A DNA stretch of 38,083 bases from a virus. The stretch is from IMG/VR virus record IMGVR_UViG_3300049197_000024, positions 1 through 38,083 of that record; one strand, 5' to 3'. Positions 1 through 38,083 of this stretch are shown piece by piece. The stretch's first letter is position 1; each line of letters begins with the position of its first letter. A program made the position numbers and the translations under genes. The notes under the pieces were generated by a model that made no database searches, was not told the DNA's origin, and was given only the letters and a program-made list of their open reading frames with translations.

Positions 1-3000
1 GGCCCCAATCGCCCCGCCAGCCGCCATGCTGGAGGCCGCTGTTGCACCGCCTGCGGCGAGGGCTGCAGACGATGCCGCAGCACCGCCGATGAGGCTGTCA
101 ATCATCGGATTGATCGCACCCGCCAGCAGGCCGGAGAGATCGCCCAGCAGGTTGTCTTGCAAGCCGCTGTAGATGCTTTCTTCGAAGGCCCGAGAGGCAT
201 TGCGGGATGCCTCGGCAGCACTCCCGGCGTTCGTAACGGCTTCCTCCAAGATGGATTGCAAACCATCAGCGGTAACGCGGAATGCGTCTTGCATGCTCCC
301 GGCGCCTTCGGTGATGGAGGCAAAGGCATCGCTCATGCCCAGCAGGACCGCGACGGCTTGAGTTCCCGCATCGCCCAGGGCTAACTGTGACTCCACCAGC
401 GCGCGGAACTCGTCCCGCGTCTTGGGCATTTCAAGACCAACTTCTGCCAGCGCCTCGGACACCATGCGCGTCGTGTTGGCTGCGCGCTCGGCTTCGGAGT
501 AGTAGTTCTGGTAGTAGCTGGCGAGGCTGGAATTCAGCTTGTCAAACCCACCAGCTGCCTCGGCAATCGCGGCGGCTGTGTCGAATGCCATATCCGCAAA
601 CTGCGGCAGGCCCATCCCATCCAGCGCGTTCTTGAACTGCTCCACGCCAACGATCTGAGCGTTGATGGCTGTCAGTAGGGAGTCTGCCGCTTCAGCGGTA
701 AGGGACTCCGCATCCACTCCTTCAATCTGCTTCTTGATCGCCTCGGGAATGTCCGTGACGGATTGCAGCGCTTGAATCGTGGACTGCTTCAGGTCGAGCG
801 TGAAGTTCTCCAGCGCGGTTTTGAAGTCAGGAGAGTTGGTGCTGAATGCTTCGTACAGCGTCCCGGCGTAGTTGTCGCCTTTGCCCGATTCGCCGAACTG
901 CATCCCGTTGGACAGCGTACCGCCAGCGAACACACCGCCACGGCCCTTGCCAGACGTTTCCAGACCAGCTGAAAAGCCAGACAGACGCGCAGTGGAGCCC
1001 AAGGCTTCAAGAAACGAGTTGATGCCCTTGGCCGTGCCGCTCACTGCGTCACGAATTGCCGACTCTTGCGCAACCGGGTCGCCCTCCAGGCGGTACGCTT
1101 GGCCGTTCACCAGTGCATTGCGCTCGCCGTTGGAGAAGTCTCGGTCGAACTGCTGGCCCTGGTAGGTGTACGTTTCGCCGCGCCGGTTGTTCATGACCTG
1201 GCCGTCGAACGCAACGCCGAACTGCCCACCTGTGCGGGTTTCGCCCTTGAACGAACTGAGCAGGCTCGTGAGCGCACCGATGCCCAGCGCAATCGGCCCG
1301 AGCGCGCCAGCGAACGTGCCGAGTCCTCCCATGATGTTTCCGGACTGCAAGGCGATCGAGCCAGCCGACAGTGCGCCGCCGAGCGTTGTGCCGGTCGCGG
1401 AAAGCCCGAGCGAGCCCATCAGCCCGCCGAACCCACCAGACAGCCCACCGCCGAATGCACCAAGGCCACCCAACAGGCGCGCGCCGCTTGCAATGTTGCC
1501 AACCGTGCCTAGCGCAGACGTGCCAGCGTTGGCAGTTCCTGCCAGCCCAAGGGCTCCGGTGATGGCTCCAGCAACGGGATTCACGACCGCGCTGATGATC
1601 GGACGCAAGACAAGCGTCTTGAACATGTTCACCAGCGTGTCGCGGAAGTTCTTGGCGAAGTCCTTGCCGGACTCGAAGCCGCGCATCAAGCTATCGGTCA
1701 GAGATCGCTCGATGTTCTCTGCGGTGCGCTGCCAATCGGCCTGCGTCTGCTTCGCAGCATCTTCGGATGCCTTGCGCGCCTCGGTGGAGCGGATCACGCC
1801 AAGCAACTCTTCGCGAGCCTCGATTTCCTTCTGGACTGCGAGATAGGCGTCTTCGTTGCCCTGCAGCCCGTCACGCTTTTCTTTGAGGCGGGCGATGGTC
1901 ACCAGCTCGATGGCCTCTGCCAAGGAGTAGTAGCCCTGCGAAGCGATAGCGGCGGCTTCTTCCTCCAACCGCATCTTGTCGATCTGCTGCTGAACAGCGA
2001 TAGCTCCGCGCCCCAGCTCTTCGATGTACTTTGCGTGCGCGCGGGCGCCCTCTTCTGCGGCCTTGGCTTGGGCCTTTGTGGCATCTGCTTGTTGCTTGGC
2101 AAGCGCCACGGCAAATGGCTGCTTCTGAATCAGGTCCTCGACGTACTCAATGTATTGGCGCTCAGTAATGAGCCCTTTTTCGCGCTGCTTTTGAGCGTTA
2201 GCCAGGTCCGCGTAGTAGGTGGATGAAACGCCAGAAATTTGTGCGAAAAGGCGTTCTTGCTCTTTCAGTTCAGAATTGACGGACGCAGGGCCTGTGCGCC
2301 CCTTCTTCGCCATGTCAGCAAGCTTTTCATTGATGCCAGCGATGCGGTCACGCAACGCCTGAGCCTCTATGCCGGAACCTCTGTTTTGAGACTCCAGTTC
2401 TTGCAGCGCGTCTTTGGCCTGCTTTGCTACACCTTTCAGCTTCTCGACTGCAGCAGCTTGTGATTCATAGGATCGCGTCGCATCCAGTGCTGCCTTCACC
2501 TGCCGCTCCGTATCGCTCTCAGTCGGAGCCCATGACCCCGTAGCGCCACCGGTGTTTGTGGTGGACGGAGTTCCAGGCGCAGGAGCCATTGCACCGCCGA
2601 TGAACGTGGCTGCGCCAATGGCCGGGCCAACGCCAGGCAGGTACTTCAGCCACGTGGGCGGAGACATCTGCGACAGCTTCTGCGTGAGCTCCGCTGTTTG
2701 CTCGATGAGCTTTGCCAGCCAGGTGTTAGCTGTGCGGAACGCTTCGGAGTTGCCCACGGAAGTTGTGAGCGAGTCCCATGCATTGCTCAGCTTGTCGGTG
2801 GCAGCACCAAGCGGCGTCATTGCGTCGTTGGCAAGTCCGCTCGTCGCAGTCTTGAGCGCATCCATCAACACCGCCTGGGCGCCAGCTTTGTCGCCAATAG
2901 CGGCCATCTTCTCGATGCTGAGGATCTGCGCTGCCGTGAGCGTGCCGAGCGCGTCTTCCAGCGTCTTCGCGCCCTTGACAGGGTCTGCAAACGCTTCGGC

Positions 3001-3915
3001 GAGCTTCTTTGCAGCGGTGGGAATGTCTGTGCCGGTCGCTGCGGCGAAGTCCGCGACGGAGCTACCAAGGCGCCGGAACAGGTCGCCACTGAGGCCAGAC
3101 ACCTTGGCAAACTCGGACACGATGCTGGTTGCTGCAGCCTTGCTGACACCGGGGATCTTGTTGAGCTCTGCAACCAGGAACTTGATGTCACCCACGGCTG
3201 CCACCGAGGCGCGCCCCGTACCAGTCAACTGGACAGACAACTCACGCAGCGCTGCGTCCTTGCCGTTGATGGTCGCCATGGCGATGCCGAGCCCAGCCAC
3301 TGCAGCTGCAGCCAGGGTGAACGGGTTGACCAGACCCATGACGTAACCACCGAGCGCGCGAGCCGCGTTTCCAGCACCGCCGAACATGGTTGACAGTTGC
3401 GAGCCTTGCTGCAGCAGCACGGTCATTGGAGCCTGCCCACCCTGGAGCGACACCACAATGTCCTGGAACTGCGCAGGCACGCCACGCAATGCGGCGGCGG
3501 TTTGCTTGGCAGACATGCCCATCGAGTCAAGCGAGCCGGTAGCGGCGCGCTGGGCCTGCTGGGCTTGCGCTTCGACTTCGCGCAGCCGCTGCAGCATGGG
3601 CTCAAACTTCTTGGGGTCCAGCCCCTTGTCGGCGATGTTGAACTCGATCTTCTGAGATGCAGTTTTCCCGAGTAGTTCGAGTTCGGTCGTGGACTTCTTT
3701 ATCAGCGCCGAAATCTTGCTTTCAGCCCGGGTGAACTTATCAGCACTGGCGCCAGCACCGTCGCCGATCTTGTCAACGGCTTGCCCAGCCTTGCCAGCAG
3801 ACGTGGCTACCTCATTGGCCATCTGCTGGGCTTTGTCGCCAACACGGTCGAAGGCACTTTCTGCCTTCTCCGAGTTGACGACTACCTCGCCCTGTATTTG
3901 CAGGTCAGATGCCAT
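1..3915 (-). CDS. Tail length tape measure protein, 3' end outside window
   Basis: The minus strand is open for 1305 codons from ATG at 3915 to the window edge, so the C-terminus is missing. It sets tail length, fills the tail tube and is ejected at infection. The N-terminal third resembles prophage tape measure proteins of the lambda GpH type (TMP_2 family): a segment rich in Gln and Gly near residues 150-180 (QDIVVSLQGGQAPMTVLLQQ) precedes a hydrophobic stretch near 185-210. The middle is helical and charged (about residues 480-740). A long Gly/Ala-rich hydrophobic region follows near 780-890, typical of membrane-inserting tape measure segments. It follows the G/GT chaperone frames, the usual order. 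Two hairpins lie between them. The length fits a siphovirus tail. Confidence 0.93.
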   Translation of the reverse strand, partial: MASDLQIQGEVVVNSEKAESAFDRVGDKAQQMANEVATSAGKAGQAVDKIGDGAGASADKFTRAESKISALIKKSTTELELLGKTASQKIEFNIADKGLDPKKFEPMLQRLREVEAQAQQAQRAATGSLDSMGMSAKQTAAALRGVPAQFQDIVVSLQGGQAPMTVLLQQGSQLSTMFGGAGNAARALGGYVMGLVNPFTLAAAAVAGLGIAMATINGKDAALRELSVQLTGTGRASVAAVGDIKFLVAELNKIPGVSKAAATSIVSEFAKVSGLSGDLFRRLGSSVADFAAATGTDIPTAAKKLAEAFADPVKGAKTLEDALGTLTAAQILSIEKMAAIGDKAGAQAVLMDALKTATSGLANDAMTPLGAATDKLSNAWDSLTTSVGNSEAFRTANTWLAKLIEQTAELTQKLSQMSPPTWLKYLPGVGPAIGAATFIGGAMAPAPGTPSTTNTGGATGSWAPTESDTERQVKAALDATRSYESQAAAVEKLKGVAKQAKDALQELESQNRGSGIEAQALRDRIAGINEKLADMAKKGRTGPASVNSELKEQERLFAQISGVSSTYYADLANAQKQREKGLITERQYIEYVEDLIQKQPFAVALAKQQADATKAQAKAAEEGARAHAKYIEELGRGAIAVQQQIDKMRLEEEAAAIASQGYYSLAEAIELVTIARLKEKRDGLQGNEDAYLAVQKEIEAREELLGVIRSTEARKASEDAAKQTQADWQRTAENIERSLTDSLMRGFESGKDFAKNFRDTLVNMFKTLVLRPIISAVVNPVAGAITGALGLAGTANAGTSALGTVGNIASGARLLGGLGAFGGGLSGGFGGLMGSLGLSATGTTLGGALSAGSIALQSGNIMGGLGTFAGALGPIALGIGALTSLLSSFKGETRTGGQFGVAFDGQVMNNRRGETYTYQGQQFDRDFSNGERNALVNGQAYRLEGDPVAQESAIRDAVSGTAKGINSFLEALGSTARLSGFSAGLETSGKGRGGVFAGGTLSNGMQFGESGKGDNYAGTLYEAFSTNSPDFKTALENFTLDLKQSTIQALQSVTDIPEAIKKQIEGVDAESLTAEAADSLLTAINAQIVGVEQFKNALDGMGLPQFADMAFDTAAAIAEAAGGFDKLNSSLASYYQNYYSEAERAANTTRMVSEALAEVGLEMPKTRDEFRALVESQLALGDAGTQAVAVLLGMSDAFASITEGAGSMQDAFRVTADGLQSILEEAVTNAGSAAEASRNASRAFEESIYSGLQDNLLGDLSGLLAGAINPMIDSLIGGAAASSAALAAGGATAASSMAAGGAIGA

Positions 3916-3929
3916 TGGTGAGCCCAAAC

Positions 3930-3952
3930 GAAAAGGCCCGCCGAAGCGAGCC
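3930..3952 (-). terminator. Hairpin with UUCG loop before tape measure gene
   Basis: On the minus strand a 7-bp stem with one G-U pair closes a TTCG loop and is followed by TTTTC. It lies 15 nt upstream of the tape measure ATG, so complete termination here is unlikely. It may be a partial terminator or an mRNA 5'-end stabiliser. Confidence 0.55.
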
Positions 3953-3956
3953 ATGG

Positions 3957-3982
3957 AAAAAGGAAAGCCACCCGAAGGTGGC
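3957..3982 (-). terminator. Hairpin with UUCG loop at end of G/T frame
   Basis: On the minus strand GCCACC-TTCG-GGTGGC is followed by TTTCCTTTTT. The stem begins at the TAG stop codon of the frameshifted T frame. With the next hairpin it forms a tandem pair between the chaperone and tape measure genes. Confidence 0.65.
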
Positions 3983-4311
3983 TATGTGTCTGAGCGGTTG
4001 TCGCTCATCTGTTTGAGTGCCGCGCGCTCTAGAACTTGTAGGTCTTCAAAGAGTGCCTGCCACTCGTCGTCATCAGCAGCCAACCGGTCGATGAGCCGGT
4101 ATGCGCTTTCGTACCGGATGCCGGTCGCGCCGCCGAATCCCACGTTCCACTGCGTTTGCAGGTCGCAGAACAGCGAAAACGCCTTCCAGTTCTCGGGCCA
4201 TACCTCGACGGCCTGTTCGTTGTTGCGGCTGGCGAGAGCCGCGAGAAACGGGTTGCCGGAGACGTCTTCTTCCTTGGCGTAGAAGGCTGCTCCGGCCTCT
4301 CTCAGTTTCCC
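3982..4311 (-). CDS. T frame of tail assembly chaperone (DUF1799-like), made by -1 frameshift
   Basis: This frame is open from 4320 to TAG at 3984-3982 and encodes a domain resembling DUF1799 phage proteins (WPENWKAF..LQTQWNVGFGG..YESAYRLIDRL..WQALFEDLQVLERAAL). It has no ATG, GTG or TTG before the middle of the domain. The preceding chaperone frame ends GGA-AAC-TGA, and the overlapping heptamer GGGAAAC allows a -1 slip that leads directly into this frame at 4305. The fusion would be 127 + 107 = 234 residues. In lambda the G/GT pair is made in the same way, and GT recruits the tape measure protein during tail assembly. The position just before the tape measure gene fits this. Independent initiation, for example from CTG at 4305-4303, cannot be excluded. 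Confidence 0.8.
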   Translation of the reverse strand, partial: GKLREAGAAFYAKEEDVSGNPFLAALASRNNEQAVEVWPENWKAFSLFCDLQTQWNVGFGGATGIRYESAYRLIDRLAADDDEWQALFEDLQVLERAALKQMSDNRSDT

Positions 4312-4685
4312 AAGCGCCCCTCAATGCAAGCAGCTCGGTACGTTTCCATGATCGCGGTGACAGCTGCTGGGTATTCATCCGCCAGCTGCTGCAAGTTCGC
4401 CTTGCTGAGGTCTTCGTCGAGGCTCCAGCCGTCCAGCACATCCATGATGTAGTCGGCGTTTGCACCTGCTGTGCGCTCCATGAGCTCGGCCATGGAGAAC
4501 TTTTCGCCGTCCGCCTTTTCCTTGGCGCCAGCGGCTTCCATCATGCGGTCGATGAATTCGCCAAACTCAGAGCGAGTGCGGTACTTGTAGATGCACTCGA
4601 TGGCGCCCTCGCCGCCCTCCAGCAAGGGGAACTTGATGACGCGCTTGAACGATTTTGGGCGGCTGCCCAGCTTGATCTTTGCCAT
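4302..4685 (-). CDS. Tail assembly chaperone (lambda gpG analogue)
   Basis: This is a 127-residue cytoplasmic, charged protein starting MAKIKLGSRPKSF. It resembles phage tail assembly chaperones encoded between tail tube and tape measure genes. Upstream in-frame codons exist (an ATG further upstream would add 13 residues), but ATG at 4685 has a GAAAG Shine-Dalgarno and matches family N-termini. The 3' end overlaps the T frame, and translation can either stop at TGA 4304-4302 (G form) or slip at 4311-4305 (GT form). It is expected to hold the tape measure protein while the tube polymerises. An inverted repeat lies just upstream of the start. Confidence 0.85.
   Translation of the reverse strand: MAKIKLGSRPKSFKRVIKFPLLEGGEGAIECIYKYRTRSEFGEFIDRMMEAAGAKEKADGEKFSMAELMERTAGANADYIMDVLDGWSLDEDLSKANLQQLADEYPAAVTAIMETYRAACIEGRLGN
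4305..4311 (-). promoter_or_regulatory. Putative -1 ribosomal frameshift site GGGAAAC
   Basis: In the chaperone frame the minus strand reads TTG-GGA-AAC-TGA. The heptamer G-GGA-AAC fits the X-XXY-YYZ slippery pattern and sits directly before the stop codon. A -1 slip re-pairs both tRNAs on GGG-AAA and continues into the T frame. Lambda uses GGGAAAG at the same place. Confidence 0.75.
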
Positions 4686-4789
4686 GTGAGACTTTCTTCG
4701 CAGGGTTGAAAATGCCCGTGCCAAGCGCCGCCGTCCCTGCGAAGGAACGAACGGCGCCTGGTCGGTGCTGGGATGGCTTTCGCCGGGGA

Positions 4790-5431
4790 TCAGTAGGAGA
4801 TGGAGCGGCCGATGACCGTCATTGCGGCGTCAACGCTGTTGACCTGGTTGCTGTTGAGCTTGGGCATTTCGGACACCGACAGGTAGCCGTAGCCGTAGGT
4901 CACAGCGCCGCCAGAGATGACCTGTTTGAAGGCCACCTTGGACAGGTTGCGCGAGATGCCAACCATGGTGATGAAGTTGGCATTGGCAGCGTCATGCGCG
5001 AGCGACATGGTGATGCTCGTGGCGTTGAAGCCGGTGGGGATCTTCAGGCTGTTGCGCTTTGCCAGCAGTTGCACGTCCGTGAAGCGGGCGTCACCACCGG
5101 AGCCGCTGATCGTCAGCACCTGGGGAATGCTGGTCCAGCCGCTGATCTTCTGAGCCGTGCCAGCGCCAGTGCCAGCAGGGAAGAAGCCGGTATTGCTGGT
5201 GTCCAGGCCCAGGATCTTGAAGCTGTTGGCGTCAACCACTTCAATCTTGTAGACGCTGTCGGTCGCGTCTTCCCAGCCAGAGGTGATCAACACTTCATCG
5301 CCGGTCACGTAGCCGTGTGCAGTGCTGGTTGCCACTGCAGGGTTGGCGTTGGTGACAGCGGAGATGGTCTTTGCAGACGCGAAGGTTTGAGAGAACTGCT
5401 GCGAGCTGCCCTCAGGGAAGTACAAAGCCAT
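4790..5431 (-). CDS. Phage tail tube protein
   Basis: This is a 213-residue protein beginning MALYFPEGSSQQFSQTF. It is rich in Gly, Ser, Thr and Val with predicted beta content, and resembles major tail tube proteins of lambda gpV-like siphoviruses; an internal segment (STAHGYVTGDEVLITSGW) looks like an inserted beta module. The frame extends further upstream, but that part lies in a terminator, and ATG at 5431 has a GAAAGAAAGG Shine-Dalgarno at suitable spacing. It follows the tail terminator gene and precedes the chaperone, the standard order. Tandem hairpins directly upstream suggest separate control of this abundantly needed protein. Confidence 0.85.
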   Translation of the reverse strand: MALYFPEGSSQQFSQTFASAKTISAVTNANPAVATSTAHGYVTGDEVLITSGWEDATDSVYKIEVVDANSFKILGLDTSNTGFFPAGTGAGTAQKISGWTSIPQVLTISGSGGDARFTDVQLLAKRNSLKIPTGFNATSITMSLAHDAANANFITMVGISRNLSKVAFKQVISGGAVTYGYGYLSVSEMPKLNSNQVNSVDAAMTVIGRSISY

Positions 5432-5458
5432 GGTGAGGCCCTTTCTTTCAGATGGACG

Positions 5459-5480
5459 AAAAAAAACCGCATCGCTGCGG
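5459..5480 (-). terminator. Terminator-like hairpin before tail tube gene
   Basis: On the minus strand CCGCA-GCGA-TGCGG is followed by eight T residues, a textbook intrinsic terminator. It ends about 28 nt before the tail tube ATG, leaving no room for a normal promoter. Confidence 0.75.
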
Positions 5481-5504
5481 CTGGTTGCGCCCTCTTCGGG
5501 CATG

Positions 5505-5539
5505 AAAAAGGCCCCGCCGAATTGCTCCGGAGGGGCCTT
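5505..5539 (-). terminator. Terminator-like hairpin after tail terminator gene
   Basis: On the minus strand the stem AAGGCCCC/GGGGCCTT encloses a loop with a further short helix and is followed by TTTTT. It forms a tandem pair with the hairpin at 5459-5480. Confidence 0.75.
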
Positions 5540-5569
5540 GCTTGGGTGGCTTTCGCCGAAATCTGTGGG

Positions 5570-5921
5570 CTATCTATTCGCCCAAATCGAGAAGCGCTGG
5601 ATCGCGCCGTAAAGGGTTGTGTCGTCCTCGTAGGTGGCAATGGGCTCGCCCTGTGGCTTGGCGACGAATGCCGGGCTTGCACAGCGCTTCCTCTGCTGCA
5701 CGAATCAGGTTGAGGCTTTCGAGGCGGGTCGTGCTGTAGACGCTCACCTGCAAATAGGTGTTGCGCTTGTCGGGCGCCTCGTTGTTCAGGAACCTCAGCG
5801 ATTCACCGCCTAGCGGTTGCCACGTCACGAACGGCTTGGCCGTGTTCGCTGGTGCCACATCGGGGAACACGCGCGGGCACACGGTCTTGAGCAACGTGAC
5901 CAGATCGGCTTCCATGCTCAT
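5570..5921 (-). pseudogene. Tail terminator/completion protein (DUF3168-like), frame shifted
   Basis: From ATG at 5921 the protein reads MSMEADLVTLLK..CPRVFPDVAP..PFVTWQPLGG..FLNNEAP..RNTYLQVSVYS, which is recognisably DUF3168 (lambda gpU-like tail completion). After EEALC, near 5676-5681, the original frame runs into unrelated Arg-rich residues and stops at 5574. The +1 frame instead gives SPAFVAKPQGEPIATYEDD..LYGAIQRFSIWANR and stops at 5570. This matches the usual C-terminus of the family. A one-base insertion or two-base deletion explains it. The start overlaps the stop of the preceding gene. Whether this is a true lesion, a sequencing error or programmed is not decidable here. As written, the product would lack its normal last 35 or so residues. 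Confidence 0.75.
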
Positions 5922-6349
5922 TTGTTGACCTCTTCCAGATAGCGCGTCTTGATGGCCTGACGAACCTCTGCGCGGGTTTCGACAACCGCTTTGCTGATGA
6001 ACGGATGCGCCCGCGTGCGGCTCGTGCCGTTGTGCACGATGAAGCCGTAAGGGGCCTCACTCTTGTTGAAGCTGATGTGGTACGTGCTCACATCTTTGTA
6101 GCTGTTGTCTTTCGAAAAGACCTGATAGATCGAATCGCGCAATGTGCCCGGTGCATATGGGCCGTACTTCTTGCCTCGGATGTGGAAAAAGTGGCTGTCC
6201 TGCGAAACCGGCGCTTCAAGGCGAGCGCGGTCATAGATGATCTGAGCCCCGGCCTGTGCAGCTGGCCTGGTGGCTGCGTGCAGCTTGTCCACCTTGGCAC
6301 GCAACTGCTCCTTGAACGCTGCGACGTTCATGCGTACAGCCATGCCCAT
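5918..6349 (-). CDS. HK97 gp10-like tail/neck protein
   Basis: This 143-residue protein contains the pattern AGAQIIYDRARLEAPV...GTLRDSIYQVF...YGFIVHNGTSRTRAHPFI.KAV, typical of the HK97-gp10 family of minor structural proteins at the head-tail interface. ATG at 6349 is the first start; ATG codons at 6343 and 6331 are alternatives. It follows the head closure gene by one base and overlaps the start of the tail terminator gene, so the three are translationally coupled. The order connector, closure, gp10, DUF3168, tail tube is the standard neck module. Confidence 0.85.
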   Translation of the reverse strand: MGMAVRMNVAAFKEQLRAKVDKLHAATRPAAQAGAQIIYDRARLEAPVSQDSHFFHIRGKKYGPYAPGTLRDSIYQVFSKDNSYKDVSTYHISFNKSEAPYGFIVHNGTSRTRAHPFISKAVVETRAEVRQAIKTRYLEEVNK

Positions 6350-6350
6350 T

Positions 6351-6668
6351 TCAGTTCACCACTTCACACGCGAGATCCAAAAACACCCGCCCGGACACAT
6401 CGGGCATCACCGCCTTGATTTCGTAGGCAACAAGGTTGTGCACCACACGCATGCCTGCGTTCACGCCAGAGCGGTAGCGGATGCGGATTGACGCAGGAAC
6501 CACCGACACCGGGGCGCCTGCCTTGATCGACTCCAAACCCGATTTCATGCGGATGTCGCCCCACACCGTGGCTACGTCAGTCCAGCCTGGGATGGGCTGG
6601 CCTAGTTCATCTGTGGCAGTGCCTGGCGTCTGCAGCGTGCAGCGGCGGTTGAGGCGTCCGGCTTGCAT
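6351..6668 (-). CDS. Head-tail joining (head closure) protein
   Basis: This 105-residue protein starts MQAGRLNRRCTLQTPG and continues ELGQPIPGWTDVATVWGDIRMKSGLE, the pattern of phage head-tail adaptors of the SPP1 gp16/lambda FII type (Phage_H_T_join family). The chosen ATG at 6668 overlaps the TGA of the upstream connector (ATGA). An earlier in-frame start at 6701 would lie inside that gene. The middle and C-terminus (IRIRYRSGVNAGMRVVH..AYEIKAVMPDVSGRVFLDLACE) fit the small beta-barrel of the family. Confidence 0.88.
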   Translation of the reverse strand: MQAGRLNRRCTLQTPGTATDELGQPIPGWTDVATVWGDIRMKSGLESIKAGAPVSVVPASIRIRYRSGVNAGMRVVHNLVAYEIKAVMPDVSGRVFLDLACEVVN

Positions 6669-7141
6669 CAGGCGTACACCTTGTAAGGCTGCAGCAGGCA
6701 ATCAGCACCGTGCGGCAGTGCAGACACCGAAGCTCCCACAACCACGTCTTCGCGGTTGGCGTACAGGTGGCCCACGGTCAGCAGAACTGCTGCTTTGATC
6801 TGGTCGTTAACCACGATGCCGTCAAACACTTGACGGTAGGCCACCTGGGCGCGCATGTAGGCCGTTTCTGCCACCTGGAGCGCTGCGGCCTGCTCGGTGG
6901 CGTCGCTCATCGCTTCTGCGGCGGCCACTGCGGCGGTGTAGGTAGCGGTCGCGGTGGTGAGCACACCTGGTGCTGCAGTCATTGCCGCTTGCAATGCCGT
7001 GTTGTCGGCGTACACGCCACGATCCATCGCCTTGACGGCGGCCTGCTCGGCGGCGTTGATGTAGATGCCGATCAGGGCGTCTTCATCGGTGCCATCGACA
7101 CGCAGATGGATCTTGGCCTCGGCCAACGTCACAAAGCTCAT
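6668..7141 (-). CDS. Head-tail connector protein (gp6-like)
   Basis: This 157-residue protein opens MSFVTLAEAKIHLRVDGTDEDALIGIYINAAEQAAVKAMDR and closes with QIKAAVLLTVGHLYANREDVV, hallmarks of the HK97 gp6/SPP1 gp15-like connectors that form the ring under the portal. Between the two halves is an Ala-rich insert of about 50 residues (near residues 48-100), probably an extended helix. It starts at ATG 7141, overlapping the stop of the small gene upstream. Confidence 0.88.
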   Translation of the reverse strand: MSFVTLAEAKIHLRVDGTDEDALIGIYINAAEQAAVKAMDRGVYADNTALQAAMTAAPGVLTTATATYTAAVAAAEAMSDATEQAAALQVAETAYMRAQVAYRQVFDGIVVNDQIKAAVLLTVGHLYANREDVVVGASVSALPHGADCLLQPYKVYA

Positions 7142-7311
7142 TGCAGGCTTTCAGCGTAGGCGACTGCTTCGGGCGTGTCATCGACTTGGCCGGATGCTTT
7201 GGCTCGGGCCAAGTCTTCGCCCTCCAACTCGATCACGTCATCAGGCTTGCCGAACGCTCCTTCGACCAGCACGCGCACCTTGGTGGCGCCGGTTTGCTTC
7301 TTGGTTGCCAT
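7138..7311 (-). CDS. Small head-region protein, function unknown
   Basis: This 57-residue acidic protein begins MATKKQTGATKVRVLVEG. ATG at 7311 has GGAG upstream, and its TGA overlaps the connector ATG, so the two are coupled. Small proteins of this kind are common between capsid and connector genes in HK97-like phages. No function is recognised. Confidence 0.7.
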   Translation of the reverse strand: MATKKQTGATKVRVLVEGAFGKPDDVIELEGEDLARAKASGQVDDTPEAVAYAESLQ

Positions 7312-7336
7312 GGTTGCTCCTTGAGGAATCGCAATG

Positions 7337-7367
7337 AAAAAGCCGCCAGGCGAACCGGGCGGCTTTT
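7337..7367 (-). terminator. Terminator-like hairpin between endonuclease and small head gene
   Basis: The stem AAAGCCGCC/GGCGGCTTT spans 7339-7366 with an 11-nt loop. A runs and T runs flank it on both sides, so it could work in either direction. It lies 26 nt before the ATG at 7311. Confidence 0.65.
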
Positions 7368-7385
7368 GCTTGGGACTGGTTAGGT

Positions 7386-8000
7386 CTATTGCCTTGCGGC
7401 AAGCGCTTTCGCGAAGGTTGTCACGACCTCATCCGACCATTCGGACTTGGCCATGTTGTAAATCCAGCAGACTATTCGGCAGTTGTCCTGCGTGTAGCCC
7501 TTCTTGCAGTCCATCCGGTCAACCGAAGGGCTCCAAGGGTGGAACCTGAAGTCTGCTTCGCGCCCGAGATCCAATTTGATCCCTGTGGCACTGCATTCGC
7601 CGCGTGTTAGCGCGTCGGCGATCCACTCCCGTGTAAGGTCAAACTCCAGGCCCTTCCTAGCTGCGCGGATTCGTATCCATGCCAGCATTCGCCCAGACCT
7701 AGCCCAAACATCAGAGTTTTCTTTGGCTCGCTGTGTGGCCCGATAGCCCTCCCAGCGGTCCTTGTGCTCTGCATAAAAACGGCTGCTGTAGTCAGCCCGC
7801 TTGGCGGCGCCCTCCGCTGTCTTCAACCGTGCGCGCTGTTTGTCCAGCTGTTTCTGGGCGTTGAGCGCGTAGTGCGCCTTTCCTTTAGCCGAATTGCAGG
7901 CCCGGCACATGTACGAATTTGACTTCGCCATGCCCTCAGTCCAGTTTTCACCAAAGACCAAAGCAACGCCGCAGCGGTTGCAACTCTTCCCTGTTTTCAT
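7386..8000 (-). CDS. HNH/endonuclease VII-like protein, probably a mobile endonuclease
   Basis: This 204-residue protein begins MKTGKSCNRCG. An N-terminal zinc ribbon (CNRCG...CRACN) is followed by a Lys/Arg/Ala-rich helix, and the C-terminal region carries CSATG....PSVDRMDCKKGYTQDNCRIVCWIYNMAKSEW. The PS-D-R-D..KGYT..NCRIVC..N pattern is seen in phage-borne HNH-type endonucleases. ATG at 8000 is chosen because the frame upstream has only TTG. It interrupts the capsid-to-connector gene order, where such selfish genes often insert. A 9-bp inverted repeat directly upstream holds the Shine-Dalgarno AAAAGGG in its loop. It has no role in virion structure that I can see. Confidence 0.7.
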   Translation of the reverse strand: MKTGKSCNRCGVALVFGENWTEGMAKSNSYMCRACNSAKGKAHYALNAQKQLDKQRARLKTAEGAAKRADYSSRFYAEHKDRWEGYRATQRAKENSDVWARSGRMLAWIRIRAARKGLEFDLTREWIADALTRGECSATGIKLDLGREADFRFHPWSPSVDRMDCKKGYTQDNCRIVCWIYNMAKSEWSDEVVTTFAKALAARQ

Positions 8001-8001
8001 G

Positions 8002-8030
8002 TTGGCGGCACCCTTTTGAGATGCCGCCAA
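8002..8030 (-). promoter_or_regulatory. Inverted repeat sequestering start region of endonuclease gene
   Basis: TTGGCGGCA and TGCCGCCAA form a perfect 9-bp stem with an 11-nt loop containing AAAAGGG on the minus strand. The ATG follows the stem after one base. It may restrict translation of the endonuclease from read-through capsid mRNA. Confidence 0.55.
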
Positions 8031-8052
8031 TTCTACAGTAAAGGTTTAACCG

Positions 8053-9264
8053 TCATGTAGCGCTATTTACATAACATTTGACGGCGGCGGTATCCAGCAA
8101 GTTGGAGCCGGTGCGCATCCAGCCGCAGAAACCCACCTGGCCGTTCAGGGCGAAGGCGGAGTCATCGAAGCGGCGCAGGCTGGTGGAACCTGCCACGTCG
8201 CGGATCACGAACTGCGAGAAGTCGCCGAACGCGATGGACTTGGCGTTGGCCGCCATGGCTGCCACGTCATCGTTCACGGTGTAGGGATAGCCGCAGATGG
8301 TGGAAGGCGTGCCGCCGCTGATGCTTTCGTTGTCGCCGGGGTTCCAGATGGGACGGCCCGACGTGTCCTTCAGCTTGCGGATGACGGCCACGGACGTGTC
8401 GCGCAACATGAAGCGGGCGCCGCGCGAGCGGTAGGCGATGTTCACGCTGTGGATCAGGTCGATCAGGTCGTCATAGATCACGGTCAGCGTCTGGCCGGTC
8501 GTGCCGGTCTTGCCGGTCGTGGCGCGGGCCATCACGCCGAACGGCTGGCTGGAGCCGGTGCCGGTCGTGTAGTGCTGGTTCGTGATGCGGCCCAGGCGTT
8601 GAGCCAGGCGATTCACCACGAACTGCACCACGTCAATGGCGCTGTCCTGGATCAGTTCCACAGGCAGGGCGATTTTCTTGGAACTGTACTTGTAGGGGTT
8701 GACAGCCACCGTGCCGAATGTGATGTCAGCACCCGTCGCAGCAGCGTTTTCCGCCACGATTTCGCCAACTTCCGAGGTGCCGTCGCTGGTGGGCCAGTTC
8801 AGGGCGTTGCCGCCTGCGGTCGTGATGACCTGGGCCACTTCGCGCATGCCGCCGAATGCCTTCAGCGAATCGACCACCATCGAGGCGATCTCGGCGGGGA
8901 CGGTGTAGCCGCCTTCCGCAGGGGTCGTGGTGCTCATGGCGTTGCGGATGGCAACGGCCTGCTCGGCGGTCACGTTGTTGCCGTGGCGCAGGTACAGCGC
9001 GACGGCAGCCATGGCGTCGATGGTGTCGCCTTCCTTCTTGCCGCCCTGCTTGGCCGCGTTCTCGAAGAACTTCTCGGCATCCAGGTTGCGCATGCGCTCG
9101 ATGCTCTTGATCTGCGCTTGCGTGCGCTCGATCTCATCGGCGATGTTGTCGAACGAGGCTTGTTCTTCCTTCGTCCAGGTCTGCGAGCCCTTTTCGGCCA
9201 GCTGGTGGTTGGCGGTACGTGCGAGTTCGGCAATCTTCTCGCGCAGTGCGGTGATTTCGGACAT
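8053..9264 (-). CDS. Major capsid protein, HK97 fold
   Basis: This 403-residue protein starts MSEITALREKIAELART. The first 100 or so residues are a charged helical delta-domain expected to be cleaved by the phage protease. The rest shows HK97 gp5-type features: a segment ending TTPAEGGYTVPAEIASMVVDSL, then NALNWPTSDGTSEVGEIVAENAA, KKIALPVELIQDSAIDVVQFV and FMLRDTSVAVIRKLKDTSGRPIWNPG. ATG at 9264 has GAAAGGG at good spacing; an ATG five codons earlier is less well placed. The protease and portal genes lie upstream as usual. A terminator-like hairpin precedes the start. Confidence 0.93.
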   Translation of the reverse strand: MSEITALREKIAELARTANHQLAEKGSQTWTKEEQASFDNIADEIERTQAQIKSIERMRNLDAEKFFENAAKQGGKKEGDTIDAMAAVALYLRHGNNVTAEQAVAIRNAMSTTTPAEGGYTVPAEIASMVVDSLKAFGGMREVAQVITTAGGNALNWPTSDGTSEVGEIVAENAAATGADITFGTVAVNPYKYSSKKIALPVELIQDSAIDVVQFVVNRLAQRLGRITNQHYTTGTGSSQPFGVMARATTGKTGTTGQTLTVIYDDLIDLIHSVNIAYRSRGARFMLRDTSVAVIRKLKDTSGRPIWNPGDNESISGGTPSTICGYPYTVNDDVAAMAANAKSIAFGDFSQFVIRDVAGSTSLRRFDDSAFALNGQVGFCGWMRTGSNLLDTAAVKCYVNSAT

Positions 9265-9283
9265 GTGAGTCCCTTTCAAAATG

Positions 9284-9306
9284 AAAAAACCCGCACGAGG
9301 CGGGTT
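9284..9306 (-). terminator. Terminator-like hairpin before capsid gene
   Basis: On the minus strand AACCCGC/GCGGGTT with a 5-nt loop is followed by TTTTTT. It ends about 20 nt before the capsid ATG. Confidence 0.7.
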
Positions 9307-9348
9307 GGTCAGGGCATCCGGCCCTAGCGGTTTGCTGCGCGAGAAGCG

Positions 9349-10116
9349 CTATGCAATCAGGGCGATCCGCAGGCGGTTGGCGTTTGCTGCGGACATAAAA
9401 AAACCCGCCTCGGGGGCGGGTTCTGGTAATTCGTTCTTGGGCTCTGGATCGGGCGGCGCAGGGTCAGGCGCTGGCGCCTTAAGTTCCTCTGGCACCTTCT
9501 CCAGCGATGCGAGGTTCCATGTGTTTTTGGTCTTCGGAGCGGTCGCAATTCGGTCGATGAATCCACCGGCAAGCGCTTCTTTGGCAGTCATCCAAGTCGT
9601 GTCGTCCATCATTTGACGGATCTCTGCAACTTCCTTGCCGGTCTTGGTGGTGTAGTCGTTGACAATGGCCTCTTCGATCTTCTCCATCGTGTCGGCGGCC
9701 TTGCGCAGCACGTTCTTGTCGCCACCGATCACGGCCTGGGCGTTGTGAATCATGAAGTGGGCTCCGTCAGCCATTTCCACTTCGTCGCAGGCCAAGGCAA
9801 TGCTGGTGCCTGCGCTTGCGCAAAGGCTGCCGATATGGGCCACGGTCTTGGCCGACGTGTTGCGGATGATGTCCATGATCTCGCGCGCTTCGAACACCGA
9901 TCCGCCAGGCGTATTGATGTTGAACACGATGGTGGACGCATCACCGGCTTGGGCGATGGCTTGGGCAACCTCTTCGGCATTGATACCGTCTTCTGGAATG
10001 ACAATGCCGCGCATGGAGATGCTGGCAACATCGCCATTGCGGACCACCGATACCGGCACCTTTGGAACGGACCGGTTGTCCAAATAGAGCTGCATCAGCT
10101 GGTTTAGCTGGTTCAT
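9349..10116 (-). CDS. Head maturation protease, ClpP type
   Basis: This 255-residue serine protease of the ClpP/S14 family is expected to cleave the capsid delta-domain and itself during procapsid maturation. The sequence shows INTPGGSVF (66-75), the nucleophile in SLCASAGTS (Ser101), HFMIHNAQ (His124) and an acidic residue in MMDDTTWMTAKEA (Asp171/172), then GGFIDRI. The C-terminus is Pro/Glu-rich and low in complexity, and the DNA there folds into a terminator-like hairpin (9397-9422) that encodes EPAPEAGFF. The start codon overlaps the portal stop (ATGA). Protease between portal and capsid is the standard HK97 order. Confidence 0.92.
   Translation of the reverse strand: MNQLNQLMQLYLDNRSVPKVPVSVVRNGDVASISMRGIVIPEDGINAEEVAQAIAQAGDASTIVFNINTPGGSVFEAREIMDIIRNTSAKTVAHIGSLCASAGTSIALACDEVEMADGAHFMIHNAQAVIGGDKNVLRKAADTMEKIEEAIVNDYTTKTGKEVAEIRQMMDDTTWMTAKEALAGGFIDRIATAPKTKNTWNLASLEKVPEELKAPAPDPAPPDPEPKNELPEPAPEAGFFMSAANANRLRIALIA
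9397..9422 (-). terminator. Terminator-like hairpin inside protease coding sequence
   Basis: On the minus strand AACCCGCC/GGCGGGTT with a 5-nt loop is followed by seven T residues, all within the protease reading frame. Together with 9284-9306 it makes a tandem pair between protease and capsid. Confidence 0.65.
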
Positions 10117-11381
10117 GGTGTCGCCCCTTCAGGCTGTGATTGCGTTTGCGCCTTGCTCGGGTCAAAGATGGCGTCACCGCCCTCCACCGGAGGCAAGCCT
10201 TTGCCCTTGCGGACCTCGTTCACGGTCATCCAGCCCTGTCCTGTTCCCGGCCCACCCAGGGCGGCGCGGTTGTACTCGGCCTGGGCCTTGCTGTCGCCCT
10301 CGATCAGGTCGCCAAGGTCAAAGCGCACGAACTTGCCGGTGTCGCGTGGGAACAGCTTGCGGTTGAGTTCCTGTTCCAGGCGCTTGATATGCAAACGCAG
10401 GGTGTGCATGACGAAGTCGCGGGCCTGCTGCTCGTACCCTGCCCCAACGGCAGACGATCCGGTGGTTTCGCCGATCATGTGGGGCGGCACGCCGAAGGCG
10501 CGGGCGATGTCCACCACCTGGAACTTACGGGCCTCCAGCAGCTGGGCATCCTCTGCCGAGAGGCTGATTTCCTTGGCGTCCAGGCCCTCGGTCAGCACCA
10601 GGGGTAGGCGGTGGGCATTAGCGGAGCCGGAATACTTGGCCGCGAAGGCTGCACGCAGCTCGTTTTGCTGCGCTTCACCCATCTGCTTGTCGGTCTTGAG
10701 GATGATCGAAGGATGGGCTCCATTGGCGAAGAACTTGCCGCTGTAGTCGTCCATGGCCAGGGCGTTGCCAATGGCTTGCTTTGCCCCGTAAGCAATCACG
10801 CTCATGGAGCGGAGTCCGTCGAAGCCGTGGCCTGGGAAGTGCAGGATGTCGGCCGGATCGAGCCACGTGGTGATCCCGAAGTCAGGCAGGATGATGTAGT
10901 AACGAATCGAGCCATCTGGCATGCGCCAGGGCTGCACCGCGCCCCATGGCAGCGGGAACAGTTCGGCAATGGAGCCATTCGGGCGGCGGCGAATCCAGGT
11001 GAAGCCGTCGCCGCGCAGCAGCTGCTCGCTGACCTTGTTGTCCCAATGACTGGTCGCCGTGAACTGGCTGTGTGGCTGCTCGTTCAGCAAGTACCACAGG
11101 GAATCACGCGGGAGCTTGACCTCGGTGTCATCCTTGATGCTCAGCACATCGAGCCGGAGCGTAGAGATAGACCCGGCGATCTTCTGGCGACAGGCCGACA
11201 CGGCGGCCACGCGCTGCGCGGAGATGGGGTTTACGCTCACACCCGCAGACGCCGCAGTAACACCGAATGCCTCCAGAATTTCCGGGCTGTAGGTGACGTT
11301 CTGCACGTTGGTGGCTTTTTCCGGGCGCACCTCTCCCTGGCCCGACTTGAACAAGTCAGCCAACTTAGAAAAGATGCTCAT
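10113..11381 (-). CDS. Portal protein, HK97 family
   Basis: This 422-residue protein forms the dodecameric DNA channel at the capsid vertex. It matches HK97-type portals in having an N-terminal VNPISAQRVAAVSACRQKIAGSIS, PLPWGAVQPW.MPDGSIRYY, ILHFPGHGFDGLRSMSVIAYG, and DIARAFGVPPHMIGET..SAVGAGYEQQARDFVMHTL, ending with the NRKLFP..G..VRFDLGDLIEGD block. Its ATG overlaps the terminase stop by one base, and its stop overlaps the protease start, so terminase, portal and protease are coupled. Confidence 0.95.
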   Translation of the reverse strand: MSIFSKLADLFKSGQGEVRPEKATNVQNVTYSPEILEAFGVTAASAGVSVNPISAQRVAAVSACRQKIAGSISTLRLDVLSIKDDTEVKLPRDSLWYLLNEQPHSQFTATSHWDNKVSEQLLRGDGFTWIRRRPNGSIAELFPLPWGAVQPWRMPDGSIRYYIILPDFGITTWLDPADILHFPGHGFDGLRSMSVIAYGAKQAIGNALAMDDYSGKFFANGAHPSIILKTDKQMGEAQQNELRAAFAAKYSGSANAHRLPLVLTEGLDAKEISLSAEDAQLLEARKFQVVDIARAFGVPPHMIGETTGSSAVGAGYEQQARDFVMHTLRLHIKRLEQELNRKLFPRDTGKFVRFDLGDLIEGDSKAQAEYNRAALGGPGTGQGWMTVNEVRKGKGLPPVEGGDAIFDPSKAQTQSQPEGATP

Positions 11382-13048
11382 CAGAGTGCTACAAAGCCTT
11401 GTGTTATGGCCCCACTAGTGGGATTCAGCGACATGAGGGTGACAGCGTTGAACAGCGCCATCAGCGGGTCAATCTTGGCGGACCCTGCCGCCTGTTTCGT
11501 GATAATCACGGCGTTGCCTCGCGGCTCCACCTTGGCATTGCCGACGCACCAGGCCATCAGCGGTTGTCCGCCATGCACCAGCACGCCCTCGGCCAGCTTG
11601 CGCTCTGCCGTCTTGATGGCGCCCGTGAGCTTCCATCCCTGGGACACGCCGATCAGCTTTTCCTCGGGGATTCCGGCCTCTGCCAGGGCATCCACAATGC
11701 CGCCCAGCCCAGCCGGATCACAACCTATCTTGTCCAGCAGGCCGCGCGCCTCAATCAGGGCGCAGATCCCGGCCACGTCTTCCACGTCCTCGCCGATGCT
11801 CTGCACCAGCGTGAGGTTTCCGTCCTTGGCGAAGTCATGAAACCTGGCGGCCTCCTGCTTGCGGCGCTCCAGCACGGACGGGTGCGCCCAGGCATGCGTC
11901 CAGGTAAGCCACTCGCGGGTTGCCTTGTCACGGCCGACCACAGCCAGGCCCAGCAAGTCATCCAGGCCGCCGCCGTCGATTCCAACATCGACCACTTCTG
12001 AACGGTCGAGCAGCTGGTCGAGCGTCAGGCCCTTGGCCTTGGCCTGCGATTCCCAGAAGTCGGCCCCCGCCCAGCGATCTGAGCGCAGGTTCAGGCCGAT
12101 CTCGACGTTCAGGTGCTTGGCCAGGAATTCCTTGAACTCCTGTTCACCGCCCTCTTTCGCCTGGCTGTGCAGCTGCGTGATGCGCTCGATGTCCACCGAC
12201 GCGCCCCAATTGGGGTTGGTCACGTAGGCGTTTTCCAGGTTCTCATAGGCCTTGCTCTGCAGCATGACGTCTGGGAACTCGTAGATCAGCGGCAGGAACT
12301 TGCGGTCCTTGACCTTGCCATCGCGCACCTTGCGCGCGTAGTCCAGCTTTTGCTTGAACACCCCAGCCGGAGGCTCTGCCGACTGCGTGGTGGCGTAGAT
12401 CACAAAGCCCTCGGGCCGTGACGCCAGCCCCCCGGTGGCCTCCAGCAGCATGTTCGAGGCCTTGGCCTGCTTGCCGAACTCGTGCAACTCGTCCACAAAG
12501 ACGAAGGAGGCCTTCTTGCCCGACACCGTGTCGCTATCCGCCGCCACCACCTTTAGCGTGGCGCCCGTTTCGTTGTGCGTGATCAACCGGAAGTAGTCCT
12601 GCACCTTGAGCAGGGCCGACAACTCAGGATCCGCCTTGATGAAGTCGCGAATCGGCTTGTAGCTGTTGTCAGCAATTTCCTTAGTTGGACTCAGGATCAG
12701 CAGCTCAGCCGACTGGCGCCAGTTCATCAGCAGCGCCGTGAGCATGATGGCCGCCGCAATCGTGCTCTTGGCGTTCTTCTTGCTGACCATCAGGAAGAAC
12801 TCGTTGATGTGGCGCCGTCCAGACTCTGGATCTTCCGCGCCGAACACCGCCAGCACGAAGTCGCGCAACCAGGGCAGCGACACGTCACCCAAAAGCGGCT
12901 GGCCGACCACATCGACCATTTCGAACTTGCTGCACATCTCCCAGGCGTCCTGGGCCACCTCGGGGAACAGCGGCGGACACACGATCAACGACTCGCGCGC
13001 AACAATCCTTCGCTCCCAGTCGGGGCAGGCTGTGCTCCAGTCGTTCAT
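11381..13048 (-). CDS. terL: Terminase large subunit
   Basis: This 555-residue protein is the packaging ATPase and nuclease. The ATPase half has a deviant Walker A (VSKKNAKST, 88-96), a Walker B (FVFVDELHE, 183-190) and the motif III-like YATTQSAEPPAG. The nuclease half begins VVDVGIDGGGLDDLLGLAVVG, placing an acidic residue on the first strand, and continues to IGCDPAGLGGIVDAL. The length is usual for HK97-like TerL. The start overlaps the small subunit stop (ATGA). It acts with the small subunit, the HNH protein at 13480-13812 and the portal to cut and pump concatemeric DNA. Confidence 0.95.
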   Translation of the reverse strand: MNDWSTACPDWERRIVARESLIVCPPLFPEVAQDAWEMCSKFEMVDVVGQPLLGDVSLPWLRDFVLAVFGAEDPESGRRHINEFFLMVSKKNAKSTIAAAIMLTALLMNWRQSAELLILSPTKEIADNSYKPIRDFIKADPELSALLKVQDYFRLITHNETGATLKVVAADSDTVSGKKASFVFVDELHEFGKQAKASNMLLEATGGLASRPEGFVIYATTQSAEPPAGVFKQKLDYARKVRDGKVKDRKFLPLIYEFPDVMLQSKAYENLENAYVTNPNWGASVDIERITQLHSQAKEGGEQEFKEFLAKHLNVEIGLNLRSDRWAGADFWESQAKAKGLTLDQLLDRSEVVDVGIDGGGLDDLLGLAVVGRDKATREWLTWTHAWAHPSVLERRKQEAARFHDFAKDGNLTLVQSIGEDVEDVAGICALIEARGLLDKIGCDPAGLGGIVDALAEAGIPEEKLIGVSQGWKLTGAIKTAERKLAEGVLVHGGQPLMAWCVGNAKVEPRGNAVIITKQAAGSAKIDPLMALFNAVTLMSLNPTSGAITQGFVAL

Positions 13049-13356
13049 TTGTTATTCGCCACCAGACGCGGCCCTTGTCGCACGCCGAATTTGCCGCCAG
13101 CCGCAGCCTTCGCCCTGTCGGCCGCTTCATCTTTCTTGCCGCCCTCGCCTTTCTTGGGGTGAACGTACTGAGCCGCAGTCTTTGCCGCCTCCAGCCGCAG
13201 CTTGTCGGCCAGGGCGTTGTCGTTCATCACAGTGAGCAAGAATTCCAGCGGGGTCTGGTTGCCACTGGTGGCAATCGTCTGCTCTTCCGCTGGGTCTTTT
13301 GGCTTGCGACCAGCCCCAGGCCGGGCGCCGCCGCTCCGTCCTTTAGCTCCGGCCAT
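13045..13356 (-). CDS. terS: Terminase small subunit
   Basis: This 103-residue basic protein has the N-terminal motif GGARPGAGRKPKDP, common in small terminase subunits, a helical middle (PLEFLLTVMNDNALADKLRLEAAKTAAQYVHPKKG) and a Lys/Ala-rich tail. It should bind the packaging start site and load the large subunit, with whose start its stop overlaps. ATG at 13356 has AAAGGA upstream. Position directly before the large subunit supports the call. Confidence 0.85.
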   Translation of the reverse strand: MAGAKGRSGGARPGAGRKPKDPAEEQTIATSGNQTPLEFLLTVMNDNALADKLRLEAAKTAAQYVHPKKGEGGKKDEAADRAKAAAGGKFGVRQGPRLVANNK

Positions 13357-13479
13357 TTGATTTCCTTTTGAATACGGGGATTTTTTTGCGCGTGCGAAAC
13401 GGCGGGGTTTCGGTTAAGTGTTGCGCTCAGACAACACACGCCCCCCTCCCCATTTTGGTGCAGGCTGGATGTCTGATAT
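13357..13479. other. Intergenic region HNH-terS, possible packaging site
   Basis: This gap holds a perfect inverted repeat GTGTTG/CAACAC at 13418-13437 beside a C-rich run (13438-13453) and a run of seven T at 13381-13387. In HNH-terS type phages the cohesive-end site is often in this gap. No cos sequence can be proved from one end. Confidence 0.3.
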
Positions 13480-13812
13480 TTATCCAGTCCTGGCCTTGGC
13501 TTCAGCCTTGGTCTTGGCCGCGTGGCACCCCTGTTTCACACCGCTCGCATCGAACCAGGCGCACAGCAGCTGCAGGTTGTCGAGGTCGTTCGACCCGCCT
13601 TGCTCCAATGGCACGCGGTGATCAACCTCATGGTCCATGCGAACGATGCCGCATCCTGCGCAGGTGTACTTGTCACGCTGCATCACCAGGCGGCGGATTG
13701 CCATCCATGCATCGCCACGGATGCGGGGCGTTGTCCCTGCCTTGGTCTGCAGCGTGGGTAGGCGGGTGGTGACTACCGATGCCAGCCTGTTGGGGATGCG
13801 CTGGAGCTTCAT
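13480..13812 (-). CDS. HNH endonuclease of the packaging module
   Basis: This 110-residue protein carries a complete HNH core: MQRDKYTCAGCG, HEVDHRVPLEQGG (catalytic His of the DH pair), NDLDNLQLLC and a final CHAAKTKAEA, giving paired CxxC/CxxxxC zinc ligands. Small HNH proteins next to terminase genes are needed for terminase cutting in HK97-like phages such as HK97 gp74. The ATG overlaps the TGA of the 59-residue gene upstream. Confidence 0.9.
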   Translation of the reverse strand: MKLQRIPNRLASVVTTRLPTLQTKAGTTPRIRGDAWMAIRRLVMQRDKYTCAGCGIVRMDHEVDHRVPLEQGGSNDLDNLQLLCAWFDASGVKQGCHAAKTKAEAKARTG

Positions 13813-13988
13813 GGCTGGTCAACTTCTCTGAGAGCTGCAGCTACCGACTCCGGCCAGTTGCATGCTTTCAGGCTCTCTGCGTGCTTAGCCTTGAGCCTTG
13901 CTCTCGCGGCCTTCATAAACCAGCGCACAGCATTCCCGTCGCGCACCATCTTCAGTGCACGCTTGCGGATTGATCTGGTGGATGCCAT
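13809..13988 (-). CDS. Small basic protein, function unknown
   Basis: This 59-residue protein, MASTRSIRKRALKMVRDGNAV at its start, is Lys/Arg/Ala-rich and helical, so it may bind nucleic acid. Its TGA overlaps the HNH start (ATGA), which supports that it is translated. Small basic proteins occur in this position in many related prophages. No function is recognised. Confidence 0.6.
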   Translation of the reverse strand: MASTRSIRKRALKMVRDGNAVRWFMKAARARLKAKHAESLKACNWPESVAAALREVDQP

Positions 13989-13990
13989 GG

Positions 13991-14071
13991 TCAGTCGTCC
14001 CAGCCTTCAATGAAATAGCCGTCACCCTCTACGCCAAGGCCATAGCCTTCGATGCTTGCGTCGCTTCCCAT
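13991..14071 (-). CDS. Possible 26-residue protein
   Basis: MGSDASIEGYGLGVEGDGYF starts at ATG 14071 and stops at 13991, two bases before the next ATG. It is acidic and Gly-rich. Tight packing between neighbours favours a real gene, but the size makes this weak. Confidence 0.35.
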   Translation of the reverse strand: MGSDASIEGYGLGVEGDGYFIEGWDD

Positions 14072-14073
14072 GG

Positions 14074-14367
14074 TCAGGCCCTACTGGGATCAGGCTGCGG
14101 AATAGGGTTTAGCCTGGAAACTGGCAATTCCCCACGATGGAGCACAGTCAGAACGTTGGCGTGTCCTGAGTAGGCGCGCATGAAATGCGACCGAATCGCA
14201 TCTTTGTCGATGCCCTGCGCGCTCAATCGCACTGGCCTGCGGCAATACTCACAGGCCCTCAGCCCAACCTTGTAGCCAGCGCCACAGCCTGGGCACGTAG
14301 ATTCTTCGACAATGTGCTGCGACTGTGGAGATGCAGCTGGCAGGCGATGTGGAGGCACTTGACTCAT
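14074..14367 (-). CDS. Zinc-ribbon protein, function unknown
   Basis: This 97-residue protein starts MSQVPPHRLPAASPQ at ATG 14367, overlapping the upstream TGA. It has a CPGCGAGYKVGLRACEYC zinc ribbon near residues 25-42, followed by a helical region. It may be a nucleic-acid or protein adaptor; nothing more is visible. Confidence 0.65.
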   Translation of the reverse strand: MSQVPPHRLPAASPQSQHIVEESTCPGCGAGYKVGLRACEYCRRPVRLSAQGIDKDAIRSHFMRAYSGHANVLTVLHRGELPVSRLNPIPQPDPSRA

Positions 14368-14606
14368 GATGCCGAGCGCGACATGAAGCCCTTTGGCGAC
14401 ACTCCAGAGCATTCGCCATTCATGAACAGCGAAACCTCGCGGTCAATGAAGCGCTGGATATCACGGCGTTCCTGCTCTGTGTATGGCGTCACTGTGCCAG
14501 CATCTGGCCCGTTGGCAGTACGCCATCCGTCCTTCTCTGCGATCTGGACGATGGACCCTGGCGCGAGTGAAACGCCTTGGCATCCGCTTGGCTTCTGTTC
14601 GTTCAT
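14364..14606 (-). CDS. Hypothetical protein, first gene of the late operon
   Basis: This 80-residue protein begins MNEQKPSGCQGVSLAPGSIV. It has GGAG seven bases before ATG 14606 and a helical C-terminal half (TPYTEQERRDIQRFIDREVSLFMNG). It follows the roughly 420-nt leader that contains the putative late promoter and terminator. No family is recognised. Confidence 0.65.
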   Translation of the reverse strand: MNEQKPSGCQGVSLAPGSIVQIAEKDGWRTANGPDAGTVTPYTEQERRDIQRFIDREVSLFMNGECSGVSPKGFMSRSAS

Positions 14607-14896
14607 TCCACTTCTCCAAAAAAGCAGCCCTTCGGATTCACCCCACCATGGGGCAGAGCTATACCGTGACGCTTCCCAGCACCGAGCTTGCGGAGGAGTC
14701 CCGTCTATCCCGTTTTTGCCCGGCGCTGGTTACCGGTGATCGGGCGGGTGGAGGTGAATGGTGCTCAGCGCAGGACGATCCAGGGCGGTGAAGGCTGTGT
14801 CTGGCGAGCCTGGCTGAGCGACTTGGTATCGCCTGCCTGCTTTCACAGGGCTTCCCCTTGCGGGTGTTGTATCTGCGTGGGCAGAGGCGGCAAACG

Positions 14897-14927
14897 AAAA
14901 AGCCCGCTGGGCGAACCATGCGGGCTT
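14897..14927 (-). terminator. Terminator downstream of putative late promoter
   Basis: On the minus strand AAGCCCGC/GCGGGCTT with a 12-nt loop is followed by TTTTT. It lies about 75 nt after the predicted late promoter start, similar in logic to lambda tR'. Confidence 0.7.
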
Positions 14928-14954
14928 GGAGTTAGCTTCTTGAGTCGGCGGCTA

Positions 14955-14972
14955 ACCCGGCGCAAACCGGGT
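14955..14972 (-). promoter_or_regulatory. Hairpin between late promoter and terminator
   Basis: ACCCGG/CCGGGT form a perfect 6-bp stem with a 6-nt loop in the early part of the predicted late transcript. It might be a pause or antiterminator-loading element; there is no T run. Confidence 0.35.
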
Positions 14973-15003
14973 CGTCCTATGCCATTGCTAACGAATGGCG
15001 GCG

Positions 15004-15032
15004 AATATGCCATAGTTTTCAGGTTTGTGCAA
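15004..15032 (-). promoter_or_regulatory. Putative late promoter (pR'-like)
   Basis: On the minus strand TTGCAC and CATATT are separated by 17 nt. The promoter begins one base after the stop of the gene at 15033-15311 and points into the late operon. A Q-like gene lies just upstream. Confidence 0.5.
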
Positions 15033-15311
15033 CTACTTTCTGTTGCGTAAAGAGGCGTGCAGCCGCCTATCATCTCCAGACGCATGCAACCATGGACCCG
15101 CCGAACTTGTGTGCACAGTGAAATGCAGCTTGAGCGGTTGTTCATAACGCACGGCGTCCAAGCAGTCCATGCCGTACTGAGCGGGGTCGGCGGGAATAAA
15201 ACCTCGCATAGTTTCTCTCCCGCTGATTTCAACATTGATTTCCTCCAGGGCGAGGCCTCCGCACTCTGCAATGAGTCCTTCCAGTCGCTTGCGAAACAGT
15301 TCCACGTCCAT
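15033..15311 (-). CDS. Hypothetical protein, end of early operon
   Basis: This 92-residue acidic protein begins MDVELFRKRLEGLIAECGG. It follows the Q-like gene by two bases, so it is probably co-translated. Helical at the N-terminus; the middle (GFIPADPAQYGMDCLDAVRYEQPLK split by turns) shows no known motif. Its stop lies against the putative late promoter. Confidence 0.65.
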   Translation of the reverse strand: MDVELFRKRLEGLIAECGGLALEEINVEISGRETMRGFIPADPAQYGMDCLDAVRYEQPLKLHFTVHTSSAGPWLHASGDDRRLHASLRNRK

Positions 15312-15313
15312 AG

Positions 15314-15694
15314 TTAACCTCCAATCCTGTTCTTGAGCATCGTCCGGCCAGAGTTCACCAGATCGGCCAGCCCCTGCTTGCTCACGGCCAGTTGCTTCGC
15401 CATCGCCACAGGGTTACCAGCGTGCACATAGCTCCAGCGGATGGCCTCGCGCTGCTTCTCGGGCAATGCGGCGACAGCCTTCTCCACCAGCACGGCGTCC
15501 AGGGTGTTCACCGGCACTGCGATATGCGGTGAAACGTCCCATTGGCGTGATGTGAGCGCTGAGCGCCACATTGGGTGCGTCTGCCAGCCGTGGGGCCGGA
15601 CGATTACCCAGCGGCGCCAGTTCTCCAGCCGTTCATGGATGGCCTTGTGTTGGTCTGGTACGTGGCTGTAGTCAACGATCTCTTGTACGCGCAT
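15314..15694 (-). CDS. Sigma-70 region 4-like protein, candidate Q-type late regulator
   Basis: The protein is 126 residues from ATG 15694 (MRVQEIVDYSHVP); ATG 15700 adds two residues. I favour 15694 because its ATG overlaps the upstream stop and lies 10 nt after GGAGGG. The C-terminal half reads AVAALPEKQREAIRWSYV...MAKQLAVSKQGLADLV..GRTMLKNRI, a helix-turn-helix of sigma region 4 type, as in phage late-gene regulators and antitermination-Q-like proteins. It is the last regulatory gene before the late promoter, the position of lambda Q. Function is inferred from fold and place. Confidence 0.72.
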   Translation of the reverse strand: MRVQEIVDYSHVPDQHKAIHERLENWRRWVIVRPHGWQTHPMWRSALTSRQWDVSPHIAVPVNTLDAVLVEKAVAALPEKQREAIRWSYVHAGNPVAMAKQLAVSKQGLADLVNSGRTMLKNRIGG

Positions 15695-15903
15695 CAGCAT
15701 GCTCCCTCCTTTTTCGTTACTCTGTGCTTGCATCCCTCGCATCTCTCATCGGCCTGGCCCAGCTGGGAGTGCGTGTACTGACAATCGGTCGTCATGGCAT
15801 GCGGCCAGCACGCTACCCCCCGGTCGTGGTGGTCGCGCAGAGTGATGAATGGCTTGAATGGCGGCCTGTTGTGGCATCCGTTCTTCGGTGCTGGGGTGGT
15901 CAT
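15694..15903 (-). CDS. Small Cys-rich protein overlapping zinc-ribbon gene
   Basis: This 69-residue protein starts MTTPAPKNGCHNRPP and continues DRGVACWPHAMTTDCQYTHS and ERCEGCKHRV, so five or more Cys and His residues could bind zinc. It lies out of frame inside the 3' part of the preceding gene (overlap 15746-15903) and its TGA overlaps the Q-like start. The composition looks truly coding, better than the competing frame. Confidence 0.55.
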   Translation of the reverse strand: MTTPAPKNGCHNRPPFKPFITLRDHHDRGVACWPHAMTTDCQYTHSQLGQADERCEGCKHRVTKKEGAC

Positions 15904-16030
15904 AGACGGTGAAGCGGTGAAGGTTGGCGCACTCAATGCGGCGGGCGATGGTTCCTGTCTTGCGGCGGCGGGTTTCGAGAACCTCGGTCCAGGTGCCGCA
16001 GACTTCACAGGGTGGCGGCTTGTAGGTCAC
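15746..16030 (-). CDS. NrdR-like zinc-ribbon protein
   Basis: From GTG 16030, overlapping the ninG stop (GTGA), the 94-residue product begins VTYKPPPCEVCGTWTEVLETR, then RRKTGTIARRIECANLHRFTVYDH. This CxxC..RRR..EC..HRFT pattern resembles the zinc ribbon of NrdR and small phage ogr-like DNA-binding proteins. The C-terminal half after about residue 45 overlaps another gene and is Pro/His-rich, so this part may be unconstrained. It may regulate transcription; that is inference. Confidence 0.6.
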   Translation of the reverse strand: MTYKPPPCEVCGTWTEVLETRRRKTGTIARRIECANLHRFTVYDHPSTEERMPQQAAIQAIHHSARPPRPGGSVLAACHDDRLSVHALPAGPGR

Positions 16031-16581
16031 TTGCGCATCTCCTTGCGCTTTGCCCTGTAGGTGTCGCGGATGGCGATCAGCTCTTCTCGGGTCCACTTGT
16101 GGGGTGTGTTGTCGGTTTCGATAGCAGCCAATCGCTCGATGCCAATGCGCCCCAGAAGGCCGATTCGGTAGTCAGCGACCCTGCCTGCCAGCCAGCGATT
16201 GCAATGCTTGCATTGACCATGAGCGTTATCAGGATGGAACCGAAGGTGGCTTGCGGAGCCAGTAGAGCGGTAATGCCCGCAATCAAAGCCACCACCAGCA
16301 GCATCAGGGACCAACGGTGAGCCGCACGAAATGCACGGTTGCTCTGCGTCTCGAAACCGGATGTAGGCGTTGAATTCACGCTGGGCCTCCTTGATGAGTA
16401 CGGGGATGGTCTTGATTGCCTCTTTGCGGGTGCGGACCTTGGCGCGCTCCTCCACTTTTTCCTGGCGTACCTTCTTCATTGCGCAGGCAGGGCGGCAGAC
16501 AAGCTGGCCCATGCGGTCAGGGACGAACAGGTTCTGGCACACCTCGCAGGGCTTCGCCTTGGAGTTCTTGTAGGTCAGCAT
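16027..16581 (-). CDS. ninG: NinG/Rap recombination protein
   Basis: This 184-residue protein begins MLTYKNSKAKPCEVCQNLFVPDRMGQ and includes RTRKEAIKTIPVLIKEAQREFNAYIRFRD, then PCISCGSPL...FDCGHYRSTGS..HLRFHPDNAHGQCKHCNRW. These are the signature blocks of lambda NinG (Rap), a Holliday-junction and branched-DNA nuclease that works with phage recombination. ATG 16581 overlaps the upstream stop; an ATG eight codons earlier is less likely. The ninB gene lies two genes upstream. Confidence 0.93.
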   Translation of the reverse strand: MLTYKNSKAKPCEVCQNLFVPDRMGQLVCRPACAMKKVRQEKVEERAKVRTRKEAIKTIPVLIKEAQREFNAYIRFRDAEQPCISCGSPLVPDAAGGGFDCGHYRSTGSASHLRFHPDNAHGQCKHCNRWLAGRVADYRIGLLGRIGIERLAAIETDNTPHKWTREELIAIRDTYRAKRKEMRK

Positions 16582-16817
16582 CAGTGCATACCCTTTGCGC
16601 GCCACTCTGCAACCATCTGCCGCGCAAATGCTTGCGATTGCGGGCTTGCTGGCTCCAGGCCGCGATCCGCTTGCCCGTTTCGGTAGCCGTGCCAGTAGCT
16701 AGGGCTCTTGGTGGTGTAGTCGGTAGCGATGAAGCCCAGCCCCGCGCGGTAGCCGGACAGGCATTCATCGTCATTGATGTCTGCCAAGTCATTGATTGGC
16801 TCGATGTAATCGCTCAT
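16581..16817 (-). CDS. Hypothetical protein between ninB and ninG
   Basis: This 78-residue acidic protein starts MSDYIEPINDLADINDDEC and has SYWHGYRNGQADRG, a pattern seen in many small phage proteins of unknown role. ATG 16817 overlaps the ninB stop (ATGA) and its own stop overlaps the ninG start, so it is coupled to both. Confidence 0.7.
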   Translation of the reverse strand: MSDYIEPINDLADINDDECLSGYRAGLGFIATDYTTKSPSYWHGYRNGQADRGLEPASPQSQAFARQMVAEWRAKGMH

Positions 16818-17248
16818 TGCCACCCCTCCGGCGCAGGCATGTAGATGCCCCGCCCTGCTGCCCAGGCCATCACGAATTCCGAAAGCTCCGCGCATTCGGC
16901 CTTGCTGAGCTGGCTGGTCTTGCGGAAAACGATATCGACGCCGTTCCCATCCAGGGCGGGCAGCATCTCGATTGGCTCGCCGCGCGCACGCAGCCAGGCG
17001 GCAGTGAGCAAGCGCTTCCATGTGTCCACGTCACGCTTTGCACCGGCCCATTCCACCTGCTTGCTGATCTCGGACAGGCAGGCGTGCAACAGGCGGTTCT
17101 GCGCATCGCTGCGCTTCTCGGGGCGGATCTCCAGGGTCAGGCGCTGGTCACCAGCCATCAGCCAGCCCTTGGCGTGCTTCCAGGCTGTTTGAATGGCTTG
17201 GTGGGCCTGCTGCGCGTTGTATAGGGGGAGAGTCAGACGTTCAGCCAT
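16814..17248 (-). CDS. ninB: NinB recombination protein
   Basis: This 144-residue protein (MAERLTLPLYNAQQAHQAIQ..) contains RPEKRSDAQNRLLHACLSEISKQVEWAG..RDVDTWKRLLTAAWLRARG and, near the end, KAECAELSEFVMAWAAGRGI. This is characteristic of lambda NinB (Orf), a single-strand DNA and SSB-binding recombination mediator. The usual length is about 145 residues, so it is complete. Its start overlaps the end of the preceding small gene. Confidence 0.93.
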   Translation of the reverse strand: MAERLTLPLYNAQQAHQAIQTAWKHAKGWLMAGDQRLTLEIRPEKRSDAQNRLLHACLSEISKQVEWAGAKRDVDTWKRLLTAAWLRARGEPIEMLPALDGNGVDIVFRKTSQLSKAECAELSEFVMAWAAGRGIYMPAPEGWQ

Positions 17249-17450
17249 GGCGGGCCACCTCCTCAGCAGTCATACAAACAAGGTCTGCCGCCTTGACGAG
17301 GCGATCCATTGCTCCTATCGGCATGTGAATCGCGACGTTTCCATCAAAGCCATTGAACTTGAACCGCATCGGACAAACGCAATCCTTGTCATCGACAAAC
17401 TTCACCCAATCGCCAGCCTTGGCGCGGGACAGAACGAACTTTTCAGCCAT
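17241..17450 (-). CDS. Hypothetical protein
   Basis: This 69-residue protein starts MAEKFVLSRAKAGDWVKFVD at ATG 17450 inside the end of the upstream gene. It holds CVCPMRFKFNGFDGN and looks like a small beta-rich protein. Overlaps at both ends put it in the tightly coupled nin-like string. Confidence 0.65.
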   Translation of the reverse strand: MAEKFVLSRAKAGDWVKFVDDKDCVCPMRFKFNGFDGNVAIHMPIGAMDRLVKAADLVCMTAEEVARHG

Positions 17451-17670
17451 GGCGCCTAGCCTCCTGCGCGTCGATCTCGGCAATCGCACGCTTGCAATAG
17501 ATCGCTGCATCAAGCAGCTCCTCGTATTGGTGGGTGAGCCACTCACGCAGGCCGGCCGGGTTCTCTGCAACGGTGACGCCGTACTTGTTCAGGCCCATCG
17601 TGGCGCGGCGTGAGATGTCTGCGCACACTTGAGCCTCTATGCCCTCGGGCATGAAGATGCCGACTGTCAT
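17443..17670 (-). CDS. MazG-like/nucleotide pyrophosphohydrolase-like small protein
   Basis: This 75-residue protein starts MTVGIFMPEGIEAQVCADI. The block RRATMGLNKYG......GLREWLTHQYEELLDAAIYCKRAI resembles the EExxD-type helices of all-alpha NTP pyrophosphohydrolases found in phages. Its size is short for a full enzyme, so the role is tentative. ATG 17670 overlaps the stop upstream. Confidence 0.55.
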   Translation of the reverse strand: MTVGIFMPEGIEAQVCADISRRATMGLNKYGVTVAENPAGLREWLTHQYEELLDAAIYCKRAIAEIDAQEARRHG

Positions 17671-17846
17671 GCTGCAAGCCTCCCAATCGCAAGGCCAAGG
17701 CAAACAAAAGATGCCACTGCCAGCCCAACACACCCGACCCGATAGGCCCACGTTTGGAACTGGGGTCCACGGTCGCCCTCTAGCGCGCACATGAGAGCAG
17801 TGCAGCCGCAGAACACCCATAGCAAAAGCAACAACGCTGTTTTCAC
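17667..17846 (-). CDS. Small membrane protein
   Basis: From GTG 17846, overlapping the upstream TGA (GTGA), a 59-residue protein begins VKTALLLLLWVFCGCTALMC and ends with a second hydrophobic span (VGLAVASFVCLGLAIG). A short polar loop separates them. An N-terminal LWVFCGC could also be read as a lipobox, but the second helix favours a two-span membrane protein. Confidence 0.6.
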   Translation of the reverse strand: MKTALLLLLWVFCGCTALMCALEGDRGPQFQTWAYRVGCVGLAVASFVCLGLAIGRLAA

Positions 17847-18115
17847 ACGCCTCCCTTCTGGCCTCTGGCGCGGATGGCGGCAGCCATCTCTTGCGCCTTG
17901 AAATCGGTGGAGAGGCGTCGTCCGGTATCGAAGCCTTCACACAGCTGCGCGCATTCCTCAGCCTTCTTGGCTGCGGCCTTCTCGGCTACCAGTTGGGCGA
18001 AGCGCCCAAGCATCGTGTCTGTAGCGACGAAGTAGGCGACCGCGAATTCCGTCGGGTTCGCAACAAACCCCGCCTCTTTCGCCGTGGCTGTGATCTCTTC
18101 GGGGGTGAAGGTCAT
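17843..18115 (-). CDS. Hypothetical helical protein
   Basis: This 90-residue protein starts MTFTPEEITATAKEAGFVAN and continues RFAQLVAEKAAAKKAEECAQ, mostly helix. Related-looking small proteins with a C-terminal AAAIRARG motif are frequent in proteobacterial prophages. It overlaps genes on both sides. Confidence 0.65.
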   Translation of the reverse strand: MTFTPEEITATAKEAGFVANPTEFAVAYFVATDTMLGRFAQLVAEKAAAKKAEECAQLCEGFDTGRRLSTDFKAQEMAAAIRARGQKGGV

Positions 18116-18390
18116 GCTGCCTCCTTCTCAGTGCTGGGCACTGGGAGCCATTGCAGGGTTTCGTCCTGGGCGTCGTCTCCAGGGTCGCGGATGGGGCGGA
18201 GCACACGATCTCTCACCGCGCGGGCCATGCCCTCTCCATCTGTCCGTGGCATTGGCGGATCCACAACCCAGCAAACATCACCCGTAAGCAGTTCGCCGAG
18301 TGGGTCAACTTCCAGGCATCGCACTATCCAGCCGTGTTTGGAACGATCTTCCCCGACATACCTAGCCAAATCTCCAGGTTTGCAATTCAT
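18112..18390 (-). CDS. Hypothetical protein
   Basis: This 92-residue protein starts MNCKPGDLARYVGEDRSKHG and continues WIVRCLEVDPLGELLTGDVC, a small beta-barrel-like pattern often seen in phage proteins of unknown role. ATG 18390 is preferred to one five codons upstream. Its stop overlaps the next start. Confidence 0.65.
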   Translation of the reverse strand: MNCKPGDLARYVGEDRSKHGWIVRCLEVDPLGELLTGDVCWVVDPPMPRTDGEGMARAVRDRVLRPIRDPGDDAQDETLQWLPVPSTEKEAA

Positions 18391-18394
18391 CACA

Positions 18395-18580
18395 TCACCC
18401 CCCACTCGTTTGCTGTTGCTTCAACAATTCGACGCGCCGTAGCACCTCGTCCTTGATTCCCGCGAATAGCGGGGTTTGATCCAGCTCGTTGAGCCTGTGC
18501 CAGATGTAGGCTTTCCATGCTGGATCTGTGGCTAGGCTGGACAGGTGCGCGGCTTGCTTTTCGTACTCTGCGCATGTCAC
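18395..18580 (-). CDS. Hypothetical protein
   Basis: This 61-residue protein starts at GTG 18580 (VTCAEYEKQAAHLSSLATDP), overlapping the upstream TGA as GTGA. It is helical with DEVLRRVELLKQQQ at the C-terminus. A different frame across the same bases gives an Arg/Ser-rich product and is not favoured. Confidence 0.6.
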   Translation of the reverse strand: MTCAEYEKQAAHLSSLATDPAWKAYIWHRLNELDQTPLFAGIKDEVLRRVELLKQQQTSGG

Positions 18581-18711
18581 AGCTCCCCCAAAATGCGCAG
18601 TGCTGCGCGAACGTCTTGATGGGAGTGGGCGAAGCCGTCTCGCACGTCATCAAGGACTGCGTGCGCCCAGGCTTGCTCTGGTGTCAGGTTGTCGCGGAGG
18701 GTCATTGCCAT
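18577..18711 (-). CDS. Small hypothetical protein
   Basis: This 44-residue protein (MAMTLRDNLTPEQAWAHAVL ... AALRILGEL) is helical and acidic. It starts inside the end of the P-like gene and ends in a GTGA overlap, which supports translation. Confidence 0.55.
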   Translation of the reverse strand: MAMTLRDNLTPEQAWAHAVLDDVRDGFAHSHQDVRAALRILGEL

Positions 18712-19163
18712 GGCTTCTTTCCTTCCATGCCCAGCGCTTCGCGGGCGAACTTGAGGGTGATTGGGCGGATGCTGTCGCCAGCCGCAGCGCGGTCAACGAT
18801 CCGCTGCGCCCATTCCTTCGGGTTGTGTTTTGGGGCCAGTGCTTCACGCAGGCCGGTCTGCTTTGCAATCTCAGCCGCCACCTTCACGGGGTCAGCCTTT
18901 GGCGCTTCTAGCCTTGGGGCTTCAGGCAACGGCGCCCGGCGCGCAAGAGCGCGGAACTCGATCACCGAAGGAGCCTTCGGCGGCAGGTTTGCAAGGGCGT
19001 AGGCAATGGCTTCCGGATGCGCATCAAAGCCGGATAGCTCATGGCTCCAATCGCTTTTCACATCGTTGAGGTCAATGCCTTCCCAGCGAGCGAGGAAGTC
19101 ACGTCCGTAGGCCAGCGTCAGCTTGGTGAAGATCTTGTCGGTCCAGGACGAAGGCAGGCTCAT
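18702..19163 (-). CDS. Possible replication protein P-like
   Basis: This 153-residue protein starts MSLPSSWTDKIFTKLTLAYG and has FLARWEGIDLNDVKSDWSHE, then IAYALANLPPKAPSVIEFRALAR. The pattern of a protein asking where the helicase loader would be, directly after the O-like gene with overlapping ATGA, suggests a lambda P or DnaT-like helicase loader. The sequence match to lambda P itself is not clear to me. The C-terminal half is helical and basic (KEWAQRIVDRAAAGDSIRP). Confidence 0.5.
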   Translation of the reverse strand: MSLPSSWTDKIFTKLTLAYGRDFLARWEGIDLNDVKSDWSHELSGFDAHPEAIAYALANLPPKAPSVIEFRALARRAPLPEAPRLEAPKADPVKVAAEIAKQTGLREALAPKHNPKEWAQRIVDRAAAGDSIRPITLKFAREALGMEGKKPWQ

Positions 19164-20062
19164 GGCGACACCCCCAGGGCTGGAACATCAATGACACGCG
19201 AAGTAGCCTCGATGGTGCGAAAGAAATCGGTTGCGTCCTGCTGCACTGCAGATGGCGCCTTGCGGGCGATTTCTGGCACTGCCTCTTGCATCCGCTCGCG
19301 CATGGACCGCTGGTACGCGGTTTCGCCCTGCGCTTGTCCTCGCTCGTCGGGCTTGAGCCAAGCTGCCTCCAGGCCCTGCGAACCACGGCGGCACCAGATG
19401 CGGAGAAAGTTCTCCAACGTCATCCCAGCCTTGGCGCATTCGCGGCGCGCATCATCGACAACCGTCTGAGTCACCGGCGCGCGCTTCGCCTTTCGCAGGG
19501 TGAGGAAGTCGCCCCAGGTTTGCTGATCCACGTCGTCAGGTTTGACAGTGACAGGAGCCGAGGGGGTGGCGGCACGCTTGCGTGGCGCTGTCTCCCCCTT
19601 GGAATCAGGAATCAGAGAATCAGGAATCAGGAATCCGGATTCAGCCGGGCTCTTCTGGTTCTTGTCTGGTGCTTGCACCGTGCTTGTCTGGTGCTCGTCT
19701 GGTGCTGCTGCGGGAGTTGCCGTGGTTTGCACAGATTTACCCGGTGCAGGGATGGTGCTTTTCGCTTCTTTCATGTGGGGGTTCTGGTGCGAGTCGAACT
19801 TGAGCACCTGAATAAACCGGCCTTCACCATGCGAATAGCGAAGGATGAAGCCGCGGGCCTGCAACTGGTTGAGCAGGTCGTCGGCGTCACACATGTCGTA
19901 AGGCAGGATCTCGGCGCGGATGCGCTTTGGGCGATCTTCCAAGCGGCCTTCGCGGTCTGCTAGGCACCAGAGACCAGCAAAGAGCAGGCGCGCCAGCGGG
20001 TCACACTCGGCCAAGTCTTCGTTGGCAAAGAACCCAGGCTTGATGTTGCGTGCGCGGGCCAC
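19160..20062 (-). CDS. Replication protein O-like, winged-helix initiator
   Basis: From GTG 20062, overlapping the upstream TAG, the 300-residue protein begins VARARNIKPGFFANEDLAEC, then LLFAGLWCLADREGRLEDRP and a DNA-binding winged-helix region up to about residue 100. The middle is low in complexity and repetitive (APDEHQ/APDKNQ, LIPDS repeated). The C-terminal domain has WGDFLTLRKAKRAPVTQTV and LENFLRIWCRRGSQGLEAAW. Such proteins act as replication initiators in lambdoid phages. The repeats in the DNA at 19602-19706 could be origin iterons. Confidence 0.7.
   Translation of the reverse strand: MARARNIKPGFFANEDLAECDPLARLLFAGLWCLADREGRLEDRPKRIRAEILPYDMCDADDLLNQLQARGFILRYSHGEGRFIQVLKFDSHQNPHMKEAKSTIPAPGKSVQTTATPAAAPDEHQTSTVQAPDKNQKSPAESGFLIPDSLIPDSKGETAPRKRAATPSAPVTVKPDDVDQQTWGDFLTLRKAKRAPVTQTVVDDARRECAKAGMTLENFLRIWCRRGSQGLEAAWLKPDERGQAQGETAYQRSMRERMQEAVPEIARKAPSAVQQDATDFFRTIEATSRVIDVPALGVSP
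19602..19706. repeat. Direct repeats in O-like gene, candidate origin iterons
   Basis: GAATCAG occurs at 19602, 19609, 19617 and 19624, with GAATCCG at 19631. A second family, CTTGTCTGGTGCT, occurs at 19661 and 19683, with a one-base variant at 19694. Lambda ori also lies as iterons inside gene O. Confidence 0.5.
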
Positions 20063-20343
20063 TACACAGCCTCCCACACCCGCGCGCCACCGCGCACAAG
20101 ATCCGAGCCGCCCCGCTGCACAACACGCACCCGGCCAGCCTTGAGCAATTCAGGCAGACGGCGGTCGATCTGCACCACTGTCAATCCAGTGGCGCACTCC
20201 ATTTCGTGAGGGGTGGCTTGGCGGCCGCTTTGCAGCGCGGCCAGGATGCGGTCGCAGTGGTTGCCAGCGAACTTGATCGCGGCTTCTGCAGCCATCACGG
20301 AAGAAAGGGGGTCGCTTGCGCGAACGAGGTGTTGGGCTTGCAT
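20062..20343 (-). CDS. Winged-helix DNA-binding protein
   Basis: This 93-residue protein starts MQAQHLVRASDPLSSVMAAE. The segment ILAALQSGRQATPHEMECATGLTVVQIDRRLPELLKAGRV is a clear winged-helix pattern. ATG 20343 is chosen; upstream residues would overlap the previous gene. The gene touches the O-like start, so it may take part in replication or regulation. Confidence 0.7.
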   Translation of the reverse strand: MQAQHLVRASDPLSSVMAAEAAIKFAGNHCDRILAALQSGRQATPHEMECATGLTVVQIDRRLPELLKAGRVRVVQRGGSDLVRGGARVWEAV

Positions 20344-20344
20344 A

Positions 20345-20527
20345 TCACCGCACCTTGGCCCGCAGGCCGTATTTCTTGGTCTGGTCCAGCCGGTCAAACT
20401 GCGCGCCCTTGTGGGCTACTTCTGCGCATGCCTGTGCGTAGTTGCGGCTGGGGTTGTCTTGTGCAGTCACGCGGCCGAAGCTGGGTGGCTGGTTGAGCGG
20501 CTTTGCGCGGTTCCAGAGGGTGGTCAT
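20345..20527 (-). CDS. Hypothetical protein
   Basis: This 60-residue basic protein starts MTTLWNRAKPLNQPPSFGRV. Its stop lies one base before the next ATG. It has Arg/Lys-rich ends (KKYGLRAKVR) and no recognised motif. Its Shine-Dalgarno is weak. Confidence 0.55.
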   Translation of the reverse strand: MTTLWNRAKPLNQPPSFGRVTAQDNPSRNYAQACAEVAHKGAQFDRLDQTKKYGLRAKVR

Positions 20528-20554
20528 GTTTCTTGAGTAACTCTGGAGTGACTC

Positions 20555-20755
20555 TTAGCGAGCCGAAGGAAATCGGAACAGACGCGCAATAGGCGTCAAT
20601 TTGGACCGCTTTTGAAGCCGCTGCGATGTTTCCTTAATCATTTGCTTGAAGGCTTCATCAAAGGAAACGCCACGCTCCTTTGCTTCGTTTTCGATAGCGA
20701 GATATTCAGCGTCGCTAAGCCCAGAGAGGTCTACTGGTGTCAATGTGTGGGTCAT
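20555..20755 (-). CDS. Hypothetical protein
   Basis: This 66-residue protein starts MTHTLTPVDLSGLSDAEYLA. It has a helical middle (IENEAKERGVSFDEAFKQMI) and a basic C-terminus. No clear Shine-Dalgarno is seen before ATG 20755. Confidence 0.55.
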   Translation of the reverse strand: MTHTLTPVDLSGLSDAEYLAIENEAKERGVSFDEAFKQMIKETSQRLQKRSKLTPIARLFRFPSAR

Positions 20756-20800
20756 TTGGTATTCCGACTGAAGGGTGTTTCGTAGACATGGCTTGAGCCT

Positions 20801-21031
20801 TCAGGCGGCCAGGTACGCACCGAATGCGTTTCTGTCAACCCGGCGTGGAGCAAGAGAATTCGCCTCATGACGCTTCCACTTCGCGAACTCCTGCACAGCC
20901 TTGCGGTAGGCTGCGGACGGCTCATCGCCTCCGAAGTACTCGACGACAAAGTCAAAGTCGGGCATCTCTTCTTCATTGGCCCGGAGGAGTGCGACAGGCT
21001 TCCTGATGAGCTTGCGATTGCGGTAAGTCAT
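20801..21031 (-). CDS. Hypothetical protein next to cro
   Basis: This 76-residue protein starts MTYRNRKLIRKPVALLRANE, with GGGAG before ATG 21031. An acidic centre (EEEMPDFDFVVEYFGGDEPS) is followed by a basic helix. It is the second gene after the cro-like gene and might be a CII-like early product, but no helix-turn-helix is visible. Confidence 0.6.
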   Translation of the reverse strand: MTYRNRKLIRKPVALLRANEEEMPDFDFVVEYFGGDEPSAAYRKAVQEFAKWKRHEANSLAPRRVDRNAFGAYLAA

Positions 21032-21073
21032 GGATTTCTCCCTGGTGGTGGTGTTTTGGTTGGGTTGGTGGGG

Positions 21074-21313
21074 TTAGGCCGAAGCGGGCTGCTTGGCTTT
21101 GCGCTGCTTGGCCAGCTCTGGCCAGATTCCGAGCCAGGTGCGCTGGCAGAGCATTTGCCGCGTGAGTTGCCCTTTGGTGGCGTCCTCGATGCGGCGCGCC
21201 TCGGTCGGGTTCATGTCACGCCGTCCGGTCAGACACTGGTACAGGTACTGCTCATGCACGCCCACCTTGGCGGCGAGCGCACGGCGGAGTTCTGGAGTGA
21301 TTTGGCTAGTCAT
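21074..21313 (-). CDS. Cro-like repressor (YdaS type HTH)
   Basis: This 79-residue protein, MTSQITPELRRALAAKVGVH at its start, carries a helix-turn-helix: ALAAKVGVHEQYLYQCLTG followed by RDMNPTEARRIEDATKG, typical of YdaS/Cro proteins of lambdoid phages. It is divergent from the CI-like gene and lies directly downstream of the operator-bearing promoter. It should repress both early promoters and drive the lytic choice. YdaS homologues are sometimes called toxins; the setting here indicates a Cro role. Confidence 0.8.
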   Translation of the reverse strand: MTSQITPELRRALAAKVGVHEQYLYQCLTGRRDMNPTEARRIEDATKGQLTRQMLCQRTWLGIWPELAKQRKAKQPASA

Positions 21314-21321
21314 GGAGTGCC

Positions 21322-21350
21322 ATTCTGTCGAAACGCTAGCGCTTTGTCAA
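21322..21350 (-). promoter_or_regulatory. Putative pR promoter for cro operon
   Basis: On the minus strand TTGACA (21350-21345) and CAGAAT (21327-21322) are 17 nt apart, nine bases before the cro-like ATG. Operator units cover the whole promoter. Confidence 0.65.
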
Positions 21351-21361
21351 GCGTTATGACA
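21326..21361. promoter_or_regulatory. Operator array, three 12-bp units
   Basis: TGTCGAAACGCT (21326-21337, plus), TGACAAAGCGCT (21349-21338, minus) and TGTCATAACGCT (21361-21350, minus) lie end to end. The first two make a 24-bp imperfect palindrome. A related unit is found at 22797-22808 in the other early promoter. Confidence 0.65.
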
Positions 21362-21369
21362 GAGGCAGA

Positions 21370-22086
21370 ATGCTAGAACGCGCTATGAGCACTTCAGACC
21401 CATTTGTTCGAGCGCTGCAACGTCTTTGCGAGCGAGTTGGCGGGCACGACGCGGTTGCGGATCGGATCGGCGCGAACGGCCAATCGATCTATCAGATCGT
21501 CTCGGAAAGAAAACTGCCCAGTGGCAATGCAAAAGGCGTTGGCCCTGCCTTGCGCGCGAAACTTACACAGGCCTTTCCCGACTGGCTAAATACGGCTTTG
21601 GAAAACGAAGGAACCGTAATACCCTCTGCCCATTCGTCACAAAATGAAACCAGTGATGTAGTAATCCGCCAGTTCGGAACGGGCGGATCCATGGGCAGAG
21701 GCATCGTTTTGGCAGAACAACCAGGCGTCATCAAGGAATGGCGCGTCTCCGATCGCTGGGCGCAGGAGAACGTTCACAGGATCACCGCAGTGAAGAACCT
21801 GGCGATAGTCACCGGGTTCGGCCCATCCATGCAGCCGCTGTTTAATCCGGGAGACCCGCTATTGGTGGACTGCGGCATCAGGCGCGCGGATGTCGATGGG
21901 ATTTACTTTTTTCGCGTGGGCGAGGAGGGCTTCGTGAAGCAGCTGCAGCGCATTCCAACGGCTGCAGGACTGATTTTGCGGGCCAAGAGCTACAACACGC
22001 TGTACGACCCGTTCGATATTGTCGAGGGCATGGACTTTGATGTTTTTGGCCGTGTCGTGAAGGTGTGGCGCGGTGAAGAGTTTTAA
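21370..22086 (+). CDS. CI/LexA-type repressor (HTH plus S24 peptidase)
   Basis: This 238-residue protein keeps lysogeny. The N-terminal HTH reads DAVADRIGANGQSIYQIVSE; the C-terminal peptidase starts near residue 115 and has the Ser-Lys dyad in GFGPSMQPLF (Ser153) and GFVKQLQRI (Lys190). It should undergo RecA-stimulated self-cleavage on DNA damage. ATG 21370 has AGAGG at 21361-21365; ATG 21385 is an alternative start. It is divergent from cro with the operator array between them. A secreted-protein gene follows after 15 bases. Confidence 0.92.
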   Translation: MLERAMSTSDPFVRALQRLCERVGGHDAVADRIGANGQSIYQIVSERKLPSGNAKGVGPALRAKLTQAFPDWLNTALENEGTVIPSAHSSQNETSDVVIRQFGTGGSMGRGIVLAEQPGVIKEWRVSDRWAQENVHRITAVKNLAIVTGFGPSMQPLFNPGDPLLVDCGIRRADVDGIYFFRVGEEGFVKQLQRIPTAAGLILRAKSYNTLYDPFDIVEGMDFDVFGRVVKVWRGEEF

Positions 22087-22101
22087 CCAGAGGAGGTGAG
22101 C

Positions 22102-22677
22102 ATGAAGAGAATTGTTGCCATGGCAGCGCTTGCATTGGCTGGGGTAGGCGCTAACGCAGAGTTGATGAACATCAGTGCAGTTGGCAATCAGACTGGAGAA
22201 CAGGACGTAGCCGCTTGCACCATCGTTGATAGCGGCACCACGCTTGTGTCCGGCGCGGTTTTGCTTGTCGCATTTGCAGAGGCCCGAGGCGACAACGATC
22301 CGGACATTCGGGCCTGGTCTCTTGACCGAGACTACGTGACTACCAACAACAATTGGGCTGACGGCATCGATGTATCAGCGAACGGCCAGACCGGCCACAT
22401 CAACCTGCGTGAAGTTGATCCCAATGGCGGCTTGCTGTATCCGACCTTACTGCGGGCTCCCTACAACACGCGGGACGCCGCTGTGTTCATAGCGGCCAAT
22501 CGTGGCGAGAGAATATGCGTGCAGTCTTTCGACCGCTCGGGATCTGGCAAGGCTAACTTTGTGACCTTGGCGATCACCGACATCAATGCACTGACATTCA
22601 AGAGTGGGCAGCTTAAATCTGACCAGTCGCTTGCAGAGCGCAACCTTCATTTGGTCATCCAGAACACGCGCAAGTAG
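22102..22677 (+). CDS. Secreted protein co-directional with repressor, candidate lysogenic conversion gene
   Basis: This 191-residue protein has a clean signal peptide (MKRIVAMAALALAGVGANA, probable cleavage after Ala19) and AGGAGG five bases before ATG 22102. The mature part has two Cys residues (AACTIVDSG and ERICVQSFD) that could form a disulfide, and many Asn/Asp/Gly, suggesting an exported beta-rich protein. No family is recognised. It follows the repressor by 15 nt and ends at a strong terminator, so it is probably expressed in the lysogen. This arrangement fits a moron gene that changes the host envelope or surroundings. Confidence 0.75.
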   Translation: MKRIVAMAALALAGVGANAELMNISAVGNQTGEQDVAACTIVDSGTTLVSGAVLLVAFAEARGDNDPDIRAWSLDRDYVTTNNNWADGIDVSANGQTGHINLREVDPNGGLLYPTLLRAPYNTRDAAVFIAANRGERICVQSFDRSGSGKANFVTLAITDINALTFKSGQLKSDQSLAERNLHLVIQNTRK

Positions 22678-22696
22678 AAAGCCGCAGCTCAACACG

Positions 22697-22723
22697 ACCC
22701 ACCCATTGCGGTGGGTTTTTTTT
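22697..22723 (+). terminator. Terminator after repressor/secreted protein unit
   Basis: ACCCACC-CATTGC-GGTGGGT is followed by eight T residues, a strong intrinsic terminator on the plus strand. Confidence 0.85.
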
Positions 22724-22785
22724 CGCCCGCGCAGAGTTACTGACCATCCGGTCATAAATAATCTAGCGTCCTACTAGCGTAACGC

Positions 22786-22813
22786 TTGACCTCCAATGTC
22801 GTTTCGCTAGAAT
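22786..22813 (+). promoter_or_regulatory. Putative pL-like early promoter with operator
   Basis: TTGACC and TAGAAT are separated by 16 nt. TGTCGTTTCGCT at 22797-22808 matches the operator unit at 21326 in 10 of 12 positions, so CI and Cro should control it. CTAGCGT is repeated just upstream (22763 and 22774). Confidence 0.65.
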
Positions 22814-23218
22814 TACCCCCACACCGCAGCGAAAGCCTAAGACGGTGTCGGGTGGACGGATCGGCGCACACCTTGGGCTCGTTAACAAGCAGCTCCTGCG
22901 GTTCGCGAAAGACGACAGCAGGCACAAGCCGGGAGTGGGGTAGCACCGAATCCGGATAGGCAACTGCAGGGCCGAACGCCTGCATACGCGGGATGCAACA
23001 GAGGCGGTCTCTCCCCCTCCCGTGCCGATCAACCACCTGGCAGCCCAGCGCTGCGAAGGAGAACACATGACCCCCAACTGAGCCGGACAACCCGGCCTGA
23101 ATCACCTTCAGAACTTCCCTCAGTGGACCCGGATTGAGTAACCGGGGGATGCCCTTGGAGACAGGGGCGATACCAAAGCCTTGCGGGTCAGGGTTTTGGC
23201 ATTTAACAGGAGAACGAC
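22814..23218 (+). other. Hairpin-rich untranslated leader of plus-strand early operon
   Basis: About 400 nt without a supported plus-strand gene. Stems seen are GGTGT/ACACC (22844-22872), CCTGC/GCAGG (22895-22922), TGCAGG/CCTGCA (22965-22984), GCCGG/CCGGC (23082-23096), CCCGG/CCGGG (23128-23146) and CCAAAGCC/GGTTTTGG (23173-23199). It may be a cis-acting antiterminator RNA or another structured RNA. No N-like protein is recognised in the window. Confidence 0.45.
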
Positions 23219-23437
23219 ATGATCAACACATTCACACCCGTTCGCGTCTGCAACTGGAAGGAGCTCGTGCCAGGCGGCTACAAGCTGCACAGCGGCTGGG
23301 CGCTTCAGGACGGCGCCGGTCGCTTGGTTTCGTTCCGCGCTGGTGTGCCGTGGATCCCGCGCGGCGGCAAAGCCGCTGTGGAGATGGTTGCGGCAGGCGG
23401 CCTTACGGAGTACGCCACGGTCGGAGCGCAAGCGTGA
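23219..23437 (+). CDS. Hypothetical protein, first gene of plus-strand early operon
   Basis: This 72-residue protein starts MINTFTPVRVCNWKELVPGG and has AGGAGAA before ATG 23219. It looks like a small beta-rich protein (RLVSFRAGVPWIPRGGKAA). Its TGA overlaps the next GTG. Confidence 0.65.
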   Translation: MINTFTPVRVCNWKELVPGGYKLHSGWALQDGAGRLVSFRAGVPWIPRGGKAAVEMVAAGGLTEYATVGAQA

Positions 23438-23646
23438 AGCCCCGCCTGGGTGAAGTAGTCACCTACCGGCCAGGCTACGGGCGCCCCGAGACAACTGGCG
23501 TTGTTGTGAGCGTTGAAGGTAATTTGTGCTGGACAAAGTACGAAGGCCAAGAGAAGGCGCTTCCCTTTATCTGGCGCTTCGCTGAAGGTCTCAACACTTT
23601 GCACGACTGGCCATCAAAACACTCCGACGAGGGGATGGATGAATGA
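23434..23646 (+). CDS. Hypothetical protein
   Basis: This 70-residue protein starts at GTG 23434 (VKPRLGEVVTYRPGYGRPET), overlapping the upstream stop. It has VVVSVEGNLCWTKYEGQEKA, a small beta-barrel-like pattern. Its stop overlaps the next ATG, so three genes in a row are coupled. Confidence 0.65.
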   Translation: MKPRLGEVVTYRPGYGRPETTGVVVSVEGNLCWTKYEGQEKALPFIWRFAEGLNTLHDWPSKHSDEGMDE

Positions 23647-23948
23647 CGAGCTTCAATCACACACCTGGCCCGTGGCATGTGCCGTGTTTTGCAGAACCTG
23701 GCGTTTGCAGTTGCAAATCGATCCTGTCCCCACACCAAACTGGCATGGGCTCCATATGCCAAGTGCCACATGGCGGTGAGGATGAGCCGCTCAGCATCGC
23801 CATCGCAAACGCCCGACTCATAGCAGCCGCACCCGAGTTGCTTGCAGCGCTGATTCACATCGAACAAGTGGCAATGGCCGACGAGCCGCGCGATTTGCCT
23901 GGGATCGTCAAAACGGCGCGACAAGCTATTGCAAAAGCGCGCATATAA
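23643..23948 (+). CDS. Phage protein with NARLIAAAPELLAAL motif
   Basis: This 101-residue protein starts MTSFNHTPGPWHVPCFAEPG. HTPGPWH at the N-terminus and IAIANARLIAAAPELLAAL in the second half define a very common family of small phage proteins of unknown function. It starts at ATG 23643 in overlap with the upstream stop. The nested hairpin following it may end or attenuate the unit. Confidence 0.75.
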   Translation: MTSFNHTPGPWHVPCFAEPGVCSCKSILSPHQTGMGSICQVPHGGEDEPLSIAIANARLIAAAPELLAALIHIEQVAMADEPRDLPGIVKTARQAIAKARI

Positions 23949-23952
23949 CCAC

Positions 23953-24009
23953 CGCCCTGCCAACGCGGGGCCACATCAAAGCGTCTTGATGGGCAGGGCG
24001 TTTTGATGT
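23953..24009 (+). terminator. Nested hairpin with alternative pairing
   Basis: CGCCCTGCC/GGCAGGGCG (23953-23961, 23992-24000) encloses CATCAA/TTGATG and is followed by TTTTGATGTTT. ACATCAAA at 23973-23980 can instead pair with TTTGATGT at 24002-24009. This could be a terminator or an attenuator. Confidence 0.5.
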
Positions 24010-24028
24010 TTAACCAAGGAGAGAAGGC

Positions 24029-24436
24029 ATGTTCGTATCAATCGACACCAAGGGCGCAAACCACATCGTCATCCACATCCCGCATGAGGGCGCAGACAAA
24101 TCGCTGCCCGCCATTGCGCGGATGCTGGAGCAGAACGCCGTGTTCATTCAAAAGGGCTGGAGCAGTGCTGCGCTGGTAAAGCCAGAAATGTCCATCGTGC
24201 TTGGCGATAAGTTCGAAGTAGAGAAGGACGGCGATGAGCCAATCGTTGTGAAAGAAAGCACTGCAGTGCTACCCGATGATTTTGTGGCGGCCACGCCGGA
24301 TGTGTTTGTCTCCAACGCCAAGGCCGCCAAAAAGGCCGCCGAAGACTCTCAGCGACTGCGCACAGAGGTTTCGCACCTGAAAGACCAGATTGAAAGCCTC
24401 AAAGCTCAACTGCAGGTATTGGCGGAAGCCGAGTAA
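24029..24436 (+). CDS. Hypothetical protein with C-terminal coiled coil
   Basis: This 135-residue protein starts MFVSIDTKGANHIVIHIPHE, with AAGGAGAGAAGGC before ATG 24029. The first 90 residues look like a small folded domain; residues 95-132 (AKAAKKAAEDSQRLRTEVSH, then LKDQIESLKAQLQVLAE) form a strong coiled coil. Probably oligomeric. No family recognised. Confidence 0.72.
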   Translation: MFVSIDTKGANHIVIHIPHEGADKSLPAIARMLEQNAVFIQKGWSSAALVKPEMSIVLGDKFEVEKDGDEPIVVKESTAVLPDDFVAATPDVFVSNAKAAKKAAEDSQRLRTEVSHLKDQIESLKAQLQVLAEAE

Positions 24437-24683
24437 CCCCACCCCGCCCCTACACCAGGGGCCGGGATTGCTTTGATGGGCGGCGGCGTGGATGGACACG
24501 CGGAGTCACGGTGCAGAAAAAAGGGTTGGCGCGCACGGAGTCATGACTGTGAACGTGCCACTGCGAAGGTGACTGACAAATATGCACAGGCTGATCGTAT
24601 GCAGCCAAGCGACCGATATGCGCACTGTTTCGGTCAAGCTGGAATCAAGCCCAGCCCGCCCTTCAAAGCAATCCCCCAATCAC
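24437..24683 (+). other. Intergenic stretch before tRNA-like gene
   Basis: It starts with a GCCCC-TACACCA-GGGGC hairpin (24446-24462) after the coiled-coil gene. The rest to 24683 holds no supported gene or clear signal. Confidence 0.4.
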
Positions 24684-24771
24684 TCCTCAGTAGCTCAAAG
24701 AGAGCACCGGCTTCTTAAGCCGGAGGCGCGACCGCGACGGCGGTTCGGTGCGATTCCCGCCTGGGGCACCA
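24684..24771 (+). tRNA. tRNA-like gene, anticodon CTT (Lys) if canonical, unusual arms
   Basis: An acceptor stem TCCTCAG/CTGGGGC pairs in 6 of 7 positions and ends ACCA with encoded CCA at 24769-24771. TA and a D arm GCTC-AAAGA-GAGC follow, then the anticodon arm CCGGC-TTCTTAA-GCCGG with CTT at 24713-24715. A 16-nt variable region can form CGC-GACC-GCG. The T arm GCGG.../CCGC has a loop with four extra bases compared with TTCGATTC. The D loop is very short and lacks the usual GG. It could be a divergent functional tRNA or a decayed one. Confidence 0.5.
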
Positions 24772-24804
24772 ATCCCCAACCAATCACCAGACTAGGAGAT
24801 GAGA

Positions 24805-24993
24805 ATGAAATTGAGAATTTGGTGCGATAGCGGAGCCAACATTCACTCGTGCCGCGAGGTTGAGAGTAGTACTGAAGAGCTTGGCTACACAGACGAAGAA
24901 TGGGCCGCGCTTAGTGAGGAAGAGAGAGAAAGCGCTGCAAAAACAATAGCTTGGGAGAACCTGGATTGGGGATACGAAGAATTGCCCGACTAA
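24805..24993 (+). CDS. Small acidic phage protein (ANIHS..GYTDEEW family)
   Basis: This 62-residue protein starts MKLRIWCDSGANIHSCREVE and continues ELGYTDEEWAALSEEERESA, ending WENLDWGYEEL. This whole pattern is a widespread small phage protein family of unknown role. ATG 24805 is chosen with AGGAG at 24794-24798; ATG 24799 is too close to it. Confidence 0.8.
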   Translation: MKLRIWCDSGANIHSCREVESSTEELGYTDEEWAALSEEERESAAKTIAWENLDWGYEELPD

Positions 24994-25040
24994 CCCCTCC
25001 CTGTCTTCCTATAGACAGGGCAAGCCACCTGGAGAAAGCA

Positions 25041-25358
25041 ATGAAAAAACCAAACTGCTACGAGTGCAAGCACCGTAAGCAACTTGAATTCTCTGCGCAC
25101 AGCCAATGTGTGCACCCCGCGTATGACGGAGTGGCTGGTCCGCTCGCCATGCTTGTTGCAACGCTTCATGCAAGCCGCCGGGGCGGTCCTATTGAGGCAC
25201 CAAACCAGGAGATCACCGTGAAAGGTAATCCACACGGCATTGCCAAGGGCTGGTTCATGCATCCGCTGAACTACGACCCCGTATGGCTTGAGGAATGCAC
25301 CGGCTTCGAAGCAAAACAAAGTAACGCAGTAAGTGGCGCAGTAAGTCAGGCAGCTTAG
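25041..25358 (+). CDS. Cys-rich phage protein
   Basis: This 105-residue protein starts MKKPNCYECKHRKQLEFSAH. It has CYECKH, SQCVHP and EECTGFEAK, a zinc-ligand pattern typical of small phage proteins of this family. GGAGAAAGCA precedes ATG 25041. The last 12 codons contain a tandem repeat of CGCAGTAAGT in the DNA (25325-25345). Confidence 0.7.
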   Translation: MKKPNCYECKHRKQLEFSAHSQCVHPAYDGVAGPLAMLVATLHASRRGGPIEAPNQEITVKGNPHGIAKGWFMHPLNYDPVWLEECTGFEAKQSNAVSGAVSQAA

Positions 25359-25691
25359 GGGTAATGGCGGATAGACACCGTTCCGCCCCTTGTAAGTCCT
25401 GCGATTAGTCGCCCTGTTAGTCGAGAAACGTTAGCTTAGAAATTTGTGCAAGCCACCTGGGCGTGATGCCCAGGGCCACCACATCTGTCACTGCGTCCCT
25501 CGGGATAGAACGGCCGTTCTGGCGGTGGCAGTTGTGGTGGTGAATGCCCAATGGTGATGGGCAATGGACTGAATGTCGTCAAAAGACGCTGGCCCAATCG
25601 GTCCGCCAGCAAGCCGGGATCACCACCGGCACCACCAACCACCCACCCCAAGCCCGCAACGCGCGGGCTTTCTGCTTTCTGGAGAACAGCA
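25359..25691 (+). other. Structured intergenic region with hairpins and a palindrome
   Basis: It contains GGCGGA/TCCGCC (25366-25387), two TTAGTCG repeats near 25405-25425, a 7-bp hairpin CCTGGGC/GCCCAGG (25456-25474), a 14-bp perfect palindrome AGAACGGCCGTTCT (25507-25520), and a terminator at 25651-25680. No gene is supported. Confidence 0.45.
25651..25680 (+). terminator. Terminator-like hairpin
   Basis: AGCCCGC-AACGC-GCGGGCT is followed by TTCTGCTTT. It ends only 13 nt before the next ATG, so it may be a leaky terminator. Confidence 0.55.
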
Positions 25692-25934
25692 ATGACACAA
25701 GCATCTGCACCGAAGGACGCGGCGAAGCGTCTTGAACTCAAGCAGCGCCTGATGGAGCGCATGCGCACAAGCATTGTTGACCAAGGGACGTACGGGATTC
25801 GGCAAACGGCCATATGGGAAAAGGCATATGCGCGGGTGGCGCGCTTTGTTAAGCGCGAGCTTCCGACACAGCGAACGCTCAAGAAGCTGATCAGTCAGTT
25901 GGACGCGGCCCATACATGGCGCCATGAACAGTGA
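25692..25934 (+). CDS. Hypothetical basic protein
   Basis: This 80-residue protein starts MTQASAPKDAAKRLELKQRL; GGAGAA precedes ATG 25692. Highly charged and helical (IWEKAYARVARFVKRELPTQ). It overlaps the next gene by 11 nt. Confidence 0.65.
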   Translation: MTQASAPKDAAKRLELKQRLMERMRTSIVDQGTYGIRQTAIWEKAYARVARFVKRELPTQRTLKKLISQLDAAHTWRHEQ

Positions 25935-26226
25935 GGCAGCAATGGCATTTGAAATTGACATGCTCGCCTGCGCAAACGAAGAAGACCGCAGATCAAAACG
26001 CGACGAGCTGATGCAGCGAGAAGAAGCGCGGCTAGCTGCTGTCGCAGTCTTTGAGGCACGGCTCGGCAAGTACGACCGCCTGCTCGACGGACTGAGTTAC
26101 CGCGACCACGATGAGCAAGTCATCGCTGCACTCATGGAAGGGTGCTCCGCTGGGGTGCAGTCGTGCATTGCAGTGGTCAAAGCGCTCGCTCAAAAGCACG
26201 GATATCACAACGCGGAGATTGACTAA
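25924..26226 (+). CDS. Hypothetical protein
   Basis: This 100-residue acidic protein starts MNSEAAMAFEIDMLACANEE. ATG 25942 (MAFEIDML) is an alternative start. Helical, no recognised motif. Its stop overlaps the ATG of the membrane protein by one base. Confidence 0.65.
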   Translation: MNSEAAMAFEIDMLACANEEDRRSKRDELMQREEARLAAVAVFEARLGKYDRLLDGLSYRDHDEQVIAALMEGCSAGVQSCIAVVKALAQKHGYHNAEID

Positions 26227-26465
26227 TGAACACCATACCAAACTGGCAGACCGCCATCGGAGTAACCGCCATCCTGGCGGTTTTCTTTTTTGCGCAATAC
26301 CTCGATTCGCCAGCAGATTGGGAGGCAGAGAGGGCCACCGCTGCAAGCCTGCGCGATGCACTCGTCCAGGCCCAAAAAGAGCGGCCGGAATTGTGGACGG
26401 CAGAACAGAGGGCAAGGGCTGATTTTGCTGCTGAGTTAGCGGCGAAGGAGGTTAGCCATGAGTGA
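26226..26465 (+). CDS. Small single-span membrane protein
   Basis: This 79-residue protein starts MNTIPNWQTAIGVTAILAVF, so residues 9-24 form one membrane span. The rest is a charged helix exposed to one side. It ends KEVSHE, sharing its last codons and the following RBS with the next gene's end (repeat at 26443 and 26810). Confidence 0.65.
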   Translation: MNTIPNWQTAIGVTAILAVFFFAQYLDSPADWEAERATAASLRDALVQAQKERPELWTAEQRARADFAAELAAKEVSHE

Positions 26466-26832
26466 GAAACACACATGCTGCGCCAAGATCTATACCGGCT
26501 ACTGGTCAAAGACATGCGGCAAGGGCGCAGCTTACGAGCACGAAGGAAAGTGGTATTGCAAGACGCACCACCCGCCCACCGTCGAAGCAAAGCGCGATGC
26601 GCGGAATGCCAAGTGGGAAGCCGAATGGAATGCAAGGCTCGCAACTGGAAAAGCAGCAGCAGCCGCCGCCGCAGAACAAAAGCGCCGCGCAGACTGCCAT
26701 GACCAGCTTGTGTCAGCACTTCGAAGTGCACTGCATTGCGCGCAGTCAGAAAACCACCCATTCAGACACTGGCACCTGCAGGCTGCCGAAGCGCTTGAAC
26801 GCGCACAACCGAAGGAGGTTAGCCATGAGTGA
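26443..26832 (+). repeat. 23-bp perfect direct repeat at two gene junctions
   Basis: The same 23 bases lie at 26443-26465 and 26810-26832. Each contains GAAGGAGG, the ATG of the following gene, and the codons KEVSHE with stop of the gene before it. Confidence 0.85.
26458..26832 (+). CDS. Hypothetical protein with Cys/His-rich N-terminus
   Basis: This 124-residue protein starts MSEKHTCCAKIYTGYWSKTC. CC, C, and later WYCKTHHPP can bind zinc. A charged helix (residues 43-78, Ala/Lys/Arg-rich) and a C-terminal ALRSALHCAQSE..HWHLQAAEALERA block follow. ATG 26458 is inside the repeated junction and overlaps the upstream stop by 8 nt. Confidence 0.65.
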   Translation: MSEKHTCCAKIYTGYWSKTCGKGAAYEHEGKWYCKTHHPPTVEAKRDARNAKWEAEWNARLATGKAAAAAAAEQKRRADCHDQLVSALRSALHCAQSENHPFRHWHLQAAEALERAQPKEVSHE

Positions 26833-27196
26833 AATGAAGCCGCGCTTGGTGTGGGCTGCCGAGTACGACGACGACTCAGACTATCTGAGCGTGATGGAGC
26901 GCTTGGACACGCAAGGGCAGAACGACGGCGTGACGATCTGCCGTCTACACGGCGAAGCGTCTGCAGACCTGATCGCAGAAGCCGGAACAGTCCACCACGA
27001 AACCGGCCTCACTCCCCGCCAGCTTGTAGAGCAACGCGACGCGCTTGTAGAGCGGGTGAAGGAGCTGGAGCGGGCGCTGCAACAGATCGCAACATCGGCA
27101 GAAGCCACGTACTGCAATGTTGCTTGGGTCGCAAAACACGCCCGCGCCGCCCTCTCCAAGTCTCTCCCCAACACAGTAGCGGAGACACCGAAATGA
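26825..27196 (+). CDS. Hypothetical phage accessory protein
   Basis: This 123-residue protein starts MSEMKPRLVWAAEYDDDSDY. It has a RQLVEQRDALVERVKELERA coiled coil and the common ending NVAWVAKHARAALSK. Such modules recur in mosaic accessory genes of related prophages. A much longer open frame runs upstream, but ATG 26825 has the AAGGAGG Shine-Dalgarno of the repeated junction. Confidence 0.65.
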   Translation: MSEMKPRLVWAAEYDDDSDYLSVMERLDTQGQNDGVTICRLHGEASADLIAEAGTVHHETGLTPRQLVEQRDALVERVKELERALQQIATSAEATYCNVAWVAKHARAALSKSLPNTVAETPK

Positions 27197-27291
27197 ACCA
27201 CCCAACGGATGGATATTTATTGGGCGCGGCTATCGGGCTATGGATTGGCTTGCTGGCATCCATTGTTGCTTTGGTATTGGTGACGCCATGA
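27193..27291 (+). CDS. Tiny membrane protein
   Basis: This 32-residue protein, MNHPTDGYLLGAAIGLWIGL at the start, is almost one membrane span. It overlaps the stop upstream (ATGA) and the next ATG (ATGA). Confidence 0.55.
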   Translation: MNHPTDGYLLGAAIGLWIGLLASIVALVLVTP

Positions 27292-27389
27292 GCCGCCTCA
27301 AAGACTTCACACAACTATGGCGCATCTATCGCCAGTGCAACGGGCCTATCAAGGCTGTGCTCCTGGCGTGGACTGTTTCAAGGGGATGA
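27288..27389 (+). CDS. Tiny basic protein
   Basis: This 33-residue protein starts MSRLKDFTQLWRIYRQCNGP. It is linked by ATGA overlaps at both ends, which supports translation; its function is unknown. Confidence 0.5.
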   Translation: MSRLKDFTQLWRIYRQCNGPIKAVLLAWTVSRG

Positions 27390-27610
27390 CCATGCATCCA
27401 ATGCTTCAAGAATCCTGCGACGAGGCTGCGGCCTGCGCACAGATTGACTACGACCAGAAACACCAAGCATTCCAAGGAAACCATCATGTCCATTGCAACC
27501 CTCATCCTGGGCCAGTCCGGCACGGGCAAGACAACCAGCCTGCGCAATCTCGACCCAGCGCACACGCTGCTGATCCAGGCCGTCAAGAAGCCGCTTCCGT
27601 TTCGCTCTGA
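27386..27610 (+). CDS. Possible protein overlapping Sak4-like gene
   Basis: From ATG 27386, overlapping the upstream stop, the frame reads MTMHPMLQESCDEAAACAQI and then runs 125 nt out of frame into the next gene. The first 30 residues look coding; the rest is Pro/His-rich. Possibly only the N-terminal part matters, as a translational bridge. Confidence 0.35.
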   Translation: MTMHPMLQESCDEAAACAQIDYDQKHQAFQGNHHVHCNPHPGPVRHGQDNQPAQSRPSAHAADPGRQEAASVSL

Positions 27611-28154
27611 TGGATGGGGTTGGTTCCACAAGGAGAACAAGCCAAACGGCAATGTCTTTGTCTATGACAACGCGGACCAGATCATCAAGATGATGAAGGG
27701 CACTCGCCGGGATGTGATCGTTCTAGACGACTTCCAGTACATCCTGGCCAACGAATTCATGCGCCGGGTGTTGGATAAAGAAACTGGCAACGCAGCATTC
27801 GCAAAATACAACGAGATCGCGCACAACGCATGGTCGATTCTGATGGCCGCAAGCCAGCTACCAGACCACAAGCGCGTCTACATCCTTGGGCACACCCAAG
27901 AGGATGAGAACGGACGGGTGAAGGCCAAGACCATCGGCAAGCTCTTGGATGAAAAGATCACGCTGGAGGGGTTGCTGACCATCGTCCTGCGCACCACCGT
28001 GATCAACGGGCAATACCTGTTCACCACAAAAAACAGCGGCCTCGACACCGTAAAGAGCCCAATGGGCTTGTTTGAGGCAGACCAGATCGACAACGACTTA
28101 GCCGCTGTCGATGCGGCCATTTTTTCCTACTACGGCCTTCAAGAAACCGTCTAA
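27486..28154 (+). CDS. Phage RecA-like ATPase, Sak4 type
   Basis: This 222-residue ATPase starts MSIATLILGQSGTGKTTSLR. Walker A is GQSGTGKT (9-16) and Walker B is DVIVLDDFQ (76-84). The later HAWSILMAASQLPD-like segment and GKLLDEKITLEG match phage ATP-binding proteins of the Sak4/Rad51-like group, minimal recombinases that promote annealing together with SSB. ATG 27486 with AAGGA is preferred over one 14 codons upstream. The SSB-like gene follows after 14 nt, the arrangement expected for a Sak4 system. Confidence 0.78.
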   Translation: MSIATLILGQSGTGKTTSLRNLDPAHTLLIQAVKKPLPFRSDGWGWFHKENKPNGNVFVYDNADQIIKMMKGTRRDVIVLDDFQYILANEFMRRVLDKETGNAAFAKYNEIAHNAWSILMAASQLPDHKRVYILGHTQEDENGRVKAKTIGKLLDEKITLEGLLTIVLRTTVINGQYLFTTKNSGLDTVKSPMGLFEADQIDNDLAAVDAAIFSYYGLQETV

Positions 28155-28168
28155 ACCAAGGACACACC

Positions 28169-28837
28169 ATGTACAAATTCGATGCAGCCACTGCGGCAGA
28201 AGCCGACAACATCAGCGCCTATCTCGATGAGACCGGAAAGTACAAAGGCAAATTCACACGCGCTGAAAAGCTGATCAGCTCCAACAAGGGGACCCACGGC
28301 ATCGGCTTCACCTTTGAGGACGAGTCCAAGCGAACCGCACGGTTTGACCTTTGGACCGTGGACAACATGGGAAAGCAGCTGATGGGCTTCAAGTCCCTGC
28401 AAGCAATCCTGGCCGTTCTGCGCTTTCCAACTGGCCGCGATCTGAAAATTGCACAAGCCCAGGTTGACCGCTACGACTACGACACCCGGCAAACCACCAA
28501 GGTGCAGGCCGAAACCTTCCCGGACCTGATCAACCGCCCGATTGGATTGGTCATGCGCAACACTGAGTACGAAAAGATGCGCGACGGCACGAAGACCGGG
28601 GAAACCGGCTGGCGCCTTGAATTGGTCGTCCCGTTCCAAGCGGACACCGAACTGACCGCCAGCGAAATCGTTGGCAACAAGACGCAGCCGCAAAAGCTGG
28701 CGGGGATCATGGCGACGCTTGCGGACCGTCCTCTCAAGACGCGTCCCGCAGGTGGGCAGCGCAACGACCACAGCGGACCGCCTCCGGGCCATCCAGCAGC
28801 AGGCGGGTTTGACGATTTCGGCGACGCGCCTTATTGA
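28169..28837 (+). CDS. SSB-like protein, partner of Sak4-like ATPase
   Basis: This 222-residue protein starts MYKFDAATAAEADNISAYLD. The body (GKFTRAEKLISSNKGTHGIG, then TARFDLWTVDN) looks like an OB-type fold of the phage DUF669/SSB-like group. The C-terminus is Gly/Pro-rich and ends in the acidic tip DDFGDAPY, resembling the protein-binding tail of SSB. Together with the ATPase upstream it would bind and anneal single strands. Confidence 0.68.
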   Translation: MYKFDAATAAEADNISAYLDETGKYKGKFTRAEKLISSNKGTHGIGFTFEDESKRTARFDLWTVDNMGKQLMGFKSLQAILAVLRFPTGRDLKIAQAQVDRYDYDTRQTTKVQAETFPDLINRPIGLVMRNTEYEKMRDGTKTGETGWRLELVVPFQADTELTASEIVGNKTQPQKLAGIMATLADRPLKTRPAGGQRNDHSGPPPGHPAAGGFDDFGDAPY

Positions 28838-28909
28838 TCGCCACACAACACCAACAACCCAAGGCCAGCACTGCCGCAGTAGCTGGCCTTCTTACTTCAT
28901 GGGGACGAA

Positions 28910-29407
28910 ATGAGCAACGTAACACTGTTTGAAGCCGCACAAGCCGTGCGCGAGGCAATCAACCAGATTGACCCTGATACCGGGGAGATCATCGAAAGCT
29001 ACACCGAGAGCCGAGAGCTTTTCCAGAACAAGGCCGTGGCCTGCGTGGCCTACGCCAAGGAGGAAGCGGCAACGCTCGCCAGCGCCAAGGCAATGATCAA
29101 AGACATGCTCGCCAAGGTAGAGGCCCGCGAACGGCACCTGGAGCGGTTTGAAGCCTACTTGGCCGACTGCATGAAGGCCACTGGCATCACTGAGGTGAAA
29201 CACGAGCTGGGCCTGTTCGCCGCCAAGCTGTACCTGGAGCGCGATGAGTCGGTGGAGCTGGATCCGGACGCGGAATTCCCGGCATCGCTGTGCAACGATC
29301 CAAAACCTCCCACGCCTTCAAAGACAAAGATCAAGACAGCGATCAAGGCTGGCGAAGCAGTGGCAGGAGCGCGCATTGTGCGCAAGGACCGACTGACCAT
29401 ATCCTGA
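28910..29407 (+). CDS. Siphovirus Gp157 family protein
   Basis: This 165-residue protein starts MSNVTLFEAAQAVREAINQI. The block DPDTGEIIE....ELFQNKAVACVAYAKEEAATLASAKAMIKDMLAKVEARERHLERFEAYLADCM is a long coiled coil seen in the Gp157 family, followed by GITEVKHELGLFAAKLYLER. Members lie in recombination/SSB modules of siphoviruses; their exact role is not established. Complete by length. Confidence 0.85.
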   Translation: MSNVTLFEAAQAVREAINQIDPDTGEIIESYTESRELFQNKAVACVAYAKEEAATLASAKAMIKDMLAKVEARERHLERFEAYLADCMKATGITEVKHELGLFAAKLYLERDESVELDPDAEFPASLCNDPKPPTPSKTKIKTAIKAGEAVAGARIVRKDRLTIS

Positions 29408-29428
29408 CCCCACCAGCAACCCCACACC

Positions 29429-29451
29429 AGCCCGCCTAGCGGGCTTTTTTA
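29429..29451 (+). terminator. Terminator after Gp157 gene
   Basis: AGCCCGC-CTA-GCGGGCT is followed by TTTTTT. The next ATG is only 6 nt downstream. Confidence 0.75.
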
Positions 29452-29456
29452 TTGCC

Positions 29457-29882
29457 ATGAAAAAGACCAAAAGAGCGCCAATCCGCGAAGCCGTTCTCGG
29501 TGTGTTGATGCGAAACGGGCCAATGGCGATTTCCGACATTGCCGCCGAGTTGGATTGGCCGCGCACCATGGTGGAGAAAGCGATCGTCGGCACTCGCTAC
29601 GAGTACCCGGGTCGTCATTTCCGCATCGTCAGCTACCGCTGGCAGGAATACGGCCAGGGCCGGGAAATCCCGTTGTACTCAGCGGAGGGCGGGGAAGACA
29701 AGCCGCGCCCGCAGGCCACGAAGGCCCGGCACTTGGCGCAGAAGCGCGCTTACTACCACCGCCACAAAGCACGAATCAATGCCGCAACGAGAGCGCGCCG
29801 TCAGGGTGCCGCTGCATCGGTCAACCCTTGGCTGCAGCTTGCGCCGCCAGAGGTTCGCCCGGTGATGACTCGCGGTTGCTAA
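29457..29882 (+). CDS. Winged-helix DNA-binding protein
   Basis: This 141-residue protein starts MKKTKRAPIREAVLGVLMRN. The segment GPMAISDIAAELDWPRTMVEKAIVGTR is a winged helix-turn-helix. A basic tail (KARHLAQKRAYYHRHKARIN) may bind DNA. The start is right after a terminator, so it may be translated only from read-through or its own promoter. Possible regulator. Confidence 0.7.
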   Translation: MKKTKRAPIREAVLGVLMRNGPMAISDIAAELDWPRTMVEKAIVGTRYEYPGRHFRIVSYRWQEYGQGREIPLYSAEGGEDKPRPQATKARHLAQKRAYYHRHKARINAATRARRQGAAASVNPWLQLAPPEVRPVMTRGC

Positions 29883-29898
29883 CAGACATGGAGGCCGT

Positions 29899-30804
29899 AT
29901 GGCAGACGAAATGAACAAAGAGCGCGAGGCGTTTGAGGCTTGGTACTGCGACCAGATGCGGGCCGCAGGCTACAACGCGGACGAAGGCATTGCCCAACTG
30001 CGCGAGGGCAACCACTACGGCAAAGAGCGCGTGATGCTCAACGGAAAGTGGGAAGGCTGGCAGGCCCGCGCATCTCTCGCAGCAAGTGCGGGGAGTGAGC
30101 CAGTGGCGTGGGGCATCTTCGATTCGCAGGGCTTCTACGAGGCCGCGCACGACCAAGGGTCAGCCGAGCGGTTCTGCGCGCACTACAACAAGCGCAAGGG
30201 CGCAGACCCACTCAAGCCATACACCGCCATCCCCCTCTACACCCACCCCTCTCCCCCAGAGGGAGCACCAGCCGGGGCGACAGAACCCGACAAGGCTGAC
30301 CCGCGCAAACTGCAACTTCAGGGCCTCATCTTTGCGCTGGCCCGGCTCTCGTGCGTGCCGCCCATGGCTCCAGCGCTGGAGCACCAGCTTGATCGCCTGA
30401 CCGAGTTTTACTTCGACAGCGGAGATGAGAAGTTCGCGCGGTCACTGGTGCAGCTCAAGAGAAGCGCACGTAGTGAAGGGCGGCGCAGCGTGTTGCTCCC
30501 CTCTGCCTCTGTTAACGCAGACGGCTCAATCACCCAAGGAACGTGGGCGCACCTCAAACTGATGATGGAGGCGAGCGCATGGGATGGACAACTGCAGTTG
30601 TCCGATGCACTGGCGAACATTGACGACTTCGCGGCGGCTCGCCCCTCTCCCCCAGAGGGAATGGCCGTGACCGACGCAATGATCGACGCGGGCAAGAAGA
30701 TGTTGCACAACCGCAATGGACGCGGCGCGCGCGAGAAGGTAGAGCGCATCTTCAACGCAATGATCGCCGCCGCCCCTCCCGCATCTGAGGCAAAGGGGGC
30801 GTAG
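29899..30804 (+). CDS. Mosaic accessory protein (Ea22-like module organisation)
   Basis: This 301-residue protein starts MADEMNKEREAFEAWYCDQM. It joins several modules: an N-terminal EAFEAWY...KWEGWQARA unit (1-58), an EPVAWGIFDS..RFCAHYNKRK....YTAIPLY unit (68-115), and a C-terminal AVTDAMIDAGKKMLHNRNGR unit. HPSPPEG and RPSPPEG linkers separate them. Similar units recur in the 399-residue gene downstream. This combination is typical of Ea22-like and other rapidly shuffled early phage genes; no biochemical function is known. Confidence 0.7.
   Translation: MADEMNKEREAFEAWYCDQMRAAGYNADEGIAQLREGNHYGKERVMLNGKWEGWQARASLAASAGSEPVAWGIFDSQGFYEAAHDQGSAERFCAHYNKRKGADPLKPYTAIPLYTHPSPPEGAPAGATEPDKADPRKLQLQGLIFALARLSCVPPMAPALEHQLDRLTEFYFDSGDEKFARSLVQLKRSARSEGRRSVLLPSASVNADGSITQGTWAHLKLMMEASAWDGQLQLSDALANIDDFAAARPSPPEGMAVTDAMIDAGKKMLHNRNGRGAREKVERIFNAMIAAAPPASEAKGA
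30247..30659. repeat. Two copies of a linker hairpin repeat
   Basis: CCCTCT-CCCCC-AGAGGG occurs at 30247-30263 and 30643-30659. Both are in frame and code for the PSPPEG linker between modules. Confidence 0.7.
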
Positions 30805-31062
30805 ATGGCGCTCGTCGAAAAAGGCACTCGCACCGTCTACCGCGCGCCAACTGCCAGGCGCGACTACTTCACGCCACGCGCAGCAGCCCATAACGAAGCC
30901 GCTGCGATGCTCAAGAAGAAATACCCGACCGAGCGCTCGCATTCAGACGATTTCGGGCGTATCGAAGACCCCGGATACCACTTCACCAATGACCCGCGCC
31001 TTGTACGCGTTCACGCGCGATTGACTCGGCTACTGCTCAAGCAACTCAGGAGAGGACCATGA
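30805..31062 (+). CDS. Hypothetical basic protein
   Basis: This 85-residue protein starts MALVEKGTRTVYRAPTARRD directly after the upstream stop. Lys/Arg-rich with YFTPRAAAHNEAAAMLKKKY. Overlaps the next ATG (ATGA). Function unknown. Confidence 0.6.
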   Translation: MALVEKGTRTVYRAPTARRDYFTPRAAAHNEAAAMLKKKYPTERSHSDDFGRIEDPGYHFTNDPRLVRVHARLTRLLLKQLRRGP

Positions 31063-32258
31063 CCACCCCCACCCAAGGCGAACACGCCCAGCCGGAAGCG
31101 CTGCGCGGCGCGCCACCGTCCGCTTATTCGCAAGAGGACCACGCGTTCTACACGTTCTGGTACGGCCACATGCTCAATGAGTTGATGCAGCCGCCGTTAG
31201 CAGGAGTTTCGCACTCAACTGCTCGATACATCTGGGACGCTGCAATCGCCCATGTGGCCGCGCAGCCAGCAGCGCCCCAGGGCGGGGCCTATGTCGAAAA
31301 TCCTGCAGAAATCGAACACGTTGCAGGCGATGTGTCGAAAAACCGGGCGGAATCGAACATGACGGGCGGGGCCTATGCGCCCATGCAGGGCCTATCCGCT
31401 TACCTGCGCGCCGAGGCCGTTGGCGTCCAAGGTGTCGCAGCTGAAACGCTGCGCCAGTGGGCTGCCGAGGTTGACGTTGCCAGCGCCCACGCACTGCGCG
31501 CCTCCCACGGGCAAGCACCAGCCGGGGTGGCGGAACTGGCCGAAGCGGATCGTCGAGCAGGGGCGGCAGAGCGTGAACTTGCCTCCTGCAAAGAGGACGT
31601 GGCGCGGCTTGAGCGTGTCCGCGACCAGATGAAGGATCAATGGGGCGTAAGCCGCAACGTGTCGTTTGATGTGGTGTGGGCCGAGGCGCTTGCACTGAAG
31701 GCTGCGGCACAGCCAGCACCAGCCGCCACGCCCCAGGCAGACAGCCAGCCTGCGCCAGACGAGCGCGACGACTTCGAGAAGGTGTTTCCGCTGCCTTTTG
31801 GTTGCATCCGTGTCGGCACTGGCTACGCATCGACCGGCTACAGCAATTGGGCCGCACACACGCACGTAGAGCGCTGGAAAGGATGGCAGGCCCGCGCAGC
31901 CCGTGCCCCGGCAGACAGCGTGACGGCACCAGCCGCTGGCGCAGTAGCGGAGTTAGATCCGGTAGGCATGGTGCCTGTAGCGGAGGTGGTGGAGTGCGAA
32001 AAGATGGGGCAACAAGCCCTGCGCGAAATAGATGGCCGCTGGCGATGGTTGAGCATTGGGGAACGTCTCTATGCGCGAGCAGACACAGGTATCGCCACCG
32101 CCCCCACCCCAGCCGCCCAGGGGGATGCGGTACTGCGCAACGCGCTGCAGTTGGCCGTAGACCACATCGACATGGACGCGCTCAGCATCAGCCACTGCAA
32201 GGACGCCGAGGCAATCCGCGCAGCCCTGGCACAGAAGGAGTTCCCCCATGGCAACTGA
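31059..32258 (+). CDS. Large mosaic accessory protein
   Basis: This 399-residue protein starts MTTPTQGEHAQPEALRGAPP. Modules include YIWDAAIAHVA (about 57-67), an in-frame repeat ending GGAYVEN / GGAYAPM (about 75-107), a coiled coil (AERELASCKEDVARLERVRD), an RVGTGYASTGY...RWKGWQARAAR unit shared with the 301-residue gene, and a C-terminal LQLAVDHIDMDALSISHCKD unit. Pro/Ala linkers join them. The DNA suggests repeated recombination. No catalytic motif. Confidence 0.65.
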   Translation: MTTPTQGEHAQPEALRGAPPSAYSQEDHAFYTFWYGHMLNELMQPPLAGVSHSTARYIWDAAIAHVAAQPAAPQGGAYVENPAEIEHVAGDVSKNRAESNMTGGAYAPMQGLSAYLRAEAVGVQGVAAETLRQWAAEVDVASAHALRASHGQAPAGVAELAEADRRAGAAERELASCKEDVARLERVRDQMKDQWGVSRNVSFDVVWAEALALKAAAQPAPAATPQADSQPAPDERDDFEKVFPLPFGCIRVGTGYASTGYSNWAAHTHVERWKGWQARAARAPADSVTAPAAGAVAELDPVGMVPVAEVVECEKMGQQALREIDGRWRWLSIGERLYARADTGIATAPTPAAQGDAVLRNALQLAVDHIDMDALSISHCKDAEAIRAALAQKEFPHGN

Positions 32259-32820
32259 ACCCACCATCGCCAAACTGCGCCACCTGTACCAAAACATGGT
32301 CAATGGTGCTGTGCGAGACACGGCAAGCGCCAAGCGAATCGCCGAAGGACTGCTTGCACCAGCAATCGAAGAGTTGGAGCGGGGCACACCGCCAGCAGTG
32401 GCGGGTGAGCAGGTGGCTTGGGTTGATGAGCGTGCTATTGGTTGGCTTGCAAACAGCCGCTCAGGATCGGCCACCATCACAACGACGCTTGGAAAGCAGA
32501 AGTCTTTTGAGCGGCCAATGCCATTGCACACCACCCCGCAGCCCACCCATGCGCAGGCCCAGCATGCAACTGGCGCGAAGTCTTTTCAGACGTACGCCGA
32601 GGCCAATGCATATTCAAAGGGCTACTACGCCGGGAAGAAGGCTGCCACCCAGGCGCAGGCCGGGGCGGTGCCGCTGACGGATGAGCAGATTGACGAGCTG
32701 ATCGCCGCCAAGCATTTCCGCAAGGACTACGAGCTGAAGGCCAGCGATAAGGTCTGCATCAACTGGTATCGGATGGGCCTGCGTGACGGAGAGCAAGCCC
32801 ACGGCATCAAGGAGACATGA
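32248..32820 (+). CDS. Hypothetical mosaic protein
   Basis: This 190-residue protein starts MATEPTIAKLRHLYQNMVNG. A helical N-terminus (ASAKRIAEGLLAPAIEELER) leads to a GEQVAWVDERAIGWLANSRS unit resembling the EPVAW modules of neighbours, then a C-terminal LTDEQIDELIAAKHFRKDYE...WYRMGLRDGEQAHGI unit. It overlaps the preceding gene by 11 nt. Confidence 0.65.
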   Translation: MATEPTIAKLRHLYQNMVNGAVRDTASAKRIAEGLLAPAIEELERGTPPAVAGEQVAWVDERAIGWLANSRSGSATITTTLGKQKSFERPMPLHTTPQPTHAQAQHATGAKSFQTYAEANAYSKGYYAGKKAATQAQAGAVPLTDEQIDELIAAKHFRKDYELKASDKVCINWYRMGLRDGEQAHGIKET

Positions 32821-32821
32821 C

Positions 32822-33058
32822 ATGCCAACAACACAAGTCCCCGACTTCACGCCCCTTGCAAAGCAGAAGCTAGAGCAGCTTCAAGAGCGTGGGTATCAGA
32901 TCACCGGCTACTGCTTTGAACGACTTGTTGAAGGATCACAGCCTCAGCGTGGGTTTGTGGACTTTGGCGGGTTTGTGGGGTGGTGGCGGCCAGACCAACG
33001 GGCGCAATACATTGACGCTGCCAAAGGAGAGCCTCATGGCATCCCGCCGACTACGTGA
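32822..33058 (+). CDS. Hypothetical protein
   Basis: This 78-residue protein starts MPTTQVPDFTPLAKQKLEQL. The second half (GFVDFGGFVGWWRPDQRAQY) is aromatic and Gly-rich. ATG 32822 lies two bases after the upstream stop. Confidence 0.65.
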   Translation: MPTTQVPDFTPLAKQKLEQLQERGYQITGYCFERLVEGSQPQRGFVDFGGFVGWWRPDQRAQYIDAAKGEPHGIPPTT

Positions 33059-33176
33059 GCGCGGAGACAAGCGCGAGCGCTGGGACTTCCAGCCTTGGCA
33101 GGAAGAGCGCGACAGCGACGACGAAGACATACCCGACCGGGACGACGAGCCCGAGCCTGTACACACACTGCAATGA
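33036..33176 (+). CDS. Small charged protein
   Basis: This 46-residue protein starts MASRRLRERGDKRERWDFQP and ends in an Asp/Glu-rich tail (RDSDDEDIPDRDDEPEPVH). It overlaps the upstream gene by 23 nt out of frame, with GGAGA before its ATG. A terminator follows at once. Confidence 0.5.
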   Translation: MASRRLRERGDKRERWDFQPWQEERDSDDEDIPDRDDEPEPVHTLQ

Positions 33177-33197
33177 GCCCCGAGAGGGGCTTTTTTT
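33176..33197 (+). terminator. Terminator before methyltransferase gene
   Basis: AGCCCC-GAGA-GGGGCT is followed by seven T residues. The methyltransferase ATG lies 15 nt further. Confidence 0.8.
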
Positions 33198-33211
33198 ATT
33201 TGGAGAACGAG

Positions 33212-33694
33212 ATGCACGCGAGCGTACTCGACCCTTGTTGCGGCGGTCGAATGATGTGGTTCGACCGTCACGACCAACGGGCGCTGTTTGGAGACATTCG
33301 CAGCGAAGAACACACCCTATGCGACGGTCGGGCCTTCAATATAACTCCCGACCTGAACATGGATTTTCGCGAGATGCCATTCCCCAACGAGTCCTTTCGG
33401 CTGGTGGTATTCGACCCGCCGCACCTGCGCCGCGCTGGCAGGGAATCCTGGCTGAGGGCTAAGTACGGCATCTTGACGGATGACTGGGAGGACGACCTAC
33501 GTCGAGGCCTCGCTGAATGCTTCCGCGTGCTCAAGCCGGAAGGAATTCTGATCTTCAAATGGGCCGACATACAGATGCCGGTTAGCCGCGTGCTGGCGCT
33601 GACTGAACAAAAGCCGTTGTTTGGCCACAAGTCTGGCAAGCGTGAAAAGACCCATTGGGTCACGTTTATGAAGCCGCCAGCGGCGCCAGCATAG
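33212..33694 (+). CDS. Orphan SAM-dependent methyltransferase
   Basis: This 160-residue protein starts MHASVLDPCCGGRMMWFDRH. VLDPCCGGRM is a methyltransferase motif I and LVVFDPPHLRR is the DPP motif IV of amino-DNA methyltransferases; LKPEGILIFKW follows. Small size and no nuclease partner nearby point to an orphan DNA methylase, possibly masking phage DNA from host restriction. The aromatic fourth residue usual in DPPY is His here. Target unknown. GGAGAA precedes ATG 33212. Confidence 0.78.
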   Translation: MHASVLDPCCGGRMMWFDRHDQRALFGDIRSEEHTLCDGRAFNITPDLNMDFREMPFPNESFRLVVFDPPHLRRAGRESWLRAKYGILTDDWEDDLRRGLAECFRVLKPEGILIFKWADIQMPVSRVLALTEQKPLFGHKSGKREKTHWVTFMKPPAAPA

Positions 33695-33714
33695 CCATAC
33701 CAACCCACCCCACC

Positions 33715-33738
33715 AAGCCCCGCATGTCGGGGCTTTTT
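33715..33738 (+). terminator. Terminator after methyltransferase gene
   Basis: AAGCCCCG-CATGT-CGGGGCTT is followed by a TTTTT run and TTT further on. Confidence 0.8.
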
Positions 33739-33757
33739 CTTTGCCCGGAGAAACCAC

Positions 33758-34492
33758 ATGCGCTACCTTGCACTGCTTTTTCTTGCTTTCCTGGCCGCCT
33801 GCGGTGGCGGTGGGTCGCTCTCGGGCGATCCTGATCTCAACAACTACGACTTCGAGTACCGCGAGGAATTCACCCGCGACTACGCTGCATTGAGCAGCGG
33901 CGGAGTACTGACGCTCCGGGCTCGTTTTGTGTGGGCCGGGCCGCGTGCCGAGCGCATTGAAGCGCCGCAGCATGTCGTGCTGGCGTTCACCCAAGTCGCT
34001 TCCAGCTTCAATCCCCGCAACGATGAGGGCGAGATGCTGTGGACTCACGGCGCTGGTGCGCTTGTCGGGGAGAGTGGATTGGCTATGGAGTTGTGGTTTC
34101 ACGACGCCCCCGACCCGACAAACGCATTCACGTGGAGCCAGGAGCACGACCGCTGCATGTGGGTAGTGCTGGCAGCTGCGCCCAGCGGCACGAACTGTCT
34201 GAGCGATCACGAAAGCCCCGAGGGCTACATCACATCGGCACCTGGGTTCCACCTACAGAAGGGCATTGCCTACGTATTGCACGTTCGCCTGTCCCCATCT
34301 CCAGATGGACGCACCGCCCTCTATGCCGAGCTGTACCAAGAGGCCGGAGAAACGTTCCTCCTTGTCCAGCGCGGGCTTGTGCTGTTCGACCGTGCGCGGC
34401 ACTTCCCGATCGCTGGCCAGGCGCTGCAGGCATCGGTGGCACGGACGCCAGGGACGGATGGCGAGCCGGTTGTGGATTACCTTGTGTTTTGA
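33758..34492 (+). CDS. Phage-encoded lipoprotein
   Basis: This 244-residue protein starts MRYLALLFLAFLAACGGGGS, a short signal peptide with lipobox LAAC, Cys15, and a Gly/Ser linker. The mature part looks beta-rich (ALSSGGVLTLRARFVWAG, LWFHDAP..). It has two more Cys residues (DRCMWVV and TNCLSDH). No family recognised. It lies between two strong-terminator-bounded units and the excision module, where accessory or lysogenic conversion genes often sit. It would be anchored in the cell envelope. Confidence 0.75.
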   Translation: MRYLALLFLAFLAACGGGGSLSGDPDLNNYDFEYREEFTRDYAALSSGGVLTLRARFVWAGPRAERIEAPQHVVLAFTQVASSFNPRNDEGEMLWTHGAGALVGESGLAMELWFHDAPDPTNAFTWSQEHDRCMWVVLAAAPSGTNCLSDHESPEGYITSAPGFHLQKGIAYVLHVRLSPSPDGRTALYAELYQEAGETFLLVQRGLVLFDRARHFPIAGQALQASVARTPGTDGEPVVDYLVF

Positions 34493-34502
34493 GGGGAGTG
34501 CA

Positions 34503-34709
34503 ATGACAGAATATCTGAACGGACCTGAACTCCACCAGCTGACAGGCTACGCGCGCAGCGCCGAACAAGCTGCCTGGCTCAGGTTCCGAAGCATCCCGCA
34601 CAAGCAGGACGGCTCACGGGTGATAGTGTCTCGGGTGCATGTGCAAGCATGGCTCGAAGGCAAGCCAGTGCTCGCGCGCGCTGGCATGAACATCGCAGCC
34701 ATCCGGTAG
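34503..34709 (+). CDS. Excisionase-like protein (DUF4224 type)
   Basis: This 68-residue protein starts MTEYLNGPELHQLTGYARSA and continues EQAAWLRFRSIPHKQDGSRV, ending in a winged-helix strand. This matches DUF4224, found directly before phage integrases and thought to be a directionality or DNA-binding factor. GAGGGGAG precedes ATG 34503. Confidence 0.78.
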   Translation: MTEYLNGPELHQLTGYARSAEQAAWLRFRSIPHKQDGSRVIVSRVHVQAWLEGKPVLARAGMNIAAIR

Positions 34710-34717
34710 GAGTCCAC

Positions 34718-35743
34718 ATGGCAAAAATCACGAAGTACCCACGCCTGCGCACCAAGGTCTACAAGGGCAAGGGCGGGCAGGCCTATGTGTACTACGTGTA
34801 CGACATGCGGCCTGAAGGAAAACCCGACGTGCGCCTGGGCAAGGACTACGCCCGGGCGATTGAACAGTGGGAGCAGCTACACAACAAACGACCGCAGACC
34901 ATCGGTCGCATTGAGGAAGCGCTGGCACGGTTTGAGGAAAAGGTGCTGCCCGAGTACACCAGCGCAGAGACGCGCAAGGGCTACGCAAAGAACCTGCGCG
35001 CGCTGCGGCCGGTGTTCGGGCAGATGGCCTGGGATGAGGTGGATTTGCCCGCGCTGCGCTTCTACCTTGACCACCGCACGGCCAAAACCCAGGGAAACCG
35101 GGAAATGTCGCTGTTGCGCGTGGTGTGGGGCAAGGCCCAGCTGTGGGGCATGACGCGCCTACCGTGGCCCGCTGAGGGCGTGAAGGGCTGGAAGAACCCG
35201 GAGAAGGCCCGGGAGTTTGAGGTGACTGGCGCCATGTTCGCTGCCGTGTATGCGCAGGCCGACCAGGTGCTGCGCGACTGCATGGACATTGCGTCTGCCA
35301 CAGGGATGCGGATCACCGACGCGCGCACGGTGCGCATGCCGGTCGATGGGGTGATAACCCACCGCGCGAGCAAGACGGGCAAGCCGGTGCGGTTCGTCGT
35401 GGCAGAGTCGCCCGTGCTCACGGCGCTGGCTGCTAGGCGCGAGGCGATGCGGGCGCACAGCGTCATGCTGCTGACCACCAAGACCGGAAAGCAGGTTTCA
35501 CCTACGATGCTGCGGGACCGCTGGGACGATGCGCGGGACCGCGCCGCACTGGAAGCCGAGAAGGCTGGGGACAAAGAGCTGGGCGCCAGGATCAGGGCGA
35601 TGTACCTGCGCGACATGCGCTCGCTCGCCGCCGACCTGGCCCAGGACCTGGAACAGGCGGCCAAACTACTGCAGCACAGCAGCACGGCGCTGACGGAGAA
35701 ACACTACCGCACCAAGGTGCAAACATTGAGGGCAGTGAGATGA
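34718..35743 (+). CDS. int: Tyrosine integrase
   Basis: This 341-residue recombinase integrates and, with the excisionase-like protein, excises the prophage. The N-terminal region (residues 1-60) is an arm-type DNA-binding domain (AKITKYPRLRTKVYKGKGGQ). The catalytic domain shows Arg198 in GMRITDART, Lys219/222 in SKTGKPVRF, the box II motif as RDMR (298-301) in place of HxxR, His320 in LLQHSS, and nucleophile Tyr330 in EKHYRTK. ATG 34718 with AGGAG is chosen. The attachment site in a tRNA-Leu fragment lies about 330 nt downstream. Confidence 0.93.
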   Translation: MAKITKYPRLRTKVYKGKGGQAYVYYVYDMRPEGKPDVRLGKDYARAIEQWEQLHNKRPQTIGRIEEALARFEEKVLPEYTSAETRKGYAKNLRALRPVFGQMAWDEVDLPALRFYLDHRTAKTQGNREMSLLRVVWGKAQLWGMTRLPWPAEGVKGWKNPEKAREFEVTGAMFAAVYAQADQVLRDCMDIASATGMRITDARTVRMPVDGVITHRASKTGKPVRFVVAESPVLTALAARREAMRAHSVMLLTTKTGKQVSPTMLRDRWDDARDRAALEAEKAGDKELGARIRAMYLRDMRSLAADLAQDLEQAAKLLQHSSTALTEKHYRTKVQTLRAVR

Positions 35744-35988
35744 AAGAAGAATGTCGGCACATATGGACCAAAAGCCGCTCCGGGGTCAAAGGATCTTGGT
35801 GCACAGACTGTGGACAACAGATCTATGCAGTTGATGATCGTGAGTGCCGCGATTGCAAGCACTACAGCCGATTACCCACAGGGAGCGTTTGCAGCAAACA
35901 CTTGATGGTAGTCACTCCGGATATGCATGTAACGTTCAAGATTGCCGAAGGCACATGCTGGGAGGCGGCAGATTCAGAGAAATCGTAG
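35740..35988 (+). CDS. Small Cys-rich protein after integrase
   Basis: This 82-residue protein starts MKEECRHIWTKSRSGVKGSW and has CTDCGQQ, ECRDCKHYS, SVCSKH and TCWEA, eight Cys in all, so probably two zinc sites. The ATG overlaps the integrase stop. Function unknown. Confidence 0.68.
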   Translation: MKEECRHIWTKSRSGVKGSWCTDCGQQIYAVDDRECRDCKHYSRLPTGSVCSKHLMVVTPDMHVTFKIAEGTCWEAADSEKS

Positions 35989-36076
35989 GCGCAATAACTC
36001 CGGCATCCAGCGAACAAAACAGCAACTCCATGCGCCAAAAATCGGCCCGCAGGCCGCGCCAGTGCTTGTTTCTGGC

Positions 36077-36134
36077 GGGGACTCAAAATCCCCCGCCGCA
36101 AGGCGTGCCGGTTCGATTCCGGCCCCGGGCACCA
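36077..36134 (+). other. attR: 3' fragment of tRNA-Leu(CAA)
   Basis: From the anticodon arm GGGGA-CTCAAAA-TCCCC (36077-36093, anticodon CAA 36084-36086) to CCA at 36132-36134 the sequence is a complete 3' part: variable arm CGCC-GCAA-GGCG, T arm GCCGG-TTCGATT-CCGGC, acceptor strand CCCGGGC. The bases before it do not form a D arm or a matching acceptor 5' strand. This is therefore the duplicated end left by integration; the intact tRNA should be at the other end of the prophage. Confidence 0.8.
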
Positions 36135-36139
36135 CAGAT

Positions 36140-36175
36140 AAGGCCAGTAGCTTGCACAAGCTACTGGCCTTTTTG
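36140..36175 (+). terminator. Host terminator of tRNA-Leu
   Basis: A 15-bp perfect inverted repeat (36140-36154 with 36157-36171) is followed by TTTTT, six bases after the tRNA 3' end. Confidence 0.85.
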
Positions 36176-36248
36176 CTGCTCTGTCAGCCTCCCCGTGAAC
36201 GCTATGGCGGAGATGTTGCCTCGCACGGTTCTTGCCACTCGGCAACCC

Positions 36249-37166
36249 CTACCGCCCTGCCAGCACCCAAAAATCGCGTTCATATCCCTTGACCGACTGC
36301 ACGGCCTTCAACCGTTGCGCGTCTGTCATGGCGTTGTGCAGCTGGGCGAAGGCCGCGCACCCCTCTTCCACCCACTGCCGGGCGGCGCTTTCATACGTGG
36401 CGTCGGGTGAAGTGTTCAGCCGGTTCAGGTAGCCACGCAGCAGAGTGCGCGCCTGTGCGATGTTGGCGCGGTCCTGTGCAATCTGTTCCAGCACCTGAAC
36501 CAAGTCCTGCTGGCGGCGCAGGCGTTCGGCGTAGGTGTGCTGTGGGTCCCAGGTGGACTGCCGGGCAATGAACTCGCGCAGCAGGGCCTTTTGCGGGGGC
36601 TCCAGCGGGCCGTAGAAACTTTCCGCGCGGGACAACAGGCGCTCGTAGCGCAGCTCGCGCCGTTGCCCGGGCGTGGGATCAAGCCATTCTTTCTTCCAGT
36701 CGGCGTTGCTGTCGGCCTGCTTCTTCTGCAGGTGGCGGATCTGCCCTGCGGTGAGCTGCGAGGCCAGCCACACCAGGCGCGGCTCGGCCTGCGCGATGAC
36801 GCGGTCGAGCTGGGTGCGGACGTCGGCATAGGTCGCGCAAGCTTGCTCGGCCGTGACGTCACCGGGCAATTGCTGCTGCACCTGCTGCAAAAGGCGGGCG
36901 TGCCGGGGCAGCATGGTGTCGCGGTGCCACTGGTGCAGCTCATTCAGGGCCTCGCGCACCTGGTCCTGCTGGGTGTCCGTCAGGTCCAGGTGGCGGTGGA
37001 TCTGCCAGGCCGCCAGCTGCGGCACCTGCTGGTAGGCCAGGCGTACCGCGCTGCAAGCCTGCAGTAGCAGGGCCGAGGCAAGGACGACCGCGGCAGTGCG
37101 CCAGCGGGGACGCGGGGCGGGGGCAAGAGCAGGCATGGCGGCAAGAATAGGTGCCTTGCAGTCCAT
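36249..37166 (-). CDS. Host DUF6279-type lipoprotein
   Basis: This protein has up to 305 residues. The first 40 contain a lipoprotein signal peptide, WRTAAVVLASALLLQACSAV, with lipobox LQAC and lipidated Cys38. Start codons at 37166 and 37136 (MPALAPAPRPRW) are both possible. The mature part is helical: LAYQQVPQLAAWQIHRHLDL, TDTQQDQVREALNELHQWHR, and QLTAGQIRHLQKKQADSNAD. This pattern is that of the DUF6279 lipoproteins of beta- and gammaproteobacteria. The role is not known. Clearly host DNA outside the attachment site. Confidence 0.8.
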   Translation of the reverse strand: MDCKAPILAAMPALAPAPRPRWRTAAVVLASALLLQACSAVRLAYQQVPQLAAWQIHRHLDLTDTQQDQVREALNELHQWHRDTMLPRHARLLQQVQQQLPGDVTAEQACATYADVRTQLDRVIAQAEPRLVWLASQLTAGQIRHLQKKQADSNADWKKEWLDPTPGQRRELRYERLLSRAESFYGPLEPPQKALLREFIARQSTWDPQHTYAERLRRQQDLVQVLEQIAQDRANIAQARTLLRGYLNRLNTSPDATYESAARQWVEEGCAAFAQLHNAMTDAQRLKAVQSVKGYERDFWVLAGR

Positions 37167-37271
37167 GCGTGGAGGCCCTGCGCAATACCCGCGCGGCAGG
37201 TCCGGAGATCAGAAACACGCGGCGGCGCCAGGCTGCACCCTCCCGGCGGCTGCGGCTTCTTGGGCCGCGGA

Positions 37272-37487
37272 TCAGTTGTCCTGCCGTCGGATGATCTGGC
37301 GGCCGCTGGGCGTGATGGAGAGCTGGCCGCTCGGGCTCTTGGCGATGTGGCCCCACTCCAGCAGGCGGGCAGAGACATGCTCCTTGATCGCATGCGGCAC
37401 GGTCAGGACTTTGCCCATTTCGAGCTGTTTGAGGGTCTCGATCTCGTCAACCGTGGGATCGAAATGCGGAGCGTGGTACGTCGTCAT
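37272..37487 (-). CDS. Small host protein, winged-helix-like
   Basis: This 71-residue protein starts MTTYHAPHFDPTVDEIETLK; ATG 37487 has GAGAGAG upstream and the extension to 37565 is unlikely. The segment AIKEHVSARLLEWGHIAKSP..QLSITPSGRQIIRR looks like a winged helix. No family is named with certainty. Confidence 0.6.
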   Translation of the reverse strand: MTTYHAPHFDPTVDEIETLKQLEMGKVLTVPHAIKEHVSARLLEWGHIAKSPSGQLSITPSGRQIIRRQDN

Positions 37488-37622
37488 GGTGCTCTCTCTC
37501 GAACGGAGGTGGATGATGATGAGGGACTGATTCAGGCTGGCCCAGAATAGTTCAGCACCCCCCATGGCGCAAGCGCGGCAACCCCATTGGTGCGCGAGCG
37601 CGCAGAAGGCGCTTCAGCACGT

Positions 37623-38083
37623 TCACGCTCCGGCCAAGGGGGCCGCCGCGGACTCGGAAGCCGCTGCCTGCAACCAGCGCGAGAAAGTAGCCAGCACCGG
37701 CGGCTGGGCCTGCGCTGGGCTGATGAGGTAGTACGCCCGCTCGCCCCGCAGCGGGCGCGCGCAGGCCACCACCAACTCGCCGCTGGCAAGCTCTGCCTCG
37801 ATGAGCAGGGGCGGGATCAGCGCCACGCCCATGCCGTGGCTGGCGGCGACGGCCAGCATGGAAAAGAGCTCGTAGCGCGGCCCGTCGAGCGCGTGGGGCG
37901 CGTCGACCCCCATGGCCTCGAACCACTGGCGCCAGCCGTAGGGGCGCGTGCTTTGCTGCAGCAGGGGCAAGTCGGCCAGCGCCTCGGCGGGCAGGCTCTG
38001 GTGGGCGCGGCCGCGGCCTCGGGGCGATGCGGATTCGAGCAGGCGCGGGCTGCACACCGGCACCACGTCTTCGTGCATAAGCA
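37623..38083 (-). CDS. LysR-type regulator, C-terminal part (5' end outside window)
   Basis: The frame is open to the window edge and holds the second half of a LysR substrate-binding domain: EDVVPVCSPRLL, LLQQSTRPYGWRQWFEAMGV, GPRYELFSMLAVAASHGMGV, ALIPPLLIEAELASGELVVA. This resembles GcvA-like LysR proteins. The N-terminal HTH is missing from the window. Host gene. Confidence 0.88.
   Translation of the reverse strand, partial: LMHEDVVPVCSPRLLESASPRGRGRAHQSLPAEALADLPLLQQSTRPYGWRQWFEAMGVDAPHALDGPRYELFSMLAVAASHGMGVALIPPLLIEAELASGELVVACARPLRGERAYYLISPAQAQPPVLATFSRWLQAAASESAAAPLAGA

Follow-up and report, generated by a model that had tools for sequence, protein, structure and literature searches.

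How is a DUF1799 domain produced from a reading frame that has no start codon of its own? The window (the whole stretch of DNA that was analysed, 38,083 nucleotides of an IMG/VR virus record) carries on its minus strand a siphophage tail cassette in which the tail tube, G, T and tape measure genes follow one another in that order. G and T are two overlapping frames between the tail tube and tape measure genes, the second lying in the -1 frame. We propose that T is reached by programmed -1 ribosomal frameshifting of the lambda G/GT type, a reading to which we give a probability of about 0.95 on the strength of the sequence comparisons described below. The features of the locus are these:

4790..5503, minus strand: tail tube (major tail) protein, upstream neighbour (PF08813, PHROG 584)
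4302..4685, minus strand: gene G, tail assembly chaperone of 127 aa (PF08748 Phage_TAC_4, E 9e-29)
4321..4323, minus strand: TGA closing the T frame, 9 nt ahead of the heptamer (sequence)
4317..4322, minus strand: Shine-Dalgarno-like GAGGGG, 5 nt before the heptamer, a possible stimulator (suggestive only)
4305..4311, minus strand: slippery heptamer G_GGA_AAC, in-phase X_XXY_YYZ, directly before the G stop
4302..4304, minus strand: G stop codon TGA, abutting the heptamer (sequence)
4255..4296, minus strand: predicted stem-loop GCCGGAG / CUCCGGC, 8 nt after the heptamer, a possible stimulator (z -2.5, p 0.007)
3982..4311, minus strand: T frame (-1), DUF1799, 109 codons from the heptamer, stop TAG at 3984-3982 (PF08809, E 3e-22)
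1..3915, minus strand: tape measure protein, downstream neighbour, running off the window start (PF06791 TMP_2; ATG at 3915; open for 1305 codons)

The G/T overlap and its missing start codon

The end of G reads CGC TTG GGA AAC TGA, so that the heptamer stands in the correct phase and adjoins the stop (4311..4302, minus strand), just as a preliminary description drawn from the letters of the window had stated. The two frames are assigned with a wide margin: the PF08748 Phage_TAC_4 profile scores 100.6 bits on G against a curated cut-off of 21.1, the PF08809 DUF1799 profile scores 78.9 bits on T against a cut-off of 26, and PHROG 17368 covers both. The DUF1799-like identity that the preliminary description had given to the -1 frame is thereby borne out, and its figure of 234 residues for the predicted G-T fusion agrees with the 127 + 107 residues expected from the frames. 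Its statement that T ends just before the tape measure gene has to be corrected, the gap to the ATG at 3915 being 66 nt.

Downstream of the T stop and ahead of the tape measure ATG are two tandem hairpins resembling intrinsic terminators (3983-3966 and 3952-3935, minus strand); another follows the tail tube gene (5482-5465). Terminators are likewise annotated in phage T1, after the T frame, and in HK97, in the region separating the tail tube gene from the tape measure gene. Such hairpins may tune chaperone levels relative to those of the tape measure protein.

From the upstream stop at 4323-4321 to the conserved TQW core, the T frame of the window holds no ATG, GTG or TTG. Because the TGA closes the frame upstream and no such codon occurs until after the TQW core, T is without an ordinary start; the TGA also makes it unreachable from further upstream in its own frame. 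Beyond the window, no conserved T start codon was found among homologous DUF1799 loci, where in-frame starts are scattered and one lies at or before the conserved Tyr11 in only 14 of 76 clusters. The preliminary description had called the frame devoid of a usable start, and this is upheld in the window; among its relatives no start is conserved.

A near-invariant heptamer at DUF1799 loci

Annotated phages, IMG/VR and prokaryotic genomes supplied 289 loci with a DUF1799 frame, which we detected with protein patterns, from which the heptamer's own codons were excluded, or with the Pfam profile. The prokaryotic samples were drawn around genomes holding homologous prophages, and the survey covers loci reachable by sequence similarity, mostly from Pseudomonadota. 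G was recognised by its profile at 265 of the loci, and at the remaining 24 it is missing or too divergent. At all 265, T lies in the -1 frame relative to G, and at 264 an in-phase XXXAAAC heptamer stands in the G/T overlap, as GGGAAAC (138), AAAAAAC (125) or TTTAAAC (1). Its distance to the G stop is 0 nt in 220 cases, 3 in 41, 6 in two and 9 in one. Collapsing the T proteins at 50% identity leaves the heptamer present in 41 of 42 clusters; at 70% identity it touches the stop in 67 of 77. The preliminary description had raised the question of whether DUF1799 frames regularly lack starts and follow a slippery heptamer, and these 264 of 265 loci, with no conserved start, answer it in the affirmative.

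GGGAAAC alone is not rare, with three occurrences in the window versus 3.7 expected, and GGGAAACTRA occurs there once versus 0.06 expected. What places the heptamer beyond chance is not this single occurrence but its presence at 264 of 265 loci against 1 of 512 other ORF ends (at least 80 aa, same loci). Among the 24 loci without a profile-recognised G, 14 have a right-phase XXXAAAC, several at larger distances. In four divergent DUF1799 loci (L238, L254, L265 and L279) AAAAAAC lies 27-105 nt before the G stop, so that in the deepest branches the stop does not always abut.

Three loci depart from the pattern in other ways. The sole recognised G/T pair without an XXXYYYZ heptamer belongs to Enterobacter phage ST22 (L012, 1495-1504), which reads CGC CAA AAG CCC TGA with T still at -1; only one phage record similar to it was found, and the site may represent a sequence error or a new slip motif. 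In a metagenomic virus and a Photorhabdus prophage (L162 and L061, around 1485-1500), a run of eight A residues (GAAAAAAAACTR) joins G and T in one frame. These runs may be either homopolymer errors or real fusions, the latter needing another mechanism for making G alone.

Could T instead be translated independently? Re-initiation or translational coupling, beginning at the CUG of the CUGA overlap or at a start further downstream, would draw on the AAACTGA of the window, which places CTG over the G stop, on the GAGGGG upstream of it, and on the many records in which T appears as an ORF of its own that begins further downstream. The overlap codon, however, reads CTA in 25 clusters of the 76 and CTC in another 9, so no start is conserved there; the other candidate starts are as scattered as noted above; and re-initiation leaves both the invariant XXXAAAC and the rare GGA codon discussed below unexplained. 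We consider it very improbable.

Several observations point to selection on slipperiness itself. The Gly codon is GGA in all 33 GGGAAAC clusters, though GGA makes up 8% of the Gly codons in these genes. The T tree requires six or more changes of the heptamer's first triplet, in each case of all three bases, and non-slippery intermediates between GGG and AAA are absent among the sampled sequences; for example, two loci that are nearly identical around the site (L017 and L019) differ, AAA against GGG, at exactly those bases. Conservation by codon position follows the G frame up to the heptamer (0.52/0.52/0.26 bits) and the T frame beyond it (0.65/0.56/0.22 bits). T-frame conservation starts at the slip site, upstream of any usable start: K2 and L3 are invariant, and A6 and Y11 are conserved. 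The Leu3 codon joins the last base of the heptamer (C) to the two bases after it, with which the stop codon begins where it abuts. From codon 4 on, T is under purifying selection, with a pN/pS of 0.14-0.16 in the family and 0.4-0.44 in the clade of the window.

The two weakest alternatives fail on the same data. Slippage of RNA polymerase on a run of A could be suspected where the heptamer is AAAAAAC, as in half of the family (A runs of 6-7), or where the eight A residues of L061 and L162 fuse the frames, but it is exceedingly improbable, since GGGAAAC, in which no base is repeated more than three times in a row, stands in the window and in roughly half of the clusters, GGGAAAC and AAAAAAC interchange on the tree, and phase-specific conservation of X_XXY_YYZ is a ribosomal signature. 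Hardly any weight falls on the view that no slippage occurs and that the heptamer follows from conservation of the two protein ends, with Gly-Asn closing G and Gly-Lys-Leu opening T: these ends are also conserved as amino acids, but the synonymous alternatives (GGC, AAT, any third base before) are never used, Lys2-Leu3 of T exist only if translation crosses the site, and exchanges between GGG and AAA involve the full triplet. We accordingly rejected re-initiation at CUG, initiation further downstream and transcriptional slippage, on codon variability, scattered starts and the interchange with GGGAAAC.

Possible signals flanking the heptamer and a proposed mechanism

On the frameshift reading, most ribosomes would read G and terminate at UGA, yielding the 127-aa chaperone. 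In a small fraction, tRNA-Gly on GGA and tRNA-Asn on AAC would slip back one base together onto GGG-AAA, and these ribosomes would continue at CUG into the T frame to give a 234-aa G-T fusion with DUF1799 as its second domain. By analogy with lambda, G would coat the tape measure protein while the few fusion molecules recruit tail tube subunits, so that the G:GT ratio would matter. What the sequences show is how the frames lie, the heptamer, the lack of starts, and conservation both across the family and specific to each coding frame; from this we infer that slippage happens, how often, and what the two proteins do. In lambda the GT:G ratio is about 1:30, G being the part that binds the tape measure and T the part that binds the tail tube subunit (reviewed in PMC5009743), and when bacterial genomes were surveyed, 6-7% frameshifting was measured in reporters for two genes belonging to an HK97-like tail chaperone cluster (PMC3711429).

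Is slippage helped by the surrounding RNA? For the 50-nt stretch starting 5 nt downstream of the heptamer, comparison with shuffles that preserve the T protein and its synonymous codons finds the window's RNA unusually stable (z -2.5, p 0.007). The mean z of this stretch over 76 clusters is -1.02 (standard error 0.19), versus -0.32 and -0.20 in the next two stretches; some Pseudomonas clades show no excess structure downstream of the heptamer. Strong stems are retained in six close relatives, though their registers differ slightly. In these six, the count of covarying pairs in the hairpin is not above that of shuffles, and for this reason the evidence for the hairpin as a frameshift stimulator is suggestive only. 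Likewise, a Shine-Dalgarno-like motif occurs 5-17 nt upstream in 32 of 76 clusters versus 14 and 10 in control windows, and its role as a possible stimulator is also suggestive.

A bolder proposal, which we regard as doubtful, is that DUF1799-type chaperones form a frameshift class of their own, in which the heptamer is almost always XXXAAAC, is normally fused to the G stop, and has the stop as part of its signal. Slippage would then occur or be tuned while the stop waits in the A site, competition with release factor would set the G:GT ratio, and the hairpin 8 nt downstream would help in some clades. Stop adjacency might, alternatively, simply reflect that G needs no further residues.

DUF1799 among tail assembly chaperones

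Is DUF1799 a T domain? The AlphaFold model of G (pLDDT 84) has as its best VIA-align match the HK97 tail assembly chaperone 2ob9 (Z 4.9 over 92 residues, the next match scoring 2.8); Foldseek alone returned nothing significant. A fold search with the T model (pLDDT 88) matched viral proteins annotated as tape measure chaperones or tail assembly chaperones, some of them fused, and the fused chaperone of phage Loki is a weak match (E 0.11, probability 0.99). Searches of PDB sequences with the G and T profiles gave no phage match, and a PDB structure search with T gave only middling unrelated matches with Z under 5. The window's T did not match PF06223 Phage_tail_T, the family of lambda T, and hhalign of 59 DUF1799 sequences gave a probability of 0.7% against a single lambda T sequence, the 80 lambda loci fetched being 99-100% identical and yielding no diverse alignment. 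The suggestion of the preliminary description that DUF1799 is a T domain is thus supported by position and by the family-wide frameshift arrangement, while a sequence relation to lambda T was not detected by hhalign; remote homology is conceivable.

Among 12 annotated phage records examined, a joined CDS is present only in TLS, and elsewhere T is usually a shortened 'hypothetical protein'. The T frame of phage Aval (L002, 1938-2249) is misannotated as 'FAD-dependent oxidoreductase', that of ST22 (L012, 1483-1836) is noted as 'putative DNA cytosine C5 methyltransferase', and PHROGs 569 and 680 are labelled tail length tape measure protein. For a Pfam DUF found in hundreds of phages and prophages, the analysis would indicate how it is expressed and what it probably does, and it implies that most annotated DUF1799 genes begin at the wrong place. 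The rule of XXXAAAC with an adjacent stop is simple enough for automated use. Furthermore, the DUF1799 loci offer a well-sampled natural set in which to ask why bacteria slip on AAC and what the adjacent stop does.

Lambda-type frameshifting in tail chaperones is textbook knowledge, and Xu et al. in 2004 (Mol Cell) reportedly surveyed such frameshifts. Phage lambda shares with the window the order tail tube, G, T and tape measure, a -1 slip late in G that leads into a short second frame, and the first six bases of the heptamer, GGGAAA. The preliminary description had equated the two sites; the motif is indeed akin, but the place is not, as lambda GGGAAAG ends 15 nt before the G stop whereas in the window the last base is C and the stop abuts. 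The A-site codon, AAG in lambda and AAC here, counts against our reading, as do the hairpin's missing covariation signal, the many family members (Pseudomonas clades) lacking excess structure, and the ST22 locus with no standard heptamer. Lambda G and T belong to other Pfam families (PF06894 and PF06223). HK97 and Pseudomonas phage D3 have the same gene position and belong to different sequence families, HK97 to PF06222 Phage_TAC_1. HK97, the source of the best structural match of the window's G, has an annotated -1 frameshift, and D3 has GGGAAAG 18 nt before the stop.

The closest parallels are phages TLS and T1 (Drexlerviridae; tape measure chaperones tfmA/tfmS), in both of which G is followed by T and AAAAAAC touches the stop. 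TLS shares PF08748 and PF08809 with the window, and its GenBank entry already has a joined CDS for the frameshift fusion, whereas T1 is annotated with two separate ORFs; in both phages XXX is AAA rather than GGG. Similarly, the description of gp12-gp13 in Acinetobacter phage Loki already named an AAAAAAC, instead of GGGAAAC, adjacent to the stop (PMC5313236), and a conserved frameshift has been described in the tape measure chaperones of the T1-like phage Stevie (PMC4319613). A paper that mentions DUF1799 lists it as a separate gene. The novelty therefore lies in a rule and not in the mechanism, because TLS and Loki have already been annotated or described in this way: the mechanism and single examples were known, and what appears new is that across the family DUF1799 would be reached by slippage, with AAC nearly always as the A-site codon and a stop that usually abuts it.
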